Below, piece after piece: positions 1 through 52,997 of a DNA stretch of 52,997 bases. The position numbers were made by a program, and so were the translations under genes. Source of the stretch: Thermoplasmata archaeon (GTDB lineage Archaea; Thermoplasmatota; Thermoplasmata; Lutacidiplasmatales; UBA184); NCBI GenBank assembly GCA_030041175.1, contig JASHOK010000038.1, positions 1-52,997 of the forward strand. Reading direction: 5' to 3'. Within the stretch, counting starts at the first letter, position 1. Each line of letters opens with the position of its first letter. Below the pieces are notes generated by a model. It did not search any database and was not told the origin of the DNA. It saw only the letters and a program-made list of their open reading frames with translations.

Positions 1-750
1 GCCTACCTGGCCGATGAGGCATCCGCCTACACCCGGGATTTCAGAGCCAAGGTCGTCGCCCTGCCCCCGGGGGCCGTGGTCCTCGACCGGACGTACTTCT
101 ATCCGGCCGGGGGGGGCCAGCAGGCCGACCACGGGACGCTGGGCCCGGTGGGTCAGGCCCGGTACTCGGTCGTTGACGTCACGAAGTCCGGAAGCTCTGC
201 GGTCCACCGTGTCCGCAAGGGCACGGGACCCGCTCCACCCGCCCTCCAGGTCGGCGAAGAGGTCGAGGGCAGCATCGACTGGGACCGAAGACACCGCCAC
301 ATGCGGCTGCACACAGGGCAGCACCTGTTGAGTGCCCTGGTGTTCCAACGCACCGGCGTCCGGACCCGGGAGGCGACGATGTCCGGCTCCGGCGGTACCG
401 TGGACCTCGAGGCTGCGCTTCCGGCTGGCGTTCCCGTCGAGACGCTCGCTCGGGAGGCGAACAGCCTTCTGCAGGAGAACCGGCGCGTCACCATCCGCCA
501 TGTGGCGCGGAGCGAGTGGGAGTTGAACCCGGGTGCCCGGTCCGGTCTGGTGCCGCTCCCTCGGCACGTCGACCCGGTTCGGATCATCGAAATCGACGGG
601 CTGGATTCCTGCCCCTGCGGAGGAACGCACGTCCGCGCGACCGGGGAGGTCGGCGAGATGGTCCTGGATCCGGTCGTGCCTCTCGGGCTTGGCGCGGTGC
701 GGGTTCCGTTCAGACTGTCGGATGACGGGTCGCCCAGTCGTCCCGGATGA
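1..750 (+). CDS. alaX: AlaX-like alanyl-tRNA editing protein (5' truncated by window edge)
   Basis: Open reading frame from base 1; motifs TYFYPAGGGQQADHG, HMRLHTGQHLLSAL and DSCPCGGTHVRATGEVG are typical of the AlaRS/AlaX editing domain. Confidence 0.92.
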   Translation, partial: AYLADEASAYTRDFRAKVVALPPGAVVLDRTYFYPAGGGQQADHGTLGPVGQARYSVVDVTKSGSSAVHRVRKGTGPAPPALQVGEEVEGSIDWDRRHRHMRLHTGQHLLSALVFQRTGVRTREATMSGSGGTVDLEAALPAGVPVETLAREANSLLQENRRVTIRHVARSEWELNPGARSGLVPLPRHVDPVRIIEIDGLDSCPCGGTHVRATGEVGEMVLDPVVPLGLGAVRVPFRLSDDGSPSRPG

Positions 751-1279
751 GCCCGTACACGGCGATGTCATGCCACCGAGCATGGTGGAACAGCGCGGAC
801 CGAAGGACGCCCTCGCGTTGAAAACCGACTCGCTCCAGGAGGAGAAGGGAGGCACGATTCTCGACGTCGACCGTGGCACCGACTCGGGGGAACGGGGTGG
901 ACGCGAACAGATGCTGGACCAGGAGGGTCACGGCTTCGGTGCCGTACCCTTTCCGTCGGGCGCGTCGGTCACCGATCACGTACCAGACGTCGACGGTTTC
1001 GAGCACCGGGTGGGGTACGTAGTGTCCCACGACGCCGATCGGGGCGTCCCCATCCCGCAGCGCCACGACGAACCGCGGCGCCAGAGAGTTCGGGTCGCCG
1101 GGCGCTTCCCGGAGCGAGCGCTCGAATTCCTCGAACGTATCCACACTGAACCGGTCGTACGGCGCCACGATCTCTGGGTCGTTGTACCAGGCGAAGATGC
1201 GACGGGCATCGTCGGCCGCGGCGGGACGGAGCTGGACTCGAGTCCCGGGGAGTACGGACGCCGACCCTGCCACGATCAT
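710..1279 (-). CDS. GNAT family N-acetyltransferase (RimJ/RimL-like)
   Basis: VQLRPAAADDARRIFAWYNDPEI...RRKGYGTEAVTLLVQHLF...ENRASLLLLERVGFQREG. Confidence 0.85.
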   Translation of the reverse strand: MIVAGSASVLPGTRVQLRPAAADDARRIFAWYNDPEIVAPYDRFSVDTFEEFERSLREAPGDPNSLAPRFVVALRDGDAPIGVVGHYVPHPVLETVDVWYVIGDRRARRKGYGTEAVTLLVQHLFASTPFPRVGATVDVENRASLLLLERVGFQREGVLRSALFHHARWHDIAVYGLIRDDWATRHPTV

Positions 1280-1728
1280 TCAGGAGGCCTCCGGGGTCCG
1301 GAGCGGTCCCGGCGGCTCCCGGTTGACTTGCGGCGAGCTGGTGCGGCGCTGGAATCCGGCTCGACCGCCGGGGTGGCCGCGACAGCAGGAGCCGGTGCCG
1401 CCGGTGGCGGTGACGGGGGCGGCGGACCGCCCGGGGCGGAGGGGTTTCCGAACAGGTCCAGCGCCTTACGATAGCCGTTCGGCGTCAGTGAGTAGACGAG
1501 TTTGGGTTCGCTGAAGCCGATGACATACTGGACGCGGCGGTAAATCCACCGACCATTCTCGAGTTGCCGCAGGGCGTTCTTCAAGAGACCGGCCTCTAAG
1601 TCGGCGAAGGACCGGTAGATCCCGAACTCCGTGGTATGGGCGTCCGCTTCGAAGCGGACCTGGTGACCTCGATAGGTCAGAAGATGGCGGAGGAGGGATT
1701 GCTCAAGAGTGTCGAGTTCCTCCCCCAT
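1276..1728 (-). CDS. hypothetical protein, possible winged-helix domain with Pro/Ala-rich C-terminal tail
   Basis: ORF overlaps the downstream GNAT by 4 bp; helical N-terminal ~95 aa with LxNALRQLENGRWIYRR resembling a wHTH wing; tail is low complexity. Confidence 0.55.
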   Translation of the reverse strand: MGEELDTLEQSLLRHLLTYRGHQVRFEADAHTTEFGIYRSFADLEAGLLKNALRQLENGRWIYRRVQYVIGFSEPKLVYSLTPNGYRKALDLFGNPSAPGGPPPPSPPPAAPAPAVAATPAVEPDSSAAPARRKSTGSRRDRSGPRRPPE

Positions 1729-1752
1729 CGGGTTCGCTCTGCCTCCGGCACA

Positions 1753-1977
1753 TCAGGCGATGGTCGTGACCTCATAGTTGACGCCGAGCCCCTTCAGGCG
1801 GCCGTGCATTGCGGTGACGAGGTCGAGAACCTCGTCGATCGTGGGCTGTTTGGTCCACTTGAACACAAAGTCGTGGATCCCCATCGACTCCTCGAACTTG
1901 AGGTCCCGCATGACCCGGAGCACATCCCGGGGGCTCGACCCCTCCGACTGGAAGATCATTCGCACGTAGGTACGCAT
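1753..1977 (-). CDS. small conserved-looking hypothetical protein (74 aa)
   Basis: Compact ORF directly upstream of 1276..1728; TATATA element ~55 bp upstream. Confidence 0.55.
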   Translation of the reverse strand: MRTYVRMIFQSEGSSPRDVLRVMRDLKFEESMGIHDFVFKWTKQPTIDEVLDLVTAMHGRLKGLGVNYEVTTIA

Positions 1978-2030
1978 GGGTTGATTCCCCGCCAGAAAAC
2001 GCGATTACGAGCGAGTTAGGCGGCTGTTCT

Positions 2031-2040
2031 GATATATAGG
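2031..2040. promoter_or_regulatory. candidate bidirectional TATA element between divergent genes
   Basis: gatatatagg is near-palindromic, ~30 nt upstream of the ATG at 2070 (+) and ~55 nt upstream of the ATG at 1977 (-). Confidence 0.5.
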
Positions 2041-2069
2041 ATTCTCTCACAATCTCCGGGAGCGCGGCG

Positions 2070-3032
2070 ATGTCGACCCCTCAGTCCAAGCCGCCCGTGG
2101 TCGTCACGGGTGGTGCCGGCGCCATCGGAACGGTCCTGGTGCACGCGCTCGCGGATGCGGGGCACGCCGTCCGGGTCATCGACAACCTCAGCTCCGGGAA
2201 GCGGGAGCGTCTTCGGGACCTGGAGCAGCTCGGTCGACTGACCTTTCACTCCCAGGACCTCGGTCGCGACGACGACCTTCGGCCGACATTTCGGGGAGCT
2301 GGCGAGGTCTGGCATCTCGCCGCCAACCCCAATATTTCACTTGGGACCCAGAATCCCCGCATCGACCTGGAGAACGGTACCCTCGCGATGGCCCATGTTC
2401 TTGAGGCCGCTCGGCAAACCGATGTCCGTCGGGTCTTGTTTGCCTCCTCCAGCGTCGTCTATGGGATGCCGACGGTGTTTCCAACGCCCGAGAGCTACGG
2501 GCCGCTTCTCCCCGAATCCCAATACGGGGCGTCGAAGCTCGCCTCCGAGGCATTGATCAGTGCCTACTGTCACTCGTACGGAATGCGGGGCTGGATCTTC
2601 CGGTTCGCCAATATTGTCGGTCCTGGCATGACCCACGGCGTCATCCCCGACTTTCTGCAGAAGATCCGGCGCGACCCGAACCGTCTCGAAGTGCTCGGCG
2701 ACGGCCGACAGGCGAAGAGCTACCTCTGGGTGACCGACTGTGTCGCCGGCATGCGTCGTGCCGAGGAGGCCTCCCAGGAGGTGGTCAACGTCTTCAACCT
2801 CGGCACCGAACAGCAGGTCCCAGTGCGCGACATTGCGCAGCGAGTGGTGGCGGCCTTTGGGGGAAGGGCCCGGATCGAGTACACCGGTGGCCGGCAAGGC
2901 TGGCCGGGCGACATTCCTCTGCAGCTGCTCTCCGTTTCCAAGATCCTGTCGCTCGGCTGGCGCCCCCAATACGACTCGTCCACGGCAGTCGACATGGCGA
3001 TCGCGGCCGGCCGGGCGGAACTTGGGATCTAG
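2070..3032 (+). CDS. NAD-dependent epimerase/dehydratase (UDP-sugar 4-epimerase-like SDR)
   Basis: VTGGAGAIGTVLVHALADAGHAVRVIDNLSSG (Rossmann), SSSVVYG, YGASKLASE (YxxxK). Confidence 0.92.
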   Translation: MSTPQSKPPVVVTGGAGAIGTVLVHALADAGHAVRVIDNLSSGKRERLRDLEQLGRLTFHSQDLGRDDDLRPTFRGAGEVWHLAANPNISLGTQNPRIDLENGTLAMAHVLEAARQTDVRRVLFASSSVVYGMPTVFPTPESYGPLLPESQYGASKLASEALISAYCHSYGMRGWIFRFANIVGPGMTHGVIPDFLQKIRRDPNRLEVLGDGRQAKSYLWVTDCVAGMRRAEEASQEVVNVFNLGTEQQVPVRDIAQRVVAAFGGRARIEYTGGRQGWPGDIPLQLLSVSKILSLGWRPQYDSSTAVDMAIAAGRAELGI

Positions 3033-3038
3033 TCCCGG

Positions 3039-4082
3039 ATGAGCGCGTCCCCGACTTCCTCCATGGCCGCCGGAGCGGTCACGGTGATCGTAACCGTCCT
3101 GGATGACCCCCGGCTGGAGCGGACGCTCGACAGCCTGCTCACGCAGCACCGGCTCCCGGAGGAGGTCCTGATCGCCGACGGCGGAGATTCGCCGGCCATC
3201 GCGGCGATCTCCGAACGGTTCACCCGTCGAGACCCTCGTGTCCGCCGCATCGCGGCGCCCGGTACCATCGCCGAAACCCGGAACGGAGCACTGGCCGCCG
3301 TGCGCACGGACCTCGTGGCGTTCCTCGATACCGACGAGGTCGCGCCGCCGCAGTGGCTGGAACACCTCCTGGCGCCGTTCGAGGAACCGGCAGTCGGCTT
3401 CGCGGGAGGCCCCACGCCGGCCAATCCGGCCTCGCTCCACAACGTCGCCGCTCGATACTACAACGCGTACATGCGCCGCTTCTACGACCGAGTCGTCCCC
3501 GAGCGACCCCATGCCATCCCGATGGGGAATTCGGCCTGGCGCATGCGGATCTTTCGAGAGCTCGGGGCTCTCGACCTGAGCGTTTCGGGCTTCGGGAGCG
3601 AGGACCAGGAAATCGCTCTGAGGGCACTTCACGCGGGCTGGCGGGGAGTCTACGTCCCCGGAGCTGCCGTGGAGCACGACCTCTCGGACATCGGGTGGAG
3701 CAGTCTGTTCCGCAAGCAGCGGCGCTACGGTCACGGGGGGTATCTGATCTGGCGCCGGACCGGTGCGACGTACGAGGCCTCCCCCGAGGGCGTGCTGCCT
3801 TACCTGGGCCTGCCGCTGCTCGTCCTGGCCGGGCTGGTCATGGTGGTGTTCCCGGTCGTCCGCTGGGCCGGCGTGGTCGTAGCCCTGTTGGGTTTGGCAG
3901 GACTGGTCGTACTCGTGGTGGTCCTGACCGTCGAGGGACGGCGTGAGGACCTGCAGTACCCAGGGTACCGGTTTCGGGCCGTCGAGATCTGGCGACGGTG
4001 GGCCACCCTACTCGGCGCGCTAGAGGCCGCCCTGAGCCGGAGTGGCCCGGTGGCCTCGTCGTCGGCGCCGGCTCGGCGGTAA
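3039..4082 (+). CDS. family 2 glycosyltransferase with C-terminal TM segments
   Basis: VIVTVLDDPRLERTLDSLLTQ...VAFLDTDEVAPPQWLEHLL...FGSEDQEIALRA; hydrophobic C-terminus. Confidence 0.9.
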   Translation: MSASPTSSMAAGAVTVIVTVLDDPRLERTLDSLLTQHRLPEEVLIADGGDSPAIAAISERFTRRDPRVRRIAAPGTIAETRNGALAAVRTDLVAFLDTDEVAPPQWLEHLLAPFEEPAVGFAGGPTPANPASLHNVAARYYNAYMRRFYDRVVPERPHAIPMGNSAWRMRIFRELGALDLSVSGFGSEDQEIALRALHAGWRGVYVPGAAVEHDLSDIGWSSLFRKQRRYGHGGYLIWRRTGATYEASPEGVLPYLGLPLLVLAGLVMVVFPVVRWAGVVVALLGLAGLVVLVVVLTVEGRREDLQYPGYRFRAVEIWRRWATLLGALEAALSRSGPVASSSAPARR

Positions 4083-4084
4083 AC

Positions 4085-4090
4085 TTTAAA
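4085..4090 (+). promoter_or_regulatory. TATA box (TTTAAA) for the FKBP gene, spacing suggests a near-leaderless transcript
   Basis: aaactttaaa ends ~25 nt before the ATG at 4115. Confidence 0.5.
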
Positions 4091-4114
4091 CCCCACCCCG
4101 ACTGCGCGGCCCCG

Positions 4115-4987
4115 ATGGCGGAGCACGCGGCTGCGGAGACGACCCACGTGAAGAGTGGGGACCTGGTTCTCCTCGATTACGAACTATGGGCCGAGGCCGG
4201 GGGTAAGATGGAGCTCATCGACACGACCCGGTCCGAGGTGGCTCAGAAGGAGAACTTCTCGCTCTCCGCGGGCTTCGAGTTCGGCCCCCGTCCCCACATC
4301 ATCGGGGGGGACGACTTTCCGGCCGCCCTAGAGACGGCCATTGCCGCGGCGTCCGTGGGTCATGAGGTCGAGAAGGAGCTGACACCGGCCGAGGCCTTCG
4401 GCGAACGGGACCCGAAACTCATCGAACTGTTCTCGATGCATGAGATCGAGCGGCTGCCGGAGATGCGCCGCGAAGACGCCGAACTAAACATCGGCACGGT
4501 CCTCACGATCCGGGGCCGCCGGGGCCGGGTCGTCAGCTACACGGCCGCTCGGGTTCGAGTGGATTTCAATCCTCCCTTCGCCGGTCGGAAAATTCGGGCG
4601 AAGTTCAAGGTCGTCGAGGCGGTGACCGAGCCGGTGGCCAAAGCGCTCGCCCTGATCGAAATCACGTACGGCCGGGCGAAGGATTTCGCGGCGACCTGGC
4701 ATGAAAAGGTGCTCACCATCACCGTCCCAGATCGTGCCAAGTTCGACCTGGCCTGGCACGCGGCCTCTAAGTCCCGCCTCATCGAGCGTCTCCGGGCCCA
4801 GCTCCATCCGAAGTCCATCCACTTCGTGGAGGAGTACGTCACGCCCACGCCGAAGGAGACCAAGGCAGAGGAGAAGGGAGAGAAGGCGTCCGAACGGGCG
4901 GCCGAGCCGGCCAAGGGCGACTCAACCGACGAAAAGAAGACCCACGCAAAGACCAGCCATTCCGCCGCCGGGACCTCGAAGTCGTAG
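4115..4987 (+). CDS. FKBP-type peptidyl-prolyl cis-trans isomerase (SlyD-like) with charged C-terminal extension
   Basis: GDLVLLDYELWAE...LETAIAAASVGHEVEKELTPAEAFGERDP; Lys/Glu-rich tail. ATG at 4115 is preferred over the ORF-track start because of the TATA position. Confidence 0.88.
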   Translation: MAEHAAAETTHVKSGDLVLLDYELWAEAGGKMELIDTTRSEVAQKENFSLSAGFEFGPRPHIIGGDDFPAALETAIAAASVGHEVEKELTPAEAFGERDPKLIELFSMHEIERLPEMRREDAELNIGTVLTIRGRRGRVVSYTAARVRVDFNPPFAGRKIRAKFKVVEAVTEPVAKALALIEITYGRAKDFAATWHEKVLTITVPDRAKFDLAWHAASKSRLIERLRAQLHPKSIHFVEEYVTPTPKETKAEEKGEKASERAAEPAKGDSTDEKKTHAKTSHSAAGTSKS

Positions 4988-5023
4988 CGCGGCCGGGCCA
5001 GCGGCCGCCCCCGGCCCCGTCCG

Positions 5024-5767
5024 CTAGCTCGACCGGCTCGGGGAGAGGAGCCGGTCTACCCCGGCCGCGAGGAGACCGCCCACGATCGGTGCCAGGATGA
5101 AGAGCCAGACCTGGTCGATCGCCCAGTGAGCACTGGGCCAGATGAGCGAGAGCAGAGCTGGCGCCAGGCTCCGGTAGGGATTGATCGAGGCGTTATCGAT
5201 CGGGATGGCGACCAGCTGCGTGAGAAACAGCGTGAACCCGATCGCAATGGGCGCGAACATCTTTGCCGGGCTGCCGTCGCGCGTCACCCGGTGGATGACG
5301 AGCACGAAGAAGAACGTCATGACCGTCTCGAGCAGGAAGACGGCTCCCCAGGTCGTGTGAAACGGAGCTCCATTTCCGGCATAGCCCTGGGAGGTGAGGG
5401 CGTTCGCCTGCACCAGAGAGAGGAGCGTCCCCGAGGTCCCCGAGGCGATCACGAGGACGATTTCCACGGCAAGAAGGGCGCCGAGCAGCTGGGCGACCAG
5501 ATAGGGGATGACATCGCCCTTCGGCATCTTGCCGGAGACTGCCATCGAGAGCGTCACGGCGGGATTGAAGTGGGCACCCGAAATGTCCCCGAAGGCGAAG
5601 GCGCCGGCCAGCACAACAATTCCGAATGCGAACGAAATCGCCAGGTATCGGGCATCGGTCACAAAAGAGAGGTTCAGGGTCGCTTCCGCAGTTCCGACTC
5701 CGAACAGGAGGAGGCCGAAGGTTCCGAGGAACTCTGCGAGCAGCCGTTGATAGATCGAGGTGGCCAT
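5024..5767 (-). CDS. MIP family aquaporin/glycerol channel
   Basis: MATSIYQRLLAEFLGTFGLLLFG, SGAHFNPAVTLSMAV (NPA), SINPYRSLAPAL (second NPA position). ORF trimmed to the ATG at 5767. Confidence 0.93.
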   Translation of the reverse strand: MATSIYQRLLAEFLGTFGLLLFGVGTAEATLNLSFVTDARYLAISFAFGIVVLAGAFAFGDISGAHFNPAVTLSMAVSGKMPKGDVIPYLVAQLLGALLAVEIVLVIASGTSGTLLSLVQANALTSQGYAGNGAPFHTTWGAVFLLETVMTFFFVLVIHRVTRDGSPAKMFAPIAIGFTLFLTQLVAIPIDNASINPYRSLAPALLSLIWPSAHWAIDQVWLFILAPIVGGLLAAGVDRLLSPSRSS

Positions 5768-5906
5768 TGCCCAGACGGAAGAAAGAGGTGGCTTGAATGT
5801 TGCGGCGCCGCCGAGGGTTTGGGTCGCCTCCGCTGGGGACTCGGGCACCGTCGGCAAAAACTCGTACCGTGGGAACAAAAACCGCCATGACGGTGCCCGA
5901 CGGACG

Positions 5907-6128
5907 ATGACGGCCGCCCCAGAGCCCGCGTCTCCCTCCTTGCCGTGGCTCTTCTTCTTGGTCACGATCGTCGCGGCGGCCATCGTGGGGATCATCATCG
6001 CCTACCTCGGCTTGACCGGCCACCTGGGTGCGGGTATTCCCGGCTCGAAGTCGCCCGACGGCGGCCTCACCATCGCTCCGCTGCTGGGCCTGATCGCACG
6101 CTGGCGGGATCGGGGGTGGCGGCGCTGA
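5907..6128 (+). CDS. small membrane protein (hypothetical)
   Basis: MTAAPEPASPSLPWLFFLVTIVAAAIVGIIIAYLGL: one predicted TM helix. Confidence 0.5.
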   Translation: MTAAPEPASPSLPWLFFLVTIVAAAIVGIIIAYLGLTGHLGAGIPGSKSPDGGLTIAPLLGLIARWRDRGWRR

Positions 6129-6271
6129 GCGCCGTGGCAGTCCGCGCCGCGGCCCAGCCGGAGGGGCCGGCCACGCCGTGGGAGCTCTACAAAGGCTGGG
6201 TCGCGGGCGCGATCATCATCCTGGTCATCCTGTCGGTGGCGTTCGGGTTCTGGTTCCGGTATCATCCGTAG
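6116..6271 (+). CDS. small membrane protein (hypothetical)
   Basis: GTG start overlapping the preceding ORF; YKGWVAGAIIILVILSVAFGFWFRYHP is one predicted TM helix. Confidence 0.45.
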   Translation: MAALSAVAVRAAAQPEGPATPWELYKGWVAGAIIILVILSVAFGFWFRYHP

Positions 6272-6806
6272 ACTGTGCGGCGTCGGGCCATCGGTAGAGG
6301 TAGACCTTGAGCGCCGGGTCTGCCACCTCGGGCGTCCACGCGAGAATCGGATGCCAGTGACTCACGACCCGGGATCCGGGCGACAGCTCACGCTCGAGGA
6401 TCGGCCGGAGGCGCTCCATCGCGCCGGGCCACAGGAACACCGCCACCACCTGGGCGGTGCGAAGGTCGGTCTCGAAGATGTTACCCCAAACGAATCGCAC
6501 CCGGTCCCTCGGGCCGCCCCACCAGAGGCGCAGGCGGAGAATCAGAACCCGGAGCGGTTCCACCTCCACTCCGACGGCCTTGGCCCCGTAGGTCCGGGCG
6601 GCCGCGAAGACGATGGCCCCCGTCCCCGCTCCGAGGTCGAACAGAGTGTCCCCGGAGTGGAGCTCCGCCAAGTCGAGCATTCGACGGACGACGCGCGGAG
6701 GGGTCGGCTGATACCCGGCCCCAAAGGCGAAGGAAGCGTACAGGAAGTAGGCGACGACGCCGACCCCGAGCAGCCCCACGATGTAGAGCGTGGTCGCCAG
6801 CGTCAT
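6225..6806 (-). CDS. membrane-anchored class I SAM methyltransferase, resembling the ATPSCKMT/ANTKMT (FAM173) lysine methyltransferase layout
   Basis: N-terminal TM, then FDLGAGTGAIVFAAARTYGAKAVGVEVEP and VVAVFLWPGAMERLRPILERELSPGSRVVSH. Confidence 0.75.
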   Translation of the reverse strand: MTLATTLYIVGLLGVGVVAYFLYASFAFGAGYQPTPPRVVRRMLDLAELHSGDTLFDLGAGTGAIVFAAARTYGAKAVGVEVEPLRVLILRLRLWWGGPRDRVRFVWGNIFETDLRTAQVVAVFLWPGAMERLRPILERELSPGSRVVSHWHPILAWTPEVADPALKVYLYRWPDAAQSTDDTGTRTRTPPTG

Positions 6807-6812
6807 CGCGAG

Positions 6813-7781
6813 CTACGCTGATCGGCGGATCTCGGCTACGAGCCGGTCGGCCACCGAGTGTGGGTCGATCTCCCGGGCCACGACCCGGTCCAGGAACGAC
6901 TGCAGTTCCGGTTCTCGGGCGAAGACCTCTGCGAGTCGTGCGTCAACCCGTTCCCGGACGAGCCCTAGGATCTCATCGGTGAGTCGACGGCGGTCGAGTT
7001 CCTGGCGGGTCCCGCTGGAGTCCAGGAAGGCTTCGTGTCGGGCCACCGCTGTCCAGAGCTCTTCGATACCCTTGGGCCCTACCGTAGACGTCTGGACCAC
7101 GGCCGGCCGCCACCCTCCGTTCCGGCCCCCCAGCTGCGTCATCTCGTTCAGATACCGAGCGGCGGCGTCTGCGCCGGGCAAGTCCGCCTTGTTTACGCAA
7201 AAGACGTCCGCGATCTCGAAGAGGCCGGCTTTCAGCGATTGGACCTCGTCCCCCAGGTGGGGAACCACGACGACGACGCTCGTCGTGGCCACGTCGTGAA
7301 TCTCCACGTCCGACTGACCACTGCCGACGGTCTCCACCAGCACCACGTCCATCCCGAAGGCGTCGAGGAGCCGGACCGTCTCCCGAGTCGCGAGCGCGAC
7401 CCCGCCGGCGTGGCCCCGGGAGGCCATCGACCGGATGAAGACGTCCGAGTCGCCCGGGGGTCGCTCGAGACGAATCCGATCGCCGAGGATGGAGCCGCCC
7501 GAAAACGGACTGGACGGATCCACCGCGACAACGCCCACGGACCTGCCCTGTCGACGGAGGTGACCCAGGAGCAGGTTGACGAGAGAGGACTTTCCCACTC
7601 CGAGGGGCCCGGTAAGCCCCACCACGGTCGCCTTACCCGAATGCGGATACAGCGACCGAACGGCCGGGAGGGCGGCTGGGTCCCGGTTCTCGACCTGCGT
7701 GATGAGCCGAGCCAGCGCCTGACGGTCGCCCTGCAGGATACGACGAGCTACGGGGGGAGTCGACGCGGCGCGTCGACTCAT
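6813..7781 (-). CDS. meaB: methylmalonyl-CoA mutase-associated GTPase MeaB/ArgK
   Basis: [22 protein letters not shown] (P-loop), [51 protein letters not shown]. Confidence 0.95.
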
Positions 7782-8197
7782 GAGCGCACAGGACCGGCTA
7801 GCTTGCGGGCGGTGGCTACGATCTCGTCGAGCGAGGCACCCGGCCCGAAGATTGCTCGGATGCCCATCTTCTTCAGACGCTTGGCGTCCTCGTCCGGAAT
7901 GATCCCGCCCGCGAAGACGCGGATCCGGGACGCCCGCTTCTGCTTCAGGAGGGCGAGCACCCGGGGGAAGAGGGCCATGTGGGCCCCGGACAGAATCGAG
8001 AGTCCGATCAGCCGCACGTCCTCTTCAATCGCCGAGTCGACGATCTCCTCGGGGGTCTGGCGAAGGCCGGCATAAATGACCTCCATCCCAGCATCCCGGA
8101 GGGCCCGCGCGACGACCTTCGCCCCGCGGTCATGCCCATCGAGGCCCGGCTTGGCGATCAGAACCCGAATCGGTCCCGTGGACTTGGTGGGAGACAT
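7778..8197 (-). CDS. methylmalonyl-CoA mutase cobalamin-binding (small/C-terminal) subunit
   Basis: [43 protein letters not shown] (DxHxxG), overlapping meaB by 4 bp. Confidence 0.95.
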
Positions 8198-8254
8198 GCC
8201 CAGCGCTCGATGGAGTCGGTCGCCGAGACAAAAGGTTTCCGGCGGGGGCGGCGG

Positions 8255-9190
8255 TTAGAGCGCGGAGAACAGGTCGAACACGAGATTTCCGGCCACGAGC
8301 GCCGCGATCGCGCCGGCGAGGATCCACAGAATGAACGGCAGCTGCGGCGTCACCCAGATTCGCTCTATACCCTGCTTCCGGAGCTCCGCCGCCTGTCGGC
8401 GTCGAAGCGCCCGGTCTTCTTCGGTGCTTTCGGGCTCCGGCTCGTCGGACGCCGGGGCATAGTCGAAGGTCGGGTCCTTGATCCAGACGAAACGATCCGG
8501 CAGCTCCGATACGGGGATGGTGTAGCCGGTGAATCCACGTGGAAACGCGAACTCGTGCCGAGCCACGTTCCGGATTGCGATCGCGATCGGAACTGCGACC
8601 GCGATCAATGCGGCGTTGATGAGGATCGTTAGCGCGAACGGATAGTAACCGAGCAGCGGAGCCACACCCGGCGGGGACCAGAGAACGGTGCTGTCGATCG
8701 GCAGCAGGAGCCCGGCGACCATGAGCGCCTTCGCGTCCGCTCCGCCATACAGCACTCCGATCTCGAACAGGCCCCGGGCCAGAAGGATCGAGGCAGCAAC
8801 GGCTACAATCGCGATGGGTACGCCGGAGCCTCCGACGCCCCTGGTCACGCCGGAGACCACCAGGACGGCAATCGCGAGGACATAGAGCCCGAGCTCCACC
8901 CAGACCGGTATCCGCTCCGAGTAGCTCTCGAGCGGGACGTCCCAAGGGAAGAGATGCTCGAGCGCCCAGACGCTCACCAGCACCCAGAGCGCGAGCTGGA
9001 AGGGATTCCCCCAGAATGCGAGCACGCCGAACACGGCTCCCAGCACGCCGATCGACTGCCAGAGCCCATCCCCGACCTCCCGTTCGACCCAATCCTGATA
9101 CCCGGCAAAACCCAGTCCCGCGAGGAGGACCACGGCGCGGAGCACGAAGAGAAGCTCGGGCGACAGCGAGGTCATCCTAATTCGTCTCAA
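8255..9190 (-). CDS. archaeal prepilin/preflagellin peptidase (A24 family, FlaK/PibD-like)
   Basis: GYQDWVEREVGDGLW and GVLYGGADAKALMVAGLL (catalytic Asp pair, GGAD) plus multiple TM helices. Confidence 0.85.
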   Translation of the reverse strand: MRRIRMTSLSPELLFVLRAVVLLAGLGFAGYQDWVEREVGDGLWQSIGVLGAVFGVLAFWGNPFQLALWVLVSVWALEHLFPWDVPLESYSERIPVWVELGLYVLAIAVLVVSGVTRGVGGSGVPIAIVAVAASILLARGLFEIGVLYGGADAKALMVAGLLLPIDSTVLWSPPGVAPLLGYYPFALTILINAALIAVAVPIAIAIRNVARHEFAFPRGFTGYTIPVSELPDRFVWIKDPTFDYAPASDEPEPESTEEDRALRRRQAAELRKQGIERIWVTPQLPFILWILAGAIAALVAGNLVFDLFSAL

Positions 9191-9323
9191 CCAGCGGCCG
9201 TCCCTCTCTTAAACGGAGAAGGCCCAGCGGGCGGAGGCAGTGCCGTGCCCGAGGGCAGCCCCCGAGCCCGGGACAGCCTTTTAAACGGGCCCCGGGTGCC
9301 CGCGCCGCTTCGCATCGAGATCC

Positions 9324-9701
9324 ATGGTAGAGCTCAAAGTCGTGATTTCCGAGCAGGCCAAGTCGTACGCCCGTACGGTGACCGACGCTCAGGTATCGTC
9401 GCTCCTCGGGCGACGTATCGGTGAAACCGTGGGCGGGGATGCCTTGGGGCTTCCCGGCTACACCCTCAAGATCACGGGAGGGACGGACAAGAGCGGATTC
9501 CCCCTCCGGGGGGACCTTCCGGGTGCCCGGCAGGTACGCGTGCTGGTCGGGGAAGGGGTGGGGTTTCACGCCCCGCGCCACGGGATGCGGAAACGCCGCA
9601 CCTTCCGCGGTAACACGGTCAGCGAGGACACGGTCCAGGTCAATCTGGCCGTCGAAGCTAAGGGCTCCAAGCCTATCGCGGAGCTCCTGACGGCTTCATA
9701 G
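9324..9701 (+). CDS. rps6e: 30S ribosomal protein S6e
   Basis: MVELKVVISEQ...GRRIGETVGGDALGLPGYTLKITGGTDKSGFPLRGDLPG...RKRRTFRGNTVSEDTVQVNL. Confidence 0.97.
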   Translation: MVELKVVISEQAKSYARTVTDAQVSSLLGRRIGETVGGDALGLPGYTLKITGGTDKSGFPLRGDLPGARQVRVLVGEGVGFHAPRHGMRKRRTFRGNTVSEDTVQVNLAVEAKGSKPIAELLTAS

Positions 9702-9702
9702 G

Positions 9703-10938
9703 ATGAAAGTCCCCAAGCAACCCGAGGTCAACATCGGCCTGGTCGGCCATGTCGACCACGGAAAGACGACGCTCACCCAGACCCTCACGGGAGAGTGGAC
9801 CGACCGCCATTCTGAGGAGCTGAAGCGCGGCATTTCGATCAAGCTGGGGTACGCCGACGCGGCGTTCTACAAGTGCCCGAACCACGAAGCTCCCGCCGGG
9901 TGGACGGTCGAGCCGAAGTGCCCCATCTGCGGTGCTACGACGAAGTTCGTTCGGGCGGTGTCGTTCGTGGATGCGCCCGGTCACGAGGCGCTCATGGCCA
10001 CCATGCTCTCCGGCGCGGCGCTGATGGACGGGGCCTTGCTGCTTATTGCGGCCAACGAACCGGTTCCGCAGCCGCAGACTCGGGAACACCTCTACGCCCT
10101 CGATATCATCGGGGTGCGGAAGGTCGTGGTCGTCCAGAACAAGATCGACCTCCTGACGCCCGAACAGGCCGTGGAGAACTTCGAGCAGATCACCCGGTTC
10201 CTGAAGGGCAGTCCCATCGAGAACGCGCCGATCGTTCCGATCTCGGCCAACCACAAGGTGAACATCGACGCGCTCATCGATACCATCGAGCACGTGATTC
10301 CGACACCGCCCCGGGATGCCACGAAGCCCCCGCTCATGTACATCGCCCGATCCTTCGACATCAACAAGCCGGGGACGAGGCCCGGCGACCTCCAGGGGGG
10401 CGTGCTGGGTGGGTCGCTGCTGCAGGGACGTCTCAAAATCGGAGACGAGATCGAATTGCGCCCGGGTCTGGCCGCAACATCTAACGGGCATTCTTCAGAG
10501 ATCCGTACCAAGATCACCTCGCTGATCTCCGGCGGGAACGAGCTCGATGAGCTCCGGCCGGGAGGGCTCGCGGCGATCGGCACTTCGCTGGATCCTTCGT
10601 ACACCAAGGCGGACGCGCTCACCGGTCGATTGGTTGGCACGGCCGAGACGCTACCGCCCGTCACGCAGAAGGTCCGGGTCAAGGTGACGCTGCTGGACCG
10701 CGTCGTGGGGGTTCAGCGCGAGATGAAGGTCGAAAAGATTCACTCGAACGAGCTCGTCTCTCTGAACGTCGGGACCACGGTCGCGCCGGGCAAGGTGACG
10801 AGCGCCCGGGGCGACGAAGTCGAAATCCACCTGGCCCGCCCGGTCACCGTGTTTCCGGGGAGCCGGGTGGCGATCTCGAGGAAGTTCAACGCCTGGCGTT
10901 TGATCGGGCACGGAATCATCGAGGGGGAAGGCAAGTGA
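9703..10938 (+). CDS. translation initiation factor aIF2 subunit gamma
   Basis: QPEVNIGLVGHVDHGKTTLTQTLTGEWTDRHSEELKRGISIKLGYADA; zinc knuckle CPNHE...CPICG; VSFVDAPGHEALMATMLSGAALMDGALLLIAANE. Confidence 0.98.
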   Translation: MKVPKQPEVNIGLVGHVDHGKTTLTQTLTGEWTDRHSEELKRGISIKLGYADAAFYKCPNHEAPAGWTVEPKCPICGATTKFVRAVSFVDAPGHEALMATMLSGAALMDGALLLIAANEPVPQPQTREHLYALDIIGVRKVVVVQNKIDLLTPEQAVENFEQITRFLKGSPIENAPIVPISANHKVNIDALIDTIEHVIPTPPRDATKPPLMYIARSFDINKPGTRPGDLQGGVLGGSLLQGRLKIGDEIELRPGLAATSNGHSSEIRTKITSLISGGNELDELRPGGLAAIGTSLDPSYTKADALTGRLVGTAETLPPVTQKVRVKVTLLDRVVGVQREMKVEKIHSNELVSLNVGTTVAPGKVTSARGDEVEIHLARPVTVFPGSRVAISRKFNAWRLIGHGIIEGEGK

Positions 10939-11117
10939 AGCCGGACCTGCTGGAGATCCTGTGCTGTCCGGTGGACCGGGCGGACCTCCGGATGACCGCG
11001 ACCAAGACCGAGGGCGGCGAGGTCGTCGAGGGCGCCCTGACCTGCACGAAGTGCGGTACCGCGTACCCCATCGAGGACGGGATCCCGAATCTGCTGCCCC
11101 CCGACGAGCGAGACTAA
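10935..11117 (+). CDS. Trm112-family methyltransferase activator-like protein
   Basis: MKPDLLEILCCPVDRADL...LTCTKCGTAYPIEDGIPNLLPPDERD; overlaps the aIF2g stop. Confidence 0.85.
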   Translation: MKPDLLEILCCPVDRADLRMTATKTEGGEVVEGALTCTKCGTAYPIEDGIPNLLPPDERD

Positions 11118-11271
11118 GGGATCCGGGCTCGACGCCACCGGTGGCGTGGTGACGCTACCGCGCGAAGGGAGGGCCAGTCGGAGTGTCGACCACGAGTAGG
11201 GTCGGCTCGCCGGCCCCATCGGCCACCCAGAGGCCCTCTAGGAATGTAACCCGTACCCGGAGCTCCGGCGC

Positions 11272-11937
11272 TCACGGGGCGATGAGGACGGCCCGACAGG
11301 GTGCGCCGTCGCCGTCACGGATTTTTAGCGGAAGGCAGCGGAGCTCGTAATCGCCGGCCGGCACCTCCGCCAGCCGAAGACCTTCCAGGATGAGGCACCC
11401 ACTTTCCAGCAGCGTGTGGTGAACCGGGTACTGGTTGGTGGTGTCCCGCTCAATGGACTGGGAGTCGATCCCCACCAGCCGCAACCGGGCCGCCGCGAGA
11501 TACTCGGCGGTCTCCGGGGCGAGTGCGACGTAGTCGGGAAAGAACGACTCTCCCCGCGCCCACCGGACCGAGTTCTGGGTGCGGAATAGCACGCGACCCA
11601 CTCCGTGCAAGAGCCCCTTCAGGTCGCCGGTGCTGATCTCCCGATGATGGTCCGGAACGTGCACGACCCGGCACGGTCCGTTGAGCGCGTCCAGGTCCAC
11701 CTGGTCGCTGGTGAGTCCGCCCGCGAGGAAATGGCGCGGCGGATCGATGTGGCTTCCCGCATGCGTACCGAGGGCCAGTTCCGACAGGTTGTACGGGTCT
11801 CCGTGAGCGAGCTGGTGCGTCGCCCGAATGACAATGGGAGGGTCTCCCGGGAACGACGGCATGCCCGGGTGAATCTCGGCGGAGATGTCGTAGACCCGCG
11901 GCATCCAGCACTTCCCTCCAGGCCTCGCGGCGACCAC
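11272..11937 (-). CDS. cyclase family protein / kynurenine formamidase-like hydrolase (likely ATG near 11902)
   Basis: YDISAEIHPGMPSFPGDPP, GTHAGSHIDPPRHFL, GIDSQSIERD. Confidence 0.88.
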   Translation of the reverse strand: MVAARPGGKCWMPRVYDISAEIHPGMPSFPGDPPIVIRATHQLAHGDPYNLSELALGTHAGSHIDPPRHFLAGGLTSDQVDLDALNGPCRVVHVPDHHREISTGDLKGLLHGVGRVLFRTQNSVRWARGESFFPDYVALAPETAEYLAAARLRLVGIDSQSIERDTTNQYPVHHTLLESGCLILEGLRLAEVPAGDYELRCLPLKIRDGDGAPCRAVLIAP

Positions 11938-11975
11938 CCAAGAGGGATTAAAGGACTGTCACGGGTGGGCGCCGC

Positions 11976-12686
11976 GTGACCCTCATCGATGATGCCGTGT
12001 TCGTGCCCGCGTTCATCGTCACGCTGCTCGAGATGACAGAGGTCGTGGCGCTGGTCTTCGCCTTGAGCGGAGGCGACCACGGGCTGCGGGACACGATCGC
12101 GGGGGCATTGACCGGAGTAGCGGTCATCGGCACCGTTGCCCTCCTCGCCGGTTCCGCGCTCGACCGCCTGCCGCCCGACCTGCTACTCGGGCCTTCCGCC
12201 ATCGTCCTGGCGGCCTTCACGGTCTTCTTGTTTCGAGGCACGCTCCGAACCTACCGCCGGTCGAGGGCCCAGCGACAGGGTGCAGCGGGGGCCTTTCCTG
12301 CGGCACCCCCGGTAGTGAGCTTTGGTGCGGGGTTCTCGGTCGGCGCAGTCGAGACCACGGAGGCCGTCATCGTGCTGCTTGCACTCGCCGCCCCCGGCTA
12401 CGGCTGGACGACCCTCGCCGGAGCCGTCTCCGCCGGAGCGATTCTCGTCGTGCTCGCACTCCTGCTGCACGGCCAGATACGGAAGGTCAAGATCACGACC
12501 CTCCGGGGAGCGGGGACGGCGATGCTGCTGACCTATGCGGTGTTCTGGGGCGGGGAGGCCTTGCATGTTCCCTGGCCCTGGGATGACCTCACCCTCCTCC
12601 CTATCTTCGGCGCCGCGGCGCTCGTCGTAGCGGGCACGGTCTGGCTCCTGGGACGGGCCCCCCTGCCGGTCGAGACTAAGAGCTAA
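11976..12686 (+). CDS. multi-pass membrane protein with duplicated E-x-TE motifs (COG4280/GDT1-like inner membrane family)
   Basis: First repeat TLLEMTEVVALVFALSGGD, second repeat GAVETTEAVIVLLALAAPG; ~6 TM segments. Confidence 0.6.
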   Translation: MTLIDDAVFVPAFIVTLLEMTEVVALVFALSGGDHGLRDTIAGALTGVAVIGTVALLAGSALDRLPPDLLLGPSAIVLAAFTVFLFRGTLRTYRRSRAQRQGAAGAFPAAPPVVSFGAGFSVGAVETTEAVIVLLALAAPGYGWTTLAGAVSAGAILVVLALLLHGQIRKVKITTLRGAGTAMLLTYAVFWGGEALHVPWPWDDLTLLPIFGAAALVVAGTVWLLGRAPLPVETKS

Positions 12687-12713
12687 GAGGCCGGAGCCGC
12701 CCGGCGGTGCTGC

Positions 12714-14156
12714 ATGGCCCGGCGGGGAGCATCGGACGACCTCGAGGACGACCCCGTCGAGGACGAGGACGAAGAGCCGGAGGACAGAGCCGGAGGGCAG
12801 CCGGAGGAAGAGGAAGCTCCTCCTCGGCGGCGCCCATCTGCCTCCCCGCGGCGACGCGCGACGGGCCGCTCGGCAGGACCTCCCCGGCCGTGGACGATCG
12901 AGGACCTGGACCGGGAGACCGACGATGTCCGGCGAACGAAGCGTCGTAAGGGCAAGGATGAGGACGAGGAGCCGGGCTTCTTCAGTCGGCTAAGGCGCCC
13001 GGTGTTCTTCCGCGCCCGCGATAGCTGGTACTTCGAGCCGCTCGTGGCCCTCGCCCTCATTGTCCTGCTACTGGTCGGTCTCTTCGCCTACACGTCGAAC
13101 TGGCCACCGATCTTCGTGGTAGAGTCCGACAGCATGCAGCACGGCTATGGAGACACGGTTGGGCTGATCAACACCGGAGACCTCGTCCTCGTGCAGAAGG
13201 TCAGCCCATCGACCATCGTCACGTACGTCGAAGGACAGCAGACCGGGTTTTCCACCTACGGCGAATATGGCGACGTCATCCTGTACCACCCCAACGGAGC
13301 CACGCTCGCGACTCCGGTCATCCACCGGGCCATCCTCTACCTCGAGTGGGACCCCCAGACGGGAGACTACTCGGCTCCCTCCCTCGCCGGGCTGCCCTGC
13401 GGCAGCCAACCGGGAGCCCTCTACTCGATTGCGGGCAGCAGTACCGGCTGTGGTTCCACGGGCTTGATCACGACCATCACCCTCTACGACGTGGGCTGGA
13501 AGGGCGCGACCGTCTCCATCCCGCTCGGTGGGCTCGGTCGGTACTCGGGTTTCATCACGATGGGCGACAACAACCTGGTCGCCGGGTCCCCGCCACAGGG
13601 GAAGACCGACCAGTCCTGGGGCATCTCCGCCCTCGTGGCTCCGAGCTGGGTCATGGGAGTGGCTCGAGGGATGATTCCTTGGGTCGGCGCTTTCAAGCTG
13701 CTCATCGACGGCAACGCCCAGGAGGTACCCGCCCAATCCTGGCAATTCCTCGCACTCACCATTTCGGCCATCGTCCTCGCGGGCTTCGGCCTCCACTATC
13801 TGTTCCGGGTGGAGGGCATTGAGGACCCCCGGCGGCGGGAGGAGGAGCGGGCCGAGCGCCGTACGAACGACGACGACGAGGAGGGCGGCCCGGTGTGGAA
13901 GGACCGCCCTCCCGGCAGCCGGTGGCACGGCCTGCGGGAATGGCTCGCGGCCCCGGACGATGAGGAGACCGAGGAACCCCGAGCCGTCCCGCGGAAGAAG
14001 ACGATTACGGCGGAGGCGCCGTCGGTGAAGAAGGGCCCGGCGCCGGCCGGCCGGAGCCGGGGACGGCCGAAGCCGGCGGTGCGGAAGACGAAGGGTCTCT
14101 GGTCGCGCAAGACCCCCAAGCGCTCGACTCGAGACTCGGACGACAATACCCTCTGA
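12714..14156 (+). CDS. archaeal signal peptidase I (S26, Ser-His type) with long charged N- and C-terminal extensions
   Basis: FVVESDSMQHGYGDTVGLINTGDLVLVQKV, PVIHRAILYLEW, GFITMGDNNLVAGSP; acidic N-terminus and Lys/Arg-rich C-terminus. Confidence 0.9.
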   Translation: MARRGASDDLEDDPVEDEDEEPEDRAGGQPEEEEAPPRRRPSASPRRRATGRSAGPPRPWTIEDLDRETDDVRRTKRRKGKDEDEEPGFFSRLRRPVFFRARDSWYFEPLVALALIVLLLVGLFAYTSNWPPIFVVESDSMQHGYGDTVGLINTGDLVLVQKVSPSTIVTYVEGQQTGFSTYGEYGDVILYHPNGATLATPVIHRAILYLEWDPQTGDYSAPSLAGLPCGSQPGALYSIAGSSTGCGSTGLITTITLYDVGWKGATVSIPLGGLGRYSGFITMGDNNLVAGSPPQGKTDQSWGISALVAPSWVMGVARGMIPWVGAFKLLIDGNAQEVPAQSWQFLALTISAIVLAGFGLHYLFRVEGIEDPRRREEERAERRTNDDDEEGGPVWKDRPPGSRWHGLREWLAAPDDEETEEPRAVPRKKTITAEAPSVKKGPAPAGRSRGRPKPAVRKTKGLWSRKTPKRSTRDSDDNTL

Positions 14157-14269
14157 CAGAGGGTTTCCGGTCCGCTCAGAGTTTCAGAAAATTTGCACTT
14201 CCAGGGGACGGAATTCCGTCCCCCGGAAGGAGGGAAAGGGTTTCACCCGTCGAGGCGGGGACCGCCCGA

Positions 14270-14866
14270 TTACGTGATCGTACCGCTGGTCGTACCCGAA
14301 AACGATCCCTGACCGAGCGCCACCAGGCTGTAGCCGGACAGGCTGCAAGCGATGGGCGAGATCTGGACCGAGAACGTGTACTGGGTCGTCATCGGGGAGG
14401 TCGAGCTGCAGGCCGACGTGTAGGTCGGGGCCGTGCAGCCGGTTCCGTAGGTCGTCGCCGCGCCCGGCGTGAAGGTCGCAACCACCGTGTTGATGGGGTT
14501 GATGATGACCACGTGGAGCGCAGTGACTGCCGTTCCGGTGACCGTGCTTCCGACCGCGATGATGGATCCCGTCGGGCTCCGGACCTCGAACGTGAACGAG
14601 CCGAGGGTCAGCGTGGAACCCGCCGACTCAACGGTCATGTTGTAGTAGTTCACGGTGCCCGAGGCGCCGTCGGTAGAGCTACCAATCGCCAACGCACTGC
14701 CGATTGTGACCCCGCCGCCGCCCTTTGTGTACTGGCTGATCAGAATATACAGGACCGCGGCCAGCACGACAGTGATCGCGACGAGTAGAATCGTAGCGAT
14801 GATCGGCGACACCGCGCGCCTGTTCTTCCGGCGCCAGCTTCGTTCGTTCTTGCCCCAAATGTTCAT
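14270..14866 (-). CDS. archaeal type IV pilin/archaellin-like protein
   Basis: KNRRAVSPIIATILLVAITVVLAAVLYILISQYTKGGGG: class III signal peptide and hydrophobic pilin helix. Confidence 0.88.
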   Translation of the reverse strand: MNIWGKNERSWRRKNRRAVSPIIATILLVAITVVLAAVLYILISQYTKGGGGVTIGSALAIGSSTDGASGTVNYYNMTVESAGSTLTLGSFTFEVRSPTGSIIAVGSTVTGTAVTALHVVIINPINTVVATFTPGAATTYGTGCTAPTYTSACSSTSPMTTQYTFSVQISPIACSLSGYSLVALGQGSFSGTTSGTIT

Positions 14867-14924
14867 TCGCGTTTTTCCTCCGAGGAGAGTTACTCCCCTA
14901 AGAGAGCCGTAGGGGGCAGGATTG

Positions 14925-14934
14925 CATATTTAAA
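14925..14934 (-). promoter_or_regulatory. TATA box upstream of pilin 14270..14866
   Basis: Minus strand reads gggtttaaatatgcaat ~60 nt upstream of the ATG, with ggagga just upstream of the start codon. Confidence 0.5.
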
Positions 14935-15151
14935 CCCAGCGGCGGTCGTATCGGCAATCGCCGTTTCCGACTTCGACACACGTATGAATGCGCATCCGTT
15001 CCCTCGAGAAGCCGGCACGAAAACCGGCCCCCGGGACCCGTGTTAGTATGGGGCGCAGCACCAATCCCGCCGGGGATCGCCACGTCGGAAGCCCCGAGGC
15101 AGCCCCGCTCCATCGCGAGGACCGTTGGCAGCCTCAGCGGAGGAGGGCGGC

Positions 15152-15730
15152 CTAGAAGACGTGGACTTCGACGGTCCCCGAGTACGCGCTCACTCCGATG
15201 AACCGCAGCGTATCGCCGGACAGGCTAACGGGCATGGCTCCGGACGTGTAGACGACGAATGTGAGGGTAGAGGTCACCGGGACGGCCGCGCCGAGGCTCC
15301 AGGAACCGCCGAACGTCGTCTGCCCCACGATCTGGTTCGTTGCGTTGACCACCACAACGCCGCCCGGAGGAAGGATCAGGCTCCCGTTCGCGGCGATAAT
15401 CTCTACCGCGATGTCGTGGAGTTCGAGTGCCCGCGAAGAGGCCTGGACGGACAGGTTGTAAAAGTTGCACACCGAGGCGCCGCAGCCCGTAATGCTCCCC
15501 GTGGTGCCTACGGACTCCTCAGGGGTCCCTACCGCCAAGACCGTCCCCAGGCCTGGCGAGGTCGCATTGCCGGCGGTGTAGCCCCGAATCAAGACGAATA
15601 GAACTGCCGCCAGTACGACGACGATGACCACCATCAGAACGATGGCGACGATATCCGAGACCCCGCGGCTTCGAGAGGATCGCCCTCGGACCCGGACGGC
15701 CCGAAGTCGGTTGTCGTATCCGTGCATCAT
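15152..15730 (-). CDS. archaeal type IV pilin-like protein (second copy)
   Basis: SRGVSDIVAIVLMVVIVVVLAAVLFVLIRGYTAGNATSPG; the 389-aa ORF is trimmed to ATG ATG at 15730 (MMHGYDNRL). Confidence 0.85.
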   Translation of the reverse strand: MMHGYDNRLRAVRVRGRSSRSRGVSDIVAIVLMVVIVVVLAAVLFVLIRGYTAGNATSPGLGTVLAVGTPEESVGTTGSITGCGASVCNFYNLSVQASSRALELHDIAVEIIAANGSLILPPGGVVVVNATNQIVGQTTFGGSWSLGAAVPVTSTLTFVVYTSGAMPVSLSGDTLRFIGVSAYSGTVEVHVF

Positions 15731-15946
15731 AGGAGAACCTGAAGATGCGCGAGGGTCGGGTTCCTGTATTAGTACCCATCGAGAACGGCTTCGACATTTG
15801 TCGGCGGATACACCGGCAGCAGTCCCTCGCCGACATCGCGTCGTGGGCCTGCGTTCCTGCGAGTCCGCCCGGCAATACGCCGGTGCGTGAGTCGCCCCCA
15901 CAACGCTTTTGCCTCGGCCCCGGTGAACGGCGCCGGAGCAGCGTCG

Positions 15947-16834
15947 ATGTACGTGGTTGCGGGCACGGCCTCGACCTCCCTCGCCGAGCGGATCTCGCGA
16001 GAGCTTGGGAATGTCCCGTTCGGAATGCCGTTCCTGAAGCGGTTTCCGGACGGCGAGCTGTACGTGCGTATTGGCGGGCAGATGGCGGGCGAGGACGTCG
16101 TCCTGGTGCAGTCCACACGGAGCGACCAAGACCTGCTCGAGCTCCTCTTCCTCGAGGACGCCGTCCGGCAGTCCGGAGCACGACGACTCGTGGTGGTCGT
16201 CCCGTACTTCGGGTACGCCCGTCAGGACAAGGTGTTCTTTCCCGGCGAACCCGCGACGGCCCAGATGCTCGCCCAGCACATCGCCCTCGAGGCGGACGCG
16301 GTCGTGAGCGTGGACCTGCATTCGACCGACACCCTGAAGGCGTTCACAAAGCCCGCGTACGAGGCGAGCGGAATTCCGGCGATGGCGCGGCTCCTCCGTC
16401 AGCGGCCGGTCGACCTACTCGTCTCGCCCGACAAGGGTGGGACGGACCGAGCTCGACGCATGGGACAGCTCCTCGATCGGCCGTGGGTAGCGCTCGAAAA
16501 ACAGCGGATCGATAGCGAACACGTGGAGCTCCAGCTGCCCCGGGAGCTTCCGATGGAACTCGAGGACAAACACGTGGTCATCGTCGACGACGTGATCTCC
16601 ACGGGCGGGACGATCGTGGAGGCGGCCCGGCTACTCGCGAAGCAACGGGTCGGTGCCATCACGGCGGCCTGCACCCATGGGCTGTTCCTGCGGGATGCCT
16701 TCGAACGCATCAAGGCCGTCACGGACGAGATCTACTCGACAGACACGCTGGCCAATCCAGCGGAGAAGGCGTCGGTCGCCCCCGACATCGCGGCGATTGT
16801 CAAGCGGCACCTCTCGAGCACCTCGACGGCCTGA
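15947..16834 (+). CDS. prs: ribose-phosphate pyrophosphokinase
   Basis: FPDGELYVRIGG, VVPYFGYARQDKVFFPGEPATAQMLA, VVSVDLHSTDTLKAF, VVIVDDVISTGGTIVEAA (PRPP loop). Confidence 0.96.
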   Translation: MYVVAGTASTSLAERISRELGNVPFGMPFLKRFPDGELYVRIGGQMAGEDVVLVQSTRSDQDLLELLFLEDAVRQSGARRLVVVVPYFGYARQDKVFFPGEPATAQMLAQHIALEADAVVSVDLHSTDTLKAFTKPAYEASGIPAMARLLRQRPVDLLVSPDKGGTDRARRMGQLLDRPWVALEKQRIDSEHVELQLPRELPMELEDKHVVIVDDVISTGGTIVEAARLLAKQRVGAITAACTHGLFLRDAFERIKAVTDEIYSTDTLANPAEKASVAPDIAAIVKRHLSSTSTA

Positions 16835-16848
16835 CCGGGCGATGGGGC

Positions 16849-17802
16849 ATGATGCCGACGGGAGTTCTACCGGCGCGTGAGCTCCCCCGAGACGAGCTCT
16901 GGAATCTCGTCGGGACGGTTCGACACGAGCTCGCCGCGCGCGGGGAAATCTTGCCCGCTGCGTGGGTAGACGAGACGGTCGACGCGATCGGGCAGGGTGT
17001 CGGGACCGCCTGGTTTGCGGGGGAGCGGAGCCGTCCTTCTGGGCTTGCAATTCTCTGGGTCCGAGACGGTCGAGGGTACGGCCATCTTCACGCAACGCAG
17101 GGAGCTGCCTCGGTCTCCGCCATGAGCGAGCTCGCGCGGAGATTGACGCAAGAACTTCCCCCAGAGGTGGCTCGGCTGGATATGGGGTCTACGGGCTTGG
17201 CTCAACCGGACGAGCGGGCGGTCGGGGAATCCCTGCGGGGAGACCTCCGATTCACCACCCTCCTCCGGCACTCGATGGTGCGCGCGCTCACAGCCGAGGC
17301 ACCTCCCTCAGAGCCTCGGTGGCCCGACGGGACCGAGGTCACGACCGTGCGCCGCGTTCCGATGGAGCAACTCACGACCTTGGACTGGCGCACCTACCGC
17401 GGCACGCCCGACGAAACCTTGTTGTCGGCAAGTCCGGAAGGGAACCGGGAGCTTCTGGAGAATGCCCTGGCCGGCCTCTTCGGAAGGTACCTCGATGAGG
17501 CGTCCCCGGCGGCCCGGGACCCCGATGGGCGACTTCTCGGCTTCGCTATCGGCTGCGAGGAGTCGCTTCGGTCGGGCGTGGTTTTGGACATCGCGGTCGA
17601 CCCCGAGTTTAAGCGACGCGGGATCGGCGAGGCGCTACTTCTCCGGTGCCTGCGCGGGTTGCTCGCGCTGGGGTACCCTCGGGCGCACCTCTGGGTTACC
17701 CACGGCAACCGGCCGGCCCGCGCGCTCTACGAGAAGGTCGGCTTCGCCGAGGACACCTCCGCGACGATCTACCGCTGGGTCCGCACGCCGGGCGGACAGT
17801 AG
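16849..17802 (+). CDS. GNAT N-acetyltransferase, probably tandem with a degenerate N-terminal GNAT half
   Basis: C-terminal VVLDIAVDPEFKRRGIGEALLLRCLRGL...NRPARALYEKVGF; the N-terminal half has GNAT-like spacing without a clear Q/RxxGxG/A. Confidence 0.85.
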   Translation: MMPTGVLPARELPRDELWNLVGTVRHELAARGEILPAAWVDETVDAIGQGVGTAWFAGERSRPSGLAILWVRDGRGYGHLHATQGAASVSAMSELARRLTQELPPEVARLDMGSTGLAQPDERAVGESLRGDLRFTTLLRHSMVRALTAEAPPSEPRWPDGTEVTTVRRVPMEQLTTLDWRTYRGTPDETLLSASPEGNRELLENALAGLFGRYLDEASPAARDPDGRLLGFAIGCEESLRSGVVLDIAVDPEFKRRGIGEALLLRCLRGLLALGYPRAHLWVTHGNRPARALYEKVGFAEDTSATIYRWVRTPGGQ

Positions 17803-17809
17803 GTCGGCC

Positions 17810-19363
17810 GTGGCCCCCGACGCGCGGTCTCCGCTGATCGTGGGAAGCGGAATCGCGGGGCTGTACGTGGCCCTCCGCGCCCGCGAAGAGGGGCTCCGGC
17901 CCACCGTGGTGACAAAGAGCGGCCTGGCGGAGTCGAATACCCGGTATGCCCAGGGCGGTATCGCAGCGGCGCTGGGCCCGGATGACACCACGGAATTGCA
18001 CTGCAAGGACACGATCCGTGCCGGCGCCGGTATCACGGATCGCCACGCTGCGGAAGTCATGGCCTCCGAAGCGCCGCGCCGGATCGCGGACCTGGTCCGG
18101 TATGGAGTACCGTTCGACACGATCGAGGGACGCATCGCTCTCGGCCGCGAGGGCGGTCACTCCCGGGCCCGGATTGTGCATGCCGGGGGGGATGCGACCG
18201 GCCTGCAGATCGAAGAAACCCTCCGGGCGCGGGTACTGGAATCGGGCATCGAGGCGCGCGAGCGGGCTCGTCTCCGCGCGCTCCGCGTCGACCCGGACGG
18301 AACCGTTACCGCGGTCCTGTCCCGAGACGATGGAAGCCAGGTCGAGGAAGTGTCGGGGCGGCCCGTGGTCCTCGCCACCGGGGGAACCGGCAGTCTCTAT
18401 CGCCAGAGCTCGAACCCCGCCACAGCCACCGGTGAGGGGGTTGCCCTCGCCTTCCGCGCCGGCGCACTGATCACCGACATGGAGTTCATCCAGTTCCACC
18501 CGACGGTCTTTGCCAAAGAAGGGGCCCCGCGCTTCCTGATCACGGAGGCGCTCCGAGGCGAAGGAGCTGTTCTCCGAAACCACGCCGGGGAGCAATTCCT
18601 GCTTCGGTATCACCCCGATGCGGAGCTCGCGACCCGGGATGTCGTCAGTCGGGCGATCCACCAGGAGATGCGACGAACGAACGAGCCGTTCGTCTACCTC
18701 GATGCCACGCGAATCCCCCGGGATCGCATGTACGTTCGCTTCCCGAGCATCTGCCGTTTCCTTGCGGACCACGGACTCGACCCGTCCGCCGACCTGATCC
18801 CGGTGAGCCCGATGGCCCACTACATGATTGGAGGGGTCACGACCGACCTCGACGGCCGGACCTCTCTCCGGGGCCTCTGGGCCTGCGGCGAGGTGGCGTC
18901 CACGGGAGTCCACGGCGCGAATCGGCTCGCGAGTAACTCACTGCTGGAGGGTGTGGTATTTGGCGAGCGAGTGGCCCGACAGCTTGCCAACCCCAGCCCG
19001 GGGTCGCCGCGGGACGCGCCCCGGATGCAGTCCCTCGCGCTCGCACCGGGCAAGGGCGAGGACCCCCGGGAGGCCTGCTTCCGCGATGTCGGCACTCTCC
19101 TCTGGAACGACGTCGGAATCGTACGAGAGAATGCGGGGCTCCAGACCGCCGTCGGCCGGCTCGAGGAGTGGAGGTCGAGAACCGATCCTGCCAGCGAGGT
19201 CGACCTCCCGAACCCCTCGGCGAACGCCGCCCTGACGGCCCTGCTCATCGCGCAGTCTGCGCTGGCCCGGGAAGAGAGTCGAGGAGCCCACTACCGCTCG
19301 GACTTTCCCCGGCCCTCTCCGCGATGGAAGTACCATCAGGGGCTCCGTCGGCCGGCCACCTAA
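17810..19363 (+). CDS. nadB: L-aspartate oxidase
   Basis: LIVGSGIAGLYVALRA, TRYAQGGIAAALGPDDTTELHCKDTIRAGAGI, SPMAHYMIGGVTTDLDGRTSLRGLWACGEVASTGVHGANRLASNSLLEGVVFG. GTG start at 17810. Confidence 0.95.
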   Translation: MAPDARSPLIVGSGIAGLYVALRAREEGLRPTVVTKSGLAESNTRYAQGGIAAALGPDDTTELHCKDTIRAGAGITDRHAAEVMASEAPRRIADLVRYGVPFDTIEGRIALGREGGHSRARIVHAGGDATGLQIEETLRARVLESGIEARERARLRALRVDPDGTVTAVLSRDDGSQVEEVSGRPVVLATGGTGSLYRQSSNPATATGEGVALAFRAGALITDMEFIQFHPTVFAKEGAPRFLITEALRGEGAVLRNHAGEQFLLRYHPDAELATRDVVSRAIHQEMRRTNEPFVYLDATRIPRDRMYVRFPSICRFLADHGLDPSADLIPVSPMAHYMIGGVTTDLDGRTSLRGLWACGEVASTGVHGANRLASNSLLEGVVFGERVARQLANPSPGSPRDAPRMQSLALAPGKGEDPREACFRDVGTLLWNDVGIVRENAGLQTAVGRLEEWRSRTDPASEVDLPNPSANAALTALLIAQSALAREESRGAHYRSDFPRPSPRWKYHQGLRRPAT

Positions 19364-19401
19364 CGGGCCAACCGTTATCCCTCAGGTCCTTTACTGCGGG
19401 C

Positions 19402-20559
19402 GTGAATCTGGACCTCTCGCCCGACGAGGTCGAGCTTCAATCGACCGTTCGCCGGTTTGTCAGGAAGGAGGTCGCTCCGGTCGCCGACCGGATGGACCGG
19501 GAGGACTACTTTCCCCGGGACCTCTTTAGCCGCCTCGGCGCCCAGGGTTTGCTCGGACCGTCGATTCCCACCGAGTACGACGGGCTCGGGCTGACGTACC
19601 GGACTCAGGCCATCATCTTGGAGGAGATCGCACGGTCCAGCCCCGCCCTCGCGCTGAGCGTGGGAGCACACTCCAACCTGTGCGCGGACAACCTCTGCCG
19701 GAACGGCACTCCGGACCAGCGCCAGCACTTCCTCCCTGACCTCGTGGCCGGCCGGACGATCGGAGCTCTCGCCCTGACCGAGCCGTCTTCCGGCTCGGAT
19801 GCGGTCTCGCTCCGTACTCGTGCCGAACGACAGGGAGACCATTACGTGCTCAACGGCTCGAAACAGTTCATTACGAACGGCCCGGTGGCCGATACCCTCC
19901 TGATCTACGCCAAGACCGCTCCGTCGAAGGCCGCTCAAGGGATCAGTGCCTTCGTGGTGAGCCGGGACACGCCGGGTTTCTCCGTGACTCGGAGCCTCGA
20001 CAAGATGGGGATGCGCGGGTCGCCGACCGGGGAGCTAGCCTTCCAGGACTGCCGGATCCCGGCGAGTCAGCTCGTCGGCGAGGAGAATCGGGGCGTGGCG
20101 GTCATGATGAGCGGCCTCAACGTAGAACGTGCCGTGCTCGCGGCCATTCCGGTCGGCATCATGGCCGAGTGCCTGGAGCGGAGCCTCGAGTATGCCCGGC
20201 AGCGGGAGCAATTCGGCAAGAAGATCGGGCAGTTCGAGCTGATCCAGGAGAAGTTGGCGAACATGTACGCCCAGCTGCAGGCCTCTCGGCTGCTGCTCCT
20301 CGAGGCTCTGTCCTCCGTCGCAGGGGACAAGCGAAGCCATCGGGCCAGCGCCACGGCGTTGACCTTTGCCTCCGAGGCCTCCACACGGGTCGCCCTGGAG
20401 GCGATCCAGGTGTTCGGAGGCTATGGCTACATGCGAGACCTCCCGCTGGAGCGGCTGGCGCGAGACGCGAAGCTGCTCGAGATCGGCGCGGGCACCTCCG
20501 AGATTCGCAGACTGCTCGTAGCTCGGGAGCTCTTGGGCGACGGATTCGACGCCGCCTAG
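19402..20559 (+). CDS. acyl-CoA dehydrogenase
   Basis: ALTEPSSGSDAVSLRTRAERQGDHYVLNGSKQFITNG, DKMGMRGSPTGELAFQDCRIP, IQVFGGYGYMRDLPLERLARDAKLLEIGAGTSEIRRL. GTG start at 19402. Confidence 0.96.
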   Translation: MNLDLSPDEVELQSTVRRFVRKEVAPVADRMDREDYFPRDLFSRLGAQGLLGPSIPTEYDGLGLTYRTQAIILEEIARSSPALALSVGAHSNLCADNLCRNGTPDQRQHFLPDLVAGRTIGALALTEPSSGSDAVSLRTRAERQGDHYVLNGSKQFITNGPVADTLLIYAKTAPSKAAQGISAFVVSRDTPGFSVTRSLDKMGMRGSPTGELAFQDCRIPASQLVGEENRGVAVMMSGLNVERAVLAAIPVGIMAECLERSLEYARQREQFGKKIGQFELIQEKLANMYAQLQASRLLLLEALSSVAGDKRSHRASATALTFASEASTRVALEAIQVFGGYGYMRDLPLERLARDAKLLEIGAGTSEIRRLLVARELLGDGFDAA

Positions 20560-20687
20560 GCGGGTCGAGGAGGCCGATCCGGACCCGGACGGCCTCCGCC
20601 GGCCGCATCCGGCGGGATTCCTGTCGGAACGAAGCACTCCTCTCAGGAGCGAAGGTTTTTGCCCTCTCTCGGTCCATCAGCCGGTTG

Positions 20688-21446
20688 ATGGCGGGACGTC
20701 CCGCGGGCACCGCGCCCGTACCGCAGATTCGCACCGAGGTGCTCAAGGAGCTCCAGCAGATCCTCGAGAATCGGGACCAGAGGGACCGCCTCGACCGGGG
20801 CCCCCTGGCCGAGACCAAGGGGCGCGAGCACTGGGTGCTCCACCTCCTCCTGCGGGCCTTCGAGCAGGAACAGGCCCACGTCAACACTCTCGTCGGCACG
20901 GCCTACTCGAACCTCCTGGCCCGGTTCCAGGCGCTCGAGGACCGGGTGGCGCACGTCGAAGACCTCGAAACCGCGACCGAGAACGACTTCCGGGGACGCT
21001 TCGACTCCCTGGAGGGTAGCCTGGTCCAGCAGCTCCAGCGCGGCATCGATAGCTCCGTCCAGCAGATGACCGGGACCCTCACGACCTCGATGAACGAGAA
21101 CCTGGACCGGAAGTGGAAACCGATCAGCGAGTCGGTCGAGACCTTCGCGACGGGGTCCAAGCAGATCCTGAAGGACGTGGCCGACACCTACCGGGTCGCT
21201 ACGCAGACCCGACTCCTGCTCAACGAGAATGCTCGACGGATTACCGACCTGGGCCGGGACCTGCTCGCCCTGGAGGACAGCCTCAAGCTGGTGGTCAGTA
21301 AGACGCTCGAAGAAGCCCTGCTACCCTTCGAGCAGCGTCTCGGCGCGCTCGAAGCGCACCTCGGCATCCCCGCGTCTCCCCCTGCGGCCCGGCCGACGAC
21401 CAACGGGACGGTAGAACCCAACGGCACAGCCACGCCGCCCGCGTAA
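20688..21446 (+). CDS. coiled-coil hypothetical protein
   Basis: Heptad-rich sequence (ALEDRVAHVEDLETATENDF...ALEDSLKLVVSKTLEEALLPFEQRLGALEAHLG); ATG at 20688. Confidence 0.6.
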   Translation: MAGRPAGTAPVPQIRTEVLKELQQILENRDQRDRLDRGPLAETKGREHWVLHLLLRAFEQEQAHVNTLVGTAYSNLLARFQALEDRVAHVEDLETATENDFRGRFDSLEGSLVQQLQRGIDSSVQQMTGTLTTSMNENLDRKWKPISESVETFATGSKQILKDVADTYRVATQTRLLLNENARRITDLGRDLLALEDSLKLVVSKTLEEALLPFEQRLGALEAHLGIPASPPAARPTTNGTVEPNGTATPPA

Positions 21447-21468
21447 GCGCTCGGCAAACCGCCGCGAG

Positions 21469-22275
21469 ATGACGCGGTTCCCCCGGTCCCACCCCCGATA
21501 CCGGAGCCTCGTCATCCGCGCCCGGCTGGCCGATGCATTGCGTACCGGCCTCGTGGTGCCGGAGGGGCTCATAGCGCACGGGCGGGCAGAGGCCTTCGAC
21601 TACCTGCTGGGCGAACGCACATCGGCGTCGGCCTCCAAGGCTATCCAGGCGGCTGCCCGCTGGTTGGTGGTCGCCCGGTTCCCTGTGATCAGCGTGAACG
21701 GTAATGTCGCAGCCCTGGCCGGGCCGGAAATCGCGGAGCTCGTCCGGGCGCTGCCCACGCTGTCCGTAGAGGTCAATCTGTTCCATCGCACACCGGGCCG
21801 TGCGGCCCGGGTCGCAGCGCGTCTCCGAGCCGCGGGGGTGTCCCAGGTGCTCGGACTTCACCCCACGGTCCGTGTGCCGGGCCTGCCGTCGGACCGGGGG
21901 CTGGTAGACCGCCGGGGCATCGCTCGGGCGGATGTGGTCCTAGTTCCGCTCGAGGACGGAGACCGGACGCAGGCCCTCCGCCGGATCGGGAAGCGAGTGA
22001 TCGCGATCGACCTCAACCCCTTGTCCCGGACCTCGGTCGCCGCCGACATCCCGGTCGTGGATGAGCTCGGGCGGGCGCTCGGCCGGCTCGCCCGAGAGGT
22101 CCGCGCGGAACGCCGGCGGCCGCAGCGCCGGTCCTACCCGGCCTTCGACGGTGCAGCGGCCCGTGCCGACGCACTCGCCACGATCAACCGCCGCCTCGCA
22201 ACGGCGCTCGACCGCCGAGGATCTCGGGCAGCACCTGCTCCGCCAAGGACGCGACCCGCTCGGCGACGGCGGTGA
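21469..22275 (+). CDS. archaeal 4-phosphopantoate--beta-alanine ligase (phosphopantothenate synthetase)
   Basis: HPRYRSLVIRARLADALRTGLVVPEGLIAHGRAEAFDYLLGERT...NGNVAALAG...FHRTPGRAARV...IAIDLNPLSRTS. Confidence 0.92.
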   Translation: MTRFPRSHPRYRSLVIRARLADALRTGLVVPEGLIAHGRAEAFDYLLGERTSASASKAIQAAARWLVVARFPVISVNGNVAALAGPEIAELVRALPTLSVEVNLFHRTPGRAARVAARLRAAGVSQVLGLHPTVRVPGLPSDRGLVDRRGIARADVVLVPLEDGDRTQALRRIGKRVIAIDLNPLSRTSVAADIPVVDELGRALGRLAREVRAERRRPQRRSYPAFDGAAARADALATINRRLATALDRRGSRAAPAPPRTRPARRRR

Positions 22276-22699
22276 GGAAGCGCTCGTCCGATGCGTCGTA
22301 GGCGCGCACCTCGTTCCCATCGATATCGATCTCCCCTACGACATGCCCGTCCCGTCGGATCGGCACGACGATCTCGGCGCGAGTCTCCAGAAAGCACGCC
22401 AGGTATTCCGGTGCCGCACGGACGTCGTCGACGATGACGGAACGATTCTCTCGCACCGCCTTTCCGCAGATGCCGGATGCGACGGGGATCGAGACGTGCT
22501 CCGTGGCCTGGGCGCCGGCCCAGGCGGCCAGCCGAAGGGTCTCTCCGTCCCGGAGGTAGATGCCCACCCACCGGTACTGGTGGAACTCGTGCCGGAGGAA
22601 CCGGCAGACCTCGCCCAGCGCATCGATGCCGCTGAGATGGGCGAGGATCGAGTCGACCTGAAGGAGCGACGGCGTGACCTGGACGGACCTTACGGGCAT
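22184..22699 (-). CDS. GAF-domain protein, free-methionine-(R)-sulfoxide reductase-like
   Basis: VGIYLRDGETLRLAAWAG...GICGKAVRENRSVIVDDVRAAPEYLACFLETRAEIVVPIRRDGHVVGEIDIDG; two of the three fRMsr Cys positions appear conserved. Confidence 0.75.
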   Translation of the reverse strand: MPVRSVQVTPSLLQVDSILAHLSGIDALGEVCRFLRHEFHQYRWVGIYLRDGETLRLAAWAGAQATEHVSIPVASGICGKAVRENRSVIVDDVRAAPEYLACFLETRAEIVVPIRRDGHVVGEIDIDGNEVRAYDASDERFLTAVAERVASLAEQVLPEILGGRAPLRGGG

Positions 22700-22732
22700 A
22701 CGGGTTCACCGGGGCGGAGCGCCGGAGGGAGC

Positions 22733-22849
22733 GCCGAGGGGGAGAATTTCCGCCGACTCGGGTCGGCCGATGTCGGCGTTTGAACTCCCGAGGCGTATGC
22801 CGCCACGAGCTTTCCAGACTCGCGCCGTACCGGACTGAGCCACCTCGGC
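22733..22849 (-). tRNA. tRNA-Ser(GGA), long variable arm, interrupted in the T-loop by a predicted intron
   Basis: Minus strand GCCGAGG-TG-GCTCAGTCCGGTACGGC-G-CGAGT-CTGGAAA-GCTCG-TGGCGGCATACGCCTC-GGGAG-TTCAAA-[hairpin insert]-T-CTCC-CCTCGGC-G: 7-bp acceptor, 5-bp anticodon stem (one G-T), anticodon GGA, GGCG/CGCC variable arm, G73, no encoded CCA. Confidence 0.8.
22746..22778 (-). other. predicted 33-nt tRNA intron at about position 59/60
   Basis: CGCCGACatcggccgacccgaGTCGGCGgaaat: perfect 7-bp stem; TTC/GAA with AAA and ATT bulges resembles a relaxed bulge-helix-bulge. Confidence 0.65.
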
Positions 22850-22910
22850 ACGCCCGGGGAATCGGACCGGGGTCGCCCTATTACCTCTTTGGCACGTCCT
22901 CGGCGGCGGG

Positions 22911-23177
22911 CTACGGGTTCGGGAACCAGCCGCACCGGACGCAGCCTGCGGCGCGCGAGGTCGGCTCAATCTCCGTGCCACACTCGGGGCAGGGCATCGC
23001 CTCCGGCCCGAGCAGGGACATGCAGTCGAAACAGGCACCCCCCCGGTGGTCCGAGGGCAGCACCACGATCGACTTCCCGCAAAAGAGGCAATGCTGGTAT
23101 CGGTCCTCGGCGCTCGGGAAGAAACGCCGATCGGAGTGTGCCAGCATTCGGGCCGCTCGACCAGTGCTCGCGTACAT
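22911..23177 (-). CDS. small double zinc-ribbon protein
   Basis: CLFCGKS...CFDCM...CPECG...CVRCGW: four CxxC knuckles. Confidence 0.65.
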   Translation of the reverse strand: MYASTGRAARMLAHSDRRFFPSAEDRYQHCLFCGKSIVVLPSDHRGGACFDCMSLLGPEAMPCPECGTEIEPTSRAAGCVRCGWFPNP

Positions 23178-23240
23178 AAGCCCTGTTGCGCCCCTCGCTC
23201 CGCGGATCTCTCCGGTCGTCGTTTCGGGCGCGGGGCGTCG

Positions 23241-24005
23241 CTACGGCTCTCGCCAGCGGGCCTTGGTGGCGGCGAGCAGGATCAGCACGATGGTGAGCCC
23301 TCCCAGGACCGCCCAGTCCAGGGCGGTCGCGGCTGCCGAGGGCGCTTCGTAGCAGGCCGAGCCGGCCGCACAGAGTCCCCGATGGACGAGGTCGGCGGCA
23401 TAGGTGGTCGGCGAGAGGTAGGCGGCCCATCGAAGGGTGGGCGGAATGTACGTGATCGGATAGTAGACCGGCGGCAGCGTCGTCATCAGAATCGAGATGA
23501 GCGGTGCGAACACGAACGCCTCTCGGATGTCCGAAAAGTAGGTCGCGAGAGTGAAACCGAATGCCGTGGAGAAGCCCCAGATCAGCACCAGGGCGCCGAC
23601 GAGGGTCAGCGTTCCGACGACCGTGTAGTCGAGGACGCCGATCGACAACAGCAGGAAGACCGCCAGGCCCGGGATCGAATAGACGAACTCGGAGAAGGCC
23701 ATGCCGGCGACGTAGACCGGAGCTTCTACCGGGGACGCCACGACCACGTCCTGAAACTTCAGGTCCTGCTTGTAGTGCACGAGGTCGGCCTGGATGCCGG
23801 TGCCGGTCGTCAGGATGGTGAGGATGAGGCCGCCTGTGATGGCGAAGGAGCTGAGCGCGCCGCGCGAGGCAACGTCGATGAAGAACAGGAAGGCGAGGGG
23901 CGACGCGATGGTGTTCAAGAGATAGAGCGGCTGGGCTCGCATCGGCAGGATACCGTTCAGGTAGACGATCGACAGGAAGGACCGAATCCGGTTGCGCGCG
24001 CTCAT
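23241..24005 (-). CDS. ABC-2 type transporter permease
   Basis: Six-TM ORF starting 4 bp inside the ATPase gene end; LVGALVLIWGFSTAFGFTLATYFSDIREAFVFAPLISILMTTLPPVYYPITYIPPTLRWAAYLSPTTYAADLVH. Confidence 0.88.
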   Translation of the reverse strand: MSARNRIRSFLSIVYLNGILPMRAQPLYLLNTIASPLAFLFFIDVASRGALSSFAITGGLILTILTTGTGIQADLVHYKQDLKFQDVVVASPVEAPVYVAGMAFSEFVYSIPGLAVFLLLSIGVLDYTVVGTLTLVGALVLIWGFSTAFGFTLATYFSDIREAFVFAPLISILMTTLPPVYYPITYIPPTLRWAAYLSPTTYAADLVHRGLCAAGSACYEAPSAAATALDWAVLGGLTIVLILLAATKARWREP

Positions 24006-24949
24006 GCCGGCTCCTCGGCCGTCTCGGATGGTTCCCCTTCATCGAGCGGACGACCCACCAGCTGCAGGAAGATGTCCTCGAGGCTGACCGGCGCCAGGGC
24101 GACCCGGCTGCCCCGAGCCAGGGCGGTCTGGACCAGCTCCCGCGCCTCCTTCTCTCGCGTGAACAGGAGGTGCCCACCGACCACCGGCGTGACGGGGCCG
24201 TACGGTGCAAGTTCCTCGACGCTCCAGCTCGAATCGAGCGTGACCCGGTAGGGCAGCTGCACGCGGGCTCGAATGGAATCCGGGGTTCCCTCCACACGGA
24301 GGTGACCGCCCTCGAGGAGGGCGAGCCGCGACGAGAGCGCCTCGGCCTCGTCGAGGTAGTGGGTAGTGAGGAGCACTGTACGATGCTCTCGGGTGGCCCG
24401 CTGGATCGCCGCCCAGACCTCCCGGCGGGCGAGGGGATCGAGCCCCGTGGTCGGCTCGTCGAGGAACAGCAGCTCTGCGTCCGAGGCGAGCACCATCGCC
24501 ACCATCACGCGTCGGCGCTGACCACCGGAGAGCCGACTGACGAGCCGCCGGCGCACGTCGCCGAGCCCGAGCTCGTCGATGACATCGTTCCGCCGTCGAT
24601 GCGTTTCGGGCCGGTCCATCCCGCGCATCCGGAGATACCCGTCGATGAGCTGCTCGGTCGTCGCGAAGTACAGCGGTCGCGATTCTTGGGGCACCATCGC
24701 GATCCGGCGACGGATCTCCCGCTCCTCGGTCCGGATGTCGTATCCCAGAACGGTCGCCGTACCGCTCGTGGGAAGGAGCAGCGTTCCCGTGATCCGAAGG
24801 AAGGTGGTCTTCCCGGCCCCGTTCCGACCGATCAACCCGTAGGTTTCCCCGCCGGGAATGTCGAACGACACATCGTCGAGCGCTCGGGTGGAACCGCCTC
24901 GATAGGTGTACGTCTTCGAGAGTCGTTGTGCGGAAACCGCCGTCGCCAT
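24002..24949 (-). CDS. ABC transporter ATP-binding protein
   Basis: GLIGRNGAGKTTFLRITGTLL, SRLSGGQRRRVMVAMVLASDAELLFLDEPTTGLDPLAR. Confidence 0.95.
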   Translation of the reverse strand: MATAVSAQRLSKTYTYRGGSTRALDDVSFDIPGGETYGLIGRNGAGKTTFLRITGTLLLPTSGTATVLGYDIRTEEREIRRRIAMVPQESRPLYFATTEQLIDGYLRMRGMDRPETHRRRNDVIDELGLGDVRRRLVSRLSGGQRRRVMVAMVLASDAELLFLDEPTTGLDPLARREVWAAIQRATREHRTVLLTTHYLDEAEALSSRLALLEGGHLRVEGTPDSIRARVQLPYRVTLDSSWSVEELAPYGPVTPVVGGHLLFTREKEARELVQTALARGSRVALAPVSLEDIFLQLVGRPLDEGEPSETAEEPA

Positions 24950-25020
24950 GAATCCGTTCGCGTCTCCGATGACGGAATCGGCCTACCGTCGGGGCCCGAC
25001 GACCGCGCGAGGCTGCCGCA

Positions 25021-26088
25021 CTAGCTCAGCACCTCGCCCAGTCGGTCTTCGGCCCGAGCCCGCTTGAGCTCGAGGGCAATCCGGCGACCGGTGGACAGCT
25101 GGGGCGCCACCAGGTCCGAGTAGCTCGAGCCGGAGGGGAACAGGTTCGTGCCGGCGACGATCCGCGTCGAGATCTCGAACACCTTGAACTGGAGTTCCTC
25201 CGTCACAATGCCCTCCACGCAGAACGGGCCGACCATGCCACCGAACAGGTCGACCGAGGTGTCCACGATCCGCGCGGCGACGTCGAAGACCTGCGGCAGG
25301 AGCGATTCGCGCAGCACCACCGGTACGTTGCCCGTCACGACGAAGGTGGGCCGGATCCCCGCCCGCCGAAGGCCCTCCTGGGCTCCGAGCTTGTACAGCT
25401 CGTCGATGTTCGCCTCGTCCCGGCGGTCCATCCCGAGGAGCTCGATCGAGCCATGGCGCACCCGGTATCCGTCTTCGGACAGCGGGGAATAGAAGAAGTG
25501 CACGTAATACCGGGTGCCGACGACGTACTCCTGGATGACGTAGGGGCCGGTGGGCCGGAAGTCGGCGAGCTCTTCGGGATTCTTGGCGAGGAAGAAGCCC
25601 TTGCCGCCCTTCGCCCCATAGTACTTGATGATCACCGGCCCGTCGACCGCATCGAGGTTCGCGAACTTCTTCGGCATCGGAACCTGGGCCTGTTCCAGCC
25701 ACTCTCGTTCCTTTTCCCGGTCCGACTCCCATCCGAGAACCTTCCGGTTCCCGAAGACCGGGACCTCGAGGGCGTTGAAGGCGGTGGGACCGAGGTACTC
25801 CACGAAGGAGCCGGTGGGCACGATCACGGCGCCTTCCCGTTGGAGCGTGGCCGCGTGCCGACCGAGTTCCGCGAGCTTGGGCAGAGACAGGAACCGGTCG
25901 GGCCGGGCCAGCGGGAACGCCTCGTAGAACCGTGGCGGCTTACCGACCGCGATGCCCAGTGTGCCGAGGCCCTCGTGACGGGCGCCGTGAAAAATCTGCA
26001 GGGAGGAATGGGAGCACAGCGTGGCGATGACCGGGGTCCGCTCCTTCACCGCCGCGACACGGGACGCGGAGGCGAGCTCGATTCCCAT
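25021..26088 (-). CDS. purP: formate-dependent FAICAR synthetase PurP
   Basis: TLCSHSSLQIFHGARHEGLGTLGIA, IIKYYGAKGGKGFFLAKNPEE, GSIELLGMDRRDEANIDELYKL; ATG at 26088. Confidence 0.9.
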   Translation of the reverse strand: MGIELASASRVAAVKERTPVIATLCSHSSLQIFHGARHEGLGTLGIAVGKPPRFYEAFPLARPDRFLSLPKLAELGRHAATLQREGAVIVPTGSFVEYLGPTAFNALEVPVFGNRKVLGWESDREKEREWLEQAQVPMPKKFANLDAVDGPVIIKYYGAKGGKGFFLAKNPEELADFRPTGPYVIQEYVVGTRYYVHFFYSPLSEDGYRVRHGSIELLGMDRRDEANIDELYKLGAQEGLRRAGIRPTFVVTGNVPVVLRESLLPQVFDVAARIVDTSVDLFGGMVGPFCVEGIVTEELQFKVFEISTRIVAGTNLFPSGSSYSDLVAPQLSTGRRIALELKRARAEDRLGEVLS

Positions 26089-26134
26089 ACGGGAAAGGAA
26101 CGGGATTCGGAGATAGCCTTTGCGCGCCGGAGCG

Positions 26135-27343
26135 TCACGAATCCGGTTCCGGGTGGTCCAGCTCCCAGTACCAGCGGACCTGTCGACCGCCTCGCTTCGA
26201 GATCTCGTGTCGGACCGCCGGGTCGATTGTCGGGTCCCGGACCAGTCGCTGGATCTCGGCCGCGTCCAGGCGGCTCGCCCGGGGCAGCAGCCCGTGCTCC
26301 TCGAGGAGCGGACGGACGCCGTCGGGCGCGTAACTCCACTCCTCCTCGCGGCGGCGGATCGCCACTCCGGCGCGTCCCGGCAGCCGATGGACTCCCAGCC
26401 GCTCAGCCTCCGCATGCAGCTCGTCGGCCACCCGGTGGAGGTCGGCGTCGACCTTCTCGCCGTCCTTCCGCAGCTGGATGAAGCGGTCGACGAGGGACTC
26501 GAGACGCTGTCGTTCCTCCAGGGGGACCTCTCGGAACTCGGGACACAGCCCCCGGAAGTCACATCGCTCGCACTGGCGGCCCGGCGTAGGGTCGAACTGC
26601 TGACTCCGGATGCCGTCCGCCACTTCGCCGACCTTCTGGGACAGATGGGCGAGCGTGGTCGCACTCCGGGCCGCGCTCCGATGGGGAGTGAGCGATCGCA
26701 GATGGTAGAGCGTCAGATGCTCGACGGGCAGGGCGTAGTTGGTCTCGACCAGGACCTGGTACATCGACAGCTGGTCGGACTGCCGGGCCTCGTGAGCGGC
26801 CATCTCTCGGCTCGTCTTGTAGTCCAGGACCTCGAGGCCCCCGCGGGGAGTGAGATCGATGCGGTCCACGTACCCGTGCACCGCGACTCCGTCCAGCGTG
26901 GACTGGAGGTACTCTTCGATGGCCACCGGTCGAGGATGTTCCTCCAAGAACTGGTCATAGTACCGGAGGAGCAGATTTTCGCCCAACCCCTTGTACCGGT
27001 TCTCCTCCTCCGGCGAGGAGTAGCCGTCTCGGACCCAGAGGCGGTCGTAGGCCGCCAGCAGCTCGTCCTTGCTGAGCGGCCGAGGATGGCTCTCGACCAT
27101 CGGGCCGGAGGGCTGCCATTCGTCGAGCCGACGCTGCGAGGTGCCCGAGCTCTTTCGGGGAACGGCTTCGGGCACGAGAAACGGCCGGACCAGCTCCTCG
27201 AGGACCGAGTGGATGGTTCGACCGAACGAGAAGTAGGAACGCGGTGCCTCGGGCAGCTTGTCGACGTAGAGGAATTTCCACCGCAGCGGGCACTCGAGGT
27301 AGGTCCGCAGCGACGAGTAGCTCAGCGGACGCAGCTCGCTCAC
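26135..27343 (-). CDS. PD-(D/E)XK superfamily nuclease (RecB/Cas4-like) with Cys cluster and C-terminal extension
   Basis: LSYSSLRTYLECPLRWKFLYVDKLPE, FGRTIHSVLEEL, VDRIDLTPRGGLEVLDYKTSR, QLSMYQ, CERCDFRGLCPEF. Confidence 0.88.
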   Translation of the reverse strand: MSELRPLSYSSLRTYLECPLRWKFLYVDKLPEAPRSYFSFGRTIHSVLEELVRPFLVPEAVPRKSSGTSQRRLDEWQPSGPMVESHPRPLSKDELLAAYDRLWVRDGYSSPEEENRYKGLGENLLLRYYDQFLEEHPRPVAIEEYLQSTLDGVAVHGYVDRIDLTPRGGLEVLDYKTSREMAAHEARQSDQLSMYQVLVETNYALPVEHLTLYHLRSLTPHRSAARSATTLAHLSQKVGEVADGIRSQQFDPTPGRQCERCDFRGLCPEFREVPLEERQRLESLVDRFIQLRKDGEKVDADLHRVADELHAEAERLGVHRLPGRAGVAIRRREEEWSYAPDGVRPLLEEHGLLPRASRLDAAEIQRLVRDPTIDPAVRHEISKRGGRQVRWYWELDHPEPDS

Positions 27344-27412
27344 GGGGCTGCGCAGCCCTCCGCGACCATAACGGGTTGGGGCCGGGGGTCACCCCCGGTC
27401 CCGGCGGCGGAC

Positions 27413-28513
27413 TCAGTGGCCGGCGGCGAGCGGGGCGTCGGCCAGGGAGTCCTCGCCCAACTTCGGGGCCGGGAGGGTCCCGCGGGCCTGCGGGTTCGAG
27501 AGGTTCTTCGGAAGGCCCAGCAGGTCGAGGAGCTCCTTGTAGTGGTTGCGGATCGTGACCGGGGTCACGTTCGCGACCGCGGCGATCCGGTCCTGACTGC
27601 GAGGCTCGCCCATCAGGTTCGACGCGATGTAGATGATGGTCGCGAGGATGCCGTTGGGGAGGACGCCGCTGGTCGAGTAGACCTTCTCCACCTGCTCCAG
27701 GAGGCCAAGGACCTTCTGACGGACCTCCTTCGACAGGTTGAGGTCCTGGGTGAAGCGGACCAGGTAGTCGCGCGGCTCCACGGGCTTGAGCCCGAGCTTG
27801 AGTTCGCGAGCGAGCAGCGTGTACGCCCGGCCGACCTCGATCTTGGTCGCCTTGGAGTGCTGGATGATCTCCTTCATCGTCCGCGGCACGCGGCACTGCC
27901 GACAGGCCGCGTAGACTGACGCGGCCACGAGGGCCACGATCTTCTTGCCGCGCGTCGCTTTGTGCTCGAGCGCTCGACGGTAAATGTAGGTCGCCGACTC
28001 CTTGACCTCCCGCGAGAGGCCCAGAACCCCGGCGAGGCGGTTGAGCTCACCGAGGGCGACGACCAGGTTGCGCTGATGCGTCCGTGCGGCCCGAAGCCGG
28101 TGGTTGAGCTTGCGGAGGTGGTAGAACTTGAGCGACGTGTTCCGGGAGAGCGAATTGCCCTGGAAGTCGCGCGTCGGAACTCCGATCTCGCTGAACAATC
28201 CCTTGTCGGGCATCAGCGGCGAGATCACGGGGCCCCAGCCCCGGGCCTCCCGACCGGTGTCCTCCTTGCTGCCGCGCTGTCCGCGGTCCGACACCAGGGC
28301 GCTGGCGTCCACGACGAGTCCGCAGTCCGCGCAGACGATCTCCCCGCGGATGTCGTCGCGGGTCAGGTGGGTGGAGCCGCAGTTGGTACAAACGTCCTCA
28401 GAAACGGTCGCCGGAGCCGACACGTCCGGAGCCTCAGGCGCCGAACGGAGGGCGGCGGGACTCGGGTGCTTGCTACGCGTCGAGCGAGTAGAAAGTGATG
28501 CGTGGGTCTGCAT
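27413..28513 (-). CDS. tfb: transcription initiation factor B (TFB)
   Basis: CTNCGSTHLTRDDIRGEIVCADCGLVV (Zn ribbon) and two cyclin-like repeats. Confidence 0.97.
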   Translation of the reverse strand: MQTHASLSTRSTRSKHPSPAALRSAPEAPDVSAPATVSEDVCTNCGSTHLTRDDIRGEIVCADCGLVVDASALVSDRGQRGSKEDTGREARGWGPVISPLMPDKGLFSEIGVPTRDFQGNSLSRNTSLKFYHLRKLNHRLRAARTHQRNLVVALGELNRLAGVLGLSREVKESATYIYRRALEHKATRGKKIVALVAASVYAACRQCRVPRTMKEIIQHSKATKIEVGRAYTLLARELKLGLKPVEPRDYLVRFTQDLNLSKEVRQKVLGLLEQVEKVYSTSGVLPNGILATIIYIASNLMGEPRSQDRIAAVANVTPVTIRNHYKELLDLLGLPKNLSNPQARGTLPAPKLGEDSLADAPLAAGH

Positions 28514-28542
28514 GATATCTCCGAGGGGAGGAGGGGGCCGGG

Positions 28543-28552
28543 ACTATTTATA
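28543..28552 (-). promoter_or_regulatory. TATA box of the TFB gene
   Basis: Minus strand ctataaatag, ~30-39 nt upstream of the ATG at 28513, preceded by an A-rich/ACCG element. Confidence 0.6.
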
Positions 28553-28629
28553 GATTGGGCGGTTTTTTTGTCACTCCTGTTTGAACAGTTGCTACAAAGT
28601 GACCCATGTTACCACGCGGCAAAAGGACC

Positions 28630-29913
28630 CTAGAGCGGGCTCAGCGAGAAGACGTGGCCCCGGGCGCTCCGGCGCCGGGCCTCGGGCCGCGTGACCTCCC
28701 ATCGTCCACCCGTCCGCGCCTCGAAAATGGTACGGAGGATGGCGGGGCAGAGGAGTCGGCCCACCTCGGGAGAGGCACCGTCGCAGGCGATGCATCCATC
28801 GGTTCGCACCACCAGGGGCTCCGACTCGACAATGTCGAACCGGACGTTCCTTCCGCGGTAGTACTCTTGGAGGGAGCGGGCAACCTCGAGCGGGAGCTCG
28901 CCCTCGATCTCCCCGGCGATCTTTCGGCCGACCTGACGGGCCACGGTGTCGATGAACTCGGGAACGTCGAACGGGAGGTCCCGGAGCCCTCCGACCTGCA
29001 TCCCGAGCTGGGTGATCTCCCGAAGCCGGTTGAACGATTCGACCTCGCGCCCGAGACGAACCGGCAGGGCGGCGACCGCGGGTTCCTCGAGCTCCACGAT
29101 CCGGTGCTCGGAGGGCGTGCAGTGGTTCCAGAGCTGCTGGTACTGGACCCGCACCAGATTGAGGAACTCCGGATCCGTTGTCCAGACCGTCACAAGATGG
29201 TCCTCGTTGCCTCCGGTCCGGAGGTCTCCGGCGACATAGACGACAGCTCCGCTCTTGTCCAACAGGACGCCCCGTGCGGCGGGCATCGTTCGAGTGTTCC
29301 GGACTTCCGAGAAGGCGGAGAAGTGCTTGACGTCGGCGAGGTTGCCCCGGTTGATCTCGGTGATCACACGGACCTTGACGCCTCGCTGCTTCGCCGTGCG
29401 CAGGTCGCGGTCCAGCCCGCCGTCGATGAACCGGGAAAGCGCGGAGGGACTGAGGGACAGCTGAATCTCCTTGCGGGCCAGCCCGATCTGCTTTCGGAGG
29501 AAACTGTAGAGCGACTTCCGACGTTCCATGACGACGTACTTGCGCCCATCGCTGACCTCCGGGGTGGAGATGTGCTCCTGGAACTCTCGGAGCAGGTGGT
29601 CGCGCCCGGCCTCCAGCCGGCGCAGGTCCTCGGACGTCGTGCGGATCCAGCGCTCGAGCAATTCCTCGGCCGATAGCGCGCCGAACCTCATCGGGCGGCC
29701 GCCGACCGGACGCAGCAAGCCGGCCTCGCGGAGCTGCTGGATGTGCCGGTAGGTCTCCACGCGGTGAGTTCCGCTCATCCGCGCCAGCTCGGAGGCGGTC
29801 TGAGGACCTTCGCGCGAAGCGGCGATGTAGATGCGGGCGGCCCGCTCGGGGACGCCCCGCTCGGCGAGCAACCGGACGAGGCCGGCGCCTGAACGCGCCA
29901 CGAAGTGTACCAC
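28630..29913 (-). CDS. TrmB-family transcriptional regulator with an additional C-terminal domain (V4R-like, uncertain)
   Basis: wHTH ARIYIAASREGPQTASELARMSGTHRVETYRHIQQLREAGLL; TrmB PLD-like domain; C-terminal DGCIACDGASPEVGRLLCPAILRTIFEARTGGRWEV. Confidence 0.82.
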   Translation of the reverse strand: MVHFVARSGAGLVRLLAERGVPERAARIYIAASREGPQTASELARMSGTHRVETYRHIQQLREAGLLRPVGGRPMRFGALSAEELLERWIRTTSEDLRRLEAGRDHLLREFQEHISTPEVSDGRKYVVMERRKSLYSFLRKQIGLARKEIQLSLSPSALSRFIDGGLDRDLRTAKQRGVKVRVITEINRGNLADVKHFSAFSEVRNTRTMPAARGVLLDKSGAVVYVAGDLRTGGNEDHLVTVWTTDPEFLNLVRVQYQQLWNHCTPSEHRIVELEEPAVAALPVRLGREVESFNRLREITQLGMQVGGLRDLPFDVPEFIDTVARQVGRKIAGEIEGELPLEVARSLQEYYRGRNVRFDIVESEPLVVRTDGCIACDGASPEVGRLLCPAILRTIFEARTGGRWEVTRPEARRRSARGHVFSLSPL

Positions 29914-29964
29914 CGGGGCCGGCGATAAAACGTATCGGGGAAGCGAGGGTCCCGCCGCTGGGGA

Positions 29965-30630
29965 CTACAGCGCGGCCTGGAAGTCGTCGATCGTGAGCGG
30001 GTACGGTGGCTCGGTCTCCGACCCACTCCGCGCCCGGAGGATCTCCCGCGCGAGAAGCCAGTAGATCGTTGCGAGCGAGACCCGACCCTTGTTGTTGCAG
30101 GGGATGACCAGGTCCACGTTCCGCGTTTCGTTGTTGACGTCGCAGAGACCGACGACCGGGATCCCGACGGAGACGGCCTCCGATAGGGCCTGCTGGTCGG
30201 TCGCCGGGTCCGTCACGACCAGGACCTTCGGTTCGATGTACTCGGCCAGGTTGGGATTTGTGAGACTGCCGGGCACGAACCGTTCCGAGAACGCGACCGC
30301 GCCGATCGCCTTGGCAAAGATGCGTACGGGCTTCTGGCCGTATTGCCGCTGGGAGACCGCGAGGACCTTCTCGGACGGAAAGCGGGCCAGGAACTGCGCC
30401 GCGAGCCGGATCCGTCGGTCGGTCTCCTTGATGTCCAGGACATACAGGCCGTCGTAGCGGATCTTGAACACGAAGCGGCGCATGCTGGCCGACTTCTGCT
30501 GCGTGCCGATGTGCACGCCCGCGGTAAGGTAGGTGTCCTCCGGAACAAGCAGCTCGCCGGGGCGGATGTCCTGGCCCTCGCTGGACGTGGAGGTAAGCTG
30601 TTCGGTCGCCTGAATCTCCTCGTCGGCCAT
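29965..30630 (-). CDS. rps2: 30S ribosomal protein S2
   Basis: TYLTAGVHIGTQQKSASMRRFVFKIRYDGLYVLDI, VVTDPATDQQALSEAVSVGIPVVGLCDVNN. Confidence 0.97.
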   Translation of the reverse strand: MADEEIQATEQLTSTSSEGQDIRPGELLVPEDTYLTAGVHIGTQQKSASMRRFVFKIRYDGLYVLDIKETDRRIRLAAQFLARFPSEKVLAVSQRQYGQKPVRIFAKAIGAVAFSERFVPGSLTNPNLAEYIEPKVLVVTDPATDQQALSEAVSVGIPVVGLCDVNNETRNVDLVIPCNNKGRVSLATIYWLLAREILRARSGSETEPPYPLTIDDFQAAL

Positions 30631-30633
30631 GCC

Positions 30634-31845
30634 TTACGTTCCGGGGGGGCTGGCGAGCCGCAGGAGTTCATTTAGCTTTGCCACCCGCTCACCGCCGAGC
30701 AGGCCGCACTTGAGGCCGGCAGAACCGAAGGCGACCGCCAGGTGGGCCAACCAGCCGTCCGGGGTCTCGCCCGACCGGTGCGACGTCACCGTCTTCCATC
30801 CGGCCGATCGGGCGAGGTCGACGGTCGCCAGGGTGTCGGTGAGCGTTCCGACCTGGTTCACCTTGATCAGCACCGCATTGCTTGCGTGGCGGCGGATACC
30901 CTCCGCGACCCGGTCCCGGGCTGTCGTGTAGATGTCGTCGCCGACGACGAGCACCCGGGCCCCCACGGCCTTCGTCACGGCGGTGAAACCGTCAAAGTCG
31001 CCTTCCTGAATCGGGTCCTCGACATACCGGAGCCCGAACCGGTCGACGAGCTCCGCGATGAACGCCACCTGTCCGTCGCGGTCCAGGGATCGCTCCCGGT
31101 ACACGTATCGGCCCTCCCGGTAGAATTCGCTCGCCGCGAGGTCGAGGCCCGGGTGGACCTCGACGTGCAACCGGTCTCGCACGTCGGCACATGCCTGTGC
31201 GAGGAGTTCCAGGGCCTCGACGTTCCCCAGTGGCGCGACCCAGCCGCCCTCGTCCCCCCGCCCGAGAGCCAGGCCCGGGTACTTCCGCTTGAGCCGCTCG
31301 CCGACCTGATGATGCACCTCCAGCGCGGCCCGTATGGAATCCGGCGGCCGGCCCGAAGCGACCGCATGGTACTCCTGGATCTCGGGCCCACCGATGGCGT
31401 GTCGGCCGCCGTTGAGACAGTTGCCGACAATGGCTGGATCGGTCATGCGCTCCATGCCCGGCCGAAGGAGCGAACGCCAGAGCGGTGCACCCCCTTCGGC
31501 GGCGCGGGCGAGGGCCGTAGCGACCGAGATCGCGGTGGCGGTGTTGCCTCCCACCCGAGAGAAGTTGGGAGTGCCGTCCAGACGATGCAGCAGCTCGTCG
31601 ACTCCGGCCTGATCGTCGATCGTCAGCCCGAGGAGGCCCGGCCGGATCTCCGAACGGAAGCGCTGCAGCGCCTCCGGCACGCCGCCGGCGGGAAATGCCT
31701 GCACCTCGGTCGCTCCGGTGCTTTCCCCGCTCGGGGCGCCAGCCCGACCCTCACCGCCGTCCTCCCCCGAGACCGTGGCCTCTACGGTGGGTCGACCCCG
31801 GCTGTCGTAGATGAGCCGGAGCGAGGCTTCGACGATCCGGCTCAT
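30634..31845 (-). CDS. eno: enolase (divergent)
   Basis: DSRGRPTVEA, GAPSGESTG, NGGRHAIGGPEIQEYH, YVEDPIQEGDFDGF, VGDDIYTT, LIKVNQVGTLTDTL, SHRSGETPD. Confidence 0.94.
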   Translation of the reverse strand: MSRIVEASLRLIYDSRGRPTVEATVSGEDGGEGRAGAPSGESTGATEVQAFPAGGVPEALQRFRSEIRPGLLGLTIDDQAGVDELLHRLDGTPNFSRVGGNTATAISVATALARAAEGGAPLWRSLLRPGMERMTDPAIVGNCLNGGRHAIGGPEIQEYHAVASGRPPDSIRAALEVHHQVGERLKRKYPGLALGRGDEGGWVAPLGNVEALELLAQACADVRDRLHVEVHPGLDLAASEFYREGRYVYRERSLDRDGQVAFIAELVDRFGLRYVEDPIQEGDFDGFTAVTKAVGARVLVVGDDIYTTARDRVAEGIRRHASNAVLIKVNQVGTLTDTLATVDLARSAGWKTVTSHRSGETPDGWLAHLAVAFGSAGLKCGLLGGERVAKLNELLRLASPPGT

Positions 31846-32237
31846 GGCTGCTCCACGAACTCGACCAGGACGCCTCCAAAGGCGGCTGGATGGGCAAAGC
31901 CGACCCGGCGCCCCCGGGCCCCGGGACGTGACACGGAATCGATGACCCGCTCGCCCCGGCTCGACAGCTCGGTGAGCCGAGCGGTCACGTCGGGCACCGC
32001 CAAGGCGAGGTGGTGCATGCCCTCACCTCGCGACTCCAAGAAACGGGCTACCGGTGACACGGCGTCGGTCGGCTCGAGAAGCTCCACGTGAGATGCGCCG
32101 GCGTCGAGGAACGAGACCCGGACGCGCTGGGCGCTCACTTCCTCCGGAGGAGAGGCGGGGGTTCCGAGAAGTCGCTCCCACTTCGGGGTCGCCGATGCCA
32201 GGCTGCGGACGGCGATGCCGATGTGATCGACGTGCAC
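31842..32237 (-). CDS. mce: methylmalonyl-CoA epimerase (VOC superfamily)
   Basis: VDHIGIAVRSLASATPKWERLLG, VELLEPTDAVSPVARFLESRGEGMHHLALAV. Confidence 0.93.
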   Translation of the reverse strand: MHVDHIGIAVRSLASATPKWERLLGTPASPPEEVSAQRVRVSFLDAGASHVELLEPTDAVSPVARFLESRGEGMHHLALAVPDVTARLTELSSRGERVIDSVSRPGARGRRVGFAHPAAFGGVLVEFVEQP

Positions 32238-32249
32238 GACGCGGCCCCC

Positions 32250-33923
<1,674 letters not shown>

Positions 33924-33946
33924 CGAGGGCGGGGAGGGACCGGGGC

Positions 33947-35644
33947 TTATGCGCTTTCCGTGCGCCGGACGAAGGGCCAGAGGGCGGTCAGGTCGACCTC
34001 GGCCCAGGTGACTGGCATCGGTACCTTGAGCTCAGCCAGCACCGAAGGTCCGATCTCCCCCAGCTCCGCCACGGCCTCACCGGCGATCCGCACCCGGGCC
34101 GCCCGCCCGGGAATCGTTCCCGGGAGCTCGGCCGGCTCCCGAACGCCTTGGGCTCCGAACGCCCCGAGGAGGTAATCGGCCCAGGCTGCAGCATCGGCGA
34201 ACCCGGCCCGTTCGCCCGCGAGCGCGATGCCGGCATGCCAGCGCGTCCCTCCCCCGCTGGGCTCGCGGGGGTCCGGCACGACGACCGGGCCGACGTCCGA
34301 AAAGAGCTGCGGGTAGGGGTACCGGACATTGTGCTCGAACGCTGCGAGGAGCGAGACCTGGACCGCATCCCGGACGCGTGCGTAGAGCTCGGAGACCGGA
34401 TTTACCACGTGGATCGCGGAGGTCCGACCGAGTAGGGCGGTGTGCCGGGCCGAGACCAGCACCGGAGAGCGAAGCTCCACACATCCGAGACCGAGCAGGT
34501 ACCTCCGGACCTGCCGACGATAGCGCGTCTCTGCGAGGCGTCGGCCTCGGGTGGCGCTCGAGGAGAGCAGTGACTCCTCCGGAAGAATGCCCCGGACGTC
34601 CAGCACCTCTTCGGTCAGGTCGACCGAGGTCTGCAGGTCGGGCCGCCACGGCGGCGTCGCCACCCACCATCCATCGGCGGCCTTGGTCGCGGCAAGCCGG
34701 GCGCGCCCAAGGAACCCCTCCACGTCGGAATCCGGCAGCGCGAGGCCGGCCAGGTCCCGAAGGGTTGAGGCGGTGAACGGCAAGCGTCGGGCAGAAATCC
34801 AATCGAGGCCGGAGTCGGCGTGATCCGGATATTCCACCCGGAGGGGCCGGAGGGACCAGCCCCGAGCCACGAAGGGCAGGAGCATCAACCCGACGGCTTC
34901 CTCGACTCGGGTGGCCCGGGTTCCCGTGGACTCGAGCAGCAGCTCCCGATCGCCGATCCGTATCTCGCCGGCGTTCCGGCTGTTCAGAATCGGGGGAAGA
35001 CTCAAGATCTCGCCCTCGGCGTCGCGAAGCGTGAGGCACTCGCCGTTCGATCGCCCGAGGCGGCCGTACTTCTGGGCCATGCTGTGCTCGGCGAAGAAGC
35101 GGGGCCCGTCCACTTCGGCCGCGCCGTCCAGCGGAGTGAAGCGGACGCCTTCCACCGGTTCGAGCGCGTACCGGACCGGTGGCCGGAGCCGCTCCCAAGG
35201 GTACAGCCCGAGGCTGGCGGCCCGGCGATCCAGACCGATGGTCGCGTGAAGCACCTCTTGGAACCGAATGGCTTCGGCGTACAGCCCCGCGTCCAGTGCT
35301 ACCCCGGGCGGAGCGGCCAGGATCGCGCCGGCCAGATAGGGTCGCAGAGACCCGACACCGGCGTCGACGAGCACGGAGGGCCGGTCGAGCGCCGCCGTGG
35401 GCTCCGGCACTGGAACGGCGCCGGTCTTGAGTCCGAGGCTACCCTGCAAGAAGAGGCCCAACCCTCCTTCCGAGAGGAGGTCGAGGCGGTCCGGGGTGAC
35501 CTCGATCGTCAGGGCGTCCTCGGTCCACTCCTTCAACTCGGCCTTGGAGCGGAACAGCTGTTCTTCGAGCTCAGTGCGGCCGAGCGGTTCGCCCACCATC
35601 TCGAGGACCCGATTCGCTGAGAGCACGCTCTGCGGCACGATCAC
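33947..35644 (-). CDS. pheT: phenylalanyl-tRNA synthetase beta subunit
   Basis: [35 protein letters not shown], overlapping pheS by 4 bp. Confidence 0.95.
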
Positions 35645-37185
35645 TCCGGGCGGCCGGTCAGACGGCCGCGGTCATCGAGGTAGAGGTCCCGGATGTCGTT
35701 GTACCCGAGCGAGACCAGGGCAAGACGCGTGATGCCGATGCCCCACGCCGCGACGGGCACTCCGATCCCCAGCGGTCGGAGCACCTCGGGCCGGAGCATG
35801 CCGCCGGGAAAGACCTCCATCCATCCGAGACGGGGATGGCGAACGTACCCTTCGATGGACGGTTCGGTGAACGGGAAGTAGCTGGGTCGGATCTTGAGTT
35901 CCGAAATTCCGAGGGCCTCGGCAAACGCCTTGAAGACACCGACCAGGTGACGGATCGTCACCCCCGTATCGCCGAGGATGCCCTCGCACTGGTCGAACTC
36001 GACGTGGTGCCGGGCGTCGAGGGCATCGGGCCGGAAGTTCCGGCCGATGCAGTACATCCGGAACGGCGGCTCGGGCTGGGTCGCCAGGAACCGTGCCGAA
36101 ACGGCCGTCGTCTGGGATCGGAGCACCGGCCGTCGGGCCCGATCCCGGGAATAGGGGGTCCGCCACCCCGGAGAGACTGGCAGGCGTTCCCCCGGCATCG
36201 GCCGCCCCTCGTGGGCCGCCGCCACTCGTTCGACGAGCTCCCCCGGCAGGGGAGCGCCGGGCGGCGAGTTGACGAAGAACATGTCGTGGACCGACCTCGC
36301 GGGGTGTTCCTGGGGCATGTTGAGAACGTCCGCGTTCCAGAACTCGGTCTCGAGGAGAGGTCCCTCCGCCTCCTGAAAGCCCAGCCCAACGAGGATGTCC
36401 TCCACTTCCTCGATCCAGGCGAGGTACGGATGCGGCCGAGCCCCCTGGAGATACGGTACCGTAGCTCGGACATCGTACGGTCGGAAGGAGACGTGGGCCC
36501 ACTCCTCCGACCCGAGCAGGGTGGGGGTGAGAGCGCCGACCAACGGCTGGCCGGCCTTGGGCAGCGGAAGGGCGAGGCCCTCGGGAGAGGGCAACCAGCG
36601 CCGGACCGAGTGTCGCTCCAGCAGGACCAGGCCCCGGCGCTGCAGCTGAGCCAGGACGCTCTCGTCGACCTCCTTGGCACCGGTCGCAACCGCCTGCAGG
36701 ACCTGCTCCTCGGGAAATGGACTGTCCACGTCGGGCCGGGGCTCCGCCCATCGGAACGGGACGCCCTCCGCCAGGAAGTGATGCCTGCGCAGATAGCCGA
36801 TCGCCGCCCCCTGCTCTTCGCCGGTGAGCCCTTCCGCCTCGACCTGGTCGGGAGTCAGGGTCCCACCCCGACGGCGTAGCGCGAACAGGAACCTGCGTTC
36901 CGGGAGCCCGCGCGCCCGGGCCTCCTCCCCGCGATGGGTAAGCTTGCGCTCGACCCACGCGTCTTCCGAAACGAGAACGAGGCCCTTGGAACGGAGCCGC
37001 TCCAGGCTTCCCCGGAGCGCGTCCGTTGGAAGTCCCGTCCGCTCGGCCAACGCGGAGTCCTCCTGCAGGACGTGCGGCGCGGCTCGCAAGGCCTCGAGAA
37101 CCACGCGCTCGGGTCCCGACAGCGAGAGCGCAGCGGAGGGGTCCGGCGGGGGCGGGTTCTCCTCGTCGGGCACGGCGGTTCCCAA
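35641..37185 (-). CDS. pheS: phenylalanyl-tRNA synthetase alpha subunit
   Basis: wHTH N-terminus; ARPHPYLAWIEEVEDILVGLGFQEAEGPLLETEFWNADVLNMPQEHPARSVHDMFFV, WGIGITRLALVSLGYNDIRDLY. Start is TTG at 37185 or GTG at 37173. Confidence 0.96.
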   Translation of the reverse strand: MGTAVPDEENPPPPDPSAALSLSGPERVVLEALRAAPHVLQEDSALAERTGLPTDALRGSLERLRSKGLVLVSEDAWVERKLTHRGEEARARGLPERRFLFALRRRGGTLTPDQVEAEGLTGEEQGAAIGYLRRHHFLAEGVPFRWAEPRPDVDSPFPEEQVLQAVATGAKEVDESVLAQLQRRGLVLLERHSVRRWLPSPEGLALPLPKAGQPLVGALTPTLLGSEEWAHVSFRPYDVRATVPYLQGARPHPYLAWIEEVEDILVGLGFQEAEGPLLETEFWNADVLNMPQEHPARSVHDMFFVNSPPGAPLPGELVERVAAAHEGRPMPGERLPVSPGWRTPYSRDRARRPVLRSQTTAVSARFLATQPEPPFRMYCIGRNFRPDALDARHHVEFDQCEGILGDTGVTIRHLVGVFKAFAEALGISELKIRPSYFPFTEPSIEGYVRHPRLGWMEVFPGGMLRPEVLRPLGIGVPVAAWGIGITRLALVSLGYNDIRDLYLDDRGRLTGRPE

Positions 37186-37220
37186 AGGGCGCCGTCTGTT
37201 AAGGGTTTGGAAATCGAGTG

Positions 37221-37236
37221 CTTTGGGATTTTATTC
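37221..37236 (+). repeat. left inverted repeat, block 1
   Basis: CTTTGGGATTTTATTC; 15/16 match to the reverse complement of 38600-38615. Confidence 0.8.
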
Positions 37237-37265
37237 GAGTTCCTCGAGGAGACCCGGTTCTCACC

Positions 37266-37276
37266 GTTCACCTTCC
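37266..37276 (+). repeat. left inverted repeat, block 2
   Basis: GTTCACCTTCC; 11/11 match to the reverse complement of 38584-38594. Confidence 0.7.
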
Positions 37277-37321
37277 ATCGGCGCCGTCAGTCGCTTCTAG
37301 CCCCACTCCGACTCATACCGG

Positions 37322-38605
37322 ATGCAGATCCTCCGGGGCCTCCTTCTTCCTCTCGCCTCTCCGCTCCCCGCTCCCCTCCTCGGCCTCATGGCTGACTATC
37401 GACTGCTGACCAACGCCACCCTTCGATACCTCCTCGAGACCGGCAAGACCTCCCGAGGGTCCGGGTCCAAGTTCGCCCGGAACTGGGCACTGGTCAACCA
37501 CATGACCGGCCAGCATGCGGTGGTGGCCGCGGAGATCGCCGTCTCACTCGCTCGAGCCCATCGAACCCGGCTTCGAAAGGGAATCCCCTCTGCGATCCCC
37601 TACGTTCGGAAACGATTCCTTCGGACCAGTCCGACGACCTTTCACTTCGATATCGACACCGGCAGGGTTCGAGTCTCCCTGCGGAGCGGAGAATGGTGTT
37701 CCTTCTTCGTTCACGTCGCTCCTTACCATCGGGAACGCCTCCAGGAACCTGGAGTTCGGATCAAGCAACTCCAGGTGTCGGAGGACCGGGTAGCCCTGTT
37801 CCTTGAACGACAGGTTCCAGAACCCTACCCTCCATCGTCCCTGGTCGCCCTCGACACCAACGAACGGTCGATGGACGGGGTAGTCGTCACTTCCTCCGGT
37901 ACCGAGGCTACTCGGGTCGAGTACTCGGACATCCCGCAGATCCAGACCGTGCACTTCCTACGGAGGCGACGCCTCGCCCGGAAGAAGGCCCACGACCGAC
38001 GGGTGGCTCGTCGACTGCTACGCAAGGAAGGGACTCGGGAACGCCACCGGGTTCGGTCTCGTCTACACGTCCTGAGCCGACGGTTCATCGAGATCCTGGA
38101 ACGACACCATGCCGCTCTTGCCCTCGAGGACCTGTCTCGAGTGCCTTCACCACGACGACGAGGTCCCGGAGCTAGGGGTCGGTGGCGGGGACCCCAGCTC
38201 CGCCGTCGGCTCTCGAGCTGGCCTCGTCGGGAGTTGCATCGCCAGCTGGAATACAAGGCCCAGGACCATGGCGTTCCGATCTACTGGGTCAACCCGTATC
38301 GTACCAGCATGACCTGCCCGAGATGTGGGGATATTCGACGACCCCGAAGCAGGGTAGGGCCGATGTTCACGTGCGAGTCGTGTGGCTGGACGCTGGACCG
38401 GCAACTGAATGCCGGAGTGAATGTCGGACGAACCGCTCTGCGAGATATCGCAGAGCTCGAAGGTCTACGACTGGACCTTGACGGCCTTTCCGAGGATGCG
38501 AGGAGGCCCCGCTACCCCTTCGAAGCGTCGACGGGGCACGGGCGGAGCGGAGGGAAAGGAAGGGAGCGAACGCAGGGGGCATCGGAAGGTGAACCCTGTG
38601 AATAG
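37322..38605 (+). CDS. tnpB: TnpB/IS1341-family RNA-guided nuclease-like protein
   Basis: LVALDTNERSMDGV (RuvC-I), ALALEDLSRV (RuvC-II), zinc ribbon CPRCG...CESCG, WTLDRQLNAGVNVGR (RuvC-III region). Confidence 0.92.
   Translation: MQILRGLLLPLASPLPAPLLGLMADYRLLTNATLRYLLETGKTSRGSGSKFARNWALVNHMTGQHAVVAAEIAVSLARAHRTRLRKGIPSAIPYVRKRFLRTSPTTFHFDIDTGRVRVSLRSGEWCSFFVHVAPYHRERLQEPGVRIKQLQVSEDRVALFLERQVPEPYPPSSLVALDTNERSMDGVVVTSSGTEATRVEYSDIPQIQTVHFLRRRRLARKKAHDRRVARRLLRKEGTRERHRVRSRLHVLSRRFIEILERHHAALALEDLSRVPSPRRRGPGARGRWRGPQLRRRLSSWPRRELHRQLEYKAQDHGVPIYWVNPYRTSMTCPRCGDIRRPRSRVGPMFTCESCGWTLDRQLNAGVNVGRTALRDIAELEGLRLDLDGLSEDARRPRYPFEASTGHGRSGGKGRERTQGASEGEPCE
38584..38594 (-). repeat. right inverted repeat, block 2
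   Basis: GGAAGGTGAAC, reverse complement of 37266-37276; lies in the 3' end of tnpB. Confidence 0.7.
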
Positions 38606-38615
38606 AATCCCAAAG
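38600..38615 (-). repeat. right inverted repeat, block 1
   Basis: GAATAGAATCCCAAAG; overlaps the tnpB stop codon (TAG at 38603-38605). Confidence 0.8.
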
Positions 38616-38768
38616 CCGCTCAAATCCCTCCCGCGACGCTCGCGATTGCCTACGCACACACCGGAGATGCGGAGGCCCGTTCGCGCGGCCCGCCGGCCGA
38701 CGGCGGAAGGGTCCAGGCACGCACCCAACAGTCGACTTCCGCTCGTCACAGGTCGCGGTCGGCCCGGT

Positions 38769-39728
38769 CTACTCCTCGCCGACTCGCTGCAGCACTCTGA
38801 GAGCGGTCAGCGTGACCATCTTGCTCGGCTTGCCCGCCTTTTCGAGCGCGAATGGAACCGGGGCATGATCCGGATGCGCCGCCAACCAGCGCGCCACCGG
38901 CCCCTCGACATCGGGGTGTACGGCGTCGAGGTTCCAGCGCCCGTCGGCCCGGCGCTTCTTGCGCAGATGGGTGAGCGCGAACCTCAACCGTGGGTCGTCG
39001 CCGTAGCCCAGCGCCGTCAACATATCCAGGCCGACCAGGAGGTCATAGTAGTAGTGAATCGGGTAATGGAAACGATACCAGGGCGCGTAGCGACCGCCCT
39101 GGTGGTGCAGCTCGCGTGATAGGAAGAACTCGGCGCCGAGGTCGACAACCCTCCGCATGGCAGGGGTCCACAGCTCCCGGGGATATGCCGCAAAGGCGCT
39201 GAGCCCCTCCCACGAATCCAGGTTCCGGCCCGGGCCCCAGCAGGCCCATCCCCCCTTGGGGTTGGCATGGTCGACGATCCACTCCATGCTCCGGCGGACC
39301 CGGGGGTCCTCCGCGTACCCGAAGTGGATCAGTGCCCGGGCCATGTCTCCGACGACACAGATCTCTCCCGTCCCTCGGGAATTGCCTCCGACTCCGCCGT
39401 TGGCCAGTGGAAATCCGCGCATCCAGTACTCGCACGCGCTGCGAATCTCCGGGATCGCCCGGGTCACGCCCAGATCCGAGAGCACGAGCATCATCCAGTG
39501 CGTCGAGATGTATTTCGGCTGGTACTGGGACGTTCCCTCTACCCAGCCGCGACGGGGCCTTCGCTCCTTCCAAATGTCGTGCGCCCACCCAACCGAGAGA
39601 ATTCGCCCCTTGGCTTCCCGAACCTCCTCGTCGTGCTCTGGCCTGCCCAGCAGTCCGGTTAGGGTCAGGTAGCGGATAGAGGGTTGCGCAGGCTCCAACA
39701 GCCAGTTCAGCACCGGGGCTCGAGCCAC
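38769..39728 (-). CDS. alpha/alpha-toroid (squalene cyclase/prenyltransferase-like) protein of unknown function
   Basis: Repeats such as STHWMMLVLSDLGV, NGGVGGNSRGTGEICVVGDMARALIHFGY, NPKGGWACWGPGRNLDSWEGLSAF; no DxDD cyclase motif seen. Confidence 0.7.
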   Translation of the reverse strand: MARAPVLNWLLEPAQPSIRYLTLTGLLGRPEHDEEVREAKGRILSVGWAHDIWKERRPRRGWVEGTSQYQPKYISTHWMMLVLSDLGVTRAIPEIRSACEYWMRGFPLANGGVGGNSRGTGEICVVGDMARALIHFGYAEDPRVRRSMEWIVDHANPKGGWACWGPGRNLDSWEGLSAFAAYPRELWTPAMRRVVDLGAEFFLSRELHHQGGRYAPWYRFHYPIHYYYDLLVGLDMLTALGYGDDPRLRFALTHLRKKRRADGRWNLDAVHPDVEGPVARWLAAHPDHAPVPFALEKAGKPSKMVTLTALRVLQRVGEE

Positions 39729-39827
39729 ACCCCCGCGAAGGCCGCGGGACTACAAGCGGTTTGTCCGGTCCAGGTCGGGGAATCTCCGCTCGGCGACTCT
39801 AATCTATGGGCGTGCTCTTCGCCGCTC

Positions 39828-40640
39828 ATGCTGCAGGATCGTCCGATTACCATCCGAAGCGCCGGTCGCGACTTGGACTGCTTTCTCACGGTACCGGCAG
39901 GCACGCCGCCCGGCCGTCGCTGGCCCAGCCTCATCGTCATCCACGAGATTTTCGGACCGGACGCGCACATCCGGGACGTGGCTCGCCGCTTCGCGTCGCT
40001 AGGATACGTCACCGTGGCGCCGGATCTGTTCACGGGGGAACTGCACCATCTCCTGACCCCGGAGAACGTCGCGCTCGCGATGAAGGCGTTCTCCGACGCC
40101 CCTCCGGACCTGAGGCGGGACCCCGCGAAGCTCGCCAGCTTCGCGGCCTCGCAACCCCCCGAGCGCCGGCCGATTCTCGAGGCCTTCGGCCGGATTAGTA
40201 CTCCGACGGCGCACGAGGCCTTTGGAAAGGACCTCCGGGCCGTCGCCGACTATCTGCGGACGCTGCCCGAGGTCGACCCGGACCGGATCGGCGCGGTGGG
40301 CTTCTGTTTCGGCGGAGCGATGTCGGCACGGCTGGCGACCGCCGACCCGCGGCTCCGCGCCGGCGTGATCTTCTACGGGCAGAATCCGCCCCGCGAGCTG
40401 ATTCCCCAGATTCAGGCCCAGATGCTGGGCCTCTACGGGGAGCTGGACCCGGGCATCTCCGCCACCATCCCCGAGTTCGCCGCCGAGATGAAGGCGGCCG
40501 GCAAATCGTTCGAGTATCACATCTACCCCGGGGCGAAGCACGCCTTCTTCAACGATACTCGCCCGACCTACCACCGGGAGAGCGCGGTCGATGCGTGGGA
40601 GCGGGTGACCCGATTCTTCGGCGGGAGCCTCTCTCCCTAG
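39828..40640 (+). CDS. dienelactone hydrolase family protein
   Basis: LIVIHEIFGPDAHIRDVARRFASLGYVTVAPDLF, GAVGFCFGGAMSARLA (GxCxG), YPGAKHAFFND. ATG at 39828. Confidence 0.94.
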   Translation: MLQDRPITIRSAGRDLDCFLTVPAGTPPGRRWPSLIVIHEIFGPDAHIRDVARRFASLGYVTVAPDLFTGELHHLLTPENVALAMKAFSDAPPDLRRDPAKLASFAASQPPERRPILEAFGRISTPTAHEAFGKDLRAVADYLRTLPEVDPDRIGAVGFCFGGAMSARLATADPRLRAGVIFYGQNPPRELIPQIQAQMLGLYGELDPGISATIPEFAAEMKAAGKSFEYHIYPGAKHAFFNDTRPTYHRESAVDAWERVTRFFGGSLSP

Positions 40641-40666
40641 CCGGGACCGAACGACCCGGGAGGGCC

Positions 40667-41488
40667 CTACTGGGCCATCCGGGGATAGAGCCGGGCCTCG
40701 ATCACGATGAGCGCCACCGTCACCCCGAAGAGGACCGTGAGATCGACCCAGAGCGGGAAGAGTCCGCTCCCATGGGGGAGCATGAGGATCCGGAGCGCGT
40801 CCACGAGGTAGGTGAGTGGATTGCCGAGCGCGAAGGCGCGCAGCCAGGCCGGCATGATCGACAGCGGATAGATCGCGTTGCTCGCGAAGAACAGGGGCAT
40901 CGTCAGCAGCTGGCCGATGCCCAGGAACCGCTCCTGCGTCTTGACCAGGCTTGCGATGATCATCGAGAGCGTCGAGAAGAGCGCCGAGCCGAGCACGATT
41001 GCGACGAAAACCCCGAGGAAGGACCACGGACTCGAGCTGAGCCGAACGCCGAGCGCGAGTGCCAGGATGGCGATGATCAGGGCCTGCGAGAGGCCCCGCA
41101 TGCTCGCGGAGAGTCCGCGTCCACCGACCAGGACCACGCGAGGGGCGGGGCTGACGAGGAACTTCGTGATGATGCCTAACTCTCGCTCCCGAATCGAGGC
41201 GATGCCGTAGAAGATCGCGATGAACAGCACGCTCTGGGCGAGAATGCCCGGCGTGAGGAACTGGAGGTACGTGTACGGCGCCGTGGGGATCGCGTGGATC
41301 ACGCTGAAGACGCCTCCGAAGACGACCAGCCAGAGCGCCGGCTGGACGGCCCGAAGGAGGAGCTCCGACGGGTCGTGGACCAGCTTTCGGGCCTCGTACC
41401 CGATGATCACCGCCGCCTGGCCGACGGCCGAGGAGATCCGGCCGGCCTCGCCGGCAAGGGCGTTCCTATTCGAGTCGGACAGCGACAC
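40667..41488 (-). CDS. ABC-2 type transporter permease
   Basis: YEARKLVHDPSELLLRAVQPALWLVVFGGVF...FFASNAIYPLSIMPAWLRAFALGNPLTYLVDALR; GTG start at 41488 inside the ATPase gene end. Confidence 0.9.
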   Translation of the reverse strand: MSLSDSNRNALAGEAGRISSAVGQAAVIIGYEARKLVHDPSELLLRAVQPALWLVVFGGVFSVIHAIPTAPYTYLQFLTPGILAQSVLFIAIFYGIASIRERELGIITKFLVSPAPRVVLVGGRGLSASMRGLSQALIIAILALALGVRLSSSPWSFLGVFVAIVLGSALFSTLSMIIASLVKTQERFLGIGQLLTMPLFFASNAIYPLSIMPAWLRAFALGNPLTYLVDALRILMLPHGSGLFPLWVDLTVLFGVTVALIVIEARLYPRMAQ

Positions 41489-42281
41489 GGCGCGTCCTCC
41501 CGGCCTCCCGGTACCCGCCCGAGAGCTCGACTTCTTCGCCCGTGTATTTCGCGAACACATCCTCGAGCGTGGCGTCGGGACGCCCGAGGCTTTCCTTCAG
41601 CGCCGCCGGTGGACCCAGGGCCACGAGATGGCCCCGATGGAGCACGCCGACGCGCTGGCACAGCCGGTCCGCCTCCTCCATGTAGTGCGTAGTGACCACG
41701 ATCGACGTTCCGTAGTGTTCGCGGAGCCGTTCGATCTGATCCCAGACCGCATCCCGAGCTAGGGGGTCGAGCCCGACCGTCGGCTCATCCAGGAAGAGAA
41801 TCCTAGGGCGGTGCATGAGCGCCTGCGCGATCTCGAGGCGCCGGATCATGCCGCCCGAGTAGTTTCGAACGAGCTCGTTGCCGACCGCCGTCAGGCCCAT
41901 AAAGTCCAGGGCCTCCCGGATCCGCTCCCGGCGTTCCGCCCGGGGAATCTGATAGAGCCCGGCGAACACCCAGAGATTCTCGAATCCGGTGACCTGGGCA
42001 TCGGCCGAGATGAGCTGCGGGACGTAGCCGATGCTCCTCCGGACCTCCGTCGCCTGATGCACCACGTCGTAGCCGGCGACCGTCGCGCGCCCCGAGCTCG
42101 GGGGGAGCAACGTGGTCAGCATCTTGATGGTGGTCGTCTTGCCGGCACCGTTCGGGCCGATGAGCCCGAAGACCTCGCCCGGGGTTACACTGAGCGAGAG
42201 CCCATCGACTGCGGTAAAGTTGCCAAACCGTCTCGTGAGCGCGTCGGTAACCAGTACCGACGATGCGGGGGCCACTGCCAT
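41466..42281 (-). CDS. ABC transporter ATP-binding protein (drug exporter DrrA-like)
   Basis: GLIGPNGAGKTTTIKMLTTLLPPSSGRATVAGYDV, NYSGGMIRRLEIAQALMHRPRILFLDEPTVGLDPLARDAVW. Confidence 0.96.
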   Translation of the reverse strand: MAVAPASSVLVTDALTRRFGNFTAVDGLSLSVTPGEVFGLIGPNGAGKTTTIKMLTTLLPPSSGRATVAGYDVVHQATEVRRSIGYVPQLISADAQVTGFENLWVFAGLYQIPRAERRERIREALDFMGLTAVGNELVRNYSGGMIRRLEIAQALMHRPRILFLDEPTVGLDPLARDAVWDQIERLREHYGTSIVVTTHYMEEADRLCQRVGVLHRGHLVALGPPAALKESLGRPDATLEDVFAKYTGEEVELSGGYREAGRTRRVAVRLE

Positions 42282-42353
42282 TTCTGCATCACTGGCTCCC
42301 CCGCATCGTCCGGAGATAATATCGGTGACCGTCCCGGGCGTGGCGGCGCCCGG

Positions 42354-43919
42354 TCACTTGGGGTCCGTCCCGGAGGGAGGGCTGCCGGACGGTCGTCCGC
42401 TCCACTCGGGGCGCGGCTGGGCCGCGGCGCCCGGGCGGGGCCGGCGGAGAACCGAGAAGACCGCGGCGATAACGAGGACCCCCGCCATCACATAGAACGC
42501 CACGTGGAGCGCATCCAGGAACGTGGTCGAGACGTTGCCGATCAATCCCTTTCCGGCCACGAAGACCTCGAAGGCCACGTACCGGGGGACGACCGCCGAA
42601 GCGATGGTGATGACCAGGGCGTAGCTCCCGATCGTGCCGGCATTGGTCAACGTCCGGAGCAGGCCCGAAATCGTTCCGTAGTGCTGCGGGGGGGCATCGG
42701 CCATCACCGCCTTGTTGTTCGACGGCCAGAAGAGCGCCCCTCCAAGCCCCGTGATGACGGTAATGAGCGCGACGACCAACAGCGGCGTGGTCGTGGTGAG
42801 CTGGGCATAGAGCAGCACTCCGACGATCATCATCGCAATGCCGGCGGTGGCGAAGCGCCAGGCTCCCCATCGATCCGCCCAGTGACCCGCGCTCGGCGAC
42901 AGCCCGGCCGAGATCACGTACCCCGGAACGAGCAACAACGAGGCGTCCAGCGGCGAGAGTCCGCGGATTCCCTGCAGGTACATGATGAGCAGGAAGACCA
43001 CGGAGAGGTAGCCCAGGCTTTGGAAGAAGGAGGCCGCCAGCGATGTGGACAGTAATCGAGACCGAAACAGCGAAAGGTCCAGTGCCGGGACCTTGGTCCG
43101 ACGTTCCCAGAGGATGAAGGGGATGACCAGGAGCGCTCCGAGCACCATCAGAGCCACGTTCGTTGTCGTGGCGCCGTGCGAGGCGAAGTCCACGGCCCCG
43201 TACGTGACGAGACCCAGTATGGCACCGAGCAGCAGCATGCCGATCCAGTCGAAACGCGTTGCAATCCGCGTGCTGGGGGTGAGGTACCGGAGTCCGAGCG
43301 CGACCGCCACGATGCCGATCGGGATGTTGATGTAGAAGATGAAGCGCCAGCCGACGAACGTCGTGAGTACGCCACCCAAGGCAATCCCAAGAACCGCCCC
43401 GACGCTCCAGCCCATCGCCGTGTAGCCAAAGGCACGGCCCCGGGCGGCCGGCGGGAAGTGCTCGGAGATGATTGCGGTCCCCGTGGCGATCATGAGAGCC
43501 CCGCCGATCGCCTGGAGCGCCCGGAATCCGATGAGGGAGTCTGCCGTGGGCGCGAGTCCGCAGAGCGCAGAGCCGATCGTGAAGACGACAAATCCGAAGT
43601 TGTAGGCCCGGTTCCGGCCGACCACGTCGCCGACCCGGCCGAACTGGGTCGTCAGGACCGACGTGAGCAGCAGGTAGATCAGAATGACCCAGATGATGGA
43701 CGCCAGGCCCGCGTGCAGATCGCCGGCAATCGTCGGAAAGGCAAGGAGTACGATGGTCGTATCGACCGAGGCCATCAGCGTCCCGAGAACGACGACGAAC
43801 AGGACCCATCGGACTCCCGGCTCCATGCGGGACGGAGACCTGGTGCCAGTCGGCGTGGGCGCAGCTCCCGACATGCTACGAGTCGCCCCTCCGACCGATT
43901 GGGGGGTTAAGAGAGGCAC
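42354..43919 (-). CDS. MFS transporter, DHA2 (14-TM EmrB/QacA) family
   Basis: VVVLGTLMASVDTTIVLLAFPTIAGDLHA...RVGDVVGRNRAYNFGFVVFTIGSALCGLAP. Confidence 0.95.
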   Translation of the reverse strand: MPLLTPQSVGGATRSMSGAAPTPTGTRSPSRMEPGVRWVLFVVVLGTLMASVDTTIVLLAFPTIAGDLHAGLASIIWVILIYLLLTSVLTTQFGRVGDVVGRNRAYNFGFVVFTIGSALCGLAPTADSLIGFRALQAIGGALMIATGTAIISEHFPPAARGRAFGYTAMGWSVGAVLGIALGGVLTTFVGWRFIFYINIPIGIVAVALGLRYLTPSTRIATRFDWIGMLLLGAILGLVTYGAVDFASHGATTTNVALMVLGALLVIPFILWERRTKVPALDLSLFRSRLLSTSLAASFFQSLGYLSVVFLLIMYLQGIRGLSPLDASLLLVPGYVISAGLSPSAGHWADRWGAWRFATAGIAMMIVGVLLYAQLTTTTPLLVVALITVITGLGGALFWPSNNKAVMADAPPQHYGTISGLLRTLTNAGTIGSYALVITIASAVVPRYVAFEVFVAGKGLIGNVSTTFLDALHVAFYVMAGVLVIAAVFSVLRRPRPGAAAQPRPEWSGRPSGSPPSGTDPK

Positions 43920-43925
43920 CCTGCG

Positions 43926-44447
43926 CTAGAGCAACGGCGTGGTGTAGGTCCCGTTGATCCAGATCGAGGTGTCGGCGGGAAGGAAATCGGGAGTCGCAAC
44001 CAGATCGAGCACGAACGTGAATGGGCTACCATGGCCTGCGAACGTACCCGAACCGCCTTGCGCCCAGGTCTCGTTCAGGTTGTACGGGTTCCCCTGCTGG
44101 TACTCGGAAACGGCAACGTAGACGAGCGTGCCGTTGGCCTTCTGAACCGCCATCTGGGCCGAAGCATTGCTTCCGACCCAGGTCACCCACCAGTGGAAGT
44201 GGACCGTCGCCGAGGACGGGAATCCGTACGAATACTGAGTAATCCGCGCACATTCGCACGCCGGCGCGCCGAACTCGAAGGCAAACGACTTCGCGGGAGT
44301 TGTCGCGCCGGAGAGGACCCGGGCGCCAATCAGCACGACGAGCAGGACGGCGCCGACGGCCACGGCCGTCCAGAGGATCCGGTTGAGCCGCAGGCCCCGG
44401 TCGGGCGCCGGGCTGGGAGGTTCGGGGCTGGGGGGTTCGACCGTCAT
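43926..44447 (-). CDS. hypothetical single-TM anchored extracellular protein
   Basis: LNRILWTAVAVGAVLLVVLIGARVLSG followed by a Thr/Ser/Phe-rich ectodomain with CECARI. Confidence 0.55.
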   Translation of the reverse strand: MTVEPPSPEPPSPAPDRGLRLNRILWTAVAVGAVLLVVLIGARVLSGATTPAKSFAFEFGAPACECARITQYSYGFPSSATVHFHWWVTWVGSNASAQMAVQKANGTLVYVAVSEYQQGNPYNLNETWAQGGSGTFAGHGSPFTFVLDLVATPDFLPADTSIWINGTYTTPLL

Positions 44448-44795
44448 TCCGGAACGAATAGGGTGCCCGGTAGAATTTGGCCTCTTCCGTCCTCAGGACT
44501 GACGGAAGTGCGCGCGGCCGAGACCGTCCTCGGAGTCGATCGGGGCCTCCCGCGTTGTGCCGGTTGACGGTGAGCATCGGGATGGCGCCGCTGATGGTGG
44601 CGACCTTCCCGGCCCTGGTTTCCTCGCCCCCGCCGGCTCGCCTCCTCCTGGCGCCCCTCCCGGGGTCCCTACGGTTCTGGACTCCGAGTCAGGGTCCACC
44701 ACCCCGCACCTCAAGCTCATTAACCCGGGCATGGCTTTTTTTCCAGCGATGGCCCGACGGTTCCCTCGCCCGCGAACGGTCGCGGGGAGGCGTCT

Positions 44796-46025
44796 GTGAA
44801 GGGCGACGCGGCCCCCACCCCTCCCTCCGGGTCGGACGACATCCATGAGGCGATCCGGATCGCCCAGGGGGCACGAACCCGCCCGCGGGTCGCGGTCGTC
44901 ATCGTCGTGGTGCTTGTACTTACGGTGGCAACCAGCGGGTGGGTTCTCGGGTGGTTCGCTCCCACGGCCCCGATCGTGAAGCCCCAAACCTGCGCCGGGC
45001 ACGTGGCCATTCTGGGAGACGGTTCGTCGGCGGCGAGCCCCGTCATGCGGACTTGGGCCGCCTTCTACAACACGAGCGTCTGCGCGCACGTGAGCTATGT
45101 CTCGTCGACAACCGGGGTCTCTGCTTTGGCTTCCAAGTCCGTGGACTTCACCGTGCTGGACGGCGCCTTGAGTCCGGAAGACAGTAGCCAGCTGGGCGCT
45201 GCGTCGGTGAGTATGCCGGTGACGCTGCAGGCCACGACCGTAGTCTATCACATCCCGGGGGTATCGTCCGGCCTGGAGCTGTCGGGCCAGCAGCTGGCCC
45301 GGATCTACCTGGGGGCCATTACGAACTGGAACAATTCGTCCATCCGAGCCCTGAATCCCGGCGTCCCACTTCCATCGAGCCTCCCGATCACGGTGTTCTA
45401 TTGCGCGACCGGGTGTAGCACCACGCTCGCGTTCACGCAGTATCTATCGAATGCGAACCAGACCTGGAACTCGACGGTCGGTACGACTGCCGCCCCGAGT
45501 TGGCCGACCGGCGTCTCCGAGCCGACGAGCGCGGCTGTAACCGCGGCGGTCAACCAAACGGCTGGCGGTATCGGTTACGGCGAACTGCCCTTCGCGCTGG
45601 CCGCGAATCTCACTTGGGCGGCTCTCCAGAACCCGGCCGGTACCTTCGTAACGCCCACCGCCGTGAACACGACGGCGGCGGCGGTGGCCTCCAACCCTGC
45701 CGTGATCCCCGAGACCGGGACGCCGTCCAACGAGTCCCTCGTGGACCAGCCCGGGAACGACACCTACCCCATCGCGACGATGTGCTACGTGGTCGTCTAC
45801 AAGGACATTGGAGTGGCCTACGGAGGTGCGCTCACCCAGAACACGGCGCAGTGGCTGGCCTCCTATGTGCTCTGGGTCACCACGGCGGCCCAGGGGAGGG
45901 GGGTACCGCTCGGCTACGCTCCCCTATCTCCGGCCCTCGTGACCTGGGACTCGGAGGTCGTGGAGCTCGTGGTCTATTACGGCCTACCGGTCCTCTCCGG
46001 AGGCGACGCGGACGGAGGGCTATGA
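44796..46025 (+). CDS. PstS-like phosphate-binding/substrate-binding protein, N-terminal TM anchor
   Basis: GDGSSAASPVMRTWAAFYN...VDFTVLDGALSPED...SGQQLARIYLGAITNWNNSSIRALNPG...GGIGYGELPFAL...TYPIATMCYVVVYKD. Confidence 0.8.
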   Translation: MKGDAAPTPPSGSDDIHEAIRIAQGARTRPRVAVVIVVVLVLTVATSGWVLGWFAPTAPIVKPQTCAGHVAILGDGSSAASPVMRTWAAFYNTSVCAHVSYVSSTTGVSALASKSVDFTVLDGALSPEDSSQLGAASVSMPVTLQATTVVYHIPGVSSGLELSGQQLARIYLGAITNWNNSSIRALNPGVPLPSSLPITVFYCATGCSTTLAFTQYLSNANQTWNSTVGTTAAPSWPTGVSEPTSAAVTAAVNQTAGGIGYGELPFALAANLTWAALQNPAGTFVTPTAVNTTAAAVASNPAVIPETGTPSNESLVDQPGNDTYPIATMCYVVVYKDIGVAYGGALTQNTAQWLASYVLWVTTAAQGRGVPLGYAPLSPALVTWDSEVVELVVYYGLPVLSGGDADGGL

Positions 46026-46141
46026 GACCTGGCGGCCGCGCCCGCGCGAGGAATGTATTTATGCGTACTCCCGGCGTTTACCACTGGGGAGCCGGTCCGA
46101 GCCTGCCGGCCCCATCGACGACCTGAGTACCGCGGGGAACC

Positions 46142-47926
46142 ATGGAGAGCGAGACGAGCCGGGCTCCCTGGAGTGGCCGCGGCGTGGTGCCGATGGTATT
46201 GTCGGGTTGGTTCGTGGTGGTACTCGGTCTCGTTAGCCTCTCCGGACACTTCAGTGGCGGTCCGCTGTCGGCGCTGACCCAGGCGTTGACATCGCCCGCC
46301 TTTCTCGCTGCGTCGGTCGTGGGAATGCTCGTCGCCGTCCTGGCCTGCTGGGACCGCCTTGCCCCAGCGCTCCGGGGCCCCCTCCTGGTCCAAGCCGGTG
46401 TTCTAGTCCTGCTACCGACGGCCGTCCCGGTCGCCGGATGGGCCACGTGGTCCCGCTTCCCACTCGCATTTGCCATCGTGGGGTTGTTCGTCTATCTCCT
46501 GCTCTTCGCGTACCGGAATCGCCAGATCGACCGGCCCGTGGCCAACTACCTGCTCGGGCTGGTAGGCACCCTGGCACTCGTGTCCGCCGGGCTGTTCCTG
46601 TGGAGCGCGGCCGGGACCCTCTATGGAATGGCCGCCAGCGTCGTCGCCGTGACGGGGCTACTCGTCTACGCGCTCTCCTTGTCGCCCTCGGAGGCGGGGG
46701 AGCCAGGGGTACTCTGGCAGTTCAATGCCTTCTGGACGTTCCGGCTGCTGCTCTCCGTCGTCGCGGCAGAGATTTTCTTGGGCGCTTCGCTCGACATGCA
46801 AACCTGGGGCGCTTCCTTCCTTGGAGTGGTCCCCTTCCTGCCGCTCACGGGTAGCGCTCTCGTTATCGCGGCCCACGGGGCCTACAATCTGCTCTGGTTC
46901 CTCGCCGCGACCTCGATCTCGGCGTGGTTCCTCATCCTGCTCGGGGTCTGCATGGGGGCGCTGGTCGTCCCCAAGTTCTGGACCTTGAAGCACCGGGAGC
47001 AGAAGATCCGACTCGGCCTCATGATGGGCGCCTATGCGGTGGCGGGCGTCTACATCCCCAGCATGTGGACCTCGACGCCGCTGCTGCACAATGCCGCGCT
47101 CGTGAACTGGCCCATTCTCGGCTGGGGCATGGGGCTCCGGACGGGCGGCCCCTTCGTGACGAGCTTCTTCCTCGGCGTGGTCGTCATGTATGCAGCGGTC
47201 GGTTCCCTCTCCGTCCTGTTCGGCCGGCGCGCCATCTGCTCGGTGATGTGCGGCGCCGCGATGATGTTCCAGGGCACCACGATCTCCCAGATGACCACGT
47301 TCAACCGGACATCCCGGATCGGCCGGATGTTCCTGGGGAGCCGGTTCTCCACCGCCTTCACGGTCACCTCGTCCCTGGCACTCGTCTCGCTCGTCGCGGT
47401 GTCGATTCTGCCCTACCTGCACCTGCTGAACGCCTCGAACCAGACGCTGATCCTGCCGTTCCTGTTCTACTTCGGCACGCTCTGGATCGTGATGTTCGTC
47501 TCGATCCCGTATGTCGGGAACTACAACTGCTCGACCACGGGCTTCTGCCACTGGGGCTCGCTCAGCATGCTCTTCTCGCGAGCCGGGTTCTTCCGGGTGA
47601 AGGCGAAGAACCCGAAGGTCTGCCAGAGCTGCACGACCTACGACTGCGCCAAGGCCTGCCCGGTGGCGCTGGTCGACATGCCCCTCCAGCTCCAGGCCAC
47701 GGGCGAGTTCCGCAGTGCGAAGTGCATCGGCGTGGGAGAGTGCATCGAGGCGTGTCCCTATGACAACCTCTACCTCCACGACGTTCGCCACTGGATCCGA
47801 CAGAAGCTCGGACATGGCCGGAGCTCGCACCGGCCGCTGCCGATGGTCCGGCCGTCGGCCGCCCCGGCCCCGGCGCCCGCTCCCGTCCACGCGTCCGAGT
47901 CCGGAACCGCGGCCCCGGTGCCGTGA
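46142..47926 (+). CDS. polytopic membrane protein with NapH/CcoG-like C-terminal Fe-S domain
   Basis: ~12 hydrophobic segments; CSVMCGAAMMFQG; NYNCSTTGFCHWG; CQSCTTYDCAKACPVALVDM; KCIGVGECIEACPYDNLY; Pro/Ala-rich tail. Confidence 0.8.
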   Translation: MESETSRAPWSGRGVVPMVLSGWFVVVLGLVSLSGHFSGGPLSALTQALTSPAFLAASVVGMLVAVLACWDRLAPALRGPLLVQAGVLVLLPTAVPVAGWATWSRFPLAFAIVGLFVYLLLFAYRNRQIDRPVANYLLGLVGTLALVSAGLFLWSAAGTLYGMAASVVAVTGLLVYALSLSPSEAGEPGVLWQFNAFWTFRLLLSVVAAEIFLGASLDMQTWGASFLGVVPFLPLTGSALVIAAHGAYNLLWFLAATSISAWFLILLGVCMGALVVPKFWTLKHREQKIRLGLMMGAYAVAGVYIPSMWTSTPLLHNAALVNWPILGWGMGLRTGGPFVTSFFLGVVVMYAAVGSLSVLFGRRAICSVMCGAAMMFQGTTISQMTTFNRTSRIGRMFLGSRFSTAFTVTSSLALVSLVAVSILPYLHLLNASNQTLILPFLFYFGTLWIVMFVSIPYVGNYNCSTTGFCHWGSLSMLFSRAGFFRVKAKNPKVCQSCTTYDCAKACPVALVDMPLQLQATGEFRSAKCIGVGECIEACPYDNLYLHDVRHWIRQKLGHGRSSHRPLPMVRPSAAPAPAPAPVHASESGTAAPVP

Positions 47927-47991
47927 CGCGACGGGCTGTCAACCCGGCGTGACTGACCCTTAATCCCCGCCGCCCGGGCTCGTCGCTGTGG

Positions 47992-48855
47992 GTGGCGGCA
48001 GTGATCGAGATCCGGTTTCACGGACGTGGGGGCCAAGGGGCGGTCGTCGCCTCCGAGCTCCTCGCGCAGGCGGCATTCCTGGACGGCAAGTGGCCCCAGA
48101 GTTTCCCATTCTTTGGGGTCGAACGGCGGGGAGCGCCGGTAACGGCGTACACTCGGATCGACACGCATCCTCTCGGAGTGCGTACCTCGATCACGACCCC
48201 CGACGTGGTCGTGGTCCTCGAGCCGAGCCTGCTCCGTACCCAACCGGTGACGGACGGACTTCGCGACGGCGGTCTCCTGCTGGTGAATTCTTCCCATCCG
48301 GCGGAAGAACTCGTCCTGCCCGCCGGCGGGCGACGGGCGGCCGTCGACGCCAACCGGATCGCCGTGACGCACGGGCTCGGGAGCCTGACGATGCCGATCG
48401 TGAACACGGCCATGCTCGGCGCGCTGGCCGCCGTCACGGACGTGGTGTCGATGGAGGCGCTGGACCGTGCGATCCAGGAATTCGTGCCCGCTCGTCGGCC
48501 CGAGAACCAGGCCGCGGCCTCCGACGGTTATCACGATGTGCGCGTGGTGGGGGGGACGCTCCCCTTCACCCCATCGGTCCCCCGGGCAGCGGCCGCCACC
48601 CTGCCCCTTCCCGAGGGACCGATGGCCTCGGAGTCCAGCGAGCGGTATCACACCGCGGACTGGCGCACGCTGCGGCCGGTGATCCACCTGGAGAAGTGCA
48701 CCCGGTGCAACTTCTGCTGGAAGTTCTGCCCGGACGATGCGTTCAGCTTCGACGCCGAGGGATACCCGGTGCTGCGGACCGACTATTGCAAGGGCTGCGG
48801 CATCTGCGCGGTGGAGTGCCCACCCCGTGCGATCGAGATGGTAGAGGAGGCCTAG
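47992..48855 (+). CDS. porGD: pyruvate/2-oxoacid:ferredoxin oxidoreductase, fused gamma-delta subunits
   Basis: [51 protein letters not shown] (gamma); [16 protein letters not shown]...[18 protein letters not shown] (delta). Confidence 0.95.
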
Positions 48856-48864
48856 GAGAGGTCC

Positions 48865-50049
48865 ATGACGCTTCAGGTGATGTCCGGGAACTCCGCCCAA
48901 TCGTACGCCGCCGCCTTGGCGCGCGTCCACGTGATTGCCGCTTACCCGATCACGCCCCAAACCACGATCGTCGAGAAGCTGGCCGACTTCGCGGCCTCGG
49001 GGCAGCTCCCGGCCCAATTCGTCAAGGTCGAGTCGGAGCACAGTGCCCTCCAGGTCTGCGTCAGCGCCTCGTCGCTCGGCGCCCGGACCTACACCGCTAC
49101 CTCGAGCCAGGGCCTGTTGCTCATGCACGAGTTGCTGCACTGGGCCGCAGGGCTCCGAACCCCGATCGTGATGGGCGTCGTGAACCGTGCGGTGGCGCCG
49201 CCGTGGAACCTCGGGGCGGACCACACGGACACGATGTCCCAACGGGACACCGGCTGGGTCCAGTTCTATGCGGAGAGCAACCAGGAGGTCCTGGACACGG
49301 TGCTTCAGGCCTACCGCCTCGCCGAGGACCCTGCGGTCCGACTTCCCGTCATGGTGACGGAGGACGCGTTCTATCTCTCGCATACCGTGGAGCCCGTCGA
49401 AGTGCCCGCCCAGACGGAGGTGGACGCGTTCCTGCCCGCTCGGGAAGCCCGTGCGGTCCTCGTTCCCGGCCGAGCCGCCCGCCTCGGTTCCTTCACCGGC
49501 CCGGACCACTACGTGGAGTTTCGACATGAGGTCGCCCAAGCGATGGCCCGCGTCCCGGAGGTGTTCCGGGGGGTCGAGGAGGACTACCGGTCCCGGATGC
49601 ACCGGTACCACGGCGGTGCCGTGGCAACGTACCGGGTCGACGATGCGGATGCAGTCCTCGTGACGATGGGGACGATGAGCACGACGGCTCGGAGCGTCGT
49701 GGATGAGCTCCGCGCCGAGGGACGGAAGGTCGGGCTCGCGAAGCTCCGGCTCTTCCGGCCGTTCCCGGCGGCGGAGTTCCGTGAACTGGCGGGCCTCGTG
49801 GACCGGATCGGGGTCGTCGACCGATCCTTCACCTTCGGCGCCGAAGGGCCGGCGGCCACGGAGGTGGCCGCGGCGATCTACTCGGGCCCGCATCACCCGT
49901 TCCTGACCAACTACATGGTGGGCCTGGGAGGACGGGAGGTCACTCCGCAGCTCGTTCGGGCGATCTTCGACCGCCTGCTCGGTGCCGAAGGTCCGGGTAC
50001 CCGCTGGATGGATCTTCCGCAGGATGCGGGGGAGGTTACGCATGGCTAA
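48865..50049 (+). CDS. porA: pyruvate:ferredoxin oxidoreductase alpha subunit
   Basis: MSGNSAQSYAAALARVHVIAAYPITPQTTIVEKLADF, KVESEHSALQVCVSASSLGARTYTATSSQGLLLMHELL. Confidence 0.96.
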   Translation: MTLQVMSGNSAQSYAAALARVHVIAAYPITPQTTIVEKLADFAASGQLPAQFVKVESEHSALQVCVSASSLGARTYTATSSQGLLLMHELLHWAAGLRTPIVMGVVNRAVAPPWNLGADHTDTMSQRDTGWVQFYAESNQEVLDTVLQAYRLAEDPAVRLPVMVTEDAFYLSHTVEPVEVPAQTEVDAFLPAREARAVLVPGRAARLGSFTGPDHYVEFRHEVAQAMARVPEVFRGVEEDYRSRMHRYHGGAVATYRVDDADAVLVTMGTMSTTARSVVDELRAEGRKVGLAKLRLFRPFPAAEFRELAGLVDRIGVVDRSFTFGAEGPAATEVAAAIYSGPHHPFLTNYMVGLGGREVTPQLVRAIFDRLLGAEGPGTRWMDLPQDAGEVTHG

Positions 50050-50932
50050 GCTTACGATCCCGGCGCAGGAGTTGCTCCGGTCCGGTCACTCGGCATGTCC
50101 CGGCTGCGCGCCGGCGCTGGCGATGCGATTGATGCTGAAGGGCCTGGGGCCGCGGACGATCGTCTCGATCCCGGCCTGCTGCTGGACCGTCATCGATACG
50201 CCGTATCCGACGACCGCTCTGGGCGTCGCGATGCTGGACAATCCCATCGAGTCCACGGGCGCTTCGATCTCCGGGCTGCGCGCCGCGGCCGACGCTCTCG
50301 GCATCCCCGACGTCACGATCCTGGGGTTCGCGGGCGACGGCGGCACTGCCGACATCGGCCTGCAGGCGCTGAGCGGGATGCTCGAGCGGCGGACGAACGC
50401 GATCTACGCAATGTACGACAACGAGGCGTACATGAACACCGGCGTCCAGCGCAGCGGTGCGACGCCGTTGGGAGCCTGGACGACGACGACGCCTGTCGGC
50501 GAGGGGTCGCACGGAAAGGCCGAACCGAAGAAGGACGTGATGGGGATCGTCCTTGCCCATCACCCGGTCTATGCCGCCACCGTGAACCCGAGCTTTCCCG
50601 AGGACTTCGTGAAGAAGGTCGAGAAGGCCCGGGACCTTTCGGGGCCGAGGTTCTTCCACATCTTTGCTCCGTGTCCGCCGGGCTGGCGCTACCCGTCCGA
50701 CCAGTCGATCGAGATCGGGAAGCGGGCCACCGACTGCGGCGTCTTCCCGCTCTACGAGGTCATGGACGGGCACTACCACATCACCCGGAAGGGAGGCGCG
50801 CTCAAGCCGGTCCGGGAGTACTTCCAGGCTCAGGGGCGATTCTCCCATCTCGGGGACGCTGACCTCGACCGGGTGCAGGCGCAGGTCACCGCAGATTGGA
50901 ACCGGTTGGTTCGGCTCGAGAGCGAGACGTGA
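50042..50932 (+). CDS. porB: pyruvate:ferredoxin oxidoreductase beta subunit
   Basis: GHSACPGCAPALAMRLMLKGLG, GFAGDGGTADIGLQALSGMLERRTNAIYAMYDNEAYMNTGVQRSGATP. ATG at 50042, overlapping porA. Confidence 0.97.
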   Translation: MAKLTIPAQELLRSGHSACPGCAPALAMRLMLKGLGPRTIVSIPACCWTVIDTPYPTTALGVAMLDNPIESTGASISGLRAAADALGIPDVTILGFAGDGGTADIGLQALSGMLERRTNAIYAMYDNEAYMNTGVQRSGATPLGAWTTTTPVGEGSHGKAEPKKDVMGIVLAHHPVYAATVNPSFPEDFVKKVEKARDLSGPRFFHIFAPCPPGWRYPSDQSIEIGKRATDCGVFPLYEVMDGHYHITRKGGALKPVREYFQAQGRFSHLGDADLDRVQAQVTADWNRLVRLESET

Positions 50933-50940
50933 GAGGGCCG

Positions 50941-50962
50941 CGGAATGTCCGGGAGCATTCCG
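50941..50962. repeat. inverted repeat in the porB-hydB intergenic region
   Basis: CGGAATG-tccgggag-CATTCCG, perfect 7-bp arms, 8-nt spacer, 8 bp after the porB stop. Confidence 0.6.
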
Positions 50963-50993
50963 GGCGGCGCTCTCGATGGCCGTCGGACGAGGG

Positions 50994-51001
50994 ACTATAA
51001 T
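50994..51001 (+). promoter_or_regulatory. TATA-like element upstream of the HydB-like gene
   Basis: ggactataatccc, ~65 nt upstream of the ATG at 51064. Confidence 0.4.
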
Positions 51002-51063
51002 CCCGCCTCGGATTCCCCCGGACGGTTCCCGGCCCCTGCGGTCCGGGATCCGCGGAGTGCGCC

Positions 51064-52212
51064 ATGAATGCGCCCGAAGTCGGGGACCGTCTTCTGATGG
51101 ACCGGGGCGACTTTCCGGCGTTCCTGTCGGCCCTGCAGGCGTCCGGCTATCGGGTGGTGGGCCCGACGGTTCGAGACGGAGCCATCGTCTACGGCGACAT
51201 TCGCTACGAGACCGACCTTCCGATCGGCTGGACCGAGCGGCAGGACGCGGGAACGTACCGGCTGGAGCGGCGAACGGACGCCGCGCTCTTCGGCTACGTG
51301 GTGGGTCCCCACAGTTGGAAGAAGTACCTGTTCCCGTCCCACGAACGGCTCTGGACCGCCCATCGGACGGAAGCGGGGTTCACTGTCACGCCCGAGCCGG
51401 CGGACGAAACTCGGTACGCGTTCCTCGGCATGCGAGCCTGCGAGCTCGCGGCGCTGGACATCACGGACAAAGTGTTCCTCGGCACCGTCCACGACCCAAG
51501 CTACGAAACCCGTCGCCAGCGCACCCTGCGCATCGCCGTGCAATGTGGCCAGGCCGGCGGGACCTGCTTTTGTGTGTCGATGGGCACCGGGCCCGGAGTC
51601 ACCCACGGATTCGACCTGTCGCTCACGGAACTGCTGGACGGCTCGCGCCATGAGTTCCTGGTCGTGGTCGGCTCACCGGCCGGTGCGGCCGTGCTGGTCA
51701 CTCTGCCGCTGCGGCCGGCGAGCCCGGACGCGGAGAAGCAGGCGAGCCGGATCGTAGCGGCCACGGCGGCATCCATGGGCCGAGCGATGGAGACGGTCGG
51801 TCTCCGGGATCTCCTGGTGTCCCAGCCGGATCATCCCGCGTGGGACCGCGTGGCGAAACGCTGCTTGTCGTGCACCAATTGCACGATGGCCTGCCCGACC
51901 TGCTTTTGTCACACGACCGAGGAGGTCCCCAGCCTCGACGCCGACACGGCCGAGCGATGGCGCCGATGGGACTCCTGCTTCAACTTGGAGTTCACCAAGC
52001 TGCACACCGCCAGCGTCCGGACGAGCGGGATGTCCCGCTATCGTCAGTGGTTGACCCACAAGCTTGGCACCTGGAACGACCAGTTCGGAACGTCCGGTTG
52101 CGTGGGCTGCGGACGGTGCATCACGTGGTGCCCGGTCGGCATCGATATCACGGAGGAGGTTGCCGCCTTGCGCGCGCCGGCCGCCGCCGGCTCGGACGGA
52201 GGAAAGGCATGA
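51064..52212 (+). CDS. hydB: sulfhydrogenase/anaerobic sulfite reductase beta-type 4Fe-4S subunit (HydB/AsrA-like)
   Basis: [66 protein letters not shown]. Confidence 0.88.
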
Positions 52213-52673
52213 GTGCGAGCCCATCCGCGGCGCTCCGCGTGGCGGACCACGCCTTTTTCCAGGGACTCGACCCGCACCTCGTCCACGAGGCACAGCGGCT
52301 CGCAACGGAACGTCAGTTCGAGACCGGTGCCTGGATCGTGCGCGACGGCGATCCGGCGGCGACCTTCTTTCTGGTCTTCCACGGGAAGGTCGCGCTCGAG
52401 GTCGCGACCTCAGAAAAACCTCACTTGACCATCCAGACCGTGGGGCCCGGCGAGGTCCTAGGCTGGTCCTGGCTAGTGCCCCCGTATCTCTGGCGTCTGG
52501 ACGCCCGTGCGCTCAAGCCGACCCAGACCCTTGCGATTGACGCCGTCGCGTTCCGGAAGATCCTCGGCGCACGGCCTGCCGAGGGCTTCCAGTTGCTCGA
52601 GAAACTCCTCCCCATCGTCGCGCAACGCCTGGAGAACACCCAGATCCAGCTCTTGGACATCCATGGCCTCTGA
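52209..52673 (+). CDS. cyclic nucleotide-binding (CRP-like) domain protein without HTH
   Basis: [50 protein letters not shown]...[28 protein letters not shown] at 52209 overlaps the hydB stop. Confidence 0.88.
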
Positions 52674-52997
52674 CCTCGCGGCGGCTCCGGCAGTGTGGGC
52701 CCCGACGCCGATGGCGCCGACGCCCTACCGAGTCCAGGCTCAGACGCCCGAGACGAGCGATACCTCGACGCTCGTGCTTGCGCCGGTCGATGGCTCCCCG
52801 ATTCCGCCCGCACGACCGGGACAGTTCAACATGGTCTACGTCTTTGGCGTCGGAGAGGCGGCCATCTCGTTGAGCGGGAACGCCTCGGATGCGTCGGCGA
52901 TTGTCCACACCGTCCGAAACGCGGGGCGAATTACCGAAGCCATTGCGGCCGCCTCTGCGGGACAGGTGCTCGGCGTTCGCGGGCCGTACGGGAGGGG
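52663..52997 (+). CDS. hydG: HydG/AsrB-like FAD/NAD(P)-binding oxidoreductase subunit (3' truncated by window edge)
   Basis: PYRVQAQTPETSDTSTLVLAP...RPGQFNMVYVFGVGEAAISLSGNASDASAIVHTVRNAGRITEAIAAASAGQVLGVRGPYG. Confidence 0.85.
   Translation, partial: MASDLAAAPAVWAPTPMAPTPYRVQAQTPETSDTSTLVLAPVDGSPIPPARPGQFNMVYVFGVGEAAISLSGNASDASAIVHTVRNAGRITEAIAAASAGQVLGVRGPYGR

What the first reader, a model, noticed from the sequence alone, without database searches (positions are those of the whole stretch)
37209..38628. Solo tnpB bracketed by composite inverted repeats
Seen directly: CTTTGGGATTTTATTC (37221-37236) upstream and GAATAGAATCCCAAAG (38600-38615) downstream are inverted with 15/16 identity. 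A second pair further in, GTTCACCTTCC (37266-37276) and GGAAGGTGAAC (38584-38594), is inverted with 11/11 identity and in the same order. The right copy overlaps the tnpB stop codon. Known IS200/IS605 and IS607 elements carry tnpB but lack terminal inverted repeats; their ends are subterminal hairpins or recombinase sites. A tnpB inside TIR-like ends with no tnpA suggests a MITE-like unit moved in trans by a DDE transposase, or an unusual end architecture that also forms the omega-RNA.
Basis: partly seen in the sequence, partly recalled or inferred. Interest (0 to 1): 0.72.

Follow-up and report, generated by a model that had tools for sequence, protein, structure and literature searches.

The report
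RNA-guided nuclease inside DDE-type transposon
In Thermoplasmata archaea a family of RNA-guided TnpB nucleases has left its usual jumping-gene vehicle and now travels, with its guide RNA apparently built into the new vehicle's end, inside elements bounded by inverted repeats and 9-bp target duplications, much as eukaryotic Fanzors do.

Summary
The element is 37219-38617 (1399 bp): tnpB between inverted repeats (16/17), multicopy in this Thermoplasmata genome; the other copies end exactly at these repeats. Related tnpB elements in 12 genomes carry 9-bp target duplications (7 exact, 5 at 8/9). In the same genome a SWIM-DDE (IS5-like) transposase gene runs into the same right end, and a relative has a complete 1744-bp IS with such ends. 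Cargo-free elements down to 50 bp obey the same rules. No Y1 TnpA was found in this genome. The right-end RNA has a covarying hairpin and is predicted to pair with the terminal repeat, so the repeat would double as the end of an omega-RNA. tnpB is under purifying selection, but the canonical RuvC-III Asp is Gln/His in all 35 relatives while the Asp two residues earlier is invariant. Insertions sit at a fixed distance from a TATA-like motif. The window copy lacks the duplication because its right flank is not its original partner; the empty site is on contig C4 and in congeners. Best reading: a non-autonomous DDE-type element moved in trans, carrying a TnpB-omegaRNA module; convergent with Fanzor transposons. 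Doubts: transposase not found in several genomes; nuclease activity untested.

The parts
37198..37203 (.). GTTAAG, archaeal TATA-like motif 6 bp before the target 9-mer (its TA at -11/-10 region), probably the pheS promoter reading away from the element
   Evidence: TA at -10/-9 before the duplication in 15 of 20 insertions, A/T at -11 and -10 in all 20; motif conserved upstream of pheS in four congeners
37210..37218 (.). Target 9-mer GAAATCGAG, left copy of the target-site duplication; the right copy is not in this contig
   Evidence: Empty site GAAAACGAG on contig C4 of the same genome and the contiguous site in congeners
37219..37236 (+). Left terminal inverted repeat TGCTTTGGGATTTTATTC
37266..37276 (+). 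Inner inverted repeat, left arm GTTCACCTTCC (specific to this lineage)
37322..38605 (+). tnpB, 427 aa, TnpB/Cas12f fold; RuvC-I D178, RuvC-II E269, RuvC-III D359-R-Q361 (canonical Asp replaced by Gln)
   Evidence: dN/dS 0.11-0.24
38508..38617 (+). Predicted 3' part of the omega-RNA, overlapping the tnpB 3' end and the right terminal repeat; the guide would follow
   Evidence: Covariation on alignment A2; synonymous divergence 0.057 in the last 47 codons against 0.417 in the core
38515..38536 (+). omega-RNA hairpin 1 (arms 38515-38523 and 38528-38536), six of nine pairs with compensatory changes among relatives
38571..38600 (+). omega-RNA terminal hairpin 2 (arms 38571-38577 and 38594-38600)
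   Evidence: z = -5.3 for this copy, mononucleotide shuffles
38584..38594 (+). Inner inverted repeat, right arm GGAAGGTGAAC; it lies inside hairpin 2
38600..38617 (+). Right terminal inverted repeat GAATAGAATCCCAAAGCC; TCCC 38608-38611 predicted to pair with an upstream GGGA in the RNA

Best explanation
The unit at 37219-38617 is a non-autonomous DDE-type transposable element whose only gene is tnpB. Shown: it has terminal inverted repeats, is multicopy, and its sister copies and relatives are flanked by 9-bp duplications at a fixed distance from a TATA-like motif. Inferred: it is mobilised in trans by the SWIM-DDE, IS5-like transposase whose IS has the same ends, and that transposase chooses sites just upstream of archaeal promoters. 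Shown: tnpB evolves under strong purifying selection and the right end encodes a covarying RNA hairpin. Inferred: this is the omega-RNA, with the terminal repeat paired into its scaffold; its guide is read from the flank beyond the right end (starting at or after the duplication), and the TnpB complex cuts the unoccupied allele so that the element is kept or copied back. Inferred: the third catalytic acid has moved from the canonical position to D359.
For: Copies in the same genome end exactly at the repeats. 9-bp duplications in 12 tnpB insertions in 12 genomes, plus flanks in the own genome that match across copies. In the own genome the SWIM-DDE gene (C55) ends in GAATAAAATCCCAAAGT, the tnpB element's end with one change; G003 has GAATAAAATCCCAAAGC, and G014 contig C141 is a whole 1744-bp IS with GGCTTTGGGAT at both ends. 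15 of 29 SWIM-DDE loci in other genomes have a GGCTTTG end downstream, mostly 63-157 bp beyond the matched region. Cargo-free elements of 107 and 50 bp, a tnpB deletion derivative and other-gene elements show the same ends and duplications. No Y1 TnpA in the own genome or in seven f1 relatives with such elements. RNA covariation: 0 of 500 shuffles reach any measure. dN/dS 0.11-0.24 and suppressed synonymous change over the RNA. Empty site on contig C4 and in congeners. TnpB/Cas12f fold.
Against: No DDE_Tnp_1 transposase was detected in G004, G211, G283 or the 10-contig genome G064, all of which carry such tnpB elements. Only one complete IS with both ends was found, on a contig with no flanks; left ends of other SWIM-DDE copies could not be located. 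The canonical RuvC-III Asp is missing in all 35 relatives. No conserved TAM directly beside the element or the duplication was seen. No transcript or activity data.
Confidence: 0.72

Rival explanations
1. TnpB itself has become the transposase of this family: its RNase-H-like RuvC domain, with a relocated third acid, recognises the repeats and makes the 9-bp duplications, and no DDE partner is needed.
For: Several genomes with tnpB elements have no detectable DDE_Tnp_1 gene; the active site is altered yet two acids and a shifted third are invariant; the two end types sort with the tnpB tree in one change.
Against: Near-identical ends on a DDE IS in the same genome; cargo-free elements with the same ends; RNA structure and fold are those of a guided nuclease; the genomes are incomplete draft assemblies.
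Confidence: 0.06
2. The tnpB is a nuclease-dead guided binder (TldR-like) or an inert passenger carried by the DDE element: it binds guided targets without cutting, or does nothing for the element.
For: The canonical RuvC-III Asp is Gln or His in 35 of 35; insertions lie beside promoters.
Against: RuvC-I Asp, RuvC-II Glu and the neighbouring RuvC-III Asp are invariant, which a dead enzyme would not need; dN/dS is low, against an inert passenger; elements are mobile rather than domesticated.
Confidence: 0.17
3. An ordinary IS200/IS605 (IS1341-type) solo tnpB that happens to lie between unrelated inverted repeats.
For: Solo tnpB elements are common; the right end has hairpins.
Against: Copy boundaries coincide with the repeats; duplications; no Y1 TnpA in the genome; repeats without tnpB are themselves mobile.
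Confidence: 0.02

Closest known systems
Eukaryotic and viral Fanzor1/Fanzor2* transposons (PMC3627910, PMC10711439)
   Same: TnpB-family nuclease carried in DDE-type elements with terminal inverted repeats and duplications, including IS4-type ones; guide RNA spans the right end so that the repeat (and the duplication) is part of the RNA scaffold; elements with only the nuclease share ends with transposase-bearing ones
   Different: Archaeal, not eukaryotic; RuvC-I is D-T-N-E, not DPG; RuvC-II Glu is at the canonical place and the change is in RuvC-III; ends belong to an IS5-like SWIM-DDE element; promoter-linked insertion
IS200/IS605 and IS607 tnpB elements, including solo IS1341 type
   Same: TnpB fold; right-end RNA overlapping the tnpB 3' end
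   Different: Those lack terminal inverted repeats and duplications (PMC3627910); here both are present and no Y1 TnpA was found in this genome
IS5 family, IS903 group (from own knowledge: ends begin GGCTTTG, 9-bp duplication)
   Same: Ends GGCTTTG..., 9-bp duplication, transposase nearest to NF033579 IS5
   Different: Transposase has an N-terminal SWIM zinc finger and scores below the IS5 cut-off; the tnpB units lack a transposase
TldR, nuclease-dead TnpB repressors
   Same: Loss of a canonical RuvC acid
   Different: Mobile multicopy elements; the other catalytic acids are invariant

Membership tests
IS200/IS605 | Y1 (HUH) TnpA in the element or genome | tested here: not met
   PF01797: no match in G000 and seven f1 relatives that carry the elements; draft genomes
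IS200/IS605 | No terminal inverted repeats and no duplication | tested here: not met
   Inverted repeats plus 9-bp duplications
IS607 | No terminal repeats, no duplication | tested here: not met
   Repeats and duplications are present
IS607 | Serine recombinase TnpA | not tested
   None lies in the element; genome-wide search not run
TnpB RNA-guided nuclease family | TnpB/Cas12f fold and profile | tested here: met
   PF07282 E 8.8e-18; NF040570 E 4.1e-27, 95.5 bits, just under its cut-off of 100; Foldseek to Cas12f and TnpB structures
TnpB RNA-guided nuclease family | D-E-D RuvC triad at canonical positions | tested here: not met
   Third Asp (two residues before the Asn of NA) is Q/H in 35/35; the Asp four residues before is invariant
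TnpB RNA-guided nuclease family | Structured right-end RNA (omega-RNA) | tested here: met
   Predicted and covarying; not shown experimentally
TnpB RNA-guided nuclease family | Guided cleavage with a TAM | not testable with these tools
   No conserved TAM seen beside element or duplication
DDE (IS5-like) non-autonomous element | Ends shared with a transposase-bearing IS | tested here: met
   Own genome C55, G003 C77, G014 C141
DDE (IS5-like) non-autonomous element | Fixed-length target-site duplication | tested here: met
   9 bp in tnpB, MITE and other-gene elements
DDE (IS5-like) non-autonomous element | Autonomous partner in each host genome | tested here: inconclusive
   Present in G000 (truncated by the contig end); not found in G004, G211, G283, G064; assemblies are incomplete
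Fanzor | DPG RuvC-I motif and relocated RuvC-II Glu | tested here: not met
   RuvC-I is LDTNE; Glu lies in the LEDL motif well before the zinc finger; criteria from PMC10711439

The most novel reading that the evidence does not exclude
The TnpB-omegaRNA complex takes an active part in DDE-type transposition, either as the strand-transferase itself or as a guide that steers a DDE transposase (CAST-like), with a relocated RuvC-III acid.
Probability: 0.08. Interest if true: 0.95.

Novelty: new variant of a known kind. Interest (0 to 1): 0.7.

Why it matters
In the papers that could be searched, TnpB relatives inside inverted-repeat, duplication-making transposons are described for eukaryotes and their viruses only. 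A prokaryotic lineage that made the same move independently would show that guided nucleases switch vehicles and rebuild their guide RNA around the new element's end. It would also offer a simple system in which to test how a guided nuclease cooperates with a cut-and-paste transposase. The uniformly altered RuvC-III site and the promoter-linked target rule are two further testable points.

Tried and rejected
IS605-type ends: rejected by copy boundaries, duplications and absence of Y1 TnpA. TATA-like motif as a TnpB TAM: rejected because cargo-free and SWIM-DDE elements follow the same spacing. Capture of a host promoter to drive tnpB: rejected, since host genes read away from the motif (window pheS). 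Inner repeat as a general transposase site: rejected, lineage-specific. Complete SWIM-DDE IS with flanks: the automated search gave only noise; right ends were then found by motif, left ends were not. A partner for the GGTTCTGT-type ends was not found among DDE_Tnp_1 loci of G041 and G169. The 2023 PNAS survey of TnpB diversity is not held, so previously described RuvC-III variants could not be checked. Tree test of end type against tnpB phylogeny: one change, so it does not separate cargo from self-mobilising models.

Full report
What is there. The window is contig C81 of a 1.79-Mb draft genome. Close relatives in the named collection are Thermoplasmata archaeon MAGs. tnpB (37322-38605, 427 aa) lies between inverted repeats of 17 nt (16/17). 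A search of the genome with the region gives two further full copies and three partial copies cut by contig ends. The full copies span window positions 37219-38617, the outer edges of the repeats, give or take a few chance bases, and every end seen in a partial copy agrees. The repeats are therefore the element's ends, not a coincidence (also 0 of 300 shuffles).

Duplications. The copy on C9 is flanked by CTACGCGTG on both sides. The left flank of the C90 copy matches the right flank of the C14 copy (CCGGGAGGC), and the left flank of the C14 copy matches the right flank of the C73 copy with one mismatch. The contigs have therefore been joined across copies, by assembly or by real recombination. 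In eleven other genomes one tnpB insertion each carries the 9-bp duplication; with C9 that makes 12, of which 7 match 9/9 and 5 match 8/9. Element ends lying back to back are separated by exactly 9 bp in the own genome (C5) and in G029.

The window copy. Its left flank is the upstream region of pheS. In four congeners pheS is followed directly by the sequence that begins contig C4 of the same MAG, so C4 is the empty site (GTTAAGGGTTTG-GAAAACGAG-GACTCAGG). The sequence right of 38617 in the window comes from another place. This explains why this copy shows no duplication.

Who moves it. In the own genome C55 carries an open frame (from the contig end to 1378) with a SWIM zinc finger and a DDE_Tnp_1 domain, followed at once by GAATAAAATCCCAAAGT, the element's right end with one change. 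G003 has a related fragment at the same chromosomal place with GAATAAAATCCCAAAGC. Contig C141 of G014 is a complete 1744-bp IS with GGCTTTGGGAT at both ends and a 535-codon SWIM-DDE frame. Of 29 SWIM-DDE loci examined, 15 have a GGCTTTG end downstream, with varied continuation. The protein is nearest to IS5-family models, below their cut-off. From my own knowledge, IS903-group IS5 elements have GGCTTTG ends and 9-bp duplications. Elements without tnpB but with the same ends and duplications exist: 107 bp in G004, 50 bp in G256, tandem other-gene units in G005, and a 335-bp tnpB deletion derivative (of the second end type) in G064. Y1 TnpA is absent from G000 and seven f1 relatives with elements. 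The weak point is that no DDE_Tnp_1 gene was detected in G004, G211, G283 or G064.

Distribution. TnpB relatives at E <= 1e-45 occur in 47 of 400 genomes of the class. One group has GGCTTTG ends; a more distant group (38-42% identity) and one f1 lineage have GGTTCTGT-type ends, with 9-bp duplications (8/9) in the cases where both flanks could be read and a TATA-like motif on the left. On the tree the end type changes once.

Target rule. In 20 insertions the dinucleotide TA lies at -10/-9 before the duplication in 15, against 1.5% background (binomial P 6e-24; insertions of related elements are not fully independent). Positions -11 and -10 are A/T in all 20; the right flank shows nothing at the mirrored place (0 of 11). 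Host genes read away from the element, with starts typically 50-86 nt to its left. In the window the motif fits a leaderless pheS promoter (GTG at 37173; inference). The SWIM-DDE and cargo-free elements keep the same spacing, so I infer that this is a property of the transposase, which may recognise promoter DNA or factors bound there.

The RNA. The last 110 nt of eleven elements fold into a hairpin with compensatory changes in six of nine pairs, and GGGA and GG segments pair with TCCC and CC of the right terminal repeat. No shuffle of 500 reaches the observed value on any of the five covariation measures, and every slid control is lower. The helices that involve the repeat are nearly invariant, so covariation supports hairpin 1, not those pairings. 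A terminal hairpin follows in several copies (z down to -5.3, mononucleotide shuffles). Between the window copy and G004, synonymous divergence falls from 0.417 in the core to 0.057 in the last 47 codons, as expected if the RNA overlaps the gene.

The protein. AlphaFold2 gives a TnpB/Cas12f fold (pLDDT 83.7). RuvC-I Asp and RuvC-II Glu are invariant in 35 sequences. The RuvC-III motif is D-R-[Q/H]-x-N-A: the Asp two residues before Asn, which is the catalytic one in Cas12f1 (own knowledge), is replaced everywhere, while the Asp four residues before is invariant. dN/dS is 0.11-0.24. I infer a relocated acid, but a binding-only protein is not excluded.

How it would work. Shown: ends, copies, duplications, target spacing, selection on the protein, covarying RNA. 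Inferred: a SWIM-DDE transposase made elsewhere in the genome cuts at the repeats and inserts the unit beside a promoter; tnpB and its right-end RNA are transcribed together; the RNA carries the flank as guide; the complex cuts alleles that lack the element, favouring its retention. As in Fanzor1, the fixed repeat, and perhaps the duplication, would be taken into the RNA scaffold so that only variable flank serves as guide.

Known relatives. Fanzor1 proteins sit in eukaryotic DDE elements, some sharing ends with transposase-bearing members, including IS4-type elements with 18-bp repeats and 8-bp duplications (PMC3627910). Fanzor1 guide RNAs take the repeat and the duplication into their scaffold (PMC10711439). 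PMC3627910 states that IS200/IS605, IS607 and solo-tnpB elements lack repeats and duplications. Searches of the held library found no prokaryotic TnpB in a DDE element; the library is incomplete.

Verdict. Observation confirmed and first reading supported: a DDE-type non-autonomous element carrying a TnpB-omegaRNA module, a new variant of a known kind and convergent with Fanzor transposons.

Noticed in passing
window 38617/38618: The contig joins the pheS flank to unrelated sequence through the element; congeners and contig C4 show a different right neighbour. Either a misassembly at a repeat or recombination between copies.
   Followed up: yes
L060 (G000:C55) and L080 (G003:C77): The same SWIM-DDE insertion upstream of a ribbon-helix-helix gene seems to be shared by two congeneric genomes, so it may predate their split; the 9-bp target and TATA-like motif lie on its right side.
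   Followed up: partly
L241 (G005:C2 about 510100-512650): Two tandem units carrying an SRPBCC-like gene and a membrane or secreted protein gene (named from the sequence by eye), with three copies of CCGCAAATA around them and the same type of ends: the system appears to move ordinary genes.
   Followed up: partly
L022 (G000:C5 1621-1665): Two ends back to back separated by exactly 9 bp, as if a second element entered the same target.
   Followed up: partly
L128-L131, L234-L240, L250-L253 (G064, G041, G169): A second end type GGTTCTGTnnn...CGGGTGGTG on tnpB elements of families f5/f25; its transposase was not identified.
   Followed up: partly
tnpB elements in f1 genomes, L249: The end facing the promoter begins with T in most tnpB elements and the other end with G; in the 50-bp element of G256 the T end also faces the motif. 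A possible end-specific orientation rule.
   Followed up: no
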